A stretch of 64,000 nucleotides of DNA, from positions 1,358,589 to 1,422,588 of the forward strand of contig NZ_VKKY01000001.1 in NCBI RefSeq assembly GCF_008271695.1, given 5' to 3'. The stretch is from Rufibacter hautae. GTDB lineage: Bacteria > Bacteroidota > Bacteroidia > Cytophagales > Hymenobacteraceae. The notes beneath the pieces are model-generated. The model was not told the DNA's origin, searched no databases, and saw only the letters and a program-made list of their open reading frames with translations. Within the stretch, counting starts at the first letter, position 1. The number at the start of each line of letters is the position of its first letter. The translations under genes and the position numbers were made by a program. Shown here one piece after another: positions 1 to 64,000 of this stretch.

Positions 1-2
1 TG

Positions 3-638
3 ACCAAGATTCTGAAGGTATCGGCGGGCGGCATGGGCCAGTTCATGATCGACTCGGCCAGCTGGATTTTCCTTACCCGCATCATCGCCGAGTTTGGGAG
101 CAACGCGCTGGCCGGCTACACCATCGCCTTCCGGATCATCACCTTCACGCTGCTGCCGGCCTGGGGCCTGTCCTCGGCGGCGGCCACGCTGGTGGGCCAG
201 AACCTGGGCGCCGGGAAGCCCCGGCGGGCCGAGATCTCGGTATGGCTTACGGCCCGGTACAACATGATCTTTCTGGCGGTGGTCACGGCGGGTTTCTTTC
301 TGTTTGGCGAGCACCTTTCCAGCTTTTTCACCCAGGAGCCCGAGGTGATCTCCATTGCCTCTGAGGGTTTGACCATCATCACGCTGGGGTACGTTTTCTT
401 CGGGTTGGGCATGGTGATGGTGCAGGCCTTCAACGGCGCCGGCGACACCAGAACGCCCGCCTTTATCAACATTCTGGTGCTCTGGATTATTGAGATCCCG
501 CTGGCCTACCTGCTGGCCATTCACCTGGGCTTCGGGATAACCGGTATTTTCGTGACCATCGCCTGCAGCCACTCCAGCCACGCCTTGGTGAGTTGGTGGG
601 TATTCCGGCGGGGCCGCTGGAAAGCAGTGAAAATCTAA
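3..638 (+). CDS. MATE family efflux transporter, C-terminal part (5' end outside window)
   Basis: The frame is already open at the window edge, so only the last 211 codons are seen. The product is strongly hydrophobic with several membrane helices. It carries the loop VGQNLGAGKPRRAE followed by further helices, which is the pattern of the second lobe of multidrug and toxin extrusion (MATE) exporters. Known family members export cationic drugs or metabolites in exchange for Na+ or H+ at the inner membrane. A Met at position 33 is internal and is not the real start. The protein ends in a short basic tail (RGRWKAVKI). The family call is firm; the substrate cannot be told. Confidence 0.85.
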   Translation, partial: TKILKVSAGGMGQFMIDSASWIFLTRIIAEFGSNALAGYTIAFRIITFTLLPAWGLSSAAATLVGQNLGAGKPRRAEISVWLTARYNMIFLAVVTAGFFLFGEHLSSFFTQEPEVISIASEGLTIITLGYVFFGLGMVMVQAFNGAGDTRTPAFINILVLWIIEIPLAYLLAIHLGFGITGIFVTIACSHSSHALVSWWVFRRGRWKAVKI

Positions 639-668
639 GGGGAAGCACAGAGCAGGCACCTCCCATTT

Positions 669-708
669 CTGATTATAGGCTATTTTCAAAAAATCTGCCC
701 TAAAACGC
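669..708. repeat. dispersed intergenic palindrome, copy 1
   Basis: This copy of the recurrent dyad element has the core TTTTCAAAAAA flanked by GGCT on the left and TGCCCTAAAACGC on the right. It lies between the MATE gene and the YciI-like gene. The left outer arm is weak. Confidence 0.5.
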
Positions 709-791
709 TTGCCGAAGGAAAAGTGACGGACCTTGTACGTTCGGGTATATTTCTGATATTCATAACAGTATTTCTAGAACCCGTAAGTTGC

Positions 792-1148
792 ATGAAAGAA
801 TTCGCCCTACTTTTCAGAAGGAACATCACTTCAGCAGAAGCGCAGCCCTCCCCCGAGCTGCTGCAGACCTATCTGGCCCAATGGAGTACCTGGATAAGCA
901 AGCTGGCAAGCCAGGACGTGCTGGCGCCCGGCGGAAATCATTTCTCCCCGGAAGGCAGAGTGCTCAGGTCCAATCAGCAGATAACCGAAGGTCCTTACAC
1001 GGCGCAGCAGCAATCAGTGGACGGGTACCTACTGGTGCATGCCCAAGACCTGGAGGCGGCCGTTGCACTGGCAGGTGAATGCCCTCTTCTACAGGGCGAA
1101 AACACCAGTGTGGAGGTGCGCGAGATTGCCGAACCAGGGAAACTGTAA
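792..1148 (+). CDS. YciI/YCII-related domain protein
   Basis: A 118-residue soluble protein beginning MKEFALLFRR. It has the compact alpha/beta ferredoxin-like pattern of the YCII-related (DGPF-type) family: N-terminal strand, a helix around EAQPSPELLQTYLAQW, a GGNHFSP loop, then DGYLLVHAQDLEAAVALA. Members are small dimeric enzymes or accessory domains, often near sigma factors, and most have no assigned reaction. The frame extends upstream to a GTG at 723, but the ATG at 792 fits the family start. The gene ends 7 bp before the GH140-like gene, so the two are probably cotranscribed. Confidence 0.75.
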   Translation: MKEFALLFRRNITSAEAQPSPELLQTYLAQWSTWISKLASQDVLAPGGNHFSPEGRVLRSNQQITEGPYTAQQQSVDGYLLVHAQDLEAAVALAGECPLLQGENTSVEVREIAEPGKL

Positions 1149-1155
1149 GGCTCTT

Positions 1156-2517
1156 ATGCGACGCATTCTATTCCTTTCACTTCTTGTTTTCGGCTCATTT
1201 TGCAGTTTCGGGCAGAAAACGCCTTTGCTGAAAGTCAGCGCCAATAAGCGGTACCTGGAAACCCCAACCGGCCAACCGTTCTTCTGGCTGGGCGACACGG
1301 CCTGGGAACTACTCCACCGGCTGAACCGCGAGGAGACAGACCTTTACCTCAAAGACCGAGCAAGCAAAGGCTTTACCGTCATCCAAACGGTAGTGCTGGC
1401 GGAGCTGGATGGCTTGAAAACGCCCAATGCCTACGGGCACCTTCCCCTGCTCAACCAAGACCCTTCCCAACTAAATGAACCGTATTTTACCCATGTAGAT
1501 TACATGCTCAAGCGGGCGGAGAAGCTGGGCCTTTACGTTGGCCTGTTGCCCACCTGGGGCGATAAATTCCACAAAGCCTGGGGCGTGGGCCCCGAGATTT
1601 TCACGCCCAAGAACGCTAGACAGTTTGGCCAGCTTTTGGCAAAACGATACGCAAAACAGCCCAACCTCCTCTGGATTCTGGGCGGCGACCGCTGGCCCGA
1701 AAACGAGGAAGACAAGCAGATCATCCGGGCCATGGCCCAGGGCATCAGGAGCGTGGACCAGCAACACCTCATCACCTACCACCCCAGCGGCGAGAAAAAA
1801 GCCTCTGATTTCTTCAATGAAGACTGGCTGGATCTGGACATGTTCCAGGCGGGGCACAGCCGGCAAAGCTATGATTATAAGTATGTGCGCGACAGCCGGA
1901 AAGTAACCCCTGCCCGCCCCGTGATCAACGGCGAACCCCGCTACGAAGACCACCCCGACCGGTTCAAGCCCGAGGAGTTCGGCTGGATGGATGCCTCAGA
2001 CGTTCGTTCCTCCGCTTACTGGACCATGCTCTCCGGGGCGGCGGGCTACACTTACGGCGCGCACGGCATCTGGCAGATGTACCAGGCCAACCGAAGCTCC
2101 GTCAGTTGGGCCAGAACCAGCTGGAGAGCGTCCTTAGACCTTCCCGGGGCAATCCACCTTTTGCACCTGAAAAAGCTGCTTTCTGCTTTCCCGTGGCAGC
2201 AACTGCGCACCGACCAAACCCTGATTCTGAACGACAATCCCGTAGGGGAAGCCCATCAGGTAGTGGCCATGGGTGAGCAAAAGGATTTCTTGCTGGCTTA
2301 TACGCCCATGGGCAAAGCTTTAAAGCTGGATCTTTCCATACTGGCAGAAAACAAATGGCAAGCTTTCTGGTTTAACCCTAGAGACGGGCAGTGGAAGAAG
2401 ATAGGAGAATACAACCGCACCGATCAGCCCACCTTTACCCCTTGGTCTGCAGGCAGAGGAAGCGACTTTGTTTTAGTACTTCTGCCGGTAAACTCGCCCT
2501 ACCAACTCCCCCGGTAA
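1156..2517 (+). CDS. GH140-like glycoside hydrolase (DUF4038), secreted
   Basis: A 453-residue protein with a signal peptide ending near FGQ, so it acts in the periplasm or outside. The N-terminal part matches the DUF4038 (apiosidase-like, GH140) TIM barrel: PFFWLGDTAWELLHRL, RASKGFTVIQTV, then NLLWILGGDRWPENE and INGEPRYEDHP. The Asp and Glu in these last two motifs are plausible catalytic acids (inference). The last ~90 residues match the C-terminal domain usually annotated as a putative collagen-binding domain (AFWFNPRDGQWK). GH140 enzymes release apiose side chains from rhamnogalacturonan II, but the substrate here is unproven. The open frame reaches back to 1039; the start at 1156 was chosen because the signal peptide begins there. 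Confidence 0.8.
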   Translation: MRRILFLSLLVFGSFCSFGQKTPLLKVSANKRYLETPTGQPFFWLGDTAWELLHRLNREETDLYLKDRASKGFTVIQTVVLAELDGLKTPNAYGHLPLLNQDPSQLNEPYFTHVDYMLKRAEKLGLYVGLLPTWGDKFHKAWGVGPEIFTPKNARQFGQLLAKRYAKQPNLLWILGGDRWPENEEDKQIIRAMAQGIRSVDQQHLITYHPSGEKKASDFFNEDWLDLDMFQAGHSRQSYDYKYVRDSRKVTPARPVINGEPRYEDHPDRFKPEEFGWMDASDVRSSAYWTMLSGAAGYTYGAHGIWQMYQANRSSVSWARTSWRASLDLPGAIHLLHLKKLLSAFPWQQLRTDQTLILNDNPVGEAHQVVAMGEQKDFLLAYTPMGKALKLDLSILAENKWQAFWFNPRDGQWKKIGEYNRTDQPTFTPWSAGRGSDFVLVLLPVNSPYQLPR

Positions 2518-2601
2518 GAACCATGCCCCCTGCCAGACGCTTTTTGTCTGAACCTCCCCCACCCAGTACGCTTCTAGAGTACCGTTTTCTGAGGTTACAT
2601 C

Positions 2602-4419
2602 ATGGACAAAAAGCTTATAACGCTGGCGTTTCTGCTCTGCTACTGTTGGGGATTACACGCCCAACCGGCTCCTGCTGCAAAAGAGATCCGGCAGGTTGAA
2701 AACAACCTGATCCCGTTTGTGCCGGTCAACGGCTTCGCGGGGTGGAACCTCCATGAACGGATGAAGCACTACCGCGTGCCCGGCCTCAGCATTGCGGTGA
2801 TCAAAGACTTCAAAATTGCCTGGGCGAAAGGCTACGGCTTAGCCGATACCCTCAAGAAAACGCCGGTCACTACCCAAACGATGTTCTCGGCGGGTTCTAT
2901 CAGTAAGCTGGTCATGGCCGCCGCAGCCCTGCGCCTGGTGCAGGACGGCAAATTAGCGCTGGACGCCCCCATCAACCAGTATCTCACCTCCTGGAAAATC
3001 CCGGAAAACGACTTCACCCGTAAAACCCCCATCACGCTCAGAATGCTGCTGAGCCACACGGGGGGCACCACCCAATCTTCTTACTTCGGGTTCACGCCAG
3101 ACAAAAAGCCGATGCCCACAATCGTGGATATTCTGAGCGGCACGGCCGTGGCAGAGAGCAGACCCGTGGTGGTGAACAGCGAACCAGCTAAGGAATTCCG
3201 TTACTCGGGCGGGGGCAGCATTATTGCGCAGTTGGCTTTGATGGATGTCTCAAAGATGGACTTTGCCTCTCTGGTGAAAAAGACGGTGTTTGACCCGTTG
3301 GGCATGCAGCACTCCACCTTCGCGCAACCGTTGCCACTTGAATTTTCCGCCAAAGCGGCGTGGGCGTATTCGTCGGCGCCCTGGTTTAAAGGCATGCCGT
3401 ACGTGTATCCCCAGCAGGCCGCCGCCGGTTTGTACACCACTCCCACAGATCTGGCCAGGTTCTTCATTGATCTTCAAAACGGATACCGGGGTAAGGGGAA
3501 GCTTCTGCAGCAGACGCTCGCCCAACAGATGTTCACGCCGCAAGTCACGGTGTCCGAAGGGTTTTACAAAGAGCAGATGGGCCTGGGTCCGTTCTTGCTG
3601 CAACGCACCGACAACCAAGAAAACAAGGGCATCTACTTTGAGTTTACCGGGGTCAACGCCGGGTTCCTGGCCTACGGAATCGCGAGCCTCACCGAAGGCT
3701 ACGGGGTGGTCATTATGCTGAACTCCGGTGATGACGTGAACGGGTTGGGCAAAGAGATCAGACGAGCCGTGGCGAAGACGTATGGCTGGTACCACTTCCT
3801 CCCGGAGGCCATCACGCCTCTTGCTTTAAGCACTGCCGAGCTGGACCAGTTCACCGGCCGTTACCGGCGCGGTCCCGATGAAGTGGTGTACCTGCGCCGG
3901 GAAAAGAACTACTTGGTAGAGAACGTCAACGAAGGTGCAGACATTTACACCTTCCCGGTCACCAAAGACACCTTGATCTTCACTGATTTCAACATCAAAG
4001 GATTCGTGCGCCGCGATGTAACGGGCCACGTTGCTTCCCTACAAACTGCCTGGCAAGACAAACCCATGCCCCGCATGAAAGCCGATGAATTCACCCCCAG
4101 CGAACACCTGAAAGCGCAGCGGTTTGCAGAGGCCAAAGAGGGTTTCCGGCAGTTGAAGATGAATGAATCCCAACTTACGTATTTGGCCTACGAGCTGCTA
4201 AACAAGCCCACACCAGCTTTAGCGGCAGCCAAAGCCATCCTGGAAGTAGCGCTGGAACAACACCCCACCTCGGCGATGGTGCAGGCCCGTTTCGGGGACT
4301 ATTTTGCTAAAATGAACGATAAACCCAACGCCATCCGCTCCTACTCCAAAGCCCTGGAACTGGACCCTTCTGATCTCCAAGCCAAAGAAAAACTGAGCCA
4401 GCTAAAGAAAGAACCATAA
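2602..4419 (+). CDS. Serine hydrolase, beta-lactamase/PBP fold, with C-terminal TPR
   Basis: A 605-residue exported protein (signal peptide ending near LHA). It has the class C beta-lactamase/esterase fold: the nucleophile motif SISK at residues 99-102, a second motif YSG at 201-203, and LLSHTGG in between. After the catalytic domain come a linker domain (~400-480) and a helical tail. The tail includes a tetratricopeptide-like stretch (DKPNAIRSYSKALELDPSD), which may bind a partner. The family includes D-aminopeptidases, esterases and PBP4-like enzymes, so beta-lactam resistance should not be assumed. The next gene encodes a shorter paralogue of the catalytic domain. Confidence 0.82.
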   Translation: MDKKLITLAFLLCYCWGLHAQPAPAAKEIRQVENNLIPFVPVNGFAGWNLHERMKHYRVPGLSIAVIKDFKIAWAKGYGLADTLKKTPVTTQTMFSAGSISKLVMAAAALRLVQDGKLALDAPINQYLTSWKIPENDFTRKTPITLRMLLSHTGGTTQSSYFGFTPDKKPMPTIVDILSGTAVAESRPVVVNSEPAKEFRYSGGGSIIAQLALMDVSKMDFASLVKKTVFDPLGMQHSTFAQPLPLEFSAKAAWAYSSAPWFKGMPYVYPQQAAAGLYTTPTDLARFFIDLQNGYRGKGKLLQQTLAQQMFTPQVTVSEGFYKEQMGLGPFLLQRTDNQENKGIYFEFTGVNAGFLAYGIASLTEGYGVVIMLNSGDDVNGLGKEIRRAVAKTYGWYHFLPEAITPLALSTAELDQFTGRYRRGPDEVVYLRREKNYLVENVNEGADIYTFPVTKDTLIFTDFNIKGFVRRDVTGHVASLQTAWQDKPMPRMKADEFTPSEHLKAQRFAEAKEGFRQLKMNESQLTYLAYELLNKPTPALAAAKAILEVALEQHPTSAMVQARFGDYFAKMNDKPNAIRSYSKALELDPSDLQAKEKLSQLKKEP

Positions 4420-4485
4420 GTTCTAACCAGCCAAGCTACTCGCTCTTTTAGAAATTAACTTCGATAGAACCATCACCCAAAAATC

Positions 4486-5559
4486 ATGACCCGAATCTGC
4501 CTTGCTCTGCTACTCACCTTGTCGGTGCACCTGTGCTTTGCTCAGGTAGACACGGCACGGATTCGGGAGATCATCCAGAAACAGGCTGCCCAGCAGCGCT
4601 TCTCAGGCACCATTCTGGTGGCGGACAAAGGTAAAATTGTGCACCAAGCCTCCTTCGGGGTGAAAGACCAAGCTACGCAGGAACCTATAGACCACCAGAC
4701 CAGATTCGGGATTGCGTCTATCACCAAAATGGTCACGGCCCTTGTCATTCTGCAGCTGGTGGAGGAAGGCAAGTTGTCGCTGCAGGACCGGGTGAGCGAG
4801 CTCCTGCCCTCGTTCAAGTTTCCGTACCAGGACAAGCTCACCATACACCATTTGCTGTTGCACATCTCGGGGCTTCCCCGCGAAGAAGACACGTTGTACT
4901 ACGCGCCTATCACGCCTCAGGCTTTTGTGCAGCAGGTGTTAGCCGCCGGGGCCAAGGCCGGAGAATTTGACCAGTTCCACTACAACAACCTGGATTACGT
5001 TCTCCTGGGCCTGATCATTGAAGCCAAATCCGGCACTACCTGGCAAACCGCGATTAAGACCAGAATCATTGACAAGCTCCGGCTGGCCAACACCGGTTTT
5101 CTGGTGAAAGGGAAACTTCCCGCTAATTTTGCCCAGCCTTATTCTCTGACCAAAGACGGCAACCTGGCCCGGGACCCTGATCTTTATTTGGAAAATTACT
5201 ACGCCGCGGGATGCATGTACTCCAACGCCCCAGACCTGCTCCTGCTGGACCAGGCGCTGTACGGGAACTCTCTGCTCAGCGAGAAAAGCAAAGCCTTGCT
5301 GTACACCTCCTACCCCCAATACAACTACACCGGGTACAGCGTCTGGACCTATCACTACCCCTTCGCGGCTACCAAGCCCCTCATCATGGAACGGCGTGGC
5401 GGCATTCTGGGCTCCAACTCGGCGCTGGTGCGCATGCTGGACGCCAACAAAACCATTATCATCCTCAGCAACACAAATCAATTCAATCCAGATTCTTACG
5501 GCGACAAGGAAAACCTGCGGGAAGCCCTGCTGATGGAATTAGGCAAAGCGCCCCGCTAA
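4486..5559 (+). CDS. Serine hydrolase, beta-lactamase/PBP fold
   Basis: A 357-residue exported protein with a signal peptide ending at CFAQ. It has the nucleophile motif SITK (78-81), the second motif YNN (166-168), and LLLHISGLP between them. This matches class C-like serine hydrolases (PF00144 type), and here the YxN motif is intact, unlike the upstream paralogue with YSG. It probably acts in the periplasm on peptides or esters. It follows the previous serine hydrolase by 66 bp on the same strand, so the pair looks like an old tandem duplication in one transcript. Confidence 0.83.
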   Translation: MTRICLALLLTLSVHLCFAQVDTARIREIIQKQAAQQRFSGTILVADKGKIVHQASFGVKDQATQEPIDHQTRFGIASITKMVTALVILQLVEEGKLSLQDRVSELLPSFKFPYQDKLTIHHLLLHISGLPREEDTLYYAPITPQAFVQQVLAAGAKAGEFDQFHYNNLDYVLLGLIIEAKSGTTWQTAIKTRIIDKLRLANTGFLVKGKLPANFAQPYSLTKDGNLARDPDLYLENYYAAGCMYSNAPDLLLLDQALYGNSLLSEKSKALLYTSYPQYNYTGYSVWTYHYPFAATKPLIMERRGGILGSNSALVRMLDANKTIIILSNTNQFNPDSYGDKENLREALLMELGKAPR

Positions 5560-5631
5560 CTCGTGTGCGGAAACAGGTGAAACGCCTGCTTCCGGTTTGC
5601 TGCTTAGAATCAAAATACAACCCAAAAACCT

Positions 5632-5991
5632 ATGTATCCAATGAAAGCCATTTACATTACCTTGGTCGCTCTTCTGGGCATGACGTCCTGCGCTGGGCTC
5701 AATTCCACTACCTATATTAAACCCAATGACAGCTTTGTCTTAGGCAATAATGAGCACGGTGCTTTTCAGGTGAATCTGAAAAACACGTCCAAAACCAACT
5801 TATCCATTCACCAGGCGCCTATTAACGGAGGCAAACATTCTACTCTCAATGTAAAACCCAACCAAAGGGCCAGCGTGAAAGTGGACAAAAACACCGCGGT
5901 GATCATCACCAATGGTTCCAGTGACACGGCCGCCGTGAGCCTGAAGGTAACCGGTGATCTGGGTCTCTCCATGGGCTACAAAAATCAATAA
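5632..5991 (+). CDS. Small putative lipoprotein, unknown function
   Basis: A 119-residue protein with a short hydrophobic N-terminus and a lipobox-like LLGMTSCAG, suggesting a lipid-anchored envelope protein. The remainder is beta-rich and Thr/Asn/Lys-rich (NLKNTSKTNLSIHQAP, KVDKNTAVIITNGSSD), like a single beta-sandwich domain. I do not recognise the family. The second Met (5641) is an equally good start. A strong hairpin follows the stop codon, so this gene ends its transcript. Confidence 0.6.
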   Translation: MYPMKAIYITLVALLGMTSCAGLNSTTYIKPNDSFVLGNNEHGAFQVNLKNTSKTNLSIHQAPINGGKHSTLNVKPNQRASVKVDKNTAVIITNGSSDTAAVSLKVTGDLGLSMGYKNQ

Positions 5992-6011
5992 CCCGCCCCA
6001 AGCAATGCCTC

Positions 6012-6052
6012 CCTGTTTCTGGGCTGTTTTTTTAAAGTAGCCCAGAAACAGG
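6012..6052 (+). terminator. Hairpin terminator after the small lipoprotein
   Basis: Perfect 14-bp inverted repeat (CCTGTTTCTGGGCT / AGCCCAGAAACAGG) around a 13-nt T-rich loop. The T run sits in the loop rather than after the stem, but the position just after the stop codon fits a terminator. Confidence 0.6.
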
Positions 6053-6130
6053 CTTTTGGGAGTGGGGTCTTTTCAGAAAGCATCGTTAACTTGTGGGTAG
6101 CCAGAAAGATGTAACCTAAAACCAGTTCTT

Positions 6131-6514
6131 ATGACTACGGCCACCCCTACCACCATTGATCACTACATCGCTGGTTTTCCGGAAGACACGCAAAAGGTAT
6201 TGGAGCAGATTAGGGCGAGGGTGAAAGAGTTAGTCCCAGAGGCGGAGGAAACGATCAGTTACGCGATCCCCACGTTCAAGCTCACGAACAAGCCCTTGGT
6301 GTATTTCGCGGCGTATAAAAACCACATCGGGGTTTATCCGGCGCCGGTAGAAGACCTTGGCTTCAAAGAAGCGGTTGCCGGTTATAAAACCGGAAAAGGA
6401 ACCGTTCAACTTCCGCTGAACAAACCGCTACCCCTAGACCTGATCACCAGAATTGTGGAATTCAGGAAGAACGAAATCGCGGAGAAGAAAGCAGGCCAGC
6501 AGAAGTCAAAATAA
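6131..6514 (+). CDS. DUF1801 domain protein (YdhG/iron-chaperone-like)
   Basis: A 127-residue soluble protein with the DUF1801 pattern: TTIDHYIAGFPEDTQKVLEQIRARVKEL, EAEETISYAIPTFKL, then an aromatic strand LVYFAAYKNHIGVYP and a Lys-rich end. Relatives include the YdhG and frataxin-like Fra families, but the molecular role of most is unknown. A second, more distant DUF1801 gene lies at 9891-10346. The gene has its own upstream gap and no close downstream partner. Confidence 0.78.
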   Translation: MTTATPTTIDHYIAGFPEDTQKVLEQIRARVKELVPEAEETISYAIPTFKLTNKPLVYFAAYKNHIGVYPAPVEDLGFKEAVAGYKTGKGTVQLPLNKPLPLDLITRIVEFRKNEIAEKKAGQQKSK

Positions 6515-6703
6515 ACTGCCCCAACGGACACTTTACTCTTTAAGGATAGCTCCTGATTCATTGCACCAAGGGCTTTCTTCATCCTTCTTCTGCTGACTTC
6601 CTTCTTTTGGATACAACATCAAGAGATTGGGCTACGTCCGTGGCCGCACGTTTCCTCACCTTTGTCTTACTCAAAAGAAGACATTCACTTAAAAGGTAAA
6701 AAC

Positions 6704-7714
6704 ATGGAAAGATTAAGAAAAACAGAGTTAGGAAGCCAAGGCTTGGTGGTACCAGTTTTAGGCTTGGGCTGCATGGGCATGAGCAAAATCGGCGGGGCCG
6801 ATATCTACGGCACCGCCGATGAAGCAGAGTCCATCAGAACCATTCACCGGTCTCTGGAACTGGGCGGCAATTTCCTGGACACCGCCGATCTGTACGGGCC
6901 CTTGGAAAACGAACGGCTGATCTCCCGCGCCATCAAAGGCAACCGAAATCAGTACATCATCGCCACTAAATTCGGGTTTGAGATTGACGACCTGGGGCAG
7001 ATGACCTGGCAAATCAACGGCCGCCCCGACTACGTGCGGAAAGCGGTGGAACGCTCCCTCCAGAACCTGGGCACCGACTACATTGACCTGTACTATCTGC
7101 ACCGTCTGGACCCCAACACGCCCATTGAAGACACCGTAGGCGCCATGGCCGATCTGGTGAAAGAAGGCAAAATGGGCTACATCGGGCTTTCCGAGGTTTC
7201 TTCGGAAACCATTAGAAAAGCGCACGCCGTTCACCCGCTAACCGCCGTGCAGACGGAATATTCCCTGTTTGAGCGGGAAGTGGAGGAAGCCGGGGTGCTG
7301 GACACGCTGGCGGAGTTGGGCATCGGGTTTGTGCCTTATTCGCCGCTGGGCCGTGGGTTTATCTCCGGCGACATCAAAAGTCCGGACGATTTCCCCGCGG
7401 ATGATTTCCGGAGAGGCATGCCGCGTTTTCAAGGCGAGCAGTTTTACAAGAACATAGAGCTGGTGCAGGCCATCAAAGCCCTGGCGGAGGAAAAAGAAAT
7501 CACGTCGGCGCAACTGGCGCTGGCCTGGATTCTGGCCAAAGGCTTCGTGTCTATTCCGGGGACCAAAAAGGTGAAGAACTTGGAGCAGAACATCGCGGCC
7601 ACGCACCTCACGTTAACGCCTGAAGACATGGCCCGTCTGGAGGAAATCGTGCCGCTGGGCACTTCCACCGGCGCCCGCTATGATGCGGTTTCCATGTCCA
7701 TGATTAACCTTTAA
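6704..7714 (+). CDS. Aldo/keto reductase
   Basis: A 336-residue NADPH-dependent TIM-barrel reductase. The catalytic tetrad is visible: Asp59 and Tyr64 (FLDTADLYG), Lys89 (IIATKFG) and His133 (YYLHRLDP). The cofactor end AWILAKGFVSIPGTKK is also present. The closest type is the AKR13/YajO-like group that reduces aldehydes and quinone-like compounds. The start at 6704 is preferred over an upstream TTG because AAAAGG precedes it and the family starts with a short MERLRKTELG strand. It is followed by a terminator and then an AraC regulator gene, a common pairing that suggests regulation by that protein. Confidence 0.9.
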   Translation: MERLRKTELGSQGLVVPVLGLGCMGMSKIGGADIYGTADEAESIRTIHRSLELGGNFLDTADLYGPLENERLISRAIKGNRNQYIIATKFGFEIDDLGQMTWQINGRPDYVRKAVERSLQNLGTDYIDLYYLHRLDPNTPIEDTVGAMADLVKEGKMGYIGLSEVSSETIRKAHAVHPLTAVQTEYSLFEREVEEAGVLDTLAELGIGFVPYSPLGRGFISGDIKSPDDFPADDFRRGMPRFQGEQFYKNIELVQAIKALAEEKEITSAQLALAWILAKGFVSIPGTKKVKNLEQNIAATHLTLTPEDMARLEEIVPLGTSTGARYDAVSMSMINL

Positions 7715-7723
7715 AAGCAAGTT

Positions 7724-7761
7724 GGTACGGGAAGCTTAGTCAAAAACTTCCCGTACCTTTT
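7724..7761 (+). terminator. Intrinsic terminator after aldo/keto reductase gene
   Basis: Perfect 11-bp stem (GGTACGGGAAG / CTTCCCGTACC) with a 12-nt loop followed by TTTTCTCTC. It separates the reductase transcript from the AraC-type gene that starts 20 bp later. Confidence 0.75.
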
Positions 7762-7780
7762 CTCTCTCATTCTCTGGCGT

Positions 7781-8701
7781 ATGAAAAAGCAACCCAATAG
7801 CCCTTACATCATTAAATCCGTTTCTGAACTGCACCGGCTGTTGGGCATCCCTCAGCCCGAGCACCCTTTGGTGAGCCTGATCAACCTGAGCGACCTTAGA
7901 GATGCCTGCCAGACCATGCTGGGCAGCTTTGTGTATAGCTTTTACACCGTCTGCATCAAGAAAGGCTTTCAGGGTAAACTGAAATACGGGCAAAACTACT
8001 ATGATTTCGATGAGGGCGTGATGACGTTCTTCTCGCCCGGCCAGGTCATCTCCACCGATGCCACGGATGAGATTTCCCTTTCGGGTTGGTGGCTCATTTT
8101 CCACCCAGATTTTATCCAGAACTATCCGTTGGGCAAGAAAATCAAGGAGTACGGGTTCTTTTCGTACGCCTTGAGCGAGGCGCTGCACCTGTCAGAAAAG
8201 GAAGAGGCCGTGCTGGAAAACATCAAGAACAACATCGCGCAGGAATACACTTCTGCCATTGATTCTTTCAGCCAGGATGTCATTATTTCGCACATTGAAG
8301 TGTTGCTCAATTACTCTAACCGCTTCTATAACCGCCAGTTCCTTACCCGCAAGAACACCCACCATGATTTGCTGGTGAAGCTGGAAACGGTGCTGAACGA
8401 ATACTTTCAAAACGGGCAAGTGCAAGAAACGGGGCTGCCCACCGTGCAGTTTGTCTCCGAGAAACTGAACCTCTCACCCAATTACCTCAGTGACATGCTA
8501 CGCAGCCTCACCGGCCAAAGCACCCAGCAGCACATCCAGAACAAACTGATTGAGAAAGCGAAGGAGACGTTAAGCACTACTTCGCTTTCGGTGAGCGAGA
8601 TTGCGTACGGGTTGGGTTTTGAGTATCCGCAGTCGTTCAGCAAGCTGTTCAAGAGCAAGACCAACGTATCGCCGCTTGAGTTTCGGCAGTCTTTTAACTA
8701 A
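7781..8701 (+). CDS. AraC family transcriptional regulator
   Basis: A 306-residue regulator. The N-terminal ~200 residues form a cupin-like sensor region (YYDFDEGVMTFFSPGQVIS). The last ~90 carry the double helix-turn-helix of AraC/XylS proteins: VQFVSEKLNLSPNYLSDML, LIEKAKETLS, VSEIAYGLGFEYPQSFSKLF, and the typical ending SPLEFRQSFN. In Bacteroidota this type commonly lies beside an oxidoreductase gene and controls it in response to a small molecule, so the preceding aldo/keto reductase is the likely target (inference from neighbourhood). Confidence 0.9.
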   Translation: MKKQPNSPYIIKSVSELHRLLGIPQPEHPLVSLINLSDLRDACQTMLGSFVYSFYTVCIKKGFQGKLKYGQNYYDFDEGVMTFFSPGQVISTDATDEISLSGWWLIFHPDFIQNYPLGKKIKEYGFFSYALSEALHLSEKEEAVLENIKNNIAQEYTSAIDSFSQDVIISHIEVLLNYSNRFYNRQFLTRKNTHHDLLVKLETVLNEYFQNGQVQETGLPTVQFVSEKLNLSPNYLSDMLRSLTGQSTQQHIQNKLIEKAKETLSTTSLSVSEIAYGLGFEYPQSFSKLFKSKTNVSPLEFRQSFN

Positions 8702-8724
8702 ACCGTGCTCAAAACGCCACACGA

Positions 8725-9660
8725 TCAGGCCGCCGCTGACCTTTTGGGCAGACAACAGTTCTTGTACTTCTGCCCGCTGCCGCAGGGGCAGGATTCATTG
8801 CGGCCCAGCCGCTTGCCGTAGGGGTTGAGCAGTTCCCGGAAATTCAGCCTAAAACGCCGTTTGGGGTTCTGCTTAAAGATGCGGGTGAGCATGGCGTACA
8901 ACCGCGGGTGCTTCTCGGCCATCTGGCCCGGTTTCTCAAAGAAATACTCCGTAGACACGGCAAAGAACTCGGCCTCATTGGTGGCTGCGTACGGGTTGAT
9001 GTCTGATTCTCCTTTCTTGATCTCCTTTATCTTGCGGTCTACCAGCGCTTGCCACGGCTGAATCAACTCATCGGGCAGGTAGGTGGTGGGTGTTCCGTTG
9101 ATCTCGCCGTCGGCCTGGTCCAGCAGGTGCGCAAACTCATGGATGCCCACGTTCTGCCGGTCGGCCATGTCATTGAAGCCGCGCTCCAGGGCGGGCTTGG
9201 AGAGGGTCACGTAATGGTCGTTCTGGAACGGATTCACGCGGCCCAGCACCTCCGAGACGGCTTCGCTGTCTTCGTCTTTGAACCGCTCCAGGCTGCCGGG
9301 GAACACCAACACCTCGCCCAGGTTCTGGTACTCCCAATCCTGTATCCCGAAGATGGGGATAATGGCGCTGGCCGCCACCAAAATGCGGGTGGTATCGTCA
9401 ATAACGGTCTCAATGCCGGTGATGCGCTTCTCAGACAGAAACAACTGCATCATCTTCTCAAAACGCTCTTTCTCGGCATCGGTCTTAAGGGTGTGGTAAA
9501 AGCCCACCCGGTCGTTGAGGATCTTGCGCCACTCCGCCGGAAACTCCTGCGCCAGCACTTTCTTGCGCCGGCGGTTCTTGCGGGTGGCCCACCGGAAGAA
9601 GATGGTACAGATGATCCCTACAAATACAATGAATGCGACAGTTCCCATAGGGCATACCAA
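8725..9660 (-). CDS. MtfA-family zinc peptidase with N-terminal membrane helix and C-terminal SEC-C motif
   Basis: A 311-residue protein. A hydrophobic helix (about residues 8-22) is followed by a basic stop-transfer stretch, then an M90/MtfA-like metallopeptidase domain with HEFAH at 174-178 and downstream acidic residues at NEAEFFAV (227-234). The C-terminus adds a SEC-C zinc motif (GRNESCPCGSGQKYKNCC region, residues 287-303). E. coli MtfA binds the Mlc repressor and has aminopeptidase activity. SEC-C in SecA binds Zn and contacts SecB and the ribosome. A membrane-anchored MtfA fused to SEC-C is uncommon. Met5 (9648) is an alternative start. It converges with the AraC gene. Confidence 0.8.
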   Translation of the reverse strand: MVCPMGTVAFIVFVGIICTIFFRWATRKNRRRKKVLAQEFPAEWRKILNDRVGFYHTLKTDAEKERFEKMMQLFLSEKRITGIETVIDDTTRILVAASAIIPIFGIQDWEYQNLGEVLVFPGSLERFKDEDSEAVSEVLGRVNPFQNDHYVTLSKPALERGFNDMADRQNVGIHEFAHLLDQADGEINGTPTTYLPDELIQPWQALVDRKIKEIKKGESDINPYAATNEAEFFAVSTEYFFEKPGQMAEKHPRLYAMLTRIFKQNPKRRFRLNFRELLNPYGKRLGRNESCPCGSGQKYKNCCLPKRSAAA

Positions 9661-9748
9661 CGTGTAAGCGGCAGGAAAGATGCCTTTCCGCGCAGCGTAT
9701 AAAATTAGCTTTCTTCCCTGTCCATTTCCAACGCCAGAACACCAAGGA

Positions 9749-9784
9749 GTTTAGGGGCCGTTTTGAGGAAAACAAGCCTTAAAC
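9749..9784. repeat. dispersed intergenic palindrome, copy 2
   Basis: The dyad reads GTTTAGGGGCC, then the TTTTGAGGAAAA core, then AAGCCTTAAAC. It lies in the divergent gap between the MtfA-like gene (minus) and a DUF1801 gene (plus), upstream of a TAGTTTTG box. Confidence 0.6.
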
Positions 9785-9807
9785 AAGCCTGCGGTAAATT
9801 GTATACG

Positions 9808-9815
9808 TAGTTTTG
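9808..9815 (+). promoter_or_regulatory. Candidate -7 box TAGTTTTG for the DUF1801 gene
   Basis: The sequence matches the Bacteroidota sigma-A -7 consensus TAnnTTTG exactly. It would start transcription about 70 bp before the ATG at 9891. No clear TTG -33 box is seen at the right distance. Confidence 0.4.
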
Positions 9816-9890
9816 TGCGGCCCGCTTTTTCTTTTTACTTTGGTCTATCCCGCTGTCAATCCAGAACCCTTTCAACAAACCTGTACCCCT

Positions 9891-10346
9891 ATGCCCGCCA
9901 CCGCGCTCAGCCCCCAGGATTACCTAGATGCCCTGCCCCAAGACCGCCAAGCGGCCATAGAAGCCTTGCGCCAAACCCTGCTGCAGAACCTACCCGCCGG
10001 TTTCCAGGAGGAGATAAGCTACGGGATGATTGGGTACGTGGTACCACACACGCTGTATCCGGCGGGCTACCACTGTGACCCCAAACTGCCTTTGCCCTTC
10101 CTGAGCATCGCGTCGCAGAAGAATTTCATTGCGGTCTACCACATGGGCCTGTACGCCAACCCAGAACTGCTGGCCTGGTTTACTTCTGAGTACCCCAAAC
10201 ACAGCAAAACAAAGCTGGACATGGGCAAAAGCTGCATCCGGTTCAAAAAGCCAGACCAGATTCCGTTGGCGCTCCTGGGCGAGCTGGCCCGCAAAATGAC
10301 ACCCCAAGACTGGATCGCACTGTACAAATCGGCCTTCAACAAGTAG
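9891..10346 (+). CDS. DUF1801 domain protein
   Basis: A 151-residue soluble protein. LSPQDYLDALPQDRQAAIEAL is followed by GFQEEISYGMIGYVVP, the two signature stretches of DUF1801. Later come FLSIASQKNFIAVYHMG and KSCIRFKKPDQIP, which are typical of the longer subtype. The biochemical function is unknown. The frame extends to 9813, but the ATG at 9891 is where similarity to the family begins. It sits alone between two copies of the dispersed palindrome. Confidence 0.8.
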   Translation: MPATALSPQDYLDALPQDRQAAIEALRQTLLQNLPAGFQEEISYGMIGYVVPHTLYPAGYHCDPKLPLPFLSIASQKNFIAVYHMGLYANPELLAWFTSEYPKHSKTKLDMGKSCIRFKKPDQIPLALLGELARKMTPQDWIALYKSAFNK

Positions 10347-10358
10347 GTTCTGGCTTGC

Positions 10359-10394
10359 GCTTCAGGCTTGTTTTTCAAAAATCGGCCTTAAAAT
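10359..10394. repeat. dispersed intergenic palindrome, copy 3
   Basis: The core is TTTTTCAAAAA with CAGGCTTG on the left and TCGGCCTTAAAAT on the right. It lies between the DUF1801 gene and the reductase-like gene. Confidence 0.55.
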
Positions 10395-10437
10395 ATTCTC
10401 TCTGTTTTCTTTACCCTAACAACACCCGCAGACGCGC

Positions 10438-10977
10438 ATGAGACAAGTAGTGCTTTTTATCGCGATGAGCCTGGACGGATACATTGCGAAGGAAGATGAC
10501 AACATTGATTTTCTGAACCAGGTGGAGCGGCCCGGCGAGGACTACGGCTACGCGGCGTTCCAGACCACGGTAGACACCTTGATCTGGGGCCGCAGAACCT
10601 ATGATAAGATCCAATCCATGAACTTGCCCGAGTTTATGCACAAAGACAAGAAGTGCTACGTGCTCTCCAGAACCCAGACCGGGCAAGACGAGAACGTGGA
10701 GTTCTACGGCGGAGACCCCAAAGACCTCATATCTTCCTTGAAACAGCAGCCCGGCAAAAACATTTACTGCGACGGCGGCGGGCAGGTGGTGGCGGCCCTG
10801 CTCCAAGAAAACCTCATAGACAAGCTCATCGTCTCCATTATCCCGCATCTGCTGGGCAGCGGCATCAGGCTGTTCCAGGACGGGCGGCCGGAGCAGAACC
10901 TGGTTCTCACCAGGAGCAATACGTTCCCCTCTGGCTTGGTGCAACTCTGGTATGACTGCGTGAAACCAGCGGATTAA
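10438..10977 (+). CDS. RibD C-terminal/dihydrofolate reductase-like protein
   Basis: A 179-residue protein starting MRQVVLFIAMSLDGYIA, the signature N-terminus of the RibD_C/YyaP-type dihydrofolate reductase family. WGRRTYDKI, the SRTQTG strand turn and the NADPH-site loop NIYCDGGGQVVAALL follow in the family order, ending with the LLGSGIRLF region. Members are NADPH-dependent reductases of unknown substrate rather than true FolA. It starts directly after a palindrome copy, 91 bp after the previous gene. Confidence 0.85.
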   Translation: MRQVVLFIAMSLDGYIAKEDDNIDFLNQVERPGEDYGYAAFQTTVDTLIWGRRTYDKIQSMNLPEFMHKDKKCYVLSRTQTGQDENVEFYGGDPKDLISSLKQQPGKNIYCDGGGQVVAALLQENLIDKLIVSIIPHLLGSGIRLFQDGRPEQNLVLTRSNTFPSGLVQLWYDCVKPAD

Positions 10978-11074
10978 CCTAAAAACTTTTCTTCTTTTTC
11001 AGGGAAAAAAGGCTTTGGACTGTCTTCTAGAAAAGGATTTTCCTTTTGTTTTGCGCCACCGGAGACATGAACCC

Positions 11075-12130
11075 ATGAAAAAGATTTTGATTGCAGGCCT
11101 AGGCTTATTTCTAGCCAGTTGCCAGGAAAAGGAAGCAGACGTAAAACCGGTTGCCCCTGTGGCGATCTGGCAGGAAGACGACCGCTTTCTCTTTGATGCC
11201 CGCCTTCAGACCAACAGTTACGCAGACGGCAACAGCCTGTACCTGATGGGCCTGAACAATTTCACCCGCCTCACCCAGGAAAACGGCAAGAATGTTTCCA
11301 GCCGCAGCCTGCTGGAGCGGGTCAACAACCCTACCCAGTACAAGTACCCTATCTCTAAAACCCTCACGGCGGTGGCTTATGACGAGGTCACTGTGGTCGT
11401 CTACCCTACGCACTATCCGTCCATCCAGTCAGGGAAGGGCATTCTCATGACCAGGATAGACCCCGGGTTCCAAGCCTTTGATTTTGCGAGCGCCGCCACG
11501 GGCGAATGCATGGCGCTCTCCAACGACAACGTACTGGCGGTGCCTTACCGCGCCACAGACGGCATGAAGATTCTGCTGGCCAAACTGCAGGTCACGCCCA
11601 GCAGCACCGGTTTGTATGACCATGTGCAGGTCCTGGATACCAAGGTTGTGCCCCTCCACCCGTACCACGTGCCCACCCAATACGTGGGCAAACACCCCGA
11701 AGGCTTCTACGTGGCCAACGGCGAGGCCACCTACCTGCTCTCCCCAGACGGCACCCTGCAGAAACTCCGCGATAGCGGCTTGCAGCGCGTGTTCCCCTAC
11801 AAGCAACAGGTCTACGGCCTGTTCAACGATGGCCTGCACGCCTCCCCTGACAGGAAAAACTGGACCTTCAAAGCCGATATAGAAACCCTGAAACTGCTCT
11901 CCTACGCCAGCCTGCACGACACCCTACTCCTAGGCACCTTCAACGACCAGGTATTTCAGATCAGGATAAAACCTGCCTCCATCAACATGCTGGAACTGAA
12001 AAATGACGGCCTGAAAGGAAACAAAATCACCTCGGTGTCACTCTATGACCATAAAGTGTATGTGACGACCCTCTCGGGGGTGTTTGTCAAAGACGAGAAA
12101 GACTTCCTCTCCTACAAAGACGCGCAATAA
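11075..12130 (+). CDS. Putative lipoprotein, predicted beta-propeller-like, unknown function
   Basis: A 351-residue protein with an N-terminal hydrophobic segment ending in LASCQEKE, a lipobox with Cys16, so it is probably anchored in the envelope. The rest consists of repeated short beta-strand units with aromatic and Gly-Asp turns (NSLYLMGLNNFTRL, EGFYVANGEATYLLSPDGT, KQQVYGLFNDGLHASPDRK), suggesting a propeller. I do not recognise a family. The frame extends to 11015; the ATG at 11075 is chosen because it begins the signal peptide. A bidirectional terminator follows. Confidence 0.65.
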   Translation: MKKILIAGLGLFLASCQEKEADVKPVAPVAIWQEDDRFLFDARLQTNSYADGNSLYLMGLNNFTRLTQENGKNVSSRSLLERVNNPTQYKYPISKTLTAVAYDEVTVVVYPTHYPSIQSGKGILMTRIDPGFQAFDFASAATGECMALSNDNVLAVPYRATDGMKILLAKLQVTPSSTGLYDHVQVLDTKVVPLHPYHVPTQYVGKHPEGFYVANGEATYLLSPDGTLQKLRDSGLQRVFPYKQQVYGLFNDGLHASPDRKNWTFKADIETLKLLSYASLHDTLLLGTFNDQVFQIRIKPASINMLELKNDGLKGNKITSVSLYDHKVYVTTLSGVFVKDEKDFLSYKDAQ

Positions 12131-12162
12131 TGCCTTTTACCCAAACCTACCATTCAAAACTG

Positions 12163-12206
12163 AAAGAACTCCCTGGCCCGTGTGAACAGACCAGGGAGTT
12201 CTTTTT
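12163..12206. terminator. Bidirectional terminator between convergent genes
   Basis: Perfect 14-bp stem (AAAGAACTCCCTGG / CCAGGGAGTTCTTT) with T runs on both outer sides. It lies between the lipoprotein gene (plus) and the SDR gene (minus) and can serve both. Confidence 0.8.
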
Positions 12207-12231
12207 GAAGGTTGCCGTTGGGTAAAGAAAC

Positions 12232-13026
12232 TTATTCTTCGCTGGGTTTGGTCATTTGGTGCATGGTGGCGGCGACCATGTTGTCGGGCATGAGTTTGGT
12301 GGCGCCTACCATCATTTTGCTTCGCATACCCGAGATCACCTCCAGTTTACCGGCCATGAGCGCCTCGTAGCCGTCTTTGGCCACTTTAGCCGGATCATCC
12401 AGGTCCTGCTCTTTCACCATCTTGGACTCCTCCATATCGGCTTTGTGGAAGAACTCGGTATCAGTAGGGCCAGGCAGCAGTTTGGTGAGAGTGACGTTCG
12501 TTTCTTTGATCTCGTCCTGCACCGCTTCTGAGAACGAGGAGACAAAGGCTTTGGTGGCATGGTACACCGCCTGCAAAGGCCCCGGCATCTCGCCCCCAAT
12601 AGAACTCACCATCAGAATCTTGCCCTCGTTGCGAGCCACCATTTCCTGCAGGTACAGCTTGGTGAAGGTGAGATACGCCCCGATGTTGAGTTGCACGATG
12701 TCCAGCTCACGGTTGATGTCGGTGTCCACAAACTCGCCGTACTGGCCCTGTCCGGCGTTGTTCACCAGCACATTTACCTGCAGGCCGCGGGCTTTCACTT
12801 CGTCGTAGACCTCAAAGGGAGCCTGGCGCAGGAACAGGTCTTTGGCCAGCGTAACCACCTCCACCCCGTGGTTCTGCCGGAGCTCGGCGGCGCGCTGGTC
12901 TAACTCGGTCTGGTCGCGGGCTACCAAAATAAGGTGATAGCCGTTCTGGGCGAAGATCTTGGCGAGCTCGTACCCAATGCCTTCGGTGCCGCCCGTGATC
13001 AGGGTATATTGCGTGTCTTTAGCCAT
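12232..13026 (-). CDS. Short-chain dehydrogenase/reductase (SDR)
   Basis: A 264-residue classical SDR. It has the NAD(P) site TGGTEGIG (residues 11-18), NNAG at 89-92, catalytic Ser142 (VSSIGGE), Tyr155 and Lys159 (YHATK). The sequence resembles the DltE/YqjQ-like group that oxidises or reduces carbonyl substrates, many of them unidentified. The gene stands alone on the minus strand. A perfect palindrome about 65-80 bp upstream of the start (13088-13108) is a candidate operator. Confidence 0.9.
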   Translation of the reverse strand: MAKDTQYTLITGGTEGIGYELAKIFAQNGYHLILVARDQTELDQRAAELRQNHGVEVVTLAKDLFLRQAPFEVYDEVKARGLQVNVLVNNAGQGQYGEFVDTDINRELDIVQLNIGAYLTFTKLYLQEMVARNEGKILMVSSIGGEMPGPLQAVYHATKAFVSSFSEAVQDEIKETNVTLTKLLPGPTDTEFFHKADMEESKMVKEQDLDDPAKVAKDGYEALMAGKLEVISGMRSKMMVGATKLMPDNMVAATMHQMTKPSEE

Positions 13027-13087
13027 GTCATTACCGGTTTAGGTGAGCTTTTTTAAACGAGGACGCTTTTGGCTGGTTTACTAAAAA

Positions 13088-13108
13088 AGGTAATTTATAG
13101 AATTACCT
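13088..13108. promoter_or_regulatory. Candidate operator palindrome upstream of the SDR gene
   Basis: The arms AGGTAATT and AATTACCT are perfectly complementary around TATAG. The spacing and AT-rich arms resemble MarR/HxlR/TetR-type operators. It is placed where a repressor could block the SDR promoter. No regulator gene lies next to it. Confidence 0.45.
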
Positions 13109-13130
13109 CAAGACTTATCTGCCCAACTAA

Positions 13131-13394
13131 AAACCGGTAGTGGCCCGCATGACCAGGAAAGCCATCCTGGAGAAACTGCCGGCCAAGGACTTCATGCAAG
13201 TGCACCGCTCCTTCATCGTGCCCCTGCGCAAAGTGGACAGCGTGAGAAACAAGATCCTTTTCATCGGCGGTGCCGATATTTCCATTGGTGGTATTTACGA
13301 GGCCAATTTCTGCGCCAGTTTTCCGCTTGAAACCCGTAAATACTTTCTGCTTGTATTCCTAAAACAAGCCTTAAAATGGCCTTTGGCTGACTGA
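13131..13394 (+). pseudogene. LytTR DNA-binding domain remnant (5'-truncated)
   Basis: Translation of this frame gives the second half of a LytTR domain: ARMTRKAILEKLPAKDF, MQVHRSFIVPLRKVDSVRNK, then IGGADISIGGIYEANF. LytTR response regulators normally have a ~120-residue receiver domain plus the first LytTR strands before this point. Here a stop codon (TAA at 13128) lies three codons before the homology begins, and no receiver domain is found upstream. The tail after RKYF does not look like LytTR and reads through a palindrome-like sequence. A GTG at 13140 could start an 84-residue peptide, but a broken gene is more likely. Confidence 0.7.
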
Positions 13395-13738
13395 GAAAAG
13401 GGTTTGAAACTAAATCAAATTCATCTGAAGTACGCACCCAATAAACCGGATACGGCTACGTTTCCAGTATGCCTTTCAGGCACAAAAGAGTTTGTTCATT
13501 GTGAGATGCCGTTCGTTCCTGTACGGCTTTCACATTCTAAATAAGAGCCCGGGACCTTTCCGGGCTTTTTTTCTGAAAACAGGTTCAAAACGCCTGCACC
13601 AGAAACCTCCTCAAAAGCAAGTCCCGTTTCCGGCTTCCTTTCTATAAAAGAAGCCGAAAACGGGACTTTGCTGTTTACACCCCTTAGCTGAAATTTGACG
13701 CTAGGGTCTGGCTCCTGGCTTAAAGGCCTACAGATATA
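13395..13738. other. Intergenic region with two terminator hairpins
   Basis: There is no credible gene here. Two hairpins are present: 13543-13572 (AGCCCGG / CCGGGCT followed by seven T) and 13621-13666 (17-bp stem GTCCCGTTTCCGGCTTC with one mismatch). The second lies downstream of the cytochrome gene on the minus strand. Between them is a partial dispersed palindrome (13561-13594). Confidence 0.6.
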
Positions 13739-14617
13739 CTATTGCAAGGATTGGCAGTACTCGTAAATGGAGGCCAGTTCCTTATCAGTGTATTGGGCAG
13801 TCATTTTCCAGGGCATGTTTTCGTTTTTCAGGACCTTGCCCTCGGGAGTTTTACCAGTCCGCAGGGTATGCATAAACTGCGCCTTGGTCCACTTACCCAC
13901 GTTCCCGGTGCGGGTGATGTTGGCCACCGGCGGATAACCGGGCGCCACCGGATCGCCGCCCTTCAGGTTGGCGCCATGGCACCCGCTGCAAGGCACCGCC
14001 AGGTATTTGCCCATGGCCACGCCTTCCAGGGTATCTACATGCGTCACCATCGGCAGGGCATGGTCAATCTTCTCTACTGACAGCAGCGGCATCTTATCTA
14101 AGTACGCCATCACTTTCACCACAGGCCCAATATCTGAGGCAGGCAGCTCTTTGTGCACGGGAGGCAGGCTCTGGCAATAGGCAATGATGGCCGCCATGTC
14201 CTGCGCCGAGAGCAGGGTGGTTTCATGCGAAGGCATGAACAGCAGCGCCTGCCCGTTGGCATCTACCCCGTGCCGAAGAGCCCTCATCCAATCGGTGGTG
14301 GTATAACTGGCGGGTAAGCCCCCTTTGCCTTTGGTGAGGTTCGCCGACACCAACCTTCCCAGTGCCTTGTCATCTATCATGACCTGTCCGCTCATATCAG
14401 CCCCGTGGCAATCTTTGCAGCCCTTGATGGCCGTAAGGTGCGCTCCTTTGGCTAGCAGGGCACTATCCTGTTTTATTTCCAGCTTTTCGGGGGCAAAAGA
14501 ATACTTCTTCTCCATGCGGTGCCCTATGTTGAAAGACACGTACAAGTAAACAAGGCCGAGCAGTAGGAGAACGGAGCCAAGGACCACGCCGGTCCATTTC
14601 AGGATTTTCTTGAACAT
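13739..14617 (-). CDS. Dihaem cytochrome c, membrane-anchored
   Basis: A 292-residue protein with one N-terminal membrane helix (about residues 8-28), so the bulk faces the periplasm. Two haem sites are visible: CKDCH at 67-71 and CSGCH at 210-214. Each is followed by a likely Met ligand (FMPSHE near 128; NMPWKM near the C-terminus). The two cytochrome domains have the pattern seen in alcohol- or sugar-dehydrogenase cytochrome subunits, which pass electrons to a terminal oxidase. No dehydrogenase gene is adjacent, so the donor is unknown. Confidence 0.88.
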   Translation of the reverse strand: MFKKILKWTGVVLGSVLLLLGLVYLYVSFNIGHRMEKKYSFAPEKLEIKQDSALLAKGAHLTAIKGCKDCHGADMSGQVMIDDKALGRLVSANLTKGKGGLPASYTTTDWMRALRHGVDANGQALLFMPSHETTLLSAQDMAAIIAYCQSLPPVHKELPASDIGPVVKVMAYLDKMPLLSVEKIDHALPMVTHVDTLEGVAMGKYLAVPCSGCHGANLKGGDPVAPGYPPVANITRTGNVGKWTKAQFMHTLRTGKTPEGKVLKNENMPWKMTAQYTDKELASIYEYCQSLQ

Positions 14618-14815
14618 GATCTGGATATGGTTTCAGGTGGAGTGACCTGGCCGGAAAAACGACAGCTGTGCTTCCCGGCCTTTCCTTCAAAGACCAGGAA
14701 ATCAGCCCTTTCCCCTACTTTACCCAGCACTTTTTTCAACCACTGCCCGGCTCCAGGTAAAAGACATTGCTGTGCGCAACTGAGATATGGGATTATTCTG
14801 GGGACAGAAAAATAT

Positions 14816-14857
14816 CTTTCAATAAATATTGAAAGTTTGAAAACTTCTTTATATTTG
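14816..14857 (+). promoter_or_regulatory. Operator palindrome and promoter of the GbsR/MarR-type operon
   Basis: A perfect 8-bp inverted repeat CTTTCAAT-AAAT-ATTGAAAG (14816-14835) contains a TTG (14829-14831) lying 18 bp before TATATTTG (14850-14857), an exact TAnnTTTG -7 box. The -7 box ends only 4 bp before the ATG at 14862, so the transcript would be leaderless or nearly so. The palindrome overlapping the -33 box suggests autorepression by the encoded regulator. Confidence 0.6.
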
Positions 14858-14861
14858 AGCC

Positions 14862-15368
14862 ATGGAATTAGCAGAGGCGAAGCAGAAGTTCATAGAGGCG
14901 TGGGGCAAGCTGGGCTCTGAGTGGGGCATTAACCGCACCATGGCCCAGGTACACGCGCTGCTGCTTATTTCCCCCGAGGCGCTCACCACCGAGCAGGTCA
15001 TGGAACAGCTGCAGATTTCCCGCGGCAACGCCAACATGACCCTGCGCGACCTCATCAACTGGGGTTTGGTGGAGAAACAGCACCGCAGCGGCGAGCGCAA
15101 AGAGTATTTCTTCGCCGAGAAAGACGTCTGGACCATTGCCCGCCAGGTGGCCAAGGAACGCAAGCGCCGCGAGCTGGAACCCGTGCTGAAACTCCTGGGC
15201 CAACTACAGGAAGTGCAGGGCGATGAGCAGGACCCGGAGTACCAGACTTTCAAGACCTCGGTGACTGATATCAACAAGCTGGCATCCAACGTGGACAAAA
15301 CTCTGGAGACCATGCTGAAAGCGGAAGAGAACTGGTTTTTCGGCTCAATTTTCAAGCTGTTCAAGTAG
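14862..15368 (+). CDS. GbsR/MarR family transcriptional regulator
   Basis: A 168-residue winged-helix regulator. The core EALTTEQVMEQLQISRGNANMTLRDLINWGLVEK is a MarR-type helix-turn-helix with recognition helix. It is followed by the wing KQHRSGERKEYFFAEKDVW and a long C-terminal helical dimerisation region, the layout of the GbsR-type subgroup common in Bacteroidota. It heads a same-strand operon with a small membrane protein, a TIGR01777 epimerase and a DUF2071 protein, and very likely controls them together with itself through the palindrome at 14816-14835. Confidence 0.9.
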   Translation: MELAEAKQKFIEAWGKLGSEWGINRTMAQVHALLLISPEALTTEQVMEQLQISRGNANMTLRDLINWGLVEKQHRSGERKEYFFAEKDVWTIARQVAKERKRRELEPVLKLLGQLQEVQGDEQDPEYQTFKTSVTDINKLASNVDKTLETMLKAEENWFFGSIFKLFK

Positions 15369-15446
15369 CGGCTATTTTTTTATCCAATATGTTTCATTTT
15401 TTTCTGAAAGTTCAATACAAATCATTCACCTTAAACCACTACTTCT

Positions 15447-15815
15447 ATGAACTACTTTATCCTCACCTACACCATCTATCTCCTCACCAGTATCGCGCTC
15501 ACCGTTTGGGTGGCCCGGGTCTTGTTCAACAACGGCCGCATCTTTCTGGTGGACATTTTCCACGGCAACACCCCGCTCGCCGACTCTGTGAACAAACTGC
15601 TGGTGGTGGGCTTCTACCTCATCAACATCGGGTACATGACGCTGGCCCTGAAAGAGGTGGGCACCATCACCTCTGTGCAGGCGGTGGTGGAAGTGCTGAG
15701 CTATAAAGTAGGCTGGATCATCCTTATTCTGGGCGGCATGCACTTCCTCAACCTCACCATCTTCTTTAAACTCCGGGCCCGCGCCCAGAGCCAACTGCAA
15801 CCCAACGTGCAATAG
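15447..15815 (+). CDS. Small integral membrane protein, unknown function
   Basis: A 122-residue hydrophobic protein with about three membrane segments: residues ~4-24 (ILTYTIYLLTSIALTVWVA), ~48-66 (LLVVGFYLINIGYMTLAL) and ~85-108 (VGWIILILGGMHFLNLTIFF). I do not recognise a named family. Its stop codon is 2 bp before the next start codon, so it is translationally linked to the TIGR01777 epimerase and belongs to the GbsR operon. Confidence 0.75.
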   Translation: MNYFILTYTIYLLTSIALTVWVARVLFNNGRIFLVDIFHGNTPLADSVNKLLVVGFYLINIGYMTLALKEVGTITSVQAVVEVLSYKVGWIILILGGMHFLNLTIFFKLRARAQSQLQPNVQ

Positions 15816-15817
15816 CC

Positions 15818-16765
15818 ATGGCAAAGATCATTCTGGCCGGAGGCAGTGGCTTCCTGGGCCAACTGCTCACCCAACATTTTACCGCCCGCGGCGATGAAGT
15901 CATTGTGCTCACCAGAAAACCTACCAATGCACAGTCCGATGCCCAACAGGTGTACTGGGACGCCGCCAACCCAGGCGATTGGGTCCAGCACCTGGAGAAC
16001 GCCGAGGCACTTATCAACCTCACCGGCAAAAGCGTGAACTGCCGCTACCATGAAAAGAACAAACGCGAGATTATCTCTTCCCGCGTGAACGCGACGCTGG
16101 TGTTGGGCGAGGCCCTGCAGAACCTAAAGAACCCGCCCAAACTCTGGATCAACGCCGCCTCCGCCACCATTTACCGGCACGCCTTGGATCGTGCCCAGGA
16201 TGAACTTACCGGCGAGCTGGGCCAGGGTTTCTCCGTGGAGGTCTGCCAGCAGTGGGAAAGCGCGTTTTTCGCCCAGAAAACCCAGAACACCAGAAAAGTA
16301 GCCTTGCGCATTGCCATCGTCCTGGACAAAGCCGGCGGGGTCATGCCTTACTACCTGAACCTGGCCCGTTTCGGGTTAGGTGGCCGGCAGGGCAATGGCT
16401 TGCAGTGTTTCAGTTGGATCCATGCCCAGGACTTGATCGGGAGCATAGAATTTCTCATGCGAAACCCAGAACTGGAAGGCGTCTTCAATCTTGCGTCCCC
16501 GCACCCGGTTCCAAACCACCACTTCATGCGCACCGTACGGCAGGCTTTGCGCGCGCCCATCGGGTTACGGGCCACCAAGTGGATGCTGGAGATAGGCGCC
16601 CTGGTGCTGGGCACGGAAACCGAGTTGCTCCTGAAAAGCCGCTGGGTGGTGCCCACCCGGTTGTTGCAGGCTGGTTACGTCTTCAACGTCCCCACCATAG
16701 AGAAAGCGGTGCCCTTGTGTGTGTGGAAGAACGGTTTAAGGGCTGATTTTGGTAAAACAAGGTAA
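15818..16765 (+). CDS. TIGR01777 family NAD(P)-binding epimerase-like protein
   Basis: A 315-residue Rossmann protein with nucleotide motif GGSGFLGQLL near the N-terminus. It also has the signature features of the TIGR01777/YfcH/SulA-like family: LINLTGKSVNCRYHEKNK, a SATIYRH motif in place of a classic YxxxK, RIAIVLDKAGGVMPYY, and FSWIHAQDLIGSIEFL. Members are extended-SDR proteins with no agreed substrate. The ATG follows the previous stop by two bases. The 3' end overlaps a copy of the dispersed palindrome. Confidence 0.88.
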   Translation: MAKIILAGGSGFLGQLLTQHFTARGDEVIVLTRKPTNAQSDAQQVYWDAANPGDWVQHLENAEALINLTGKSVNCRYHEKNKREIISSRVNATLVLGEALQNLKNPPKLWINAASATIYRHALDRAQDELTGELGQGFSVEVCQQWESAFFAQKTQNTRKVALRIAIVLDKAGGVMPYYLNLARFGLGGRQGNGLQCFSWIHAQDLIGSIEFLMRNPELEGVFNLASPHPVPNHHFMRTVRQALRAPIGLRATKWMLEIGALVLGTETELLLKSRWVVPTRLLQAGYVFNVPTIEKAVPLCVWKNGLRADFGKTR

Positions 16766-16773
16766 AAACATCC
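16732..16773. repeat. dispersed intergenic palindrome, copy overlapping the epimerase stop codon
   Basis: The dyad is GGTTTAAGGGCTG, then ATTTTGGTAAAAC, then AAGGTAAAAACATCC. The left half codes for the last residues of the TIGR01777 protein. Confidence 0.5.
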
Positions 16774-16819
16774 GGCCGGTTCTGGGGTTCAGTCAGTGGT
16801 ATCTTTCACTTCTTCGTGC

Positions 16820-17536
16820 ATGAAAAAGACTTTCCTTACGGCAGAATGGCGCAAGCTCATCATGGTCAATTATGCCATAGATGCCCAAGTGCTCCAGAAG
16901 TACCTGCCGCCCCATACCCAACTGGATCTTTGGAACGGGACCTGCTACGTGAGCCTGATCGGCTTCATGTTCCTGAACACCAAAATCAAAGGAATCAGAA
17001 TCCCGTTTCATACCGATTTTGAGGAGGTGAACCTGCGCTTTTACGTGAAGTACCCAGAGGCAGGCGTGTACAAACGAGGCGTGGTGTTCATCAAGGAGAT
17101 CGTGCCCAAAACGGCCATCACGTTGGTTGCCAACGCGCTGTACAAGGAACATTACGTGACCATGCCCATGCAGCACTCCTGGGATTTGCGCGAAGACGCC
17201 CTGGCCATAGAATACCGCTGGAAAAAGCAGGATTGGTACCGCCTGGGCGTAGTGGCCCAACCTACGCCCCAGCCTTTGGCGCCCGGCAGCGAGGAAGAAT
17301 TCATCACGGAGCATTACTGGGGTTTTACCACCAGAGATGAACACACCACCACAGCGTACGAGGTTGCGCACCCGCGATGGGAGATGTATCCGGTAACGGA
17401 GTACCAGCTTTCCGTGGATTTCACCGCGCTGTACGGCCCGGATTTCGATTTCCTGAACACGGCCTCGCCCCGCTCCGTTTTCCTGGCAGAAGGCTCCGAG
17501 ATCCTCATCAAAGAAGGAGGCGTTCTGAGAAGCTAA
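16820..17536 (+). CDS. DUF2071 (YqjF-like) protein
   Basis: A 238-residue protein of the DUF2071/YqjF family: FLTAEWRKLIMVNYAIDAQVLQ, TCYVSLIGFMFLNTKIKGI and EEVNLRFYVK near the N-terminus, then a beta-rich acetoacetate-decarboxylase-like core ending with SVFLAEGSEI. The function is not established. Upstream GTG at 16796 is possible but the ATG at 16820 matches the family start. It is the last member of the GbsR-type operon, 54 bp after the epimerase gene. A TATCTTTC box just upstream might give extra transcription. Confidence 0.83.
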   Translation: MKKTFLTAEWRKLIMVNYAIDAQVLQKYLPPHTQLDLWNGTCYVSLIGFMFLNTKIKGIRIPFHTDFEEVNLRFYVKYPEAGVYKRGVVFIKEIVPKTAITLVANALYKEHYVTMPMQHSWDLREDALAIEYRWKKQDWYRLGVVAQPTPQPLAPGSEEEFITEHYWGFTTRDEHTTTAYEVAHPRWEMYPVTEYQLSVDFTALYGPDFDFLNTASPRSVFLAEGSEILIKEGGVLRS

Positions 17537-17588
17537 GCCTGACACAAAGGGTGAGAATCAGAAAAGCCGGAGGAAAGCAACCTACATC

Positions 17589-17627
17589 CGTTTACCGGCT
17601 CTTTTCTACAAAACAGGCCCAAAACAC
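17589..17627. repeat. dispersed intergenic palindrome between convergent genes
   Basis: The dyad is CGTTTACCGGCT, then CTTTTCTACAAAAC, then AGGCCCAAAACAC. It lies between the ends of the DUF2071 gene and the histidine kinase gene. Confidence 0.6.
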
Positions 17628-17636
17628 TAAAGGTGC

Positions 17637-19790
17637 TTACCGTTTGAAGTACACCCTGAAGGTAGAGCCTTTGTCTTTCTCACTTTCCACTTCTATGGTG
17701 CCGCCGGCGTTTTCCACGATGCGTTTCACAATGTAGAGCCCGATGCCGGTGCCCTCTACGTGGTCATGCAGGCGCTTGAACATGGAGAAGATCTTTTTGT
17801 GGTCGGTGGTTTTCAGGCCCAGGCCGTTGTCTGTCACGGACAGCACCAGGTAGCCCGGCACCTCTTCCGTTTTGATCTTGATTTGGGGCGTGCGGTGAGG
17901 CGACCGGTATTTGAGGGCGTTGCTCACCAGGTTATACACGATGCTGCGCACGTTCTTAGCGGAGAAATTGACCGTGGAGTTAAGCGCGAACTCGGTTTCC
18001 ACCTGGGCATTGGTCGCGTTGATGGTGTTCTCAAAGTCCAGGAGCACGTCTGCCACCACTTCGGGCAATTCAAGGGAGGCAATGTCTTCGCCGGCTTCGC
18101 GCTGGATCTTGGCCACCTCGGTTAAGTCGGCCACGGCGCGTTTGAAGCGGGTCACGGAGGCATCCATGAGGCTGAGCACCCGCTGCACCACTTCCTGCTG
18201 CCGGATATCGGGGGGAAGGTACTCCACCAAGGTTTCTATCAGGCCCTCAATGTTGGAGATGGGGGCCTTAAGGTCGTGTGAGGCGGAGTACACAAAGTTA
18301 TCCAGGTCGGCGTTGATGGCACGCAGCTCGGCGTTCATGGCTTCAATCTCCCGCCGCGCCTCCACCTGCTCCTTAATGCCTATGGCAATGGCGATTACCC
18401 CAATGATGGTTCCCTTCCGGTCACGCATGGGGTGGTAGACAAAGCTGAAGTACATGGGCTCCAAGACGCCGTTGCGCTCCAGCATCACCTCCAGCTCATT
18501 GTTGGAGTAGGGAACGCCCGTGTAGAACACCCCGTCCAGCAGTTCTTTGATGCCCTGGTTGCGGACCTCGGGCAAAGCATCCAAGATAGGTTTGCCTATC
18601 ACGTCGGCGTGTCGTTTGCCCCAGAGCTCACAGATGCCGGGGTTGGCCAGTTCCACCACGTGCTCGGGGCCGCGCAGAATACAGATGGCCACTGGGGCCT
18701 GCTGAAACAGCTCACTGAGCTCGTTCTGCCGCCGGACGGCTTCCTCGCGGGCCCGCACGCTGGCAATTGAAGAGGCAATCTGGCTGGTGAGCAGTTCATG
18801 GAAATTCTGGTACTCGGTATCATACTCCAGCATCGGGCTGATGCCCGACACGAAGAACCCCAGCAGACTATCTTGCCCAGGCAGGTAAATGGGGAGAATG
18901 ACCGCACTTTTGGCTACCGGCTGCGAAGCGGAGCTCTGCGCCGGCAACTCGTATTGGGAAAGGTCATCCAGCACCAGGCGTTTGCGGGAATCCCGCACCT
19001 TTGCCAGCGGCCATTCATTGTGGGCCTCGTGCGCCAACAGCTTCACAGACGGCGACACCTGCGGCACCACTTTCCCGGACTCGCCTAAGAGCAGGGCCTC
19101 GGTTTCAGGGCGGTTCAAAAGGTAGATCTGGCTGAAGGGGATATCGCTTTCGTTCTGGGCCAGCAGGTCGCAGGTGGTCTGGCAGGCCTGCTCCAGCGTC
19201 TGGATTTGCGACAGGGCATCGGCGATGTCTTTGAGGCATTTGAGCCGGCGCTGCCCCAGAATGGTACTGGTTTCCTCAGAACAGGCGCAAAACACGCCCG
19301 CCACTTTCCCGGCGTCGTCAAAGGCAGGACTGTAGGAGAACGTCCAGTAAGTCTCTTCCAGAAACCCCTTGCGGTCCATGTCCAGCCGGAGGCCTTCGGT
19401 ATAGAAAGGCTCACCACCCGCCAGAATGCTTTCGGCAATGCCACCGATGTCGCTCCAGATCTCGGCCCAGATTTTCCTGGCCGAGGTACCCAGCGCCCAG
19501 GGGTGTTTCTTGCCCAGGGCGGGCAGATAGGCGTCATTGTGGAAGGCGTACAGGTCCTTAGACCACCAGATAAACATGGGGAAACCCGAGTTGAGCAGCA
19601 GCCGGATGTTGGCTTTGAGGCTCTGCGACCAGCCGTCTGGGTTCCCCAGCGGATGCGCTTCCCAGTCATACCCCCGCATGAGGGCACCCATTTCTCCTCC
19701 GCCCTGAAAAATGGTTAACGCGTTTGAGGTGGGGGCGTCTTGGAAGGCGTCTGGCATAATGCGGTGGTGGTTAAAGACATTCAAATTCAT
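17637..19790 (-). CDS. PAS/GAF sensor histidine kinase (no transmembrane helix)
   Basis: A 717-residue cytoplasmic kinase. In order it has an N-terminal PAS domain (GFPMFIWWSKDLYAFHNDAY ... WTFSYSPAFDDAGK), a GAF-like domain (~180-360), a second PAS domain (LFQQAPVAICILRGP), then a HisKA dimerisation helix with the phosphorylated His505 (SASHDLKAPISN) and an HATPase_c domain (N box NLVSNALKYRSP, G1 DNGLGL, G2 GTGIGLYIVK). No receiver domain and no neighbouring response regulator are present, so the partner is elsewhere. The open frame reaches 19853; 19790 is the first ATG with a plausible N-terminus, and 19757 is also possible. Confidence 0.88.
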   Translation of the reverse strand: MNLNVFNHHRIMPDAFQDAPTSNALTIFQGGGEMGALMRGYDWEAHPLGNPDGWSQSLKANIRLLLNSGFPMFIWWSKDLYAFHNDAYLPALGKKHPWALGTSARKIWAEIWSDIGGIAESILAGGEPFYTEGLRLDMDRKGFLEETYWTFSYSPAFDDAGKVAGVFCACSEETSTILGQRRLKCLKDIADALSQIQTLEQACQTTCDLLAQNESDIPFSQIYLLNRPETEALLLGESGKVVPQVSPSVKLLAHEAHNEWPLAKVRDSRKRLVLDDLSQYELPAQSSASQPVAKSAVILPIYLPGQDSLLGFFVSGISPMLEYDTEYQNFHELLTSQIASSIASVRAREEAVRRQNELSELFQQAPVAICILRGPEHVVELANPGICELWGKRHADVIGKPILDALPEVRNQGIKELLDGVFYTGVPYSNNELEVMLERNGVLEPMYFSFVYHPMRDRKGTIIGVIAIAIGIKEQVEARREIEAMNAELRAINADLDNFVYSASHDLKAPISNIEGLIETLVEYLPPDIRQQEVVQRVLSLMDASVTRFKRAVADLTEVAKIQREAGEDIASLELPEVVADVLLDFENTINATNAQVETEFALNSTVNFSAKNVRSIVYNLVSNALKYRSPHRTPQIKIKTEEVPGYLVLSVTDNGLGLKTTDHKKIFSMFKRLHDHVEGTGIGLYIVKRIVENAGGTIEVESEKDKGSTFRVYFKR

Positions 19791-19901
19791 TTCCCGCAGC
19801 CAAGCCGCAGGCACCTTTTCACAGGCGATAGTAGCAATACGGACAAAGCACAAGAAAGGCTCTCCTGTTTCTGCGGCCCTAAGGCCACGTCTTGAAAAAG
19901 G

Positions 19902-19933
19902 AAAAGGAGCCCCAGGGTTTTAGGGCTCCTTTT
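19902..19933 (-). terminator. Terminator downstream of the TonB-receptor gene
   Basis: Perfect 11-bp stem AAAAGGAGCCC / GGGCTCCTTTT. Read on the minus strand it follows the receptor gene stop (20008) and is followed by a T-rich run. The plus-strand right side continues as a weak dispersed-palindrome copy. Confidence 0.7.
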
Positions 19934-20007
19934 ACAGAATAAGGCTATAAATAGTTACAGAAAACGCAGCCTAAACCCAGGTGAATTTCGGGCCACCTGA
20001 ACCGCCG

Positions 20008-22803
20008 CTAGAACCGGAAGAAGGTGTTGGTGCCGCCTACCTTGCCCCCGAAATTGCGGATGTTGTAGGTGAACGTGAGCAGCACGTAGCGGGTGAGCAC
20101 CTGCGTCTGGAAGTCTTCCACAAAGTTCTCCCGGATGCTGCGGTACGCGCTGATGTTCTGGTCCAGCAAATCATACACCGATAGTTTCAACTGGGCCCGG
20201 TCGTTTTTCATGAACAGGAACGTGACACCGGCATTGAGGCGGCTTACGTCTTTCCGGATGCCGGGCGCTACGTTGGAGTTGTTGGTGTAGTCAAAGGTGG
20301 CTTCCCACACAATGCGTTTGGGCACGCGCACCACCACGCCGGTTCTGGAGGTTCTGGTGAAAAAGCTGATGTCTTGGAACGCCTCGTCTTCATACACGCT
20401 GCGGCGGCGGCCCAGGGTCAAAGACTCGTTGAACTCAAACTTGTCATTGAAGTTCATGCGCGCGCTCAGGCTAGGGTTCACGGAGATGTTCTGCCCGTAG
20501 CTGCGGATGTCATTGAGAATGATGAGCGTTTTCGTGTAGTTCATCCACATGGAGGCCGTCAGGGAGAACTGCTTTTTGCCATCAAACTTCCAGTCTTTGG
20601 AGATATCAGTGTTGGCGTTCATCTGCCAGTTGCCATCGGTGTTCACGGGACGGGTGGTCTGCAGGCCGGTGGTCTCGTCCAGGGTTCTGGCGCGGGTCAC
20701 GGCATCGCGGCTGATACTCCCGGAGAGGTACGCCCAATAGTTGATGGAGCGCTTGGTGTCAAACTTGCGGAAATGCAGGTTCAAAGAGTTGGAGATGGTG
20801 GGCGCCAGCTCGGGGTTCCCGTACTGGATGAACAAAGGGTTGGACTGGTCGGTGACGGGTTGCAGATCAGCGGCGGAGGGCTCCCGCACGTTCACGTTGT
20901 AGCTGAGGTTGAATTCTTTCCAGTTCACCGTGAGCGACGGAAACGCATAGAAATACTCCTGTTTAATGGGCTGCAGTTTCTGGAAGGCGTTGTCAATGTT
21001 GAGCAGCGTAAACCGCACGCCCGGCTGCAGGGTCAGGTCTTTGATCTTCCACTTCACGCTGGTGGTCACGTAATTGCGCCAGCCGCTTCTTTCCACCTCG
21101 TCAGACAGCTCGGGGAGCAGCACCGAATAGCCTTGCCCTTCAGAGGACAGGTTGAAGGTGTTCACCAGGTTTCGGTCTTTGAAGAACTCTGAGTTCACGC
21201 GCACCACCCCGCTCAGCGCCTTACTGAAAGGCTCTGTGTAGGAAAAGGACGTGTTCACGCCGGTGTTGGCCACCACGTTGTCGCGGAGCTGGTCCAAGGT
21301 CTCTGTATAGGGGTTGGTGCCCGTAAAGTAACTTTCTACCCGGTAGTACTGGTCCTGGTCGCCGTCATTGAAGTTGTAGGTGCCGTAGAAGTTGAATTGG
21401 CGGCCTTTCTTCCTGCGCGAGCTGCGGTCAAAGGAGAGATTCCCCGAGAAAGTGGTGGTGGTGTTTTCCAGCAGCTGCTGGTTATCGCTGGTGTTGAGCA
21501 GTTCATAACCGCCCCTGAACGTGTTGGTGAAAAGCCCCTGGTTAGACGCACTCCGCGCCAGCACCACGCTGGGCGAGAAACTGAGATTGGTCAGCGAGTC
21601 TATTTTCCAGTCCAGGCGGCCGCCCAGCCGGTGGTTGCGGCTCTCGCTGTCCTGGTTTCTGGTGCGGCGCGAGTTGATGGTATCGGTCTCCAGGTGCTGC
21701 GCCGAGTTCACCAGTTGGTTCAGGTCAGAATCAATGCCCCCGAAAAAGTACTGCAGGTTCAGTTTCACATCGCCTTTAAGCAACGTGTTGAAGTTTCCGC
21801 CCGCGCCGGAAGAACGTTGGATCCCGTCTTCGGTACCCCCAAAGGAAATCCCGTTCACGGCAAACCCGCCATCGCTCCGCACCATGATGGTGTTCATGCC
21901 GCTGCGGTTAAAGCCCCCGATTCTGGAAATGTCCTCAAAACCGAAGGCCGGTCTGTTGAGGTTATTGGAGTAGCCCAGCAAACTGATCTGGGTGGTGTCC
22001 CGGAAGACGTTGAGGATGCCCCCGCCTTCGTACCGGCGGTCTGAGCCCGTGCCCGCGTACACTTTCCCGAACGCGCCCTGTTTGATGCCTTTCTTCAGCT
22101 TGAGGTTGATGACCTGCGGAATCTCGTTTACCGGCAGATCGGGGTCTTTGCGCAGGGCATCTGGGTCGTTCACCACCTGTACTTTCTCAATCATATCGGC
22201 GGGCAGGTTGCGCGAGGCCACCTTGGGGTCGTTCCCGAAAAACTCTTTCCCGTCTACCAAAATCTTGTTCACCGCCTTGCCGTTCACCGCAATGTTCCCG
22301 GAACCATCCACGCTTACGCCCGGCAATTTCTTCAGGAGGTCTTCCAGCAGCGCCGTAGGCAGCGTTTTGAACGAGTTTGCGTTGAACTCCAGCGTGTCTT
22401 TGCGTACCACAATGGGCGGCGCCTCAGAAAGGATCACCACCTCGCCCAGCAGGTTGTCTGACTGCGTCATCTCCACCTGTCCCAGGTCCATCTCCCGGTT
22501 CTCCGGCGACAGCGTGAACTCCTTCCTATACACCTTGAAGCCGGTCATGGTAATCACGATGCGGAGTTTCTGGTTCAAGGCCAAGCCCGGCACCTTGAAA
22601 TTTCCCTTGTCATCGCTCACCCTAAAGGTCACCAACGTGGTATCCTGGGCGGTGTAAACGGCAATAGTGGCGTAAGACAAGGCCTCTTTGTGGGTAGCAT
22701 CCCAGAGTTTCCCTTTCACCTCGCCTTTCTGGCCTTGGGCGAAAGCACCCGTCGCCAGGCAGACAAAGAAGAGGAACAGAACAGCAGGTAAAAATGACTT
22801 CAT
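20008..22803 (-). CDS. TonB-dependent receptor-like outer membrane beta-barrel protein
   Basis: A 931-residue exported protein. After the signal peptide (ending GAFA) it has a carboxypeptidase-regulatory-like domain (GEVKGKLWDATHKEALSYA), then a plug-like domain (LPTALLEDLLKKLPGVSVDG, VNGKAVNKILVDGKEFFG). The rest is a large beta-barrel of the OMP_b-brl_3 type ending with an aromatic residue (TNTFFRF). This subgroup is common in Bacteroidota and differs from SusC; the cargo is unknown and no SusD gene is adjacent. The frame extends to 22842, but the signal peptide begins at 22803. It is divergent from the M16 protease gene. Confidence 0.87.
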   Translation of the reverse strand: MKSFLPAVLFLFFVCLATGAFAQGQKGEVKGKLWDATHKEALSYATIAVYTAQDTTLVTFRVSDDKGNFKVPGLALNQKLRIVITMTGFKVYRKEFTLSPENREMDLGQVEMTQSDNLLGEVVILSEAPPIVVRKDTLEFNANSFKTLPTALLEDLLKKLPGVSVDGSGNIAVNGKAVNKILVDGKEFFGNDPKVASRNLPADMIEKVQVVNDPDALRKDPDLPVNEIPQVINLKLKKGIKQGAFGKVYAGTGSDRRYEGGGILNVFRDTTQISLLGYSNNLNRPAFGFEDISRIGGFNRSGMNTIMVRSDGGFAVNGISFGGTEDGIQRSSGAGGNFNTLLKGDVKLNLQYFFGGIDSDLNQLVNSAQHLETDTINSRRTRNQDSESRNHRLGGRLDWKIDSLTNLSFSPSVVLARSASNQGLFTNTFRGGYELLNTSDNQQLLENTTTTFSGNLSFDRSSRRKKGRQFNFYGTYNFNDGDQDQYYRVESYFTGTNPYTETLDQLRDNVVANTGVNTSFSYTEPFSKALSGVVRVNSEFFKDRNLVNTFNLSSEGQGYSVLLPELSDEVERSGWRNYVTTSVKWKIKDLTLQPGVRFTLLNIDNAFQKLQPIKQEYFYAFPSLTVNWKEFNLSYNVNVREPSAADLQPVTDQSNPLFIQYGNPELAPTISNSLNLHFRKFDTKRSINYWAYLSGSISRDAVTRARTLDETTGLQTTRPVNTDGNWQMNANTDISKDWKFDGKKQFSLTASMWMNYTKTLIILNDIRSYGQNISVNPSLSARMNFNDKFEFNESLTLGRRRSVYEDEAFQDISFFTRTSRTGVVVRVPKRIVWEATFDYTNNSNVAPGIRKDVSRLNAGVTFLFMKNDRAQLKLSVYDLLDQNISAYRSIRENFVEDFQTQVLTRYVLLTFTYNIRNFGGKVGGTNTFFRF

Positions 22804-23256
22804 GTGGTGGAGTAAGGGGGTGAACAATGGGTTAAGGTGCAAAAGAGAATCCCGGCGAAATGCTATGCGATATAATGTTAAGCAAATAAAGCTGAAGCAT
22901 CGGACTGCTCAATGCACATTTAACATAGTTTAACATTTGATTAAGCCTATTTCCTGGCAAGAGATTGCCGGAATGATTCATTCTGTTTAAAGCCTGATTT
23001 TTAAGAAATAGCCCTGAAACAAACCGCGTCATGTCAGCTTCGCTCGCGTGAAATTCCTGTGCCCGGCTATGCTCTATTTCATAAGCATTGAAGGAGATTT
23101 TGCAGTAAGTGGCACTTGCTCTGTTAAAAGTTGCAGCCCATAATAGAATCCGCTCCTTTTTTGGCCTCATGTAAAAAGAGGTCTCAACCTATTGGAAAAA
23201 CACAAAAAATTCTTTAACATTACCTAACCCTATCCTTTCACTAACCCTTCAAGCAT
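22804..23256. other. Divergent intergenic region with a palindrome copy at 22985-23020
   Basis: A 453-bp gap between the receptor gene (minus) and the M16 gene (plus). It holds one dispersed palindrome (GTTTAAAGCC, core TTTTTAAGAAA, GCCCTGAAAC) and a direct repeat TTTAACATAGTTTAACAT near 22918. No convincing small gene was found. Both promoters must lie here but neither matches the consensus well. Confidence 0.5.
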
Positions 23257-26232
23257 ATGTCAAAGAAGAGCATTATGGTCTTGTGTTTGGTTGCGACACT
23301 GTCTGCCCAGGCACAAACCCCTAAGAAGGCTACCCCGGCCAAAAAAACTACCTCCATGGAAAAGACGGGCCAGACGAAGATGGTAGAAAAGGTAACCCGC
23401 AAGGGCAGCGAGCTGGTCATTCCCTACGAGAAATACCGGTTGCCCAACGGCCTCACCGTGGTGGTGCATGAAGACCACTCAGACCCCATCGTGCACGTGG
23501 ACGTGACCTACCACGTGGGCTCGGCCCGTGAGGAAGTGGGCAAATCTGGTTTCGCGCACTTCTTTGAGCACATGATGTTCCAGGGCTCAGACAACGTAGG
23601 TGATGAAGAGCACTTCAAGATTGTCTCCCAAGCGGGCGGGGATTTGAACGGCACTACCAACCAAGACAGAACCAACTACTTTGAGACCGTGCCCTCTAAT
23701 CAATTAGAGACGGCGCTTTGGCTAGAGGCCGACCGCATGGGCTTCCTGCTGGATGCCGTGACCCAACGCAAGTTTGAGGTGCAGCGCGAAACCGTGAAGA
23801 ACGAGCGTGGCCAAAACTACGACAATCGCCCCTACGGCCTAGTGTATGAGAAAAAAGCTCAGGCGCTGTATCCATACGGCCACCCGTATTCCTGGACCAC
23901 CATCGGGTACATTGAGGACCTGAACCGCGTAGACGTGAATGACCTCAAGAACTTCTTCCTGCGCTGGTACGGCCCCAACAACGCCACGCTGACCGTGGGT
24001 GGTGACGTGACGCCGGCGCAAGTGGTGAAACTGGCCGAGAAGTACTTCGGCTCTATTCCGCGGGGCCCCGAGGTGAAGAACATGAAACTTCCGGCCCCGG
24101 TACTGGCCCAGGACCGTTACATCTCTTACGAGGACAACGTGCGCTTCCCCATGGTGCAGATGACCTTCCCTACCGTGCCCAACTACCACCCAGATGAAGT
24201 GCCGCTGGACGTGCTCTCAGAAATCATTGGCGGCGGCAAAAACTCCATCATCTACAAGAACCTGATCAAGTCGCAGAAAGCCGTGCAGGCCAACGCGGGT
24301 CACCCGTGCTCAGAACTGGCCGGTGAGTTCACCTTGACCGCGCTACCTATCCCCGGCAACTCGCTCGCCGATATGGAGAAAGAACTGCGCAACGCCTTCG
24401 CTGAGTTTGAGAAAAGAGGTGTCACCGATGATGACCTGGAGCGCTTCAAATCTGGGTACGAGGCCAACATGATCAACAGCCTCTCTAGCGTAGCCGGCAA
24501 GACTTCTATCTTAGCCGCTTACCAGACCTTCACCGGCAACCCCAATTACCTCACCAACCAGCTCAAAGCGAACCGCGCCGTGACCAAAGAAGATGTGCTG
24601 CGCGTGTACAACAAGTACCTCAAAGGCAAGCCGGCGGTAATCCTGAGCGTGGTGCCCAAAGGCAAGCCCGAGATGGTGGCGAAAGCCGATAACTTCAAAG
24701 TAGACCCCGACGGCTACCGCGCACCCGCCGACCAATACGCCGGCCTCAAGTACGTGAAAGCCAAAGACACCTTTGACCGCAGCAAACGTCCGGCTTCCGG
24801 CGCCAACCCCGTGATCAAAGTGCCGCCTTTCTGGAAAGACAACCTGGCCAACGGCATCAAGGTGATTGGCGCCAAGAACAGCGAAGTGCCCACCGTGACC
24901 CTGCTGTTCACCCTGCTGGGAGGCCATAAACTAGAGGCGCATGATCCGTCCAAAGCCGGCATTGCTTCCCTCACTGCTGCCATGCTCAATGAATCTTCTG
25001 AGAAATACACCGCCGAGGATATTTCCTCCCAACTGCAGAAACTGGGCAGTTCCATCAACTTCGGAAGTGGCACCGAGACCATGACCGTATCGGTGTCTTC
25101 TCAGGTGAAAAACCTGGATGCCACCCTGGCCCTGCTGGAAGAGCGCATGCTGCACCCCCGCTTTGACCCCGCCGACTTCGACCGCCTCAAGAAACAACGC
25201 CTGGAGGCCATCAAAAACCAGAGCACCCAGCCCACCGTGGTGGCGAACAACGTCTTCAACAAAATGCTCTACGGCGAAGGCCACATCAAAGCCGTGCCGG
25301 TCATAGGTACCACCGCCACCGTGGAGAGCCTCAACCTAGACGACGTGAAGAAGTTCTACGCGAACTATTTCTCGCCCAGCGTAACCAACCTGGTGATTGT
25401 GGGCGACGTGGAGAAAACCCAGATTATGCCTAAGCTGGCCTTCCTGAATAAATGGGCCGCCAAGCCCGTGAACATTCCGGCAGAGCCGAAGGTGGCCAAC
25501 ATAGACAAAACCAAAATCTACGTGGTAGACAAAGACAAGGCCGCGCAGTCTGAGATCCGGATCGGGTACATGGCCTTGCCGTATGACGCTACCGGCGATT
25601 ACTACAAAGCCACGTTGATGAACTACGTGTTGGGCGGGGCCTTCAACAGCCGCATCAACCTGAACCTGCGCGAGAACAAAGGCTACACCTACGGTGCCTG
25701 GTCCTACTTTTCCGGCTCTGAGGCTCCCGGTCCTTTCACCGCCGCAGCCGGCGTCCGGACCAACGTCTCAGACAGCTCGGTGGTGGAATTCATGAAAGAG
25801 ATCAAGCGTTTCCGGGAAGAAGGCATCACCGATGAGGAACTGGACTTCATGCGCAGCGCCATCGGGCAAAGCGACGCCCTCAAGTACGAGACCTCTTTCC
25901 AGAAAGCGTCTTTCCTCAACAACATGCTCCGCTACAACCTAGACGCTGACTATGTGGACAAGCAGAACCAGATTCTGAAAACCATCACCAAAGAGGAGAT
26001 CAACGCCCTGGCCAAGAAGTACCTGCCTCTGGAGAAAATGAACATCATGCTGGTGGGCGACAAAGGCTCCATCAAACCCGGCCTGGAGAAACTGGGCTAT
26101 GACGTGGTAGAGCTTGACCCAGACGGCGCGCCCATCCTGGCCAAAGCCGATGCCCCAGCCGTTACCGCTGAGCCCAAGAAAGCAGAACCGCTCAAAGGCC
26201 GCAAAGCTAGAAAAGAAGGTCGTGTCTTCTAA
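23257..26232 (+). CDS. M16 family zinc metallopeptidase, two-repeat form
   Basis: A 991-residue exported protease (signal peptide ending AQAQ, then a Lys/Thr-rich linker). The inverted zinc motif HxxEH is HFFEH at 101-105, with the distal Glu in VKNERGQNYDNRPYG. The second half repeats the M16 fold without a zinc motif (NLRENKGYTYGAWSYF is the classic substrate-binding R/Y motif). This two-repeat single chain corresponds to a fused alpha/beta pair such as pitrilysin-like proteins. It probably degrades peptides in the periplasm. The C-terminus has a Lys/Ala-rich tail (KKAEPLKGRKARKEG). Confidence 0.92.
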   Translation: MSKKSIMVLCLVATLSAQAQTPKKATPAKKTTSMEKTGQTKMVEKVTRKGSELVIPYEKYRLPNGLTVVVHEDHSDPIVHVDVTYHVGSAREEVGKSGFAHFFEHMMFQGSDNVGDEEHFKIVSQAGGDLNGTTNQDRTNYFETVPSNQLETALWLEADRMGFLLDAVTQRKFEVQRETVKNERGQNYDNRPYGLVYEKKAQALYPYGHPYSWTTIGYIEDLNRVDVNDLKNFFLRWYGPNNATLTVGGDVTPAQVVKLAEKYFGSIPRGPEVKNMKLPAPVLAQDRYISYEDNVRFPMVQMTFPTVPNYHPDEVPLDVLSEIIGGGKNSIIYKNLIKSQKAVQANAGHPCSELAGEFTLTALPIPGNSLADMEKELRNAFAEFEKRGVTDDDLERFKSGYEANMINSLSSVAGKTSILAAYQTFTGNPNYLTNQLKANRAVTKEDVLRVYNKYLKGKPAVILSVVPKGKPEMVAKADNFKVDPDGYRAPADQYAGLKYVKAKDTFDRSKRPASGANPVIKVPPFWKDNLANGIKVIGAKNSEVPTVTLLFTLLGGHKLEAHDPSKAGIASLTAAMLNESSEKYTAEDISSQLQKLGSSINFGSGTETMTVSVSSQVKNLDATLALLEERMLHPRFDPADFDRLKKQRLEAIKNQSTQPTVVANNVFNKMLYGEGHIKAVPVIGTTATVESLNLDDVKKFYANYFSPSVTNLVIVGDVEKTQIMPKLAFLNKWAAKPVNIPAEPKVANIDKTKIYVVDKDKAAQSEIRIGYMALPYDATGDYYKATLMNYVLGGAFNSRINLNLRENKGYTYGAWSYFSGSEAPGPFTAAAGVRTNVSDSSVVEFMKEIKRFREEGITDEELDFMRSAIGQSDALKYETSFQKASFLNNMLRYNLDADYVDKQNQILKTITKEEINALAKKYLPLEKMNIMLVGDKGSIKPGLEKLGYDVVELDPDGAPILAKADAPAVTAEPKKAEPLKGRKARKEGRVF

Positions 26233-26257
26233 ACCGGCAAAGTCATTCTCTCTGCTT

Positions 26258-26295
26258 CGTTTTGGGTCGATTTAGGAAAAATCAGGTCCAAAACG
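26258..26295. repeat. dispersed intergenic palindrome, near-complete dyad
   Basis: Both outer tails are present: CGTTTTGGGTC on the left and GGTCCAAAACG on the right, around GATTTAGGAAAAATC. It is one of the best copies for showing that the element is a full palindrome. Confidence 0.65.
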
Positions 26296-26312
26296 CCTTC
26301 GCAAACTTTACA

Positions 26313-26345
26313 AGGAGCCCGCCTTCATCAGGTGGGCTTCTTTGT
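26313..26345 (+). terminator. Terminator of the M16 gene
   Basis: An 11-bp stem AGGAGCCCGCC / GGTGGGCTTCT (two G-U pairs) with a 9-nt loop, followed by TTG-T rich sequence. Confidence 0.6.
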
Positions 26346-26407
26346 TTCCAACCGCGTCATGTTGAAAGAAAGTGGAAAGACGCACTATACTTGATATTCG
26401 GAAATGT

Positions 26408-26664
26408 AAACCCACCCCTACCCCTCCGAGGAGGGGAATTCTCAACAAAAAAGCAAAGCCGCTTCACTCACCCTAAAACCTGGTTCAAGTTTTCAACTTG
26501 GACCCAAAATGATCGGAAGTTTGAAACTTCCGTGAGGCGAAAGCCTCAAAAGGAGCGTTCCGAAACTATATTATACCTCAGATGAATAGATTGAAAAAAG
26601 AGTAAATCGAAGACCTGCTTCTGCTAAGAGGAATTCCCCTCCTGGGAGGGGTAGGGGTGGGTTT
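26408..26664. repeat. Inverted-repeat-bounded element (257 bp, MITE- or REPIN-like)
   Basis: The left end (26408-26441) and right end (26631-26664) are 34-bp inverted repeats agreeing at 33 positions. Each begins AAACCCACCCCTACCCCTCC and ends GGGGAATTC. Inside are further hairpins: GGAAGTTT-G-AAACTTCC and GAGGC-GAAA-GCCTC with a GNRA-type tetraloop. No target-site duplication is obvious and no transposase is present. An element of the same design lies on the other side of the following gene (30251-30477). Confidence 0.65.
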
Positions 26665-26698
26665 GCGGGCCATTTTCCAGAAAACATGACCAAAACAC
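26661..26698. repeat. dispersed intergenic palindrome abutting the inverted-repeat element
   Basis: The dyad is GTTTGCGGGCC, then ATTTTCCAGAAAAC, then ATGACCAAAACAC. Its left outer arm is shared with the last bases of the 257-bp element. Confidence 0.5.
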
Positions 26699-26714
26699 GA
26701 GACCGGCTGCTCCC

Positions 26715-26752
26715 CATTTCAGGGCCATTTTCATGAAAACGGCCGGAAAGCG
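26715..26752. repeat. dispersed intergenic palindrome
   Basis: The core is GGGCCATTTTCATGAAAACGGCC, which is very close to the consensus, with outer arms ATTTCA and GGAAAGC. It is the second copy within 60 bp. No other feature is seen up to the next gene at 26943 apart from a TATATTTA box near 26904. Confidence 0.6.
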
Positions 26753-26942
26753 CTCTGGTCACGGCAAGCCAGAATGGGGCCTTCTGCCACTTGCCATCCT
26801 TCATCAAGAAACTACCAAGTGAACCTTCCTACAGCCTTCTGCCGGAAAACTTAACCCCAGACGATTTTTAGGATGAGGCTGCCGGTTATTCACCAAAGGG
26901 CGGTTATATTTAAGGGCATCATCCTTACCAATCTCTTCTTCC

Positions 26943-29900
26943 ATGCGGAAAACAGTCTACCTCGCCCTACTGCTCGCGGCGGCATCGCCTTGGGCGCAGG
27001 CCCAGCAGAAACAGAAACCCAAAGCTGCCAAAACACAGGAAACCACGCCCCAAGATTACTTCAAAACTGTGAAGTGGCGCAACATCGGGCCGTTCAGGGG
27101 TGGGCGATCGGTGGCGGCCTCGGGCGTGGTAAACAACCCCTTGGTGTATTTCATGGGCACCACCGGCGGCGGATTATGGAAGACCGAGGACGCGGGCCAG
27201 AGCTGGTTCAACATCTCAGACGGCTTTTTCAAAACCAGTTCGGTGGGCGCGGTATCCGTGTCTGAGTCGGATCCGAACGTGGTGTACGTAGGCATGGGCG
27301 AGCACGCGCCGCGGGGTGTGATGACCTCGTACGGCGATGGCGTGTACAAATCGGTGGACGGCGGTAAAACCTGGACGCACTTGGGCCTGGACCAGACGCG
27401 CCATATCTCTGGCATCAGCATCCACCCTACTAATCCTGATATCGTGTACGTGGCGGCGCAGGGTGCTTTGCACGGCCCCAACGCCGAGCGCGGCGTGTAC
27501 AAATCAGTGGATGGCGGCAAGACCTGGAAGAAAACCCTGTTTGTGGATGAGAACTCCGGAGCCGCCGATCTGAGCATGGACCTGAACAACCCTCGGATTT
27601 TATATGCCGCTACGTGGGACCACCGCCGGTTGCCGTGGGAAGTGCGCAGCGGCGGCAAAGGCAGCGGTCTGTACAAATCCATGGACGGTGGCGAGACCTG
27701 GAACAAAATCCAGAACGGCCTGCCGGCGGAGTTGGGCAAGATTGGCGTTTCCGTTTCCCGGGTAAATTCTGATAAAGTGTTTGCGTTGGTGGAGAGTGAC
27801 ACCCAGAAAGAGCAGGGCGGCCTGTTCGTGAGCAACGATGGCGGGCAGCACTGGAACCGCGTGAGCAAAGACCACCGGCTTACCCAGCGCGCCTGGTACT
27901 ACATTGAAGTCTTCGCCGATCCGCTGCAGGAAAACACGGTCTACGTGCTCAACGGCCCCGGCCTGAAATCCACCGACGGCGGTAAGACCTGGAGCCAGCT
28001 CCGCGGCACACACGGTGACTACCACGGACTCTGGTTCAACCCCAAAAACAGCCAGAACATGGTTATTGCCAATGACGGCGGCGCGGCGGTGACCTTCAAC
28101 GGCGGCAAGATCTGGTCTACCCAGAACAACATGCCCACGGCCCAGTTCTACCGCATCAGCGCAGACAACCAGTTCCCCTACAACATCTACGCCGGACAGC
28201 AGGACAACAGTTCGGTGAAGATCGCGAGCCGCAATTTATCTGGTGGTAGCATCGGAGAGCGGGACTGGACCTCCAGCGCCGGCGGCGAGAGCGCCTTCCT
28301 CGCCTTTGACCCCAACAACCCGCGCTACGTGCTGGGCGGCAGCTACCAGGGCACCATCGAGGTGCTGGACACGGAACTCAAGGAAGGCAAACCCATCATG
28401 ATCGCACCCATCCAGTACATGGCCCTGCAGCCGAAGGATATGAAATACCGCTTCAACTGGAACGCGCCCATCATCCACTCCGCGCACGAGAAAGGCACCT
28501 TCTACCACGCCGCCAACAAGCTGTTCAAGACCACCGATCTGGGCAAAACCTGGGAAGTGGTCTCCCCTGATTTGACCCGCCATGACGAGAGCAAAATGGG
28601 CTGGAGCGGCACGCCGTACACCAATGAGGGCGCCGGCGGCGAGAACTACGGCACTATCTCCTACGTGATGGAATCTCCGCTGGAGAAAAACCTGCTCTGG
28701 ACCGGCTCCGATGACGGCTTGGTCTACATCACCCGCGATGGCGGCAAGAACTGGAAAAACGTGACGCCTAAAGGCCTGGAGGAATGCCTCATCAACAGCA
28801 TTGAGGTATCGCCGCACGAAAAAGGCACCGCCTACATCGCCACCACCCGCTACAAGTTCAACGACTTCACCCCTGCCATTTACAAAACCACTGATTACGG
28901 TAAAACCTGGAAAAATATCTCTAAGGGTATTCCGTACGGAGCCTTCACCAAAGTAGTGCGCGAAGACAGCCAGCGTAAAGACCTGCTGTTCGCCGGCACC
29001 GAGACCGGCCTGTACATCTCGCACGATGGCGGCAAGGGATGGATCAACTTCCAGGGCAACCTCCCTGTCACGCCCATCTCAGACCTGAAAGTCCACCAAA
29101 ACGACCTCATCGCCGCCACCCAGGGCCGCTCCTTTTGGATTCTGGATGACCTGAACATGCTGCGCGAGTTGAATAGAAAACCATCAGCACAGGCCCTGCA
29201 CCTGTTCCAGCCTGAGGATGCCTACCGCGTATTCGGGGGCAGCGCCCTGGACCAGGAACCCGAGGAGGAAACCAGCAACTACGGCAAGGCCAGTTTTACG
29301 GGTACCAACCCGGCCAGCGGTGTGGTCTTCTACTACCAGGTTCCGGCCGGCTTCCAGAAAGACAGCACATTGACATTGGAGATCCTGGATAGCCATGGCA
29401 AGGTAATCCGAAGCTACAGCAACCAACCCGATAAGACGTACGTGGGCTATTTGGGCGGTCCGGACGAGGAACCTACGCTGCACACCAAAGTCGGCCTGAA
29501 CCGCACTGTGTGGGACCTGCGCCATGCCACGCTGCCGGGCGTGCCCCCGGTGTTCATTGAAGGCAGTTACCAGGGCCGCAAAGTAGCCCCGGGCACCTAC
29601 CAGGCACACCTCAAAATGCACGGTCAGGAGAAAACGGTTTCCTTCAAAGTACTAGCAGACCCAAGGCTCAAAGCCACCGACGCAGAATACCAGCAGCAGC
29701 AGACCATGCTAGCCGCCGTGGAGCAGGACGTGAAAGACATTCACCTAGGAGTGCAGCAGATGCGCAAAGCCAAAAACCAAGTCTCCTCCCTGCTCACGCT
29801 GCTAGATGGCAAACCCAGCTACGGAAAGATCCAGACCGAAGGCAAGGCGCTTATCAAGAAGATGGATACCTGGGAAGATGAATTGGTGCAGAACAAATCA

Positions 29901-30140
29901 CAGGCCACGGATGACGTCATCAACTTCGTGAACAAACTCAGCGCCAACTACCTCTTCCTGAAAGGCGAGCTGGACGTAAGCATCCCCTACATAACCCAAG
30001 GCCAACAAGAACGCCTAAAGGAATTGCAAACCGAGTGGCAGAAGCACAAAGGCCAGATGACCGAGCTGGTGCAGAAAGACATATCCGCTTTCAACCAACT
30101 TTGCCAGCAGGCGCAACTGCAGAAAATCACCGTGCTGTAG
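26943..30140 (+). CDS. Secreted Asp-box (BNR/VPS10-like) beta-propeller protein
   Basis: A 1065-residue exported protein (signal peptide ending AQAQ). About ten Asp-box turns of the form SxDGGKTW are seen, for example [36 protein letters not shown] and [12 protein letters not shown]. They place two stacked propellers in roughly residues 35-720. This matches the WD40/YVTN/BNR-like, sortilin/VPS10-type family often labelled glycosyl hydrolase, although no catalytic residues can be assigned. After the propellers come a beta-sandwich region ([17 protein letters not shown]) and a helical C-terminus with Lys/Gln-rich helices. The function is unknown. Inverted-repeat elements flank the gene on both sides. 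Confidence 0.85.
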
Positions 30141-30159
30141 GTTTTATCCTGCGGCACTA

Positions 30160-30196
30160 AGAAAGGGAGAGAAGCCACTGGTTTCTCTCCCTTTCT
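30160..30196 (+). terminator. Terminator after the propeller gene
   Basis: The 13-bp perfect stem GAAAGGGAGAGAA / TTCTCTCCCTTTC lies 20 bp after the stop codon. The trailing T content is modest (CTCATTCC). Confidence 0.6.
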
Positions 30197-30250
30197 CATT
30201 CCTCTTCCTCCCTGTCACCCCGAGAAAGTAACACCGTTTAATAGTTGTAT

Positions 30251-30477
30251 TAATTTCCACGCATTTCGTCCCCCTTTGAAGGGGGTAGGGGGATGACCAC
30301 TCGTGCAGATAATTGTATTCTCGTGTATTCCCGGTCTTTGTAGGGGCAATCCCTTGTGGTTGCCCTTTTGTGAGGAGCACCATTGAAGCATTTGCATGTA
30401 GCAGACGCTTTTAGTTTTTCACCCGGCTTTGTCATCCCCCCACCCCCTTCAAAGGGGGACGGAATACGTGAAACCAG
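30251..30477. repeat. Second inverted-repeat-bounded element (about 227 bp)
   Basis: The strongest part of the ends is 30267-30297 and 30431-30461: 31-bp inverted repeats with one difference, each containing the hairpin CCCCCTTTGAAGGGGG. Similarity extends outward about 16 bp on both sides with three mismatches (TTCCACGCATTTCGTC versus TTTCACGTATTCCGTC). The middle holds another hairpin, GGGCAATCCCTTGTGGTTGCCC (30344-30365), a type seen as a dispersed repeat in many genomes. No reading frame in it looks real. Confidence 0.65.
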
Positions 30478-30521
30478 ATTCAATAGCATCTCATTTTAGC
30501 CTACTTTTAGCTATCCCTTTT

Positions 30522-30558
30522 AAGCCTATTTTCAAGAAATCAGCTTGAAAATAGGCTT
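30522..30558. terminator. Terminator of the pxp cluster, built from the dispersed palindrome
   Basis: A perfect 15-bp inverted repeat AAGCCTATTTTCAAG / CTTGAAAATAGGCTT with a 7-nt loop sits just after the stop codon of the NRAMP-like gene (30563, minus strand). The same bases also fit the dispersed palindrome (30517-30552). Confidence 0.65.
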
Positions 30559-30562
30559 TCTG

Positions 30563-31747
30563 TCACCAATTCTTAATCTGCTGCACCAAAGTATCGCCGG
30601 CCATCCAGGTCATAATCAGGACCACTAGTAACCCAAATAATGTCAACAGCCGCGGGTGCCGGTAATCGCCCATCAGGGTTTTCTTGTGGGCTGCAATGAG
30701 CATGGTTCCCAGGGTGACGGGCAGCACGAAGCCATTCAGGAGACCGGCCCACACCAGCAGCTTCACCGGCTTCCCGATGAACACGAAAATAATGGTGGAG
30801 ACCACAATGAAGGCAATGATGACCCAGTTCTCGTTCCGGGCGATGCGGGGGCTGAAGGACTTGATAAAGGAAACCGAGGTGTACGCCGAGCCTACCACCG
30901 AGGTAATGGCTGCCGCTAGCATCATGATCCCGAACAGCTTGTAACCAAAGTTGCCGGCCGCCAGTTCAAACACCGAGGCCGTCGGGTTCTCGGGGTTCAG
31001 GGCTTTGCCTTGCTGCAGCACGCCCAGGGTGGCCAGGAACAGAAACACCCGGATGAGGGAAGCCAGCGAGATCCCCGATACGGCACTGGTGGTCACCTGG
31101 CCCAGGGCTTCTTTGCCTTTCACGCCCGCATCCAGCAAGCGGTGCCCGCCTGCGAAAGTAATGTAACCGCCCACCGTTCCGCCTACCAGCGTGATAATGG
31201 CTGTGAAACTGACCTCAGCCGGGGCCACGGTCCTGATGGCAGCCTCAGCTAGTGGTGGCGAGGAAATCCAGGCGACGTACACAATCAACCCGATCATGAC
31301 CACACCAAGAATTTGGGCAAAACGGTCCATGATTTTACCCGCCTCGCGCACTAGAAAGATCATGATGGCAAAGGCCGCCGAGATAATCGCGCCGGTTTCC
31401 ACCGAGATCCCGGTGAGCACGTTGAAGCCCAGCCCCGCGCCGCCCACGTTCCCAATGTTGAAAGCCAATCCGCCCAGGACTATCAGGAAGGCAATGAAGC
31501 CGCCCAGGCCCGGCAGCACCGCGTTAGCCACGTCCTGCGCCCGCTTCTCAGAGATGGCAATGACCCGCCAGACGTTGAGCTGCACGCCAATGTCCAGGAG
31601 GATGGAAAGCAGGATCACAAACCCGAAGCTGGCGCCCAGGCTCTGCGTGAAAACAGTGGTTTGGGTTAAGAAGCCCGGCCCCACGGCCGAGGTGGCCATC
31701 AAAAAAGCGGCGCCCAAAAGCACACTCCAGTTTCTGGGTTGTTTCAT
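30563..31747 (-). CDS. NRAMP-superfamily transporter of the 5-oxoprolinase cluster (YcsG-like)
   Basis: A 394-residue membrane protein with about eleven helices and the overall NRAMP (LeuT-fold) pattern. In metal-transporting NRAMPs helix 1 has DPGN and helix 6 has MPH. Here helix 1 reads SAVGPGFLTQ and the equivalent of helix 6 reads GGTVGGYITFAGGHR, so the metal ligands are missing. B. subtilis has a similar gene, ycsG, beside its pxpA homologue ycsF and the kipI/kipA genes. With pxpA, pxpB and pxpC immediately upstream, uptake of 5-oxoproline or a related amide is more likely than metal uptake (inference). It starts 10 bp after the pxpA stop and ends the cluster. Confidence 0.82.
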   Translation of the reverse strand: MKQPRNWSVLLGAAFLMATSAVGPGFLTQTTVFTQSLGASFGFVILLSILLDIGVQLNVWRVIAISEKRAQDVANAVLPGLGGFIAFLIVLGGLAFNIGNVGGAGLGFNVLTGISVETGAIISAAFAIMIFLVREAGKIMDRFAQILGVVMIGLIVYVAWISSPPLAEAAIRTVAPAEVSFTAIITLVGGTVGGYITFAGGHRLLDAGVKGKEALGQVTTSAVSGISLASLIRVFLFLATLGVLQQGKALNPENPTASVFELAAGNFGYKLFGIMMLAAAITSVVGSAYTSVSFIKSFSPRIARNENWVIIAFIVVSTIIFVFIGKPVKLLVWAGLLNGFVLPVTLGTMLIAAHKKTLMGDYRHPRLLTLFGLLVVLIMTWMAGDTLVQQIKNW

Positions 31748-31766
31748 AAAAACGGGCCTAAAAAGC
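31730..31766. repeat. dispersed palindrome overlapping the pxpA stop and NRAMP-like start
   Basis: The dyad is GTTTCTGGGTTG, then TTTCATAAAAAC, then GGGCCTAAAAAGC. Its centre is the start codon region of the transporter gene and its right arm contains the pxpA stop codon. Confidence 0.55.
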
Positions 31767-32522
31767 TTGGAGGGTAATGTCTTGGCGGGTCAGTTCTGTC
31801 CGGATGAGTTGGGCGAATTCCACCGCGTGCGCCCCATCGCCGTGGATACAGACGGTATCGGCTTTGATGGACACGTCTACGCCTTGCTGAGACAACACTT
31901 TGCCTTCCTTCACCATGCGCACCACCTGTTGCACGGCTTTGTGATGATCTGTGATGAGGGCATTGGGCAGTCGGCGGGAAGTAAGGGTGCCGTCCTGCTG
32001 GTAAGTTCTATCGGCGAAGACCTCGTGAGCGGTTTTCAGGCCCAGTTTCTCGCCGGCCTTTACCAAAGCGCTTCCCGCCAAACCGTACAGCACCGCCTCG
32101 GGATTCACTTTGTAGACTGCTTCGGCGATAGCCTCGGCTAAGGCGGGGTTTACGGAGGCCATGTTGTACAAAGCGCCGTGCGGCTTTACGTGATGCAACA
32201 CGCCACCCTCGGCGATGATGAAGCCCATGAGCGCACCAATCTGGTACACGACTAAGTCAAAGGCTTCTTCGGGGGAAACCGCCATATCACGGCGACCAAA
32301 ACCAGCCAGGTCCTGGAAACCGGGGTGCGCACCCAAAGCCACCTTCTGTTGCAAGGCCAGCCGTACGGTCTTTTTCATGACGCCCGGGTCGCCGGCATGG
32401 AACCCACAAGCAATGTTGGCCGAGGTCACCAGCGGCAGAATGGCTTCGTCGTTGCCCAGGCGGTACGCGCCAAAGCTCTCGCCTAAATCACAGTTTAAAT
32501 CAACGGTAAAGGTTTGCTTCAT
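31758..32522 (-). CDS. pxpA: 5-oxoprolinase subunit A (LamB/YcsF family)
   Basis: A 254-residue protein with the family N-terminus [13 protein letters not shown] and the motifs [33 protein letters not shown] and VKPHGALYN, and later [13 protein letters not shown]. PxpA works with PxpB and PxpC to open the ring of 5-oxoproline (pyroglutamate) with ATP, giving glutamate; the damaged metabolite forms spontaneously from glutamine. The start codon overlaps the pxpC stop by 4 bp, so the two are translationally coupled. All three subunits are encoded here. Confidence 0.95.
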
Positions 32523-33520
32523 CTTTTGGATTGAAGGTGGAGGACTCTTTTAAGGTGTTCCAGGGTTTGCTCCTGATGGTAATACAGCTGGTGGGCCTCC
32601 GATAGGGCAACCTGCCGATACCGGAGCTTACTGCCCGGCCGCACCTGCACCAACAGCGGCAAATCCGCGGAGATGACTTGCCCTATGCGCGGATATCCCC
32701 CGGTGGTCTGGTGTTCGGCCATCAAGATAATAGGATTTCCGCTGGTAGTCACCTGCACGGTGCCAAAAGTAACGGCGCTGGAAAGCAGTTCCAGCGGTTC
32801 TTGCAGTTGCAAACTTGGTCCATCCAACCGGTAGCCCATCCGGTCCGAAGCCGGGGAAACCTTAAATTCCGCGTGCCAGAACGTTTCCTGGGTATTTTCA
32901 GAAAACAAGCCATATTCCGGCCCGGGTAATACTCGCAGGGTGGGGTGCTCACGATAGGTAGGAAGCAAGTTTGGGGAGAGGCCCCAGGTGGAAACCAGAA
33001 ACGACTCCCCGGCAGGGCATTTCTCTTGCCAATGGCGCAGTTGCTCAGAAGTAGCGCTTATTAATGGCAAGACATCACCTTTCTGCAGAGATCGGCCTTG
33101 CCAGCCGCCCAGTGCTGCCCGCGCGTAGGTAGCCGCGCTGCCCATCACCAGGGGCACGTCAATACCTCCAGCCACGGCCAGGTAAGCCCGGCAGCCCTGC
33201 ACAGCCGCACCGAATTCCAGCAGCGTCTCTTTTCTAACGAATATCGGCCGATGGATGGGAACGGGGGTACCGTTCAGTTTAGGGGAAAGGTTGGCGCCGG
33301 CCAAGGCAATGAGGCTGTCTTCCTGAAACCGGAGACGGGGTCCGGACAAGGTGATTTCCAGCGCGGCGGTGTTTTCGGGGTTTCCTGTTAAAAGGTTGGC
33401 CAAACGGAGGGCAAAGGAATCCATGGCGCCGCTGACCACCATACCCTGCTTCTGATAGCCGTATCGGCCCAAATCCTGCACGGTGGTGAGCAAGCCCGGT
33501 TTCTCTACCTTAATCCCCAT
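32519..33520 (-). CDS. pxpC: 5-oxoprolinase subunit C (KipA, carboxyltransferase-fold)
   Basis: A 333-residue protein of the KipA/biotin-dependent carboxyltransferase AHS2 family: [53 protein letters not shown] and [19 protein letters not shown]. It forms the catalytic complex with PxpB; in B. subtilis the pair KipI-KipA was first noted for an effect on the kinase KinA. Its start overlaps the pxpB end by 11 bp and its end overlaps the pxpA start by 4 bp, as expected for equimolar production. Confidence 0.94.
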
Positions 33521-34241
33521 CTGCGTCTGGTTTCATGGCCTGGAACTCCGCTTCAGAAATCGGCACAAACCGCACCACATCTCCCATCTGCAGCAGACTG
33601 GGCGATTCTCGGTCAGGGTCGAACAAGGAGAGCGGGGTACGGCCGATCAGTTGCCAGCCGCCGGGTGTTTCCAGGGGGTACACGCCTGTCTGCAGTCCGG
33701 CAATGCCGACGGAGCTAGTGGGGATCACATTACGGGGAACTTGCTTGCGGGGGGCGGCAATCTTGGGGTCCATGCCGCCTAAATACGGAAAACCGGGCGC
33801 AAAGCCAATCATGTACACCAGGTAGTCTGCTTGGCTGTGCCGCGCAATGACTTCCTGGGGAAGTAAGCCGCAGTGTTCCGCCACAAACGCCAGATCAGGC
33901 CCATACTCCCCGCCGTAGACCACCGGAATCTCCTTTATAGAAGGTTCCTCTGGTGCGGAATCGGTTTCCAGTTGCGCCAGCATCAGCCGGATGTTCTCTT
34001 CCACGGCCGCGTACGGATCTACCTGGCCCCGCTCGCTGACAAGCCAGGGATCATAATACAAGGTGACGGTGGTGAAGGCGGGCACGTACTCTACGAGCCC
34101 GGGAAAGGAATGCTGATTCAGAAACCGGACCACGGCCTTTACTTGCCCGTGGGTCTCCACGGCTATCTCGTCTCCCAGCTGCAGCACAACGGCCGCATCG
34201 CCTAGGGGATACATCTTAACCGAGGACGTGGGCAGGGACAT
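33510..34241 (-). CDS. pxpB: 5-oxoprolinase subunit B (KipI family)
   Basis: A 243-residue protein of the KipI/AHS1 family: YPLGDAAVVLQLGDEI near the N-terminus, a RHSQADYLVYMIGFAPGFPYLGG motif and RTPLSLFDPDRESPSLLQ near the end. It is the first of the three 5-oxoprolinase subunits here, in the order B, C, A. It lies 41 bp after the yjjX-like gene on the same strand; the gap is occupied by a copy of the dispersed palindrome. A short N-terminal extension (MSLPTSSVK) precedes the conserved start. Confidence 0.94.
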   Translation of the reverse strand: MSLPTSSVKMYPLGDAAVVLQLGDEIAVETHGQVKAVVRFLNQHSFPGLVEYVPAFTTVTLYYDPWLVSERGQVDPYAAVEENIRLMLAQLETDSAPEEPSIKEIPVVYGGEYGPDLAFVAEHCGLLPQEVIARHSQADYLVYMIGFAPGFPYLGGMDPKIAAPRKQVPRNVIPTSSVGIAGLQTGVYPLETPGGWQLIGRTPLSLFDPDRESPSLLQMGDVVRFVPISEAEFQAMKPDADGD

Positions 34242-34253
34242 GGATCCGGTTTC

Positions 34254-34291
34254 TGTTTTCAGCTTGTTTTCAAGAAAACGGCTTAAAAATG
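34254..34291. repeat. dispersed palindrome between yjjX-like gene and pxpB
   Basis: The dyad is TGTTTTCAGCTTG, then TTTTCAAGAAAA, then CGGCTTAAAAATG. Its right arm includes the stop codon of the yjjX-like gene (34283). Confidence 0.55.
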
Positions 34292-34867
34292 CTCTGGTTT
34301 CAAACTTACGCTGGCTTCTTGGTGCTGCAGGTAAAGCTCCTCGTTTCTGAAAGGCACCAAAGCCAGTTTTACCGCCTGCTCATAGAGGTCGGCGCGGTCT
34401 ACCACGTTTTGCGTGAGCAGCCCAATGGCGCCGCCTTTCTGCTTGGAGTTGGTGTGGCCAAACACGCGGTCATCGGCTTCGCCGAGCTCTACGCCCTGTT
34501 GCACCAGCTCGGCCACGGCAGGTGGCAAGAAGAACATACCGGTACGGGCCTTGCCCACCAGTTTTTTGGAACGGACCACAATCCAGGCGAAAGCTGCCAG
34601 GTCTGTGTGCAGCGTTTGCACGCCGCCTTCAATGCCTACCCAGAAATCGGCCGTAGGCTGGGCCTCAAATGCATTGCTCACGCGGTTAAAGGCACCGGTG
34701 AGGGTTTCTGTATCTGTCATGGGCTGATCAGATACGCCGGAGGGCACGGAGATAGGCTCCGCTACAAATTCATACTGCGGAAACATGGCTTGCAAGCCAT
34801 GGAGTGCCGCACTTACTTTGACAGGATTGGTGGAGGCCACCACTACTTTTTGTACTACTTTATTCAT
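34283..34867 (-). CDS. yjjX: Inosine/xanthosine triphosphatase, DUF84 (YjjX-like)
   Basis: A 194-residue protein of the DUF84 NTPase family. The N-terminal VVVASTNPVKVSAAL corresponds to the nucleotide-binding start shared with Maf and ITPase folds. SVPSGVSDQPMTDTETLTGAFNRV and DFWVGIEGGV are family signatures. E. coli YjjX hydrolyses ITP and XTP and so removes damaged purine nucleotides. The ATG at 34867 is chosen; an upstream Met at 34900 adds residues absent from the family. It lies upstream of pxpBCA on the same strand, so two metabolite-repair functions may share a transcript. Confidence 0.88.
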   Translation of the reverse strand: MNKVVQKVVVASTNPVKVSAALHGLQAMFPQYEFVAEPISVPSGVSDQPMTDTETLTGAFNRVSNAFEAQPTADFWVGIEGGVQTLHTDLAAFAWIVVRSKKLVGKARTGMFFLPPAVAELVQQGVELGEADDRVFGHTNSKQKGGAIGLLTQNVVDRADLYEQAVKLALVPFRNEELYLQHQEASVSLKPEHF

Positions 34868-35044
34868 GTTTAAGGTTTTCTCGGGTACGAAGTAATGCAA
34901 AATTCTTATATTTTAATGCGTTCTTAATCTCAAATATTTTTTTGGAGTATTTTTTTAAAAAATAGGGACAAAAACATTTATAACTACAATGCAAAACCCC
35001 CTTTAATCGGCTGGAACCGCCTTTTATTTGTAACTTTACCCAGA

Positions 35045-37645
35045 ATGAAAAACAAGCACCTCCTGCGTCTCAAAAAAGGCCTTGTCTTTGCCTCCTGCGC
35101 CCTCGCGGTTTCCTGCGCGCCGCGCGTCTCCCCTTCCGGCAGCTCTGTTCCAGTGGCGCCCGGCGTTTCCAAGGCCCTGGCCGATCACCGTATCTCGCAA
35201 CTGAGCAAGATCGCCTATGACCTGCACCTGACCATTCCGGCCAAGAAGGAGGCGCCTGTCCAGGCCGCTGAGGTGGTCACGTTCCACCTCAAAGACAAAA
35301 GCCAGCCCCTGCAGCTTGACTTCAAGGAAACCCCAGACCACCTCAGGCACGTGAGGGTGAACGGGAAAGCCATTCCGGTGCAGCACACCCAGGAGCACCT
35401 GGTCATTGGGCCGCAGCACCTGAGAAAAGGCGACAATAAAGTAGAGATTGAATTCACGGCGGGGAACCTGTCTCTGAACCGGCACGAGGATTTCCTGTAC
35501 ACCCTGCTGGTCCCAGACCGGGCCCGCACCGTTTTCCCCTGTTTTGACCAACCCAGCCTTAAAGCCACCTTCAAGCTCACGCTGTCGGTGCCCCAGGACT
35601 GGAAAGCCTTGGCCAACGCGCCCTTGCAGGACTCTGTGCTGAATGCGGGGCAGAAAACGTACCATTATCAAACCTCAGACCTCATCCCTACCTACCTTTT
35701 CTCTTTTGCCGCGGGTACTTTTGACCACGTGGCACAAATGAGCAACAACCGTACCATGCACTTCCTGCACCGCGAGACGGACAAAGAAAAACTGGAGCAG
35801 AGCCTCACCCCCATCTTCCAGATTCACCGCGATGCGCTGCAGTTCATGGAGCAGTACACCGGCATTACCTACCCGTTTCAGAAGTTTGACTTCGTCTCCA
35901 TCCCTGATTTCCAGTATGGCGGCATGGAGCACGTGGGCGCTATCCAGTACAAGGCCTCCACGTTGTTTTTGGACGAGGGCGCCACGCAGGACCAGAAGAT
36001 CTCGCGCTCTAGTTTGATCTCGCATGAGACAGCGCACATGTGGTTTGGCGATCTGGTGACCATGGAGTGGTTCAATGATGTCTGGATGAAGGAAGTCTTC
36101 GCCAATTTCATGGCCGATAAAATCACGCAGGTGGCCATGCCTACTTCCAACTACGACCTCAAGTTTGTGGTAGACCACCTGCCCGCCGCCTACGGTGTGG
36201 ACCGCACTGCCGGCGCCAACCCCATCCGGCAGCAACTGGATAACCTACAGGATGCGGGCTCCATGTACGGCAACATCATTTACCACAAAGCCCCGGTGAT
36301 GATGCGCCAACTGGAGCGGCTCATGGGCGAAGAGGCGTTTCAGAAAGGGTTGCAGCAGTACCTCAAGAAATACGCCTACGGCAACGCGACCTGGCCCGAC
36401 CTCATCCAGATCTTGGACGACCTCACCCCCGCCGACTTGCAGGCTTGGAACCAAGTGTGGGTGAACGAGCCGGGTCGCCCGCAGTTTGACTACAGCCTGC
36501 AAACCCAAGGCAACAAGATCTCCAGCCTTACCATCCGGCAGAAGGGCGAAGACGGGTCTAATCGTTTTTGGCCCCAGTTTTTCGAAATCGCCTTGATTTA
36601 CCCAGACCGCATTCAGGAGCTGACGGTGAACATGAACCAGGCCGAGGTGACGTTGAAAGAGGCCGTGGGCAAAGACAAGCCTTTGTTTGTGTTGTTTGAT
36701 GTGACAGGGCAGGGTTACGGGGTGTTCCCGGTAGATGGGCAGATGCTGGGCGGGCTTTACGGACTGAAGAACCCGGTAGCGCGGGCCTCGGCGTACATTA
36801 ACTTATACGAGAACATGCAGAATGGCCGCGGTGTCACACCACAGCAACTGCTGGACTTTTACCGGGGCGGACTTTCCAAGGAACCCGAGGAGCTGAATGT
36901 GAAACTGATCACCGGCCAGTTAAGTGATATTTTCTGGCGTTTTCTGCCGACTGCCCAACGACTAGCTTTAGCTCCACAACTGGAACAGGAACTCTGGACC
37001 GCCATGGAGAAGGCCACGGCTGCCAACGTGAAAAAGCTGCTTTTCAAAACCTACCAGAGCATTGCCTTGAGTTCTGCCGCCCAAAATCGCCTGTACCATA
37101 TCTGGGACAAAGAACAGGCCCCAACCGGGATCAAGTTGTCTGAAGATGACTACACCTCGCTGGCGTTGGCCCTGGCCGTGCGCGATTACCAAAACAGTCC
37201 GCAGATACTCGCCCGCCAAATAGCCCGCACTCCCAACCCAGACCGTAAGAAGCGCCTCCAGTTCATGCTGCCCGCCTTATCTGGAGATGTGAAAGAACGG
37301 GATGCCTTTTTCGCCTCCTTAAAGAAAGAGGAGAACCGCGAGGTAGAGTCCTGGGTGTTAGCTGCGCTGAACTACCTGCACCATCCGCTGCGGGCCGCTA
37401 CCTCAGAGAAATACCTCAAAGAAAGCCTGGACCTATTGGAAGAGATCCAGCTGACTGGTGATATCTTCTTCCCTGTCTCTTGGCTTTCGGCTACTTTCGG
37501 GTCTTACCAAACCGCAGGGGCAGCCAACACCGTCCGCACGTTTTTGCAGGCCCACCCAGACTACAACCCTAAGCTGAAAGGCAAGATTCTGCAGGCAGCC
37601 GATGGCGTGTTCAGGGCGGAGAAGTTGGTGCAGTCCATGAAATAA
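35045..37645 (+). CDS. M1 family aminopeptidase
   Basis: An 866-residue exported or lipid-anchored enzyme (hydrophobic N-terminus ending AVSCAPRV, so possibly a lipoprotein at that Cys). The zinc motif is HETAH at 327-331, with the third ligand Glu350 at the standard distance (HExxH-18-E). The exopeptidase motif is GGMEH (292-296), so the usual Asn of GAMEN is replaced by His. The N-terminal saddle (PDRARTVFPCFDQPSLKA) and a long helical C-terminal domain are present. It removes N-terminal residues from peptides in the envelope. TAACTTTA at 35031-35038 resembles a -7 box. Confidence 0.9.
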   Translation: MKNKHLLRLKKGLVFASCALAVSCAPRVSPSGSSVPVAPGVSKALADHRISQLSKIAYDLHLTIPAKKEAPVQAAEVVTFHLKDKSQPLQLDFKETPDHLRHVRVNGKAIPVQHTQEHLVIGPQHLRKGDNKVEIEFTAGNLSLNRHEDFLYTLLVPDRARTVFPCFDQPSLKATFKLTLSVPQDWKALANAPLQDSVLNAGQKTYHYQTSDLIPTYLFSFAAGTFDHVAQMSNNRTMHFLHRETDKEKLEQSLTPIFQIHRDALQFMEQYTGITYPFQKFDFVSIPDFQYGGMEHVGAIQYKASTLFLDEGATQDQKISRSSLISHETAHMWFGDLVTMEWFNDVWMKEVFANFMADKITQVAMPTSNYDLKFVVDHLPAAYGVDRTAGANPIRQQLDNLQDAGSMYGNIIYHKAPVMMRQLERLMGEEAFQKGLQQYLKKYAYGNATWPDLIQILDDLTPADLQAWNQVWVNEPGRPQFDYSLQTQGNKISSLTIRQKGEDGSNRFWPQFFEIALIYPDRIQELTVNMNQAEVTLKEAVGKDKPLFVLFDVTGQGYGVFPVDGQMLGGLYGLKNPVARASAYINLYENMQNGRGVTPQQLLDFYRGGLSKEPEELNVKLITGQLSDIFWRFLPTAQRLALAPQLEQELWTAMEKATAANVKKLLFKTYQSIALSSAAQNRLYHIWDKEQAPTGIKLSEDDYTSLALALAVRDYQNSPQILARQIARTPNPDRKKRLQFMLPALSGDVKERDAFFASLKKEENREVESWVLAALNYLHHPLRAATSEKYLKESLDLLEEIQLTGDIFFPVSWLSATFGSYQTAGAANTVRTFLQAHPDYNPKLKGKILQAADGVFRAEKLVQSMK

Positions 37646-37797
37646 TGGGGGCTTAGGAGTAGAAGGTGAAAAGGAGATTTTCCGGTAGCCGAAGGCACGC
37701 CGGCAAGGGTACTATTTCCGGGGAAGAGAACAAATACTGACTTCCAGCGTTCAAAGAATAGTTATGTATCTACATAATCCCTTAGACCTAAGCAACT

Positions 37798-38481
37798 ATG
37801 AAACCTCTATTTTCACTTAAATCGGCCGGACTAGCCCTGGTGGCGGGTCTGGCTTTGGCTTCCTGCAACGAGGCTCCCAAAGAAGGAGACAAAGCCACCA
37901 TCACCGACCAGAAGACCGCCGCCGATGCCAGCGGGCAAACCTTTGTGATAGACACCGCCGCTTCTTTGGTGGAGTTTACCGGTAACGGCGTAGGCAAAAA
38001 CCACCCGGGCACGTTCCACCTGAACTCCGGTTCCGTATCGGTGGCTAACAACCAGATCACAGGCGGTGAGTTTGTCATTGACATCAACTCCTTGACCATG
38101 AAAGAACAGGGCGAGATGTTCCAGACTAAACTAAGACCTCACCTACTGAGCGGCGATTTTTTTGACGCTGAGAAATTTGGGACAGCCAAGTTTGAGATCA
38201 CCAAGGTAGAACCGTTTAAATCGGATGGGAAAGACACCTCGCTGGTGCAAGGCGCTAACTTCAGCGTGAGCGGTAACTTCACCTTGAAAGGCGTGACCAA
38301 GAACATCACGTTCCCAGCCCGCATTGAGCTGGATGAAAACACCATGGAAGCCGAAGCCAACTTCAACATTGACCGCCGCCAGTGGCAGATGAATTACGGC
38401 AACGACAAAACCCTGGGCGACAAGTTCATCTCCGAAACCGTGAACATAGAATTAGACCTGGAAGCGAAAAAACAAGGTTGA
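37798..38481 (+). CDS. YceI family lipoprotein
   Basis: A 227-residue protein with a lipobox LALASCNEAP, followed by a short acidic linker and the YceI lipocalin-like domain: FVIDTAASLVEFTGNG, SVSVANNQITGGEFVIDI, a central FTLKGVTKNITFPARI, and the ending NIELDLEAKK. YceI proteins bind isoprenoids or other amphiphiles in a beta-barrel, and many are induced by stress. It is monocistronic with its own terminator. Confidence 0.9.
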   Translation: MKPLFSLKSAGLALVAGLALASCNEAPKEGDKATITDQKTAADASGQTFVIDTAASLVEFTGNGVGKNHPGTFHLNSGSVSVANNQITGGEFVIDINSLTMKEQGEMFQTKLRPHLLSGDFFDAEKFGTAKFEITKVEPFKSDGKDTSLVQGANFSVSGNFTLKGVTKNITFPARIELDENTMEAEANFNIDRRQWQMNYGNDKTLGDKFISETVNIELDLEAKKQG

Positions 38482-38523
38482 AACGCCACCGCGTCGACCC
38501 AGTAAACCAATACTCACCAAAGC

Positions 38524-38558
38524 AAAGAGCCCGAAGACCTGCGTTTTCGGGCTCTTTT
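38524..38558 (+). terminator. Terminator of the YceI gene
   Basis: Stem AAAGAGCCCGAA / TTCGGGCTCTTT with further pairing inside, followed by TT and then a weak copy of the dispersed palindrome (TAAATAGGCTTAAAAAGG). Confidence 0.75.
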
Positions 38559-38719
38559 TGTGTAAATAGGCTTAAAAAGGTTAGCTGCTAGTTGAATTCT
38601 TGAAGATTGCGGTTCTGCTTATATTCAAGATTTAAATAGTATCCCATTTCCCTAACCTGTCCTCTATCTTACCAATTTGAAGGTAGATGGTGTTTAAAGG
38701 AATGTTGGCAGAGACAGGC

Positions 38720-39298
38720 TTACTTAATCTTAGCTAAAATATCTAGTTCAAAATCTTCCCTGACCTTCTTTCTTTCTTCTGGCGTCAAATCAAAGAATGT
38801 CTTCCATTTTGCATTCTTGGTAATGGGCAATTCCATGGTACTCATCAGGCAGAAAGAACAATGCTTTGGACTAAAGATTTGCGTTTGTTGGTCAGAGACT
38901 GTTAGGCAGTCTCTGGACTTGATAACATAAAGCCTCTGTGCAGACGTCCCTTTGACAATCCGGTAATAGTTAACAGCGCCGTTAAAAGTTGTATCCTGGC
39001 TTTTGAAATACTTCTTTGCAAGACTAGCCTCGGTTTCTTGATCGATACTGTCACCTACCACTAACAATGCATCTTCCTCATCCAAGAACTTGTAGCCTGC
39101 GGTAACGAAAGCTTTCAACGTATGTGCATCTACTCTGACCTCAGGATAGTTGTCCCATAGCTCATCCAAGGTTCTGCTCACATTCTTCCCAGTGTCTTTG
39201 GACACATCGTGGCAAGACAAATACGCAGGTGCATTGATGGCTTTGCAGCCGGACAAACCCATACAAATACACATTAGCAGTAGCAATGCTTTCTGCAT
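38720..39298 (-). CDS. Putative lipoprotein of unknown function
   Basis: A 192-residue protein with an N-terminal hydrophobic segment ending MGLSGCKAI, a lipobox. The rest is alpha/beta and not recognised. Visible features are a hydrophilic middle (FLDEEDALLVVGDSIDQETEAS), a cluster of cysteines (KHCSFCLMS, SRDCLTV, LSCHDVS) and a charged helical tail (LTPEERKKVREDF). The cysteines could form disulphides or bind a metal. Base composition is more AT-rich than the neighbours, hinting at recent gain. The Met at 39331 is an alternative start without the signal sequence. Confidence 0.6.
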   Translation of the reverse strand: MQKALLLLMCICMGLSGCKAINAPAYLSCHDVSKDTGKNVSRTLDELWDNYPEVRVDAHTLKAFVTAGYKFLDEEDALLVVGDSIDQETEASLAKKYFKSQDTTFNGAVNYYRIVKGTSAQRLYVIKSRDCLTVSDQQTQIFSPKHCSFCLMSTMELPITKNAKWKTFFDLTPEERKKVREDFELDILAKIK

Positions 39299-39367
39299 CT
39301 TCTTTTTGATTAAAGCCCAAAGCGTGACCACTTTTAAAAAGATGAAGGCCTAAGTACTTCTTCCATT

Positions 39368-40270
39368 TCAATCCTTCACCAGCAATTCTTTCACCGCTGC
39401 TTCAATGGTAGCCCAAACCGGTGAGACAGGTGCCACCAAATCAAAGTGACCGGCGTCTGGCAACAACACTAATTTTGCCTTGTTTTTTCTGGAAGAGGAA
39501 TGATTCACAAAATTCTGCGCCTGGCTTACTGGCACAATCGGGTCACGGGCACCTTGCACCATTCTCACAGGGGTTTTCAGGGCCAGGGCAGGTGAAGGTA
39601 TTGCTTCGGTGTAGCGCTGGGGAACGGCTGCGGGCAAACCACCCATCAGTTTTTCTACGGCCGTGTTGCAGCTTCCCTTCTCAGTGCTGTACGTGGCCAG
39701 ATCTGGGATGCCGGCCAGGGAAACCACGCCTTTTACTTTCAGCGGATTTTTGGTGTATAAAGCGCTAGTGCGGGGCAGGTCTTTACGTCCGGCAGCCCAG
39801 AGAGCCAGGTGTCCGCCCGCCGAGTGGCCCATCACCACAACTTCTTTCGCGGAGACGGGGTATTGTTTGGCCAGTTGCCGCACGTAATCCACCGCTTTAG
39901 CGACCTCCAGGAAGGTACCCGGGAAGCCTCCGCCCGCGTCTCCTACCCGCCGGAACTCAATGGTCCAGGTAGCAAAACCTGCCTGGGTGAGGGCGGCGCT
40001 CACGTGGTTCATGTACTGGTAGTTGTATTGGTTGAGCCAGCACCCGCCATGGATGACCACCACCACCGGGAACGGCCCCTTGCCTTGGGGCACCCGCAGC
40101 TCGCCAAATTGCAGCGAATCTGGTCCGTAGGCGAGGCGCGTGCCAGCCGCCGGCGTGGGCAATTGCATGAGATCTTGCCAGGAAATAAGCTTAACAGGCT
40201 GCGTTTGGGCGTGGAGCGGACCCGCGCAAAAGAGAAAACACCACAGCAGGATGGGCAAAAAGAACTTCAT
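39368..40270 (-). CDS. Alpha/beta hydrolase (esterase/lipase-like), exported
   Basis: A 300-residue protein with a signal peptide ending LHAQ. Oxyanion-type motif VVIHGGCW and nucleophile elbow GHSAGGHLAL place it in the HSL/BD-FAE-like esterase group. The acid and His can be assigned to VQGARDPIVP and DAGHFDLV. The open frame extends to 40486, but the signal peptide begins at 40270. The substrate is unknown; short acyl esters are typical. It is divergent from fabF, and a palindrome copy lies just upstream. Confidence 0.85.
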   Translation of the reverse strand: MKFFLPILLWCFLFCAGPLHAQTQPVKLISWQDLMQLPTPAAGTRLAYGPDSLQFGELRVPQGKGPFPVVVVIHGGCWLNQYNYQYMNHVSAALTQAGFATWTIEFRRVGDAGGGFPGTFLEVAKAVDYVRQLAKQYPVSAKEVVVMGHSAGGHLALWAAGRKDLPRTSALYTKNPLKVKGVVSLAGIPDLATYSTEKGSCNTAVEKLMGGLPAAVPQRYTEAIPSPALALKTPVRMVQGARDPIVPVSQAQNFVNHSSSRKNKAKLVLLPDAGHFDLVAPVSPVWATIEAAVKELLVKD

Positions 40271-40272
40271 AT

Positions 40273-40309
40273 AGTTTGGGCAGACTTTCTTAAAAACAGG
40301 CCTAAAATA
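40273..40309. repeat. dispersed intergenic palindrome, 2 bp before the hydrolase start
   Basis: The dyad is AGTTTGGGCAG, then ACTTTCTTAAAAAC, then AGGCCTAAAATA. It covers the leader region of the minus-strand hydrolase gene. Confidence 0.55.
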
Positions 40310-40489
40310 GTTGGCCTTGTACGGAAGCATGAAGGTACAAGAGGCTTTTCGATTTTGAACAAGTATCTTGCCGCTACTTTCACCCCGTAAAGGGAGGAAG
40401 CGGTTGTGACCTGCGGGAAGAGACTTAACACCAAGTCTTTGCCAAAGCGTTACCGGCCACCTTTGAATCTGAATTTTGAAGTACAAGAA

Positions 40490-41734
40490 ATGAAACGAGT
40501 TGTAGTAACCGGCATGGGTGCCTTGACGCCCATCGGGAATACCGTACCAGAATATTGGCAGTCTTTGGTCAACGGCGTGAGCGGCGCGGCCCCTATCACC
40601 CGCTTTGACGCCTCCAAGTTCAAGACCCGCTTCGCCTGCGAACTGAAGAACTTCAATCCGCTGGACTTCATGCCCAAAAACGAGGCCCGCAAGAACGACC
40701 TGTACACGCAGTATGCGCTCATCTCAGTAGCAGAGGCCGTGCAGATGGCGAACATCAATTTCGAGGAACTGAACCGCAACCGCATAGGCGTGATTTGGGG
40801 CACCGGACACGGCGGGATTGTCACGTTCCAGGAGCAGTTGCTGGAGTTCGCCGCCGGCGATGGCACGCCTCGGTTCAACCCGTATTTCGTGCCGAAGATG
40901 ATTGTGGACATCGCGGCGGGCGTGATCTCCATGAAGTACGGACTGCGGGGCGTGAACTTCGCCACGGTTTCGGCCTGCGCCAGCTCCAACACCGCCATTC
41001 TGGAAGCCTTTAACTACATCAAATGGGGCAAAGCCGATATGATTATCACCGGCGGCTCGGAGGCTTCTATTAACGAGGCCGGCATGGGCGGTTTTGGGGC
41101 GCTGAAGGCCTTGTCTACCCACAACGACGACCCGGCCACCGCCTCTCGTCCCTTTGATGTGAAGCGCGACGGATTTGTGATGGGCGAAGGAGCGGGAGCC
41201 CTCATCCTGGAAAGCTACGACAGTGCTGTGAAGCGCAACGCCCCCATTCTAGCCGAGGTAGTGGGCGGAGGCATGGCCGCCGATGCGTACCACCTCACCG
41301 GCACCCACCCCGAGGGCGAGGGTGCGTACCTGGGCATGCTGGAGGCGCTGGAAGAAGCCAACCTCTCGCCGGAAGACATTGATTACCTTAACTGTCACGC
41401 TACCTCCACGCCTATTGGCGACGCGAGCGAGGTGATTGCCGTGGAGCGGGTTTTCGGGGCTAATACGCACCTGCACCTGAGTGCCACCAAATCCATGACG
41501 GGCCATTTGCTGGGAGCGGCCGGAGCCATTGAAGCCATTGCGTGCATCAAGGCCGTGCAGGAGAACCTCATTCCGCCTACCATCAACGTGACCGAGCCTG
41601 AACCTGAACTCAGCGCGAAGTTTGACTTAACCTTGGGCAAAGCTGTTTCAAAGGAAGTGAACTACGCCATGAGCAACACCTTCGGGTTTGGAGGACACAT
41701 CGCCACGGCCATCTTCAAGAAGTTTACCGCGTAA
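40490..41734 (+). CDS. fabF: 3-oxoacyl-ACP synthase II
   Basis: A 414-residue condensing enzyme. The Cys-His-His triad is Cys163 (VSACASSNTA), His303 (NCHATSTPIGD) and His339 (SMTGHLLGAAG), with Lys334 nearby. The N-terminus MKRVVVTGMGALTPIG and the end NTFGFGGHIATAIF are diagnostic. It elongates acyl-ACP by two carbons in fatty acid synthesis. No acpP or other fab gene is adjacent, so this may be an extra copy beside a main acpP-fabF operon. The open frame extends upstream to 40406, but the ATG at 40490 matches the family. Confidence 0.93.
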   Translation: MKRVVVTGMGALTPIGNTVPEYWQSLVNGVSGAAPITRFDASKFKTRFACELKNFNPLDFMPKNEARKNDLYTQYALISVAEAVQMANINFEELNRNRIGVIWGTGHGGIVTFQEQLLEFAAGDGTPRFNPYFVPKMIVDIAAGVISMKYGLRGVNFATVSACASSNTAILEAFNYIKWGKADMIITGGSEASINEAGMGGFGALKALSTHNDDPATASRPFDVKRDGFVMGEGAGALILESYDSAVKRNAPILAEVVGGGMAADAYHLTGTHPEGEGAYLGMLEALEEANLSPEDIDYLNCHATSTPIGDASEVIAVERVFGANTHLHLSATKSMTGHLLGAAGAIEAIACIKAVQENLIPPTINVTEPEPELSAKFDLTLGKAVSKEVNYAMSNTFGFGGHIATAIFKKFTA

Positions 41735-41755
41735 GGCCCTATCCGTTTCTTATAC

Positions 41756-41810
41756 GTTTTCATGAAAAGAGCCCGGAAGCAGTTTGTTTCCGGGCTCTTT
41801 TCATGAAAAC
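41756..41810. terminator. 23-bp perfect inverted repeat, bidirectional terminator
   Basis: The arms 41756-41778 and 41788-41810 are exact reverse complements around a 9-nt loop. The centre of each arm is AGAGCCCGGAA and the outer part is GTTTTCATGAAA. It separates convergent fabF and the peptidase-like gene. The outer parts resemble the core of the dispersed palindrome. Confidence 0.8.
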
Positions 41811-41824
41811 AGGTTTGAAAGAAT

Positions 41825-42883
41825 CTACTGCAACTTGACTTCCTTCTGACCTTCGTTCACACCTTTCATAAAGGAGATGAGGCCTTTCATGTAAGTTTGC
41901 TGGTCATCGTAGAAGGCCATGTGGCTGCCTTTAGGGCAATAGAGGTAAGAACCGTTCTGCACCTGGGTTGCCATCCACTCCATGTGTTTGGGGTCCATGG
42001 TGTCAAACTCGGCGCCTACGGATAAGGTTGGCACGGTGAGGTTTTTCAAATCGGCTTTGCGGTCCCATTTCTCCAGTTTGCCCGAGATCCCGAACTCGCT
42101 GGGGCCTTGCATGGTCACGTAAAACGACTGGTTCATTTTGGCGAACGAACGGTTCACCGGCTCAGGCCATTCCTCCAGAGGCAGGCGCAGCACGTGTTTG
42201 GCGTAGAAATGCGGCATCAGCAACTCCATGTACTTGGGGTTCTGGAAATCCTTGCGGGCCTCAATGTCGCGGACCTGGGCCAACACCTGTGGGTCCATTT
42301 GCTTGGCCAGGACTTCATCGGCGTACTTGCCGTAGTCAATGGCGCTGGACATCATGTTGGAGATAATAAGGCCTTTCATGTTCTGCTGGTATTTGAGGGC
42401 GTACTCCAGGCCCAGGATGCCGCCCCAGGAATGCCCCAGCAAGTAGAAGTTATCAGGTCCCAGGTTCAAGGCCTTGCGTACCTGTTCCACTTCCTCCACG
42501 TATCGAGCCAAATCCCAAATAGTGGTGTCTTTAGGATTATCTGAGTTGCCGCAGCCCAATTGGTCATAGTAGATGAACTCAATGCCCTCGGCGGGCAGGA
42601 AGTTCTCCAAGCATTCAAAGTACTCGTGCGTGGCACCCGGACCGCCGTTGAGCAAGAGCAGTTTCATCTTGGAGTTGTTGCCCACGCGTTTGGTCCAGAC
42701 GTTAAAGGTGCCTTTGGCAGTTTGGATGGGCACCATCTTCACTCCGCCGTCTTGCACCCCTTGCTCGGTTGGGGCGAAATACGCTGCCGCCGGCGCGGCT
42801 GTTTCTGAGGTGTTTTTTTGATCTGAGCAGGAAAACAGAAGGCTCAATACCAGCAGACAGGTGCCTTGTAGAAGTTTGTTCAT
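41825..42883 (-). CDS. Proline iminopeptidase-like alpha/beta hydrolase, lipoprotein
   Basis: A 352-residue protein with a lipobox (LLFSCSDQKN) and an alpha/beta hydrolase domain of peptidase family S33: LLLNGGPGATHEYFE (oxyanion region), IYYDQLGCGNSDNP, nucleophile elbow GHSWGGILGLEYA, then EFDTMDP and GSHMAFYDD for the acid and His. These match proline iminopeptidase and tricorn-interacting factor-type enzymes, which release N-terminal proline or other residues from short peptides. Being lipid-anchored it acts in the envelope. It is the gene after the GH18 locus on the same strand but is separated by 81 bp and may not belong to it. Confidence 0.88.
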   Translation of the reverse strand: MNKLLQGTCLLVLSLLFSCSDQKNTSETAAPAAAYFAPTEQGVQDGGVKMVPIQTAKGTFNVWTKRVGNNSKMKLLLLNGGPGATHEYFECLENFLPAEGIEFIYYDQLGCGNSDNPKDTTIWDLARYVEEVEQVRKALNLGPDNFYLLGHSWGGILGLEYALKYQQNMKGLIISNMMSSAIDYGKYADEVLAKQMDPQVLAQVRDIEARKDFQNPKYMELLMPHFYAKHVLRLPLEEWPEPVNRSFAKMNQSFYVTMQGPSEFGISGKLEKWDRKADLKNLTVPTLSVGAEFDTMDPKHMEWMATQVQNGSYLYCPKGSHMAFYDDQQTYMKGLISFMKGVNEGQKEVKLQ

Positions 42884-42964
42884 GTTTTATTCTTTTGGGT
42901 TATTTCTCTCTGAGCATCAGCGGTGAGCTTTCGTCTACTTTTCCAGCTTTTTTTCGGGTAAAAA

Positions 42965-44077
42965 CTAGTTGGCGGGCCCAGCTGCTGTCTCTACTGTTCC
43001 ATAAATGGCGTTTAACAATCCGTTGGAGGGGGAATCCTGGGCCAGCTGCCAGAACATGATGCCGCCTAATTTATGGGTTTTCACGTAATTCACCTTCAGT
43101 TTCATGGAACGGGGGTCATCATAGGTCACAAACAGCCCTTGTGTCTCATTGTAGAGATAAGGCGCCTGGGCTTGCTCATCCCAATGGTAAGTGTAGCCTT
43201 GCTGCGCCGAGAGAAGCCTGGGAAAATCTTTGAAGGCTTCGGCGGTTTTGAATTTGCCCATCTGGTAAAGTCCGTTGTTCACATTGGGCACCTGTTCCCA
43301 GATTCGACCGTAAAACGCGGCCCCGATGATGACTTTCTCCGCGGGAACGCCTTTCTTCAGGAGAGACTGCACGGCGTTGTCGGTGGACTCTGGCTGCTGC
43401 GGGGTGGAATACAGGGCGGTGTGGTGACCCGTTTTAGCAGAACCTCCGTTCACCAAATCATAGGTCATCAGATTCACGTAATCCACTTTTTTCATCACCT
43501 TCTTCCAGTCAATCGCTTCGTCCAGGAACTTCTGGAATCCGCCGGCGGCGAAACTGATGATGGCCTTTTTGCCCAGGCTGCGGCGTAGTTCCTGCACCAA
43601 TCCAGTGAAGTTGTCTTTGTCCTCCGGCGAAAATTTGTGCCCGGGAAACCCTTCTACCACCGGATATTCCCAGTCCAGGTCAATGCCATCGGCCCCGAAG
43701 TACCCGTTCATCTTTTTGACAGAGGCTGCAAACTCTTTCCGGCCGGCGGAGGTGGAGAACACATCTGAACAGGTTTCGCACCCGCCCCATCCGCCTAAAG
43801 ACACCAGTACTTTCAACTGGGGGTTCTTCTGTTTGAGCAGCACCATCTTCTGGAGCACGGCAGAATCTGCGGGGTTCCTGAGCTTCAGTTTGTTTCCGTC
43901 CAGCAGCCCGAAGGAGTAGATGATGTGGGTTAGTTGCCGGGCATCATAGGTATCCAGTTGCGCGGCGTCTCCGGCAAAATACGCGATGACCGCCGGGCGC
44001 GGCGGACTTGCTTTCTGCGCAGTGGCCGTGAGTGACAGGAATGCGAGCAGCAGAAAGATTCTGGTAGATTTCATCAT
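42965..44077 (-). CDS. GH18 chitinase-like enzyme, intact catalytic motif
   Basis: A 370-residue exported protein (signal peptide ending TATA). The GH18 catalytic signature DGIDLDWEYP puts the acid at Glu137, with Asp130, Asp133 and Asp135. The second signature VLVSLGGWGGCE and the end GGIMFWQLAQDSP (substrate-stacking Trp) are also present. The enzyme cleaves beta-1,4 bonds beside GlcNAc. It lacks a sorting tail or lipobox, so it probably works in the periplasm on oligosaccharides imported by SusC. It is the last gene of the locus. Two dispersed palindromes and a hairpin lie upstream. Confidence 0.92.
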   Translation of the reverse strand: MMKSTRIFLLLAFLSLTATAQKASPPRPAVIAYFAGDAAQLDTYDARQLTHIIYSFGLLDGNKLKLRNPADSAVLQKMVLLKQKNPQLKVLVSLGGWGGCETCSDVFSTSAGRKEFAASVKKMNGYFGADGIDLDWEYPVVEGFPGHKFSPEDKDNFTGLVQELRRSLGKKAIISFAAGGFQKFLDEAIDWKKVMKKVDYVNLMTYDLVNGGSAKTGHHTALYSTPQQPESTDNAVQSLLKKGVPAEKVIIGAAFYGRIWEQVPNVNNGLYQMGKFKTAEAFKDFPRLLSAQQGYTYHWDEQAQAPYLYNETQGLFVTYDDPRSMKLKVNYVKTHKLGGIMFWQLAQDSPSNGLLNAIYGTVETAAGPAN

Positions 44078-44104
44078 GAGGGATGGAATGAATAAGTAGG
44101 ATTT

Positions 44105-44140
44105 GTTTTAAGCCTCGTTTAGCGAAATTAAGTCAGAAAC
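44105..44140. repeat. dispersed intergenic palindrome
   Basis: The dyad is GTTTTAAGCCTCG, then TTTAGCGAAAT, then TAAGTCAGAAAC. Here the better-conserved tail is on the left side. It is upstream of the minus-strand GH18 gene. Confidence 0.5.
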
Positions 44141-44154
44141 GCACATGCCTTTCT

Positions 44155-44189
44155 GTTTCTAACCTGCTTTTCAGAAAACAGGCTAAAAT
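44155..44189. repeat. dispersed intergenic palindrome
   Basis: The dyad is GTTTCTAACCTG, then CTTTTCAGAAAAC, then AGGCTAAAAT. It is the second of three copies in the gap between the two GH18-type genes. Confidence 0.55.
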
Positions 44190-44240
44190 CAGTTCTCCAG
44201 CGGAGCGCATCTTCCAGAAAGTAGGGCCGGGCTTTTAAGC

Positions 44241-44292
44241 GTACTCCTGCTTTAGGGCCGTTTTCATAAAAACAGCCTCAAAGCAGGAGTAC
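44241..44292. terminator. Hairpin with palindrome core, after the GH18-like lipoprotein gene
   Basis: A perfect 13-bp outer stem GTACTCCTGCTTT / AAAGCAGGAGTAC encloses GGGCCGTTTTCATAAAAACAGCC, a dispersed-palindrome core. It lies 30 bp after the stop codon of the GH18-like lipoprotein gene and may terminate or attenuate before the last GH18 gene. Confidence 0.6.
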
Positions 44293-44321
44293 GGGGTATG
44301 CCAGCAATACTGGGGCTTCTT

Positions 44322-45671
44322 CTAGTTACCCAAGGCAGTGTTGGCGGCCTTCAGCAGTGACTTGGATTGGTCAGGGGTATCGCTTTCCACGCTCCACATC
44401 ATGAGGCCACCCAAGCCTTGGTCTATCACCAACTGGGCTTTCTGCTGAATGATGGGGTGCCCGTCATAGTAGATGCCGTCATCCACGGCAAGCATGTTTT
44501 TGGTGTGCGCCATGGGGTCTTTCAATAAGATGTCTCTGAAGCTTTCATAGGTGGCGTATTTCCACAGATTACCCCACCCCACCTGCGTGCCGTCTTTGGG
44601 CATGTTGTAATGCAAACCGAACGCTGGGAAGCCCAGCACAATCTTCTCTTTCGGCAACCCGAAGTTCACCCAGGTATTCACCAGGTCGGTCGCGCCCCAG
44701 TAAGGAGAGTGGGCGGTTGGCGCCAAGTCTTCATAGCGGTACGGCTGAATGTTCACCCAGTCAATCTCCGGAACCTTGGCAATGGCACTCAGCACGCCGG
44801 TGGTCCAGCCGCCGGGCACCGAGGCCGTGTAGAAGAACTTACCATTGGGCCCGGGAGGCAGCGCGGCCGGAATGGCCTTGAAAAACTGCTCTATTTTGGA
44901 AACCGGCTCTAAAACGCCTTCGGAGGTGTTGTTAAGGTACACGTTGATGCCGTCAAAACCGTTGTTGGAGGCAAACTTCATGATGGTGGCAATGGCCGTG
45001 GCCTGCTTGGCGGGGTCTTTCACCACATTGAAGAAGCCGTAATCGGCGTACATGCCGCCGCCGTTCAAGGTCACCATGTTGCCAGTTACGTCCAGCAGCA
45101 CGTACACGCCCGCGTTATGCGCCGCCTTGATGATGAGCGGAATGTTCAGGTTCTCCAGCGTGGTATCTACCAATGAGGCCTGGCCAGCCACTTCGCCTAC
45201 CACCGCCGAGGAAATCACCAGGTGGGTCAGGTTGGCGAAGTTCACGTCATTGATGGAGCCGTTCTGCGTGAGGAAACCCACCATTTTCTTGTTGTAGGTT
45301 TTCGGCACGAAAGGCTTGATCACAATCACATCGGCCTCTCTGGAGTTGGTGACGCCGTTGCGGGTGGCTTCAAACTTGATGGTGTAGTCTTTGGCCTCGG
45401 GGAAAAGGTATTTGAACCGAAGGCCGGTGCCTACCTCTACCCCATCCACAAACCATTTGAAGGTAGCGTCCTGGGCGGGTGACACCTGCAAGTCAATGAT
45501 GAGCGAATCTGAGATATCAGTAGTATAGGTGTTGGCCGTGGACCACCCGAAAATGCGGGGCACCGCGGTGCTTTCAAAAACCGGGTTTTCGTCGTCTTCC
45601 ACCTCACAGTTGGTTAAGAAGAACAGGCAGAGAAAACAGCCTAGCAGGAGATTTATATAATTTTTCATCAT
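44322..45671 (-). CDS. Surface lipoprotein with a degenerate GH18 domain (predicted glycan binder)
   Basis: A 449-residue lipoprotein (lipobox LTNCEVE, Cys22). After an N-terminal Ig/PKD-like domain (about residues 35-120) comes a GH18-type TIM barrel starting KMVGFLTQNG and ending GLGGLMMWSVESD. The catalytic signature reads DGINVYLN at 240-247: positions expected to be Asp, Asp and Glu are Asn243, Tyr245 and Asn247. The enzyme is therefore almost certainly inactive, while the fold and aromatic residues remain. Its place directly after susD suggests a surface glycan-binding protein, like the SusE/F position in other loci (inference). The gap to susD is 30 bp. Confidence 0.85.
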   Translation of the reverse strand: MMKNYINLLLGCFLCLFFLTNCEVEDDENPVFESTAVPRIFGWSTANTYTTDISDSLIIDLQVSPAQDATFKWFVDGVEVGTGLRFKYLFPEAKDYTIKFEATRNGVTNSREADVIVIKPFVPKTYNKKMVGFLTQNGSINDVNFANLTHLVISSAVVGEVAGQASLVDTTLENLNIPLIIKAAHNAGVYVLLDVTGNMVTLNGGGMYADYGFFNVVKDPAKQATAIATIMKFASNNGFDGINVYLNNTSEGVLEPVSKIEQFFKAIPAALPPGPNGKFFYTASVPGGWTTGVLSAIAKVPEIDWVNIQPYRYEDLAPTAHSPYWGATDLVNTWVNFGLPKEKIVLGFPAFGLHYNMPKDGTQVGWGNLWKYATYESFRDILLKDPMAHTKNMLAVDDGIYYDGHPIIQQKAQLVIDQGLGGLMMWSVESDTPDQSKSLLKAANTALGN

Positions 45672-45701
45672 GATCTGATTAAGTTCTTTGTTACTCCTCT
45701 A

Positions 45702-47297
45702 TTATTTATCCCACCAAACCCGGGCGGTCCAGACATCGCCGCCGGTGATTCTGGCAGCGGCTTCTTTCACGTTGGCTTCGTTCAACAGATACTCGTTCAC
45801 CGGGTACTGCATTCTTCTGGGCACCTGACCACCCGATTGGTTTACACCAGGGTCGCGGTTGCGGTAGGTCAGGTTAGGCAGACCGGTTCTTCTCCAGTTA
45901 GCGTATCCTTCCTGCGGGTTCAAGGCAAAATTGATCCAGAGTTGGGTGTTGATTTGCTCCAGTTCCTGGCCGGGCAGCAAGGGGTTGGCGGCTTTAAAAG
46001 CATTGATGGTCGCCTGCGGTACTTCGGGGGCTTTGTACACCGTCATTTGCTTCACGCCGGCTTCCAGCGCCTTGTTGAAATGGTCTTGCGCCGTTCCGCC
46101 AGAGTTCCAGCCTCTCACAGCTGCCTCTGCTCTCCATAATTCCACCTCGGCGTAGCTCATGATAATATAGGGCGCATCAATGGCCGATATGTATTTGGAT
46201 GGCTGCAGGACCTGTAAGATGCGGGGAACCTCAGTGGCCTGGCCGTTTACATCTACAGTGATGGCCGGGCCGGTTCCTTCATAGGAGAAAGTACTGGGTG
46301 GAAGCGACATGGCGGTATAGCTCCCCAACTTGCCGCGCACCTGGTCGGTGATTTCGGTCCGGTTTTCGTCTTTCAGGTAAGAAGCGCCAAAGATTCTCAG
46401 TCTTGGGTCTGAGGTATCCTCCAGGTATTTGGCAAAGGTGTTCACCATTCTAAAGGCGCTCTCAGTAGGCGATACCGCCATCAGAACATAAGAAAAACCA
46501 TTTCCCCCGAACACATCGCCCCCGAAAGGCACGTTGATGTGCTGCATCACGGCCATGTCACTGTTGCTTTCCATCACGCCGGCGGCAATGGCTGCCTCGG
46601 CTTCTTCTCTGGCTTTGGCGGGTTCCACTTTCACCAGGCGCATGGCCAACCGCAGGCGTAATGAGTTCCCGAACTTTCTCCATTTGTTCACATCGCCGTT
46701 AAAATAGAAGTCCTGGGTCACCGGGTCTCCGGCGGGAGTCAAGGCCTTGGTGGCGGCATCCAGTTCTTTGAAGAAGTCATAGTATATGTCTTTCTGGGCA
46801 TCATACTTAGGCGTTAAGACTCCTTCATGGTACCCTTTCCCGGCTTCAAAGTAAGGGAGATCGCCGTACAGGTCCGTTAACCGGGAGAAGATGTACACCT
46901 TCATGATCCGGGAAACGGCATTTATGTTCACCTGGGCCGGGTCACCGGTGGTGCGGATCACCATATCAGAGATGTTCTTCACTTCCCGGGGGTACTGGGT
47001 ATCCCAGAGGGCGCTCATGTACCCGTCGTTTTTCTGGCCTTTTCCGCCAAACTCGGTGGTAGCGTATTCGCCCGTCCACTGCTGCATCCAGTCGCCGGCG
47101 TAGATAAAGCCGTTCCGCCACTGCTCATACATCCCACCCGAGAGCTGCAACTGAATGGTAGGCAGCATGAGGTTAGGGTCCATTTGCGTGGACTTGGTAG
47201 GGTTCTGGTTCATCTCCTCAAAATTGTCGCAACTGCCCAAAGACAGGAGAAGCAAACCGCACAGCAAAAGCCTTATTTTCTTATAGGTTGATTTCAT
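45702..47297 (-). CDS. SusD/RagB family glycan-binding lipoprotein
   Basis: A 531-residue lipoprotein (lipobox LSLGSCDNFEE). It has the SusD-type start NQNPTKSTQMDPN, the region MYEQWRNGFIYAGDWMQQWTG, and the ending YPVNEYLLNEANVKEAAARI characteristic of the SusD_2 subtype. SusD proteins sit as a lid on SusC and capture oligosaccharides. The gene follows susC by 24 bp and is cotranscribed with it. The glycan is presumably GlcNAc-based because GH18-type genes flank the pair. Confidence 0.94.
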   Translation of the reverse strand: MKSTYKKIRLLLCGLLLLSLGSCDNFEEMNQNPTKSTQMDPNLMLPTIQLQLSGGMYEQWRNGFIYAGDWMQQWTGEYATTEFGGKGQKNDGYMSALWDTQYPREVKNISDMVIRTTGDPAQVNINAVSRIMKVYIFSRLTDLYGDLPYFEAGKGYHEGVLTPKYDAQKDIYYDFFKELDAATKALTPAGDPVTQDFYFNGDVNKWRKFGNSLRLRLAMRLVKVEPAKAREEAEAAIAAGVMESNSDMAVMQHINVPFGGDVFGGNGFSYVLMAVSPTESAFRMVNTFAKYLEDTSDPRLRIFGASYLKDENRTEITDQVRGKLGSYTAMSLPPSTFSYEGTGPAITVDVNGQATEVPRILQVLQPSKYISAIDAPYIIMSYAEVELWRAEAAVRGWNSGGTAQDHFNKALEAGVKQMTVYKAPEVPQATINAFKAANPLLPGQELEQINTQLWINFALNPQEGYANWRRTGLPNLTYRNRDPGVNQSGGQVPRRMQYPVNEYLLNEANVKEAAARITGGDVWTARVWWDK

Positions 47298-47321
47298 GAT
47301 TAATCTATGTTGAGGTAAACG

Positions 47322-50300
47322 CTAGAATCTGATGGATAAATTAGCCCCAAAGCTTCTTCTGGACGGGATAGAACCGTACTCCAAGCCTTGCCCGTTGCCG
47401 TTGTTGTAGCTGGACTCTGGGTCAATGTTAGGCAGGTTGCTGTACAGGATAAACAGGTTTCTTCCCACAAAAGAGATAGAGGCCGCCTGAATAGGCAATC
47501 TGCCGAACAAGGTTTTAGGAAGGGTGTACCCGATGGTCAATTCCCGGAGTTTGGCATAGGTCGCATCATAGATAAACGGCTCCGGTGAGTTAGACAGGAA
47601 CTGAGCCCAGTAACTCTGCGGATTCACAAAAGTGGTGTTGGGCTGATAGTTAGGAGCCTCCGCGGTGCCTACGTTCACTACCCCTTTGCCTACGTAACCG
47701 CCGGTGGGCGTCCAAGCAGCGGGACTTGCGCCAGCGGCTAATCTGGCTTCTTCTGAGGCATACCAGCCCGCACGGCCTTCCAGGGTATTTTCTGAGGTAC
47801 CATTGGTATGGGCAATGGCACTGCTCATGGAGTATATATCGGCCCCTGATTTAATGTCTACCAGAGCACTCAGTCTGAAACCTTTATAGGTCAGCACATT
47901 AGTGATCCCCGAAGTCCAGTCATAGGTTCCTTTGCCTAATACCTCCTGCTCGGTACCGAACACGGGCAAACCGGCGGCATTGTGCACCACATTTCCGTTC
48001 GGGTCGCGCATCAGTTTCTTTCCTACAATAGTCCCGAAAGTCTGCCCTTCCTGGGCCATGATGGCGGCCCCGGCCCAACGGGCATTGGCCAGGGTGTACT
48101 CTTTTACCTGCTCATGCAGTTTCACCACCTGGTTCACGTTGCGGGCATAGTTTACCATCACATCCCAAGAGAAAGCAGGGGTAGAAACCACCCCGCCTTT
48201 CAGCATCAGTTCCACGCCTTTGTTCGTGATTTCCCCGGCATTGATGATAGCGGTGTTGTACCCACTGGTAGCCGGGATGATCAAAGGAAGGATCTGATCG
48301 GTGGTTTTCTTGCTGTAGTAGGTTAAATCCAGTTGCACTCTGTTCTCCAGGAACCGGAGATCGGTCCCGAATTCATAAGTGAAGGTGCGGGTGGGTTTCA
48401 GCTCCAGGTTAGGAACGCTGGTATTGGAGATCTCGCCCAGCGGTTTGCCTAAGAGGGAGAAGTTCTTCAAACCGTAGGTTAAGCTTAACTGGTAAGGATC
48501 TGTGTCACCACCCACTTGGGCCGCGGAAGCCCGCAGTTTCCCGAAGGAAAGAATAGGGCTTCTATCCATTAGGTTCGTGAACACGAAACTTCCGGAAACC
48601 GATGGGTAGAAGTAGGAGTTATTGCCTTTGCTCAAGGTAGAGGACCAGTCGTTCCGGGCGGTCACATCAATGAAATAGGTGTCTTTGTAACCGGTTTGGA
48701 CGGTTCCGTACAACGAGTTGATCTGTTTCCGGAACAAGCCATAGTCGTTGCTCTGAGTTGTGAAGTTGGTGATGGCCTGGATGCCTTCCAGCACGATGCC
48801 AGAACCAGTGCTCATCTGGTTTTCGGCGCGGCGGTGCATGATGTTACCCCCCGCAAACGCCGTCACATAGAAGTCATCGGTGAACTGTTTATCAAACTTC
48901 AGGAGCGCCTCGTAGTTTTTCTCTGCCACGTGGTTGGATTGCTCCTGCAGGGCACCGGTTTCCCAGAGCGGGGTTCCTTTCGGCGAGAAGTTGGTGTAGC
49001 GGAAATTATAGAAATCGGTACCGCCCCGCAGCTGCAGCCCCAGCCAGCTGGTGAAATCATAGTTCATTTGCAGATAACCAATCACCCGGTTGCGTCTGGA
49101 GTCATTGGACATCTCATTGGTAGACCAGTAAGGGTTGATGCGGTAAGTGTTCCCGTTCCAATCCTGGTAGCGGCCGAACTCATCTTTGTAGCCTTCAGCA
49201 AGCCAGCGTTGGTCAAAGTTAGGGGCAATCCCGATGATGGCCAGACCCACGTTGTTGGGGTTGTCTGACAAAGCCGGTCTATTATCTACTTTTTCAGTGA
49301 TGTAGTTCACCTTTCCGTTGATGGTTATTTTGGACCCCAACTTCATGGTGCTGTTGATGAGGAAGGTGTTGCGGGCCATGCCCGTCTTGGGCACGATGTC
49401 TTTGTTGTGCATGTCAGAAACGGAGACCCGCACCGAGGCATTTTCATTTCCGCCGGTGAAAGCCAGCGTATTGGTGAAGGTGGACCCCGTCCGGAAGAAG
49501 CTCAGGATATTGTCGTTGACCAAAGCATAGGGCTTGGTTTCCCCGTTGTAGATCTGCAGGCTCAGGTTTGGATCCAACTGAGGGCCCCACGCCGATTGAG
49601 TATTGTTGGCATTGTTCTCCAGGGGCAGGATGCCGTCCCGGCCCTGTCCGTACACCTTCTGGTAGTCATCAAACCTAGATAATACCCTTTCAGCGGTATA
49701 ATTGCCGGTATACTCTACGCCTATTCCTTTTTGGTTAGCCCCCGTTTTGGTAGTGATCATGATGACGCCGTTGGAAGCCCGTGAGCCATACAAGGCTGCC
49801 GCAGCCCCGCCCTTCAACACCGATACAGATTCAATATCGTCTGGATTAAGGCTGGATAATCCGTCACCCAGGTCATAACCGCCCCACTGCCCGGCACCAC
49901 CGGCGGTGGTGTTGTCCATGGGTACGCCGTCAATGATGTACAAGGGTTGGTTGTTGCCGCTCAGTTCTGAGTTTCCCCTGATGATGACTCTGGAAGACCC
50001 CGATGGCCCGGCGGTGGGAGTAGAGATGTCCACCCCGGCCACTTTGCCCGAGAGGGAGTTGATGACGTTGATTTCTTTGGCGGTAGCCAGTTCGCTGCCT
50101 CCTACCTGCGCAATGGAGTACCCAAGAGCCTTCGCCTCTCTTTTTATCCCCAAGGCCGTCACCACTACTTCAGACAGAGCCGTGACATCTGGCACCAACG
50201 TAACGGTGATATTGGCTTGGCTGCCCACTATCACCTCCTGCGGAATATACCCGATAAAGGAAAACACCAGCACACTGCCCGGTGCGGCCGGTAGGCTGAA

Positions 50301-50501
50301 TCGGCCACTGGCATCGGTGGCGGTGGCGGTAGAGGTCCCTTTTAGCAGGACCGTAGCCCCCGGAATAGGGGAGTTATCTTCGGAAGACACCAACTGGCCA
50401 GTGATGACGTTTGTTTGTGCCTCCGCCCGATAAAAGACAACAGTCAGCATCATAAGAAGGACTGTTATACATTTCTTAGGAAAAGTAAACGTTTCATTCA
50501 T
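47322..50501 (-). CDS. SusC/RagA family TonB-linked outer membrane protein
   Basis: A 1059-residue protein. A signal peptide is followed by a carboxypeptidase-like domain (NVITGQLVSSEDNSPIPGA), the SusC signature SEVVVTALGIKREAKALGYS, a plug domain (NSLSGKVAGVDISTP, ALYGSRASNGVIMITTKTG), then a 22-strand-type barrel ending SIRF with a terminal Phe. It imports bound oligosaccharides across the outer membrane using TonB energy. It is the second gene of the locus in transcription order, 213 bp after the T9SS-tailed GH18 gene, so it may have its own promoter. Confidence 0.95.
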   Translation of the reverse strand: MNETFTFPKKCITVLLMMLTVVFYRAEAQTNVITGQLVSSEDNSPIPGATVLLKGTSTATATDASGRFSLPAAPGSVLVFSFIGYIPQEVIVGSQANITVTLVPDVTALSEVVVTALGIKREAKALGYSIAQVGGSELATAKEINVINSLSGKVAGVDISTPTAGPSGSSRVIIRGNSELSGNNQPLYIIDGVPMDNTTAGGAGQWGGYDLGDGLSSLNPDDIESVSVLKGGAAAALYGSRASNGVIMITTKTGANQKGIGVEYTGNYTAERVLSRFDDYQKVYGQGRDGILPLENNANNTQSAWGPQLDPNLSLQIYNGETKPYALVNDNILSFFRTGSTFTNTLAFTGGNENASVRVSVSDMHNKDIVPKTGMARNTFLINSTMKLGSKITINGKVNYITEKVDNRPALSDNPNNVGLAIIGIAPNFDQRWLAEGYKDEFGRYQDWNGNTYRINPYWSTNEMSNDSRRNRVIGYLQMNYDFTSWLGLQLRGGTDFYNFRYTNFSPKGTPLWETGALQEQSNHVAEKNYEALLKFDKQFTDDFYVTAFAGGNIMHRRAENQMSTGSGIVLEGIQAITNFTTQSNDYGLFRKQINSLYGTVQTGYKDTYFIDVTARNDWSSTLSKGNNSYFYPSVSGSFVFTNLMDRSPILSFGKLRASAAQVGGDTDPYQLSLTYGLKNFSLLGKPLGEISNTSVPNLELKPTRTFTYEFGTDLRFLENRVQLDLTYYSKKTTDQILPLIIPATSGYNTAIINAGEITNKGVELMLKGGVVSTPAFSWDVMVNYARNVNQVVKLHEQVKEYTLANARWAGAAIMAQEGQTFGTIVGKKLMRDPNGNVVHNAAGLPVFGTEQEVLGKGTYDWTSGITNVLTYKGFRLSALVDIKSGADIYSMSSAIAHTNGTSENTLEGRAGWYASEEARLAAGASPAAWTPTGGYVGKGVVNVGTAEAPNYQPNTTFVNPQSYWAQFLSNSPEPFIYDATYAKLRELTIGYTLPKTLFGRLPIQAASISFVGRNLFILYSNLPNIDPESSYNNGNGQGLEYGSIPSRRSFGANLSIRF

Positions 50502-50714
50502 ACTTATAGAGTTTTACAAGATGGGAATGGGGGTGAGAAAAGAAACTACTATGTTTCTAAGATAATTTAAAAAGATGCCATTAGGAAGGAAATGGCAGAA
50601 TACATTTTCACCGCTCTACTCCGCAATCAGAATAGAACCAAACCAAGAATATCTTTGAAAGAAGTTTAGGTAAACCGAGGAAAGGATAGGAATTCAGCAA
50701 TCACCTCACTTGGT

Positions 50715-51947
50715 TTATTCTACCAAGTACTTGTTTGAATACATCAGGTTATCTGCCTTTACCTGAATAAGATACATGCCCTGAGAAAGCCTGGGAAGCT
50801 CTACCCTGCTCTGCCGCTGCTTATTCTTGAAGGTCTTGTCATACACCTTCACGCCCTTCATGTCCCTGATGTCAATCTTCACTTTGTTTGTAGCCGCGGG
50901 AAAAGCCAGGTACCCAATGGCGGGCTGTTTTGTAGGGTTTGGGTATAAATGCACCCGAATCGGTTCTGTGCCCTGCTGGGTTGAACCGGTGACCTTCTTC
51001 AACGCCTGATGAATGGTACTGAGCAAGGAATAGCTACCGGTAGCATCCTGCGCCAGTTGCCAGATCATGATTCCGCCGTACTGCTGCTCTGCTACGTATT
51101 CTGCTTTGGCCCTGATGGTAGGGATGCCGTTGTAATAGATGGTGTTTCCTACCTGATCCAGGTTTTCTGAACCCGGGTAGCGCTTGATGATTTCGCCAAA
51201 GCCTATGCCTTCGTTGAAATCTGCCCCGAAACCATAGCCATAGAAAGGAACTCCCAAAACGGCTTTCTCTTTCGGGAGCCCACGGCCCACCCAATGATCA
51301 AGACACGCCTTGGCAAACTCAAAGGAAGAATGCTGCCCCGGACGATTGGGCGCCCAAGGTCCGGTTTCGTCATAGGCCATGATGTTGATAAAATCAAAAT
51401 ACTGGAAGGTGTCACTGGACACGGCATCGCCGCCGTTGGTATGCGCCAACGCCGCCGTCACCAATTTGCCCTGTGGCTTGAGGGCGGCGGAAAGATCTGC
51501 AATGAACTTACCGTAGTCACTGTTGATGGAAGCCCCTTCCAGGTCAACATCTATTCCGTCTAAATTATGTGCGGTGAGGTAGGCCGCGATCTTACGCACA
51601 AAATCTGCCCGCTTGGCATCACTGATCAAGTCAAAGTAAACTGCATACAGAGTAGGGTTGGAGGAAATCAACCCGCCCCCTATGGATACCAGTACTTTCA
51701 CCTGCTGGGCATGTGCCAACTGGATCAAGGTGTTGTTGGCCGGCGTGAAGCTCAGATTACCGGCGGCATCTGTGTTCTCAAAGGCAATATTGATGTGGGT
51801 TAGTTTGTCATAGGCGATGCTTCTGGCCATGGCATTATAGTCCAACCAATTAGGCAGGTACGCCACCACTTTGTTTTGTGCCTTCACCTGCCACGCCAAA
51901 AGAAAGAAAAAGACAAACAGCCTCAATGCTTTAGGTAAATTTTCCAT
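50715..51947 (-). CDS. GH18 chitinase-like enzyme with T9SS type A sorting domain
   Basis: A 410-residue exported enzyme (signal peptide ending VKAQ). The GH18 signature DGIDVDLEG gives the catalytic acid Glu137 with Asp130, Asp133 and Asp135. The stretch VLVSIGGGLISSN and the end GGIMIWQLAQDATG are also typical. The last ~80 residues form a T9SS C-terminal domain: VHLYPNPTKQP, KIDIRDMKGVKVYD, LSQGMYLIQVKADN. The protein should therefore cross the outer membrane by the Por system and be released or anchored at the surface. It makes the first cut in GlcNAc polymer for the SusCD pair downstream. A GTAGC-TAAA-GCTAC hairpin lies in its leader. Confidence 0.92.
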   Translation of the reverse strand: MENLPKALRLFVFFFLLAWQVKAQNKVVAYLPNWLDYNAMARSIAYDKLTHINIAFENTDAAGNLSFTPANNTLIQLAHAQQVKVLVSIGGGLISSNPTLYAVYFDLISDAKRADFVRKIAAYLTAHNLDGIDVDLEGASINSDYGKFIADLSAALKPQGKLVTAALAHTNGGDAVSSDTFQYFDFINIMAYDETGPWAPNRPGQHSSFEFAKACLDHWVGRGLPKEKAVLGVPFYGYGFGADFNEGIGFGEIIKRYPGSENLDQVGNTIYYNGIPTIRAKAEYVAEQQYGGIMIWQLAQDATGSYSLLSTIHQALKKVTGSTQQGTEPIRVHLYPNPTKQPAIGYLAFPAATNKVKIDIRDMKGVKVYDKTFKNKQRQSRVELPRLSQGMYLIQVKADNLMYSNKYLVE

Positions 51948-52319
51948 CTGCTGTTTATCTTATAAGGTTAGGGGAAGTAGTAGCTAAAGCTACGGTTTTC
52001 TAGCTTACTATAAAGACAAATATTTCCCTGAACAATAGAAAGAGGCAGCACGCTAGCAAGGCCCTCATTTGATGCAAGGGCTTCCTACTTGTGCCATTGA
52101 TTTTGGGCTTATTTCGTAAAATCAAACCAAAAACAGTAGCGTAAGAAAATAGGCCTTCTTAGGAGTGCAGAAGAAATGGGAGTTAGCCGAACAGCTGAAA
52201 GCTGGCTATTATTCTTCAGCTAGGTTTTATTTGGAGAACAAAGATGACTTTGGTTTTCTAACGCACTATCTTGACTAAGTGACTACAGATTTGGTTGTTG
52301 GTAATAACACCAACAACGG
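51948..52319. other. AT-rich intergenic region with a palindrome copy and a hairpin
   Basis: A 372-bp gap. It holds a dispersed palindrome at 52099-52135 (GATTTTGGGCTT, TTTCGTAAAA, AACCAAAAAC) and a hairpin at 52294-52317 (GTTGTTGGT-AATAAC-ACCAACAAC) just after the stop codon of the minus-strand orphan gene, probably its terminator. No gene is supported here. Confidence 0.5.
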
Positions 52320-52871
52320 CTATAACAAGGTTGCCTCAAGGATAATCGCATTGTCCATCACTTCAACCTTGAAAGCTTTCCAAACTACTTTAGGATTACT
52401 ATCTGTATCAATCCAAGTTGCCCCATCTATTTCTTTAAAGGAGTCTTTGAAGAAGTGGTAACGTTTAAGAAAAACGGCATCATCAGAGTAAAAACTTACT
52501 TTTTTACATATATTATCTTTATTAAAATCATACAAAACTACCCCTTTATATTTACTTACACCACTAAGTGCTCCATTCTCATTAATATTATCAGCTAATA
52601 TTAAATCGTCTTCATAAACCTTAATGGTGAAATCATTTAATAATTCATAAGGGTGACTACCTAATGTTTTTACATTAGAAAGGACCTCATTTTTGGTTGA
52701 ACCTAAATACAGCTTTGACCTTATACTAGACAATGGTGAAGTTCCTACAATAGGCATCCCGGTTTTACTAGAATGATTATCTGGAATAAGTCGGGTGTTC
52801 TGTGAAAACAAATCACCAGAACTAATTATCAATAGGAATAATGCAAATATTAAGTATTTACTATTCATCAA
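52320..52871 (-). CDS. AT-rich orphan gene, exported protein of unknown function
   Basis: A 183-residue protein with a signal peptide (hydrophobic LIFALFLLIISSG, cleavage near FSQ). The mature part contains LYLGSTKNEVLSNVKTLG, similar in style to the small-repeat SmpA/OmlA-like folds, then beta-rich sequence with KGVVLYDFNKDNICKKV. I do not recognise a family. The gene is much richer in A and T than its surroundings: one 60-base line (52501-52560) contains only 11 G or C. It also uses many AAA, ATA and TTA codons, so it was probably acquired from elsewhere. Confidence 0.65.
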   Translation of the reverse strand: MMNSKYLIFALFLLIISSGDLFSQNTRLIPDNHSSKTGMPIVGTSPLSSIRSKLYLGSTKNEVLSNVKTLGSHPYELLNDFTIKVYEDDLILADNINENGALSGVSKYKGVVLYDFNKDNICKKVSFYSDDAVFLKRYHFFKDSFKEIDGATWIDTDSNPKVVWKAFKVEVMDNAIILEATLL

Positions 52872-52884
52872 GTTATAATTTTTC

Positions 52885-52892
52885 CAAATTTA
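52885..52892 (-). promoter_or_regulatory. Candidate -7 box for the orphan gene
   Basis: On the minus strand the bases read TAAATTTG, an exact TAnnTTTG match, 13 bp before the start codon. No TTG box at the usual distance was found. Confidence 0.4.
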
Positions 52893-52927
52893 GACAGTAA
52901 ACTAGTTTTAGTAAAATTCTATAAACC

Positions 52928-52963
52928 AAAAGAGCCCGGAAACTTACGTTTCCGGGCTCTTTT
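52928..52963. terminator. Bidirectional terminator after ettA
   Basis: Perfect 16-bp stem AAAAGAGCCCGGAAAC / GTTTCCGGGCTCTTTT with a 4-nt loop, A run on one side and T run on the other. It is 25 bp after the ettA stop codon (minus strand). The right side continues as a weak dispersed-palindrome copy. Confidence 0.85.
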
Positions 52964-52987
52964 TATAAAATCAAGCATTAAACAAAC

Positions 52988-54655
52988 CTAGTTCATCAGC
53001 TTCTTGTAACGGATACGCTTCGGCTCTACATCGCCCAGGCGTTTCTTTTTGGCTTCTTCGTAGTCTGAGAAGTTTCCTTCAAACCACACTACCTGCGAGT
53101 CGCCTTCAAAGGCCAGAATGTGCGTGGAGATTCTATCCAAGAACCAACGGTCGTGGGAGATGACCACGGCGCAACCAGCGAAGTTCTCCAGCGCGTCTTC
53201 CAGGGCCCGGATGGCGTTTACGTCCAGGTCGTTGGTAGGCTCATCCAGAAGGAGCAGGTTGGCGCCTTGCTTCAGGGTCATAGCCAGGTGCACGCGGTTA
53301 CGCTCTCCCCCGGACAGCACGCCTACTTTCTTCTCCTGGTCACCACCAGTGAAGTTGAACTTACTCACGTAGGCGCGGGCGTTCACCTGCCGACCGGCCA
53401 ACAGCATGGTCTCGGTACCACCGGAGATGGTCTCAAACACAGACTTGTTCGGGTCCAGGCTTTCGTGCTGCTGGTCTACGTAGGCAGTTTCCACGGTGGG
53501 TCCTACGGTGATGTTACCCGCATCGGCGGCTTCGCGGCCAGTGATGAGGCGGAACAAGGTAGACTTACCCGCACCGTTCGGCCCGATGATGCCCACGATA
53601 CCAGCGGGTGGCAAGTTGAACGTGAGGTCTTCAAACAGCAGCTTGTCTCCAAAGGCTTTGCTCAGCCCTTCGGTTTCAATCACCACGTTCCCCAAACGCG
53701 GACCGTCTGGGATAAAGAGCTCCAGTTTTTGCTCTTTCTCTTTGGCTTCCTCAGAGGCCATTTTCTCGTAGTTGCCTAAACGGGCTTTGGACTTGGCCTG
53801 ACGGGCTTTCGGGCTCATGCGGGCCCACTCCAACTCGCGTTGCAGGGTCTTCTGGCGCTTGCTTTCGGTTTTCTCTTCTTTGGCCAAACGCTCGGCTTTC
53901 TGCTCCAGCCAGCTGGTGTAGTTCCCTTTCCAAGGAATACCTTCGCCGCGGTCCAGTTCCAGAATCCAGCCGGCTACTTTGTCCAGGAAGTAGCGGTCGT
54001 GGGTAACGGCAATCACAGTGCCTTTGTATTGCTGCAAGTGCTGCTCCAGCCACAGCACAGACTCAGCGTCCAGGTGGTTGGTTGGCTCATCTAATAACAA
54101 GACATCGGGCTCCTGCAAAAGCAGGCGGCAAAGCGCTACGCGGCGTTTCTCGCCGCCGGACAGGTTGCCAATCACGGCTTCGCCCGGAGGGGTGCGCAGG
54201 GCGTCCATGGCGCGCTCCAGTTTGCTGTCCAGGTCCCAGGCGCCCAGGTGATCCAGGCGCTCCTGCACCTCGCCCTGGCGGGTCATCAGTTTGTCAAAGT
54301 CGGCGTTCTCATCGGCGAAGGCTTCGTTGATCTCGTCGTACTCCTTTAAGAGCGCCACGGTCTCGGCTACGCCTTCCCGCACAATCTCCATCACGGTTTT
54401 GGCGGGGTCCAACTGCGGCTCCTGCTCCAGGTACCCCACGGAGTAACCCGGCGAGAAAGCCACCTCGCCCTGAAACTGCTTGTCTACGCCGGCAATCACT
54501 TTCAAAAGGGAAGATTTACCAGAGCCGTTGAGACCCAACACGCCAATTTTGGCGCCGTAGAAGAAAGAGAGGTAGATGTTCTTGAGAACTTGTTTCTGCG
54601 GCGGGTAAATTTTATTCACCCCCGCCATGGAGAAGATGATGGTTTCGTTGCTCAT
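52988..54655 (-). CDS. ettA: ABC-F protein EttA, energy-dependent translational throttle
   Basis: A 555-residue protein with two ABC ATPase cassettes and no membrane domain. Walker A motifs are GLNGSGKSSL and GPNGAGKSTL, signatures LSGGEKRRVALCR and LSGGERNRVHLAM, and Walker B LLLDEPTNHLD and LLLDEPTNDLD. The ARM/toothpick linker (WLEQKAERLAKEEKTESKRQ...) sits between them. Length and ending (GDVEPKRIRYKKLM) match EttA, which binds the ribosomal E site and gates the first peptide bond according to ATP/ADP. It is divergent from the DUF349 gene. Confidence 0.94.
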   Translation of the reverse strand: MSNETIIFSMAGVNKIYPPQKQVLKNIYLSFFYGAKIGVLGLNGSGKSSLLKVIAGVDKQFQGEVAFSPGYSVGYLEQEPQLDPAKTVMEIVREGVAETVALLKEYDEINEAFADENADFDKLMTRQGEVQERLDHLGAWDLDSKLERAMDALRTPPGEAVIGNLSGGEKRRVALCRLLLQEPDVLLLDEPTNHLDAESVLWLEQHLQQYKGTVIAVTHDRYFLDKVAGWILELDRGEGIPWKGNYTSWLEQKAERLAKEEKTESKRQKTLQRELEWARMSPKARQAKSKARLGNYEKMASEEAKEKEQKLELFIPDGPRLGNVVIETEGLSKAFGDKLLFEDLTFNLPPAGIVGIIGPNGAGKSTLFRLITGREAADAGNITVGPTVETAYVDQQHESLDPNKSVFETISGGTETMLLAGRQVNARAYVSKFNFTGGDQEKKVGVLSGGERNRVHLAMTLKQGANLLLLDEPTNDLDVNAIRALEDALENFAGCAVVISHDRWFLDRISTHILAFEGDSQVVWFEGNFSDYEEAKKKRLGDVEPKRIRYKKLMN

Positions 54656-54691
54656 GAATAGTATTTAGATTCTGGTGCGTTAACGGCAGAA

Positions 54692-54730
54692 GCGTTTTGG
54701 CGGCATTTTGGTAAAAATAGCCCCTAAACG
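54692..54730. repeat. dispersed intergenic palindrome, near-complete dyad
   Basis: Both tails are present: GCGTTTTGGCGGC on the left, TAGCCCCTAAACG on the right, around ATTTTGGTAAAAA. It lies in the divergent promoter region between ettA and the DUF349 gene. Confidence 0.65.
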
Positions 54731-54906
54731 AAACCCATAACCTTGTTCTCCAAAACTCAGTATGAAAACAAGCGTCAGGTTGCGGTTATTTTCTGCCAAT
54801 GGGTACAAATATCGTAAATTTTGGCACGGCCGAGTTATGAAAATTGGCGTTTATTCATAAACTTGTACCAAAATAGACTTTAATTTTTTCAGTTAATATC
54901 CAGTTG

Positions 54907-56223
54907 ATGGAAACCAAAGATTTGTCTGAGGAGGCCCATAAGTACGGCTACATTGAGGGTAACCAAGTGTGGTTGAAGCCATTTATGCATTTTCCTGCGC
55001 GCCAGGTTGGCGAGGTGAAGGAGGTCCCCGAAGAATCATTGTACTACTTCGCAAACCGTTTCGAGAACTTCAAACAGAAGGTGGAAAGCCTGCTGGAGAA
55101 GATTGCCACCTCTGAGAACAAGGGGTCTTTTCTCATGAAGGTGCTGCACCTGAAGGAACAGATTGAGAAGTATGATGCCATCGGGGATTTTGAGTCTTTG
55201 CACCAGCGCCTCTCGGCCGCCGAGGAAGAGATAAAGGAAGCCATTGCCAAGAACCGCGACAAGAACCTGGCCACCAAGATCACGCTCATTCAACAGGCCG
55301 AGGCCCTGCAAACCAGCATTGACTGGCAGGAAACCACTGACAAGCTGAAGGAACTGCGCCAGAACTGGATCAAGACCGGACCGGTAGACAAAGCCCTCAC
55401 CGATGAATTGGAGGAGCGCTTCAAAACGGCCGTGGAGGTGTTCTTCACCCGCAAGAAAGAATTCTTCCAGGACAAAAAGGACATGCTCTCCCGCACGGTA
55501 GACAAGTACAAGGCGCTCATTGCGCAGTCTGAGTCGGTGAAGAACTCTGAGGAGTGGGAAGAAACCAGCAAGAAGCTCAAAGACCTGCAAAACCAGTGGA
55601 AGGAGATTGGCGGCACCCTGCCCCGCAAGATGTCCAATGACCTTTGGAACAGTTTCAGAGCGGCCAACAACCACTTCTTTGAGCGCCTCAAAAAGCACAT
55701 CAACAGCCAGAAGACCGAGTCTAAGGACAAGTACCTGGAAGACAACCTGGAGAAAAAACGTTCTCTCGTAGCTCAAGCCGAGGCCCTCTTAGACGAGCCT
55801 GTGCAACAAGCGGTACCTAAAGCCAAGGAACTGCAAGCCGCCTGGAAAAAAATAGGGCCGGTGAAGCAGGAGGAGTCTGACATTGTATGGGAAAGCTTCC
55901 TGGTCGCCTGCGACAAGATATTTGAACTGAGTAGCCTGGAGCATTTCATGCGCAAGCGTCCTTTGCCAGAAGGCAAGAACTCTGAGAATGACCAGCTGCA
56001 CGCCCGCATCAACGCCCTGCGTGATTTCATCAAGTATGACAAACAGGAGCTGGAGGTGCTGGAAACTAACCTGGGTCGGTTAAATCCAAATCCGGGGAAC
56101 GAGGCTTTCCGCTCTATGCTGGAGGGGAAAATCAAGAACTTCAACCGGAAAATCCGGACAAAAAACGAATTGATTGAGCTTTTGCGCAAAAAGTCTGGCG
56201 TACAAAGCAACAAAATTGCCTAA
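54907..56223 (+). CDS. DUF349 domain protein (coiled coil)
   Basis: A 438-residue, highly charged, nearly all-helical protein with four or more DUF349 repeats. Each has a Trp in a motif such as LRQNWIKTGPVDKAL, LQNQWKEIGGTLPR or LQAAWKKIGPVKQEE followed by an FF or F-rich helix. No signal peptide or membrane segment is present. DUF349 proteins are widespread in Bacteroidota and Actinobacteria; the function is not established. An in-frame TTG at 54904 is possible, but the ATG at 54907 is preferred. It is followed by a strong hairpin and an outer-membrane protein gene. Confidence 0.88.
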   Translation: METKDLSEEAHKYGYIEGNQVWLKPFMHFPARQVGEVKEVPEESLYYFANRFENFKQKVESLLEKIATSENKGSFLMKVLHLKEQIEKYDAIGDFESLHQRLSAAEEEIKEAIAKNRDKNLATKITLIQQAEALQTSIDWQETTDKLKELRQNWIKTGPVDKALTDELEERFKTAVEVFFTRKKEFFQDKKDMLSRTVDKYKALIAQSESVKNSEEWEETSKKLKDLQNQWKEIGGTLPRKMSNDLWNSFRAANNHFFERLKKHINSQKTESKDKYLEDNLEKKRSLVAQAEALLDEPVQQAVPKAKELQAAWKKIGPVKQEESDIVWESFLVACDKIFELSSLEHFMRKRPLPEGKNSENDQLHARINALRDFIKYDKQELEVLETNLGRLNPNPGNEAFRSMLEGKIKNFNRKIRTKNELIELLRKKSGVQSNKIA

Positions 56224-56230
56224 CTCATTC

Positions 56231-56269
56231 GTAAGCCGTTAGAAATAGTCCTAAATTCTAACGGCTTAC
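56231..56269 (+). promoter_or_regulatory. Intercistronic hairpin ending 2 bp before a start codon
   Basis: The arms GTAAGCCGTTAGAA and TTCTAACGGCTTAC are perfectly complementary (14 bp, 11-nt loop). The right arm ends at 56269 and the ATG of the outer-membrane protein is at 56272. There is no T run, so this could be a weak terminator of the DUF349 gene or a structure that limits translation of the next gene. Confidence 0.5.
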
Positions 56270-56271
56270 CT

Positions 56272-57060
56272 ATGAAAAAATACTTTCTACTACTTTTCCT
56301 ATCTCTTCCTTTCTTATCTCAAGCCCAGAACATCAAAGGTCCGTACCTGGGGCTCACCACGCAGTTCCAGAACACCTGGATCATCAATGATGAGCAGTAC
56401 GAGGATGTAAACTACAAACACCGCTTTACCACCAAATGGGCGCCGTTTGGTGCGGTAGTTGGCTACAAATTCAACGAGAACCACAACCTACAGGCCGAGA
56501 TCTACCGCTCGCACCAAGGCGAGAAATTTGACCTAATAGACAATGCCGGGAACAAAGCCGGCGAGAAGGACATAGACCTGGTTTATTGGAATATTCCGCT
56601 GCTTTTCAAATACACCACTGCCGGTACGGTGCGCTTCAATTTCCAGGTGGGCCCGCAGTTGGGCATCCTGCAGAAAGGCACGGAAAAAAACACCTTTTCC
56701 CGCACGGCCTCTTACACTGTTAAAGACCGCTCCTTTTCTGTACCGCAAGGAAATTACCTTTTGGCCAGTACCGAAAAAGGTGAAGGCAGCAACTCATCGG
56801 TGGGTGAGTTCAACAAATATGACCTGGGCATTCTGTTGGGCCTAGGCGCCGAATACAGCCTGAACGACAACCTTATTTTAACCGCCAATCTGCGCTACGG
56901 CTACAACTTCGTGAACATCCGGAAGGAAGAGCACATTGAAGACCTCAACCGCGACACCGACTATTATGTGCTGCGCCAGAACATGGTAGCCGGCCTGCAG
57001 ATTGGCATTAATTACCTCTTCAACACCGGCGACGGCACCAGCAGCGCCCGCCACGAGTAA
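56272..57060 (+). CDS. Outer membrane beta-barrel protein (PorT/OmpA-barrel-like)
   Basis: A 262-residue protein with a signal peptide (ending LSQAQ) followed by an eight-stranded-type barrel: alternating aromatic strands GPYLGLTTQFQNTW, WAPFGAVVGYKF, HNLQAEIYRS, VRFNFQVGPQLGIL and LGILLGLGAEYSL, then LRYGYNFVNIR. This is the outer_membrane_beta-barrel PF13568 (PorT-like) pattern; the exact role is unknown. PorT itself takes part in T9SS, but this paralogue group is large, so that link is not implied. The terminal ~15 residues are polar. Confidence 0.8.
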   Translation: MKKYFLLLFLSLPFLSQAQNIKGPYLGLTTQFQNTWIINDEQYEDVNYKHRFTTKWAPFGAVVGYKFNENHNLQAEIYRSHQGEKFDLIDNAGNKAGEKDIDLVYWNIPLLFKYTTAGTVRFNFQVGPQLGILQKGTEKNTFSRTASYTVKDRSFSVPQGNYLLASTEKGEGSNSSVGEFNKYDLGILLGLGAEYSLNDNLILTANLRYGYNFVNIRKEEHIEDLNRDTDYYVLRQNMVAGLQIGINYLFNTGDGTSSARHE

Positions 57061-57141
57061 AAAACCACGCTCCGGCTAAACATTTTATAAAATTGGCCGT
57101 TGTGTTTTAGCATTGCAGCGCTTCGCGATAAGAAGAAATAT

Positions 57142-57170
57142 TTGAATTGTCAATCAAAATCTTATTTTTG
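57142..57170 (+). promoter_or_regulatory. Promoter of the DUF2795 gene (TTG / TAnnTTTG)
   Basis: TTG at 57142-57144 and TATTTTTG at 57163-57170 are separated by 18 bp, which is the spacing expected for Bacteroidota sigma-A. The -7 box is followed by CAGCCC. Predicted start is about 50 bp before the ATG at 57228. Confidence 0.65.
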
Positions 57171-57227
57171 CAGCCCTGTTACCTCTGCAACTTGTTTGTA
57201 TAGCTATACTTTAAAAGCGAATTTATT

Positions 57228-57449
57228 ATGTATTGGACACTTGAACTTGCCTCTTACTTGGAAGATGCGCCTTGGCCAGCTACCAAAGATGAATTAATTG
57301 ACTATTCTATCCGCTCCGGCGCCCCTATGGAAGTGGTAGAGAACTTGCAGGCTTTGGAAGACGATGGTCAACCTTACGAGAGCATTGAAGAAGTTTGGCC
57401 GGATTATCCTACCAAAGAGGACTTCATGTTCAACGAAGACGAGTACTAA
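57228..57449 (+). CDS. DUF2795 domain protein, small acidic
   Basis: A 73-residue acidic protein: YWTLELASYLEDAPWPATK, DELIDYSIRSGAPMEVVENL and QALEDDGQPYESIEEVWPDY, ending in an Asp/Glu-rich tail. The pattern matches DUF2795, a short helical domain frequent in Bacteroidota genomes as a highly expressed stand-alone protein; the function is unknown. It has a textbook promoter and no recognisable ribosome-binding site. Confidence 0.82.
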   Translation: MYWTLELASYLEDAPWPATKDELIDYSIRSGAPMEVVENLQALEDDGQPYESIEEVWPDYPTKEDFMFNEDEY

Positions 57450-57453
57450 TCTT

Positions 57454-57534
57454 CAATTAAGGATTAAAAATTAAGAATTGAGAATTGCTCCACGGTGTTC
57501 TGATTCCTAATTCTTAATTCAAGGTTCTTAATTA
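57454..57534. repeat. AT-rich imperfect inverted repeat
   Basis: The arms 57454-57485 and 57503-57534 match at 23 of 32 positions as reverse complements, built from AATTAAGAATT units around a GC-richer loop. The right arm ends 2 bp before the TTG start of the ABC ATPase and contains TTACTTTG, which may act as its promoter box. Confidence 0.55.
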
Positions 57535-57536
57535 CT

Positions 57537-58268
57537 TTGAGCGTCTTAGAAATAAAAGAACTGGTTGCGGGATACGACGAGCGCGTACTTCTCCGCAACC
57601 TTTCTTTTTTTGTACCAGAACCGGCATTCGTGGCCATCATCGGCCACAACGGCAGCGGCAAATCCACGCTCCTGAAGACCCTTACCGGACAGGTCCCTTA
57701 CCAAGGACAGATTCTGGTGCAGGGCAAACCTCTGGCTAAGCGCGCCGGCGCCATTGCCCGTTCCCTCTCCTATTTGCCGCAGAAAAACCAGGTATCCTTT
57801 CCCATTAAAGTGCGTGAGTTGGTGGTCATGGGTCTGTTCCGGCAGAAGCGCCTGTTGGACCATTACACCTCCGCTGACTACGGCCGCGCCGAGGCTATGC
57901 TGGACCGCCTGCATATCTCCCACCTAAGCCAACGCACCTTCACAGATCTATCCGGGGGAGAGCAACAATTGGTCTGGCTCGCACAACTCATGCTGCAGGA
58001 CGCGCCCATCGCTTTGCTGGATGAGCCCACCCAGCAACTGGACGTTTACCACAAGAAAAGAGTTTTTGATTTGATGGACGCCTGGGTGCGGGAAGAACAG
58101 AAAACGGTGCTTTGCATCACCCATGACCTGTTGAATCTGCTGCCCATGGAAGGTTATCTGCTCAACATCTCCCAACCCTCTCCTACCCTAGAAAAGATTT
58201 CTCCCGAGACCGTCCTTGCCCAGCAGCGTTTTTTGGAGGAGAAAGCCACTTCAGCCGTCCAGCGCTAG
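57537..58268 (+). CDS. ABC transporter ATP-binding protein (FecE/BtuD-like), orphan
   Basis: A 243-residue ATPase with Walker A GHNGSGKSTL, Q-loop LPQKNQVSFP, signature LSGGEQQLVWLAQ and Walker B PIALLDEPTQQLD. The order and length match the iron-siderophore, haem and cobalamin uptake class. No permease or binding-protein gene is adjacent, so its partner is unknown. There is no ATG before the Walker A site; the only sensible start is TTG at 57537 (MSVLEIKELVAGYD), directly after an AT-rich repeat. Confidence 0.85.
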   Translation: MSVLEIKELVAGYDERVLLRNLSFFVPEPAFVAIIGHNGSGKSTLLKTLTGQVPYQGQILVQGKPLAKRAGAIARSLSYLPQKNQVSFPIKVRELVVMGLFRQKRLLDHYTSADYGRAEAMLDRLHISHLSQRTFTDLSGGEQQLVWLAQLMLQDAPIALLDEPTQQLDVYHKKRVFDLMDAWVREEQKTVLCITHDLLNLLPMEGYLLNISQPSPTLEKISPETVLAQQRFLEEKATSAVQR

Positions 58269-58363
58269 CTTCTTAATCCCATAGCTTGGAAGGGATCAGT
58301 CAACTGCCCTGTTTTCTATTACTTTTCTGAAAAACACACCAGAAAAGGAAACCACCTCGGCTG

Positions 58364-59062
58364 TCATCGTCCCGCTTCCTGCAACAGGAAAGCCTCGGCT
58401 AAGACCAGGTCTTCGGGCGTGGTGAGTTTGATGTTGCGGAAACTGCCTTCTACTAGTTCTATCTTGTGCCCGAAACGCTCCACCACGGAGGCATCATCGG
58501 TGAAGAGGGGGATTTCCGGTTGGGCGTAGGCGCGGCGCAGCAAGGGTAGCCTGAAGCATTGTGGCGTCTGCACCAAACGGTAGGCGGTACGGTCCACGGC
58601 TTTGGAGTTGCCGCCCCGCACTCTTCTGATAGAATCTTTCAGGGTTACAGCTACCACAGCGGTTCCGTTCTGGGCGGCTGTGGTGTAAGCGGCGTCTAGA
58701 ATGGCATTGTCAATAAAAGGACGCACACCGTCGTGCACCGCCACCACGCCGTCTTCTTCGGCGGCCAGCGCCTCTAAGCCATTTTTCACCGACTGGAACC
58801 GACTGCTGCCTCCGGTTACAATCTGGTGCTTCATGGTGAACTGGTGATCTGCGCAGAGGCTGCGCCAGGTAGGGATCTCGGCTTCCGGCAGTACCAGCAC
58901 CAGCGGCATGTCAGGGTCAAAGGCATGGAACCGCCGAAGCGTATGCATGAGCACCGGCTCGCCGGCAATGGGCAGGAACTGCTTGGGCATGGCCGCCTGC
59001 ATTCTGGAGCCAGAGCCACCGGCCACAATGATCGCGTACTTCTTTACATCAGGTGAAAGCAT
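58364..59062 (-). CDS. ispD: 2-C-methyl-D-erythritol 4-phosphate cytidylyltransferase
   Basis: A 232-residue nucleotidyltransferase of the MEP isoprenoid pathway: it joins CTP and MEP to give CDP-methylerythritol. The CTP-binding loop is AIIVAGGSGSRMQAAMPKQF, followed by VVAVHDGVRPFID, VTLKDSIRRV and RTAYRLVQTPQCFRLPLL, then LFTDDASVVERFG, all in family order. The ATG at 59062 is chosen over 59095 because the family starts with a short stretch before AIIVAGG. A palindrome copy lies just upstream. Confidence 0.93.
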   Translation of the reverse strand: MLSPDVKKYAIIVAGGSGSRMQAAMPKQFLPIAGEPVLMHTLRRFHAFDPDMPLVLVLPEAEIPTWRSLCADHQFTMKHQIVTGGSSRFQSVKNGLEALAAEEDGVVAVHDGVRPFIDNAILDAAYTTAAQNGTAVVAVTLKDSIRRVRGGNSKAVDRTAYRLVQTPQCFRLPLLRRAYAQPEIPLFTDDASVVERFGHKIELVEGSFRNIKLTTPEDLVLAEAFLLQEAGR

Positions 59063-59104
59063 GGTGGCCGCAAGATACGCAATCAAACGGGGCAAGGCCA
59101 GTTC

Positions 59105-59142
59105 CGTTTAGGAGCTGTTTCTGGAAAATCAGCCTCTAAACG
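59105..59142. repeat. dispersed intergenic palindrome, near-complete dyad
   Basis: The copy reads CGTTTAGGAGCTG, then TTTCTGGAAAA, then TCAGCCTCTAAACG, with both tails clear. It sits between the histidine kinase gene and ispD, both on the minus strand. Confidence 0.65.
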
Positions 59143-59212
59143 ACATTGGGCCATCTGGCCAGTATCCGCTTTCGGGAGCAATGACACACGGCCCAATCTC
59201 TTGCTGGGATTT

Positions 59213-61840
59213 TTAGAACTCCAGAATGAAGGTACTGCCTTTGTCCACCTCGCTGGTGACACTGAGGTTGCCGCCCATGGCTTTGGCTTGGGAATGCGCA
59301 ATGTAGAGCCCCATGCCTTTGCTGTCTTTGTGGTGGTGGAACCGCTGGTACAGCCCGAAGATGCGCTCGCCGTAGCGTTTCAGGTCTATGCCTAAGCCGT
59401 TGTCTGAGAAGTACAGCTTCTCGCAGCCGTCGGCTTTCTCAGCCTTCACGTCTATGTGCAGGGGCCGATTAGGGGAGCGGTATTTCACAGCGTTGGTGAG
59501 CAGGTTCAGGAGGATGCTGTGCAGGTATCCGGCGTTGTAGTAGACCTCCGGCACTTGGGAGAAATCCGTGGTGAGTTGGATGTCCTTTTTGTCCAGGAGC
59601 CCGTCTACCGATATGACTACTTTTTCAAAAGCCTGGGCCAGGTTCACCTGCTCTTTGTTTGTATGCGGATTGTCTTTGATCACCAGCACTTCCAACAGGT
59701 CATCTATGATGGTATTTAACTGCACCGTAGACTCCTTAAATTTCTGGATGAGCACCTTGTTTCTGCCCTCGGGGATGGACTCAGTGTCTATGAGGTTGGC
59801 GATGCCGGTAAGGTTGGCCAGCGGTGCGCGCAGGTTATGCGAAGTTATGAAGGTGAACTGCTTCAGGTCGGCATTGTTCTGGGTGAGTTCCCCAATAAGC
59901 ACCTCACGTTCCTGCTCGTAGTGCTTGCGGTTGGTGATGTCGCGCAGCATAGAAATCCAGTGCGTGAGCTGCTGCTTGCGGTTGAACATGGGAATGAGCA
60001 GCAGGTGACTCCAGAAAGTACTGCCATCTTTGCGGTAGCTTACTAGTTCCACCTCAGAGGACAAACCTGCCTGCGCCCGCGCAGTCAGGTTCTGCAAGAC
60101 GGTAGCGTCGGTCTCGGGGCCGGTGAGAAAAGCAGGGTCTCTACCCAGCACTTCTTCCGGAGTGTACCCCGTCAGCTTAAAGAAGGCCTCGTTGTAAAAA
60201 ATGGACTCCAGTTTCTGCGGTATCCCCAGCGTCACTTCACTGAGGATGATGGCGTCTTTGGCGTTGGTGATCACAGACTCTAGCAAACGGAGTTGCTGTT
60301 CCTCTGCTTTCTGCTGCGTAATGTCGGTGAGGAGCGCGAATACGTTCTCTACCTTCCCTTTCTCGTCCAGCAAAGGCTGTACCTGCAGTTTGATCCATCG
60401 CTTTTCGCGGTCTTTGGAGTACTGGATGATCTCGCACTGCAGGGGTTTCAACTCTTTTAGCTGGCTGTCAATGAACTCCAGGGTCTCTACATCTGTCTCG
60501 GGGCCGTTCATGAGCGTACCGGGAGTCTTCCTGAACATTTCCTCCTGGGTGTACCCCATCATGCGGGTAAAAGCGGCGTTCACCCACTGGATGGTGAGAT
60601 CGGGGCTCATGATCAGTACCCCGTTGATGGTCTCGCGGGCCACTACAGAAAGTTTCCGCAGTTTCTCCTCGGTCTCTTTCTGCTCCGTCACATCCAGCAT
60701 GGCGCCCACAATTCTTACCGAGCGGCCGTTCTCATCTCTTAGCACGGTGCCCTGGTCAATTACATACGCGTACTCGCCATTGGCTTTTTTGAAGCGATAC
60801 TCTTCGCGCCAGAAGCCCTGGGTTGTACTGGCAATGGCGGCGTCTAAAGAACCGTTCACTCGTTCCAGGTCCTCGGGGTGTACCTGCGCTGCCCACACGT
60901 CCAGCTCAGGCCCAAACTCCTTCACCTTGAACCCAAACAGTTTCTCAAAGCCCGGTCCCCAGTTGATTCTGTAATTGATGATGTCAAAGTCCCAGATGGC
61001 GTCCTTGGTGGCCAGGGTGGCGTAGTAGTAGCGGTCATTGCTTTCCCGAAGCTCAATCTCTGAGAGTTTGTTTTCCAGGATCAACTGCAACAGGCTCCGG
61101 ATGCTCTCCAGCGTCTCTTCCTCCTCCGGGGTGGGCGCTTTTACCTCCTGGTAATAGATGGCCATGGTGCCCAGTATCTTCTGGTTAGACCCAATCAAAG
61201 GAAAAGACCAGCAGGCCTCCAGCCCGTAGTTGAGCAGGGTGGGATAATAGTCTTTCCAGCGCGGATCGGTTTTCACGTCCATGGCGATCACTTTCTGGCC
61301 CAGGAAAGCAGCCGTACCGCAGGAGCCGGCATTCTCCCCAATCTGGATGCCTTTGATATCATGGCAGAAACTTTCTGGCAGGCTAGGCGCGGCAATGGGA
61401 TAAAGCTTATCGCCCTTCAGGCGCATGCAGGAGCAGAACATGCCTTTGTGCATCTTCTCCACCTCTTTCAGGTAAAAAGACACGGTAGACTCAAGGGTGC
61501 TGCCAGGCAGGGCGTTTCTCTCCAGCACCTTCTTGCCCAGGCGCTCCAGTTCCATGGTCTTTTTGTAGGCGCTTACCTCTTTGAGGAGGCCAACGTTGAT
61601 CTGCTCAGAGGCGGCTTGCCTGGCTTGGTTCTTCGCCTTCTCCAATTCCTGGCGCGTGGCCTCCAACTCCTGCTGTAGCAGCGCCAGCTGCTCTTGATGA
61701 TTGGCTGGCTCCTGCAGGGAGCCTTGTATCTGGTTCATGGTTTCATCCTGGTTTGCGGCGGGCAGATCATCTTCATCCTTCCCCTCTTGCGTACCCTTCC
61801 GGACAAAGGCCGCACTCCCGTCTTGAGTTTCCTCCTGCAT
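59213..61840 (-). CDS. Large PAS/GAF sensor histidine kinase (cytoplasmic)
   Basis: An 875-residue kinase with no membrane helix. In order: an acidic, Gln/Glu-rich coiled-coil N-terminus (~1-100); a GAF domain (IGENAGSCGTAAFLGQKVIA, TLLNYGLEACWSFPLIGS); three PAS/PAC repeats (YYYATLATKDAIWDFD, VINGVLIMSPDLTIQWVN-type region, AKDAIILSEVTLGIPQ, each with R-rich PAC ends); a HisKA-like helix with His668 (ITSHNLRAPLANL); and HATPase_c (LLTNAVKYRSPNR, DNGLGIDL, KGMGLYIAHSQAKAMGG). No receiver domain and no adjacent response regulator. The PAS repeats resemble light or redox sensors, but no flavin-binding NCRFLQ motif is seen. Confidence 0.9.
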   Translation of the reverse strand: MQEETQDGSAAFVRKGTQEGKDEDDLPAANQDETMNQIQGSLQEPANHQEQLALLQQELEATRQELEKAKNQARQAASEQINVGLLKEVSAYKKTMELERLGKKVLERNALPGSTLESTVSFYLKEVEKMHKGMFCSCMRLKGDKLYPIAAPSLPESFCHDIKGIQIGENAGSCGTAAFLGQKVIAMDVKTDPRWKDYYPTLLNYGLEACWSFPLIGSNQKILGTMAIYYQEVKAPTPEEEETLESIRSLLQLILENKLSEIELRESNDRYYYATLATKDAIWDFDIINYRINWGPGFEKLFGFKVKEFGPELDVWAAQVHPEDLERVNGSLDAAIASTTQGFWREEYRFKKANGEYAYVIDQGTVLRDENGRSVRIVGAMLDVTEQKETEEKLRKLSVVARETINGVLIMSPDLTIQWVNAAFTRMMGYTQEEMFRKTPGTLMNGPETDVETLEFIDSQLKELKPLQCEIIQYSKDREKRWIKLQVQPLLDEKGKVENVFALLTDITQQKAEEQQLRLLESVITNAKDAIILSEVTLGIPQKLESIFYNEAFFKLTGYTPEEVLGRDPAFLTGPETDATVLQNLTARAQAGLSSEVELVSYRKDGSTFWSHLLLIPMFNRKQQLTHWISMLRDITNRKHYEQEREVLIGELTQNNADLKQFTFITSHNLRAPLANLTGIANLIDTESIPEGRNKVLIQKFKESTVQLNTIIDDLLEVLVIKDNPHTNKEQVNLAQAFEKVVISVDGLLDKKDIQLTTDFSQVPEVYYNAGYLHSILLNLLTNAVKYRSPNRPLHIDVKAEKADGCEKLYFSDNGLGIDLKRYGERIFGLYQRFHHHKDSKGMGLYIAHSQAKAMGGNLSVTSEVDKGSTFILEF

Positions 61841-62193
61841 TGAAATTTCTTAAAATTAGGAACCACAAACCATTCGCGTCAGAACTTTCCTTTTGGTGCC
61901 GGCACCCGAGGATCCTTAGATGATTTGCTCTGTTATTATCTGGCTGAAAGCTGGGATTTGGATCCTAAAAAAAGACCTCCCAAGTGTCAACTTCCCCTAA
62001 TCAAATAGCAGAATAAAGATAAGCCAATTCTTTGGACCAACTACAGGCAAGCCTTAATTAGATTTTCAAAAGACTGGTTTATAAAGAAAGAAGAGCACAG
62101 GCGCTTTGGCCCTGATTTCTGTGAAACAGCCTTAATACAAAAAGCCCCGCGGTAAGGGTTACCAGCGGGGCTTTCTAAGGAAGGCGTGAAGCC
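61841..62193. other. Intergenic region with queA terminator and a palindrome copy
   Basis: A 353-bp gap upstream of the kinase gene. It contains a weak dispersed palindrome (62103-62137) and the queA terminator at 62141-62174 (AAAGCCCCGC / GCGGGGCTTT with further pairing inside, read on the minus strand). The rest is AT-rich with no gene. Confidence 0.6.
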
Positions 62194-63240
62194 TTACAGG
62201 ATCAGCATAACGTCTCCGTAGCTGAAGAACTTATATTTCTCTTTAATGGCTTGCTGGTAGGCTTCCATGATCAGGTCATACCCTCCAAAGGCGGCGGCCA
62301 TCATCAACAGGGTAGATTCTGGCATGTGGAAGTTGGTGATGAGGCTGTTCGCGATCTTGAAGTCATACGGAGGGAACACGAATTTATCGGTCCAGCCTTC
62401 GTTGGGTTTCAGGCGGCTGTTCGCCGATACAGATGACTCCAGCGCGCGCATGGTGGTGGTTCCTACGGAGCACACACGTTTCTTCGCATCCAGGGCTTTG
62501 TTCACAATTTTGGCAGTCTCATCGGTCACGAAGAACTGCTCAGAGTCCATCTTGTGTTTGGTGAGATCCTCTACGTCTACCTGGCGAAAAGTACCCAGGC
62601 CTACGTGCAGGGTTACCGGAGCCACGTCCACGCCTTTCAGTTCCAGGCGTTTCAGTACTTCTCTGGTGAAGTGCAGGCCGGCGGTAGGCGCGGCTACGGC
62701 ACCAGTCACCTCGGCATACACCGTCTGGTAACGCTCTTCGTCCTCGGGCTCTGGCTCGCGTTTGATGTATTTAGGCAGCGGAGTCTCGCCCAGGCTGTGC
62801 ACCACTTTGTAGAACTCCTCGTCTGGTCCGTCATACAGGAACTTGATGGTACGGCCACGCGAAGTGGTGTTGTCAATTACCTCTGCTACCAGGTCACTGT
62901 CCCCGAAGTAGAGTTTGTTGCCTACCCGTATCTTCCGCGCCGGGTCTACCAGCACATCCCACAGGTGAATACGCTTGTCCAGTTCGCGCAGCAGAAACAC
63001 CTCAATCTTGGCGCCGGTTTTCTCTTTGTTTCCGTACAAACGGGCCGGAAACACTTTGGTGTTGTTGGTCACCATCACATCACCGTCATCAAAATAACCA
63101 ATGATGTCTTTGAAAACTTTATGCTCAATCTTGCCGCTGTCACGGTGGATTACCATCATTCTGGCTTCATCACGGTTTGGGGCCGGATGGGTGGCCATCA
63201 GGTCGTTGGGCAGGTCAAATTTAAACTCTGATAACTTCAT
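62194..63240 (-). CDS. queA: S-adenosylmethionine:tRNA ribosyltransferase-isomerase
   Basis: A 348-residue enzyme that transfers the ribosyl part of SAM to preQ1 at the wobble base of tRNAs, giving epoxyqueuosine. Family motifs are present in order: [69 protein letters not shown] and [22 protein letters not shown]. The length is normal. It is expressed from a TACCTTTG box upstream and ends in a clear terminator. Confidence 0.95.
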
Positions 63241-63281
63241 TTTTAATATTACGGTATTAAAATATTTTGGAAAATAGAGGG

Positions 63282-63289
63282 CAAAGGTA
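63282..63289 (-). promoter_or_regulatory. -7 box TACCTTTG of queA
   Basis: On the minus strand the bases are TACCTTTG, an exact TAnnTTTG match followed by CCCTC. The transcript would start about 36 bp before the ATG. No TTG -33 box is seen at the usual distance. Confidence 0.5.
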
Positions 63290-63463
63290 GGCAGTTTGCG
63301 CTAATTTCTTTTACTTTCCGCCAAATTTAAGTAAGGGGATCCCTTAGAATCTGCCGAAAAGGCAAGCGGAGGGGTGTAAGAAAATAACCCTTTTCGCTAC
63401 TAATAAGTTTGTTGCACCCATAACTATTTCTAGGACAGTCCTTTTCTCTTCTCATCTCTACCA

Positions 63464-64000
63464 ATGTTATACTTACGGCTGGTTTATGAAAGTTTTCAGT
63501 TTGCGTGGCAGGCCCTCAGGTCTAACCTGCTGCGTACCATCCTTTCGTTGCTGGGCGTAACCATAGGCATCTTCGCCATCATCTCGGTGTTCACCATTGT
63601 AGACTCTTTGGAGCGCAGCATACGGGAGAGCATGAGCTTTGTGGGCGAGCGCATTGTCTACGTAGAGAAGTTCCCCTGGATCTTTAGCGACGACTCTGAC
63701 ATACCCTGGTGGAAATTCATGCAGCGCCCCTCTCCCAACACGCGCGAGTTCAGGTACATGCATGAGAACCTGGAGAACGCCGAGGCCGTGGCCTTGGTGG
63801 CCCGCCGGGGCGGTAACACCTTCAAGCACCGCAACAACAGCATGGGCGGCATTATGCTGCAAGGGGTGACGCTGGATTTCAACAAAGTGGCCGAGGTACC
63901 CATTGCCGAGGGCCGGTTTTTCACCCAACAGGAAATTGATGGTTCCCGCAACGTGATCATCATTGGCGACGAAGTGGCGCAAAGCCTTTTCCCCAACTCC
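63464..64000 (+). CDS. ABC transporter permease, FtsX/MacB type (3' end outside window)
   Basis: 179 codons are visible, beginning MLYLRLVYESFQFAWQALRSN. The N-terminal helix LLRTILSLLGVTIGIFAIISVFT is the typical first membrane segment of MacB/FtsX-type permeases. It is followed by an extracytoplasmic MacB_PCD domain (VDSLERSIRESM, GGIMLQGVTLDFNKV, EGRFFTQQEIDGSRNVIIIGDEVAQSLFP). Such permeases with an ABC ATPase move antibiotics, peptides or lipoproteins across the envelope by a mechanotransmission mechanism. The gene continues beyond the window; an ATPase gene may follow. Confidence 0.87.
   Translation, partial: MLYLRLVYESFQFAWQALRSNLLRTILSLLGVTIGIFAIISVFTIVDSLERSIRESMSFVGERIVYVEKFPWIFSDDSDIPWWKFMQRPSPNTREFRYMHENLENAEAVALVARRGGNTFKHRNNSMGGIMLQGVTLDFNKVAEVPIAEGRFFTQQEIDGSRNVIIIGDEVAQSLFPNS

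Follow-up and report, generated by a model that had tools for sequence, protein, structure and literature searches.

A predicted lipoprotein with a GH18 barrel that has lost its catalytic residues lies beside susC and susD in Rufibacter hautae and may be a surface glycan-binding protein

Introduction

The surface glycan-binding proteins (SGBPs) known from SusCD loci have beta-sandwich or Ig-type binding domains. Chi-lectins, which include YKL-40, YKL-39, SPS-40 and the plant protein RobpsCRA, keep the GH18 fold, lack the catalytic Glu and bind chitin fragments, and they are known from animals and plants.

In the levan and dextran utilisomes of Bacteroides thetaiotaomicron, the four outer-membrane parts described in the available text are SusC, SusD, a surface glycoside hydrolase and an SGBP (PMC7618045). 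The gpdC-D-G-E-F operon of Capnocytophaga canimorsus encodes a SusC, a SusD, an endo-beta-N-acetylglucosaminidase with the motif FDGFDIDWE and then presumed binding lipoproteins; the accessible part of that paper reports that all Gpd parts co-purify with GpdC and that the endo-beta-N-acetylglucosaminidase is active (PMC3128124). Flavobacterium johnsoniae ChiB is a SusCD-linked GH18 that is predicted to be a lipoprotein and is active on chito-oligosaccharides, and the available text of its description mentions no dead GH18 receptor (PMC5127042). An engineered inactive GH18 endoglycosidase of Bacteroides, the BT1285 mutant, bound a high-mannose glycoprotein with a KD of 3.5 nM in the text available from that study (PMC11180146), so the GH18 fold can serve as a lectin. 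Our searches of the open full-text literature found no description of a natural dead GH18 that serves as a SusD-linked receptor.

Here we describe a GH18 homologue from Rufibacter hautae, which we call the dead GH18, that has lost its catalytic residues and lies directly after susD. We refer to the whole stretch of DNA that was analysed, 64,000 nucleotides, as the window. Like the SGBPs of SusCD loci (SusE/F and the SGBP-B type), the dead GH18 is encoded by a predicted lipoprotein gene after susD, has an Ig/PKD-like N-terminal domain and is presumed to be non-catalytic. Unlike them, it has a whole GH18 barrel as its distal domain. With the chi-lectins it shares a GH18 fold in which the catalytic Glu is lost, and chi-lectins are among its sequence and structure matches, but those are secreted animal and plant proteins whereas the dead GH18 is a predicted bacterial lipoprotein tied to a nutrient importer. 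The nearest solved relatives by profile are F. johnsoniae ChiB (6xyz, E 3.6e-30) and 3co4 (8.6e-30), both bacterial; none of the best 60 of 123 PDB matches, from which these come, covers the PKD_3-GH18 span. ChiB is an active enzyme, whereas the dead GH18 is without the catalytic residues. The Gpd complex is similar in having SusC, SusD, an enzyme with a GH18 motif and then presumed binders, but GpdE and GpdF, as far as the available text describes them, resemble lectin and galactose-binding folds rather than GH18, and the target is an N-glycan. In the utilisomes the SGBP and the hydrolase are proteins of different kinds. Most of the cassettes considered here encode all four parts (SusC, SusD, a GH18 and the dead GH18), a gene set that fits the four-part utilisome, and the presumed binder is therefore a homologue of the hydrolase. 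Chi-lectins in animals and plants and SGBPs in SusCD loci were known; what is new is a GH18-barrel SGBP, as we read it, in SusCD cassettes.

Results

The locus in Rufibacter hautae

All of the genes discussed here are on the minus strand. The order of transcription is the susC homologue (OMP_RagA_SusC, 47322-50501, 1059 aa), then the susD homologue (SusD-like_2 / SusD-like, 45702-47297, 531 aa) and then the dead GH18 gene (44322-45671, an ORF of 449 aa plus the stop). A preliminary description of this locus stated that the dead GH18 directly follows susD and that two intact GH18s are in the same locus, and both statements hold. The susD gene ends at 45702 and the dead GH18 starts at 45671, a gap of 30 nt, and the intact GH18s flank the cassette at 42965-44077 (370 aa, signature DGIDLDWE) and 50715-51947 (410 aa, signature DGIDVDLE). 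The whole genome gives no GH18 match besides these three. There are also three GH20 matches in the genome, one of them about 15 kb beyond the end of the window.

The upstream intact GH18 (50715-51947) has a type IX secretion sorting tail (Por_Secre_tail), and so one active GH18 probably leaves the cell by a route other than the lipoprotein one.

A strong terminator-like hairpin (z -7.6) is located 3' of the dead GH18 gene, at 44240-44293 on the minus strand, with no clear U run in the window. The same long, near-perfect hairpin follows the dead GH18 of R. latericius (stretch L010, 8379-8430; z -7.8), where a short U run comes after it. This suggests a transcript that would stop after susC, susD and the dead GH18, with the intact GH18 further downstream transcribed on its own. 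A pattern search for TAnnTTTG-type promoters in the 300 nt upstream of five genes of the locus found none.

The dead GH18 protein

The protein starts with a signal containing Cys22, followed by a PKD_3 domain at residues 43-102 (Pfam E 3.6e-7, above the cut-off), which is the Ig/PKD-like N-terminal domain of the preliminary description, and a Glyco_hydro_18 barrel at residues 130-431 (E 3.5e-23, above the cut-off). Residues 54-143 also align with the SGBP-B chain 6e57, with an E of 0.0099 for the whole chain. Both the profile and the TIM barrel of a predicted structure (model pLDDT 62) place the protein in the GH18 family. However, the signature of GH18 enzymes, DxxDxDxE with the catalytic Glu, is here DGINVYLN (residues 240-247). 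We read FDGINVYLN from the translated ORF as D240, N243, Y245 and N247, so the catalytic Glu and two Asp are replaced by N247, N243 and Y245, with the numbering as earlier claimed. The beta6 Asp, which the earlier account leaves out, is gone too, with Y311 and R312 in place of the Tyr-Asp pair, while the beta8 Trp (W426) is retained. We rejected a sequencing error as the source of the signature because the R. latericius copy (L010) has the same residues and the same synteny at 96% identity.

A lipobox had also been reported, and it is present in a relaxed form. Cys22, in FLTNC-EVEDDE, is invariant in the alignment of all 18 members of the clade described below, but an Asn stands before it, so we take the lipobox to be loose rather than textbook. 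The acidic stretch EVEDDE comes directly after Cys22. It resembles the lipoprotein export signals that the available text of one study reports for this phylum, K-(D/E)2, SDDDD and SDDFE (PMC5080379), which would probably put the dead GH18 on the cell surface. The acidic stretch and the SusCD context together appear to fit a surface glycan receptor.

Relatives and their distribution

We found 18 full-length members of the dead GH18 clade, including the one in the window, in three Bacteroidia families, and all 18 have both PKD_3 and GH18. The window's own genome (G000) is part of every genome count here. In a set of 59 related genomes, the full-length protein is found only in G000 and G003 (R. 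latericius), two out of 16 seen from the genus, and the same two are the only ones with it in an order sample of 390 genomes. An even sample of the class (395 genomes) added two full-length relatives, in G413 (39%) and G356 (32%). All other matches in the class and order samples fall on the barrel, in whole or in part; of these, the ones that we read further have an intact motif, L017 excepted.

For family- and phylum-level searches we used a four-row profile (A1). In G413's family, 2 of 101 genomes have members and a third genome matched only through an intact GH18. In G356's family there are 14 proteins in 13 of 251 genomes. Across a phylum sample of 395 genomes, A1 matched G000, G356, L059 (SusD-linked and of its own kind) and L060 (an intact GH18), and no second member turned up among 179 genomes of L059's family. 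Because the large genome searches scored no more than a few candidates in each genome, these prevalences are lower bounds. The clade is rare yet spread across at least three families of class Bacteroidia.

Catalytic columns and number of losses

Our comparison has 52 rows: the 18 clade members, L059 and 33 intact GH18s. L017 (which has an internal stop), the R. latericius copies of both intact GH18s of the window and duplicate loci were left out. The catalytic Glu is present in 0/18 clade members, where its position is Thr in 13, Asn in 2, Asp in 2 and Ala in 1. D3 is Met in 12, Tyr in 5 and Leu in 1; D2 is Asp in 14 and Asn in 4; every one of the 18 has Asp at D1; and at the beta6 position none has Asp, while 12 of the 18 have Glu. 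The intact rows retain D1, D2, D3, the Glu and the beta6 Asp throughout (Glu 33/33, beta6 Asp 33/33), although "33/33" describes rows recruited by similarity and not a random sample, because 14 "other" rows were chosen as the ORF with the most overlap and a loose D/N-G-x-D/N pattern. Residue 248, just after the lost Glu, is Asp in 14 of the 18. With Asp248 and the beta6 Glu, the largest subfamily is therefore less stripped than the window protein, in which 247 and 248 are Asn, D3 is Tyr and the beta6 Asp is Arg. Judged by their residues, no other member has lost as much of the catalytic set as the window protein and its R. latericius copy.

With the catalytic columns excluded, the 18 rows form one clade in the 52-row tree (support 100/98), and the same clade has 100/98 again in a tree without two long-branch rows (window 42965 and L016). 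The simplest reading of these trees is one loss for the 18 rows. Since the 18 members come from three families and form one clade, the conversion looks ancestral rather than local. The preliminary description had a hydrolase converted to a binder; the loss of catalysis is supported, but the conversion would have taken place not at this locus but in a forebear common to this and at least two further families of Bacteroidia.

L059 has the signature D-G-I-D-I-N-Y-Q, in which the Glu has become Gln and D3 has become Asn, while the beta6 Asp is kept; its gene also comes after susC-susD. We considered it as an independent second loss. It falls outside the 18-row clade in the best trees, but this placement is not decisive, since forcing it inside is not rejected (p-AU 0.191), and one loss or two both fit. 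L065 (6041-7405) has the same protein as L059, SusD-linked and PKD/GH18-like with DGIDINYQ, and thus another style of inactivation. By eye, the short contig that carries it also has a transposase-like ORF.

Selection

Compared with its R. latericius copy, the dead GH18 of the window has a dN/dS (NG86) of 0.033. This is close to SusD (0.035), SusC (0.044) and the alpha/beta-hydrolase gene next door (0.041), and lower than the two intact GH18s (0.072 and 0.086). The parts of the protein have similar values (PKD 0.029, barrel 0.033). In two f60 pairs of relatives the dead protein has a dN/dS of 0.035 and 0.043. By these values the gene is not decaying. The sequences give good support for a protein that has lost the hydrolase machinery and has been kept by strong selection.

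Gene neighbourhoods of the relatives

A susC-susD cassette is present in 17 of the 18 members, so the gene sits beside susCD as SGBP genes do; the exception is L056, with no susCD pair beside the dead copy. The dead copy comes directly after susD in six (the window, L010, L043, L045, L057 and L058), and in 11 a single motif-bearing GH18 separates the two. Motif-bearing GH18s are found in 16 of the 18 stretches and are absent from L043 (19 kb) and L056. In L049 the ORF of the partner GH18 is short (276 aa), with the motif present and the beta8 region missing.

We scanned 13 chosen neighbour proteins of the relatives for domains. GH20 is found beside the dead GH18 in L043, L045, L052 and L057, a GH2 with an exo-beta-D-glucosaminidase Ig domain in L043 and L045, and NagA, above the cut-off, in L058. 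L057 also has a NagP-like MFS protein, which scores 361 bits against a cut-off of 625 and passes the cut-off of the wider gluP subfamily. These neighbours fit chitin or chitosan oligosaccharides better than N-glycans. Both chitooligosaccharides and N-glycans had been put forward for binding tests, and it is the chitin-type glycans that the neighbours of the relatives favor.

In L043 (8993-15455), the dead GH18 cassette has no intact GH18 within 19 kb and is followed by GH20 and the exo-glucosaminidase-like GH2, as if it were feeding on oligosaccharides made elsewhere. Separately, there are look-alike membrane proteins near the dead GH18 in L052 (5192-6397), L053 (7962-9155) and L055 (10431-11618). 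The one in L055 matches HGSNAT_cat (heparan-alpha-glucosaminide N-acetyltransferase; Pfam 4.4e-7), and those in L052 and L053 are alike by eye.

Fold and old substrate cleft

The AlphaFold2 model was built on an alignment of six rows and is of modest quality (pLDDT 62.4, pTM 0.64, several loops below 50). Overlay of this model on GH18 structures agrees with the family assignment: the barrel matches 5y29 (VIA Z 27.9, rmsd 3.2, 297 aligned) and the chi-lectins SPS-40 (2pi6_A; Z 27.0, rmsd 3.2, 288 aligned) and BRP39 (5xep_E; Z 26.8, rmsd 2.7, 266 aligned). Foldseek TM-scores are about 0.5 by query length. As modelled, the barrel has the GH18 fold.

Conserved aromatics particular to the clade are found beside the old cleft, in the loops of beta3 and beta7. 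An insert in the beta3 loop has residue 208, which is Tyr in 17 members and His in one; its column is a gap in 33/33 intact rows. Trp at 205 is found in 14 of the 18, not including the window protein. The beta7-loop insert has a Trp (W366) in 14 of the 18, and its column 369 is a gap in 32/33 intact rows. Y375 is Tyr in all 18 clade rows and in 4/33 intact rows. The beta8 Trp is kept in 14 of the 18 and is Tyr in the other 4.

The loops of the substrate face are weakly more conserved than the rest in subsets of the clade (p = 0.083 with 14 rows, 0.015 with 11 rows), while over all 18 rows the face and the rest do not differ (p = 0.40). In the intact partners the same test is stronger (p = 0.0013), with 11 partner rows, a set that excludes L049 and the further GH18 rows from L057 and L058. 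We do not use face conservation as proof of binding, as the test is weak.

Discussion

Because the presumed binder stands in SusCD cassettes and is a homologue of the hydrolase, we read the dead GH18 as an SGBP made from a GH18 chitinase, probably for chito-oligosaccharides, and we put the probability of this at roughly 60%. That a hydrolase became a surface binding protein was the suggestion of the preliminary description. The catalytic loss and the strong selection in it stand (no Glu in 18 members of one clade, dN/dS 0.033), and the binding we infer. In our proposed mechanism, the lipid anchor at Cys22 and the acidic stretch would carry the protein to the outer face of the outer membrane, and the PKD_3 domain would space the barrel off the membrane. 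The old substrate face of the barrel, with new aromatic loops and without the catalytic Glu and Asp, would then grip chito-oligosaccharides uncut, or alternatively a related beta-GlcNAc glycan. Together with SusC, SusD and, in most relatives, a neighbouring intact GH18, it may capture and hold chains for cutting and import. We also consider, tentatively and at a little under even odds, that these SusCD-linked GH18 pseudoenzymes are a conserved bacterial counterpart of the animal chi-lectins, in which the catalytic loss is ancient and, paired on the importer, the dead copy holds the chain that a live GH18 homologue cuts.

Several other explanations have to be weighed against an SGBP for chito-oligosaccharides. 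The dead GH18 could bind something else (a beta-glucan, peptide, N-glycan or protein) at a site other than that of the chitinase, with the barrel as a scaffold. The weak conservation of the substrate face, the four members without the beta8 Trp and a neighbour in L044 that weakly matches a beta-glucanase family (NCBIfam 5.9e-8, well below the cut-off) are in line with this, but the neighbours of the relatives point to GlcNAc glycans, most members keep the beta8 Trp and the new aromatics lie beside the old cleft, and we consider it unlikely. Alternatively, the protein could be a pseudoenzyme partner that binds little sugar itself and attaches to SusC/SusD or to the active GH18, so as to organise or regulate the complex. 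We would expect this still less: the usual company of susCD (17/18) and of a motif-bearing GH18 (16/18) agrees with it, as does the similar constraint on PKD and barrel, yet L043 and L056 have no intact GH18 beside the dead copy, and the new aromatics in the cleft loops look like a sugar platform.

Whether the protein is still an enzyme, by a moved acid or altered chemistry, depends on the acids that are left. The preliminary description had raised a catalytic Glu elsewhere in the barrel; the original Glu column is lost in all 18 members, while position 429, after the beta8 Trp, is acidic in all 18 (Glu 4, Asp 14; E429 in the window protein), against Asp in 2/33 intact rows. The barrel columns with Asp or Glu in at least 15 of the 18 are 168 (15), 240 (18), 429 (18) and 431 (18); the intact rows that extend to 240 and 431 have Asp there too, and 429 is the clade's own. 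Some relatives could also use the Asp at 248 (14/18) or at 247 (2/18), and the beta6 Asp has become Glu in 12/18. However, in the window protein the 247, 248, D3 and beta6 positions are Asn, Asn, Tyr and Arg. The acid at 429 need not be catalytic, because it is Asp in two otherwise intact GH18s and Gly in L059. Retained catalysis thus seems improbable to us. Decay of a chitinase gene without function would account for the lost catalytic residues, but we reject it as next to incredible given the dN/dS of 0.033, the kept gene order and the 18 members in three families that form one clade.

If the dead GH18 is an SGBP, it would be a case in environmental bacteria where the path from an enzyme to a presumed nutrient receptor can be traced, with active relatives still adjoining. 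It is also a warning that counting chitinases in SusCD loci by their GH18 annotation can give too many.
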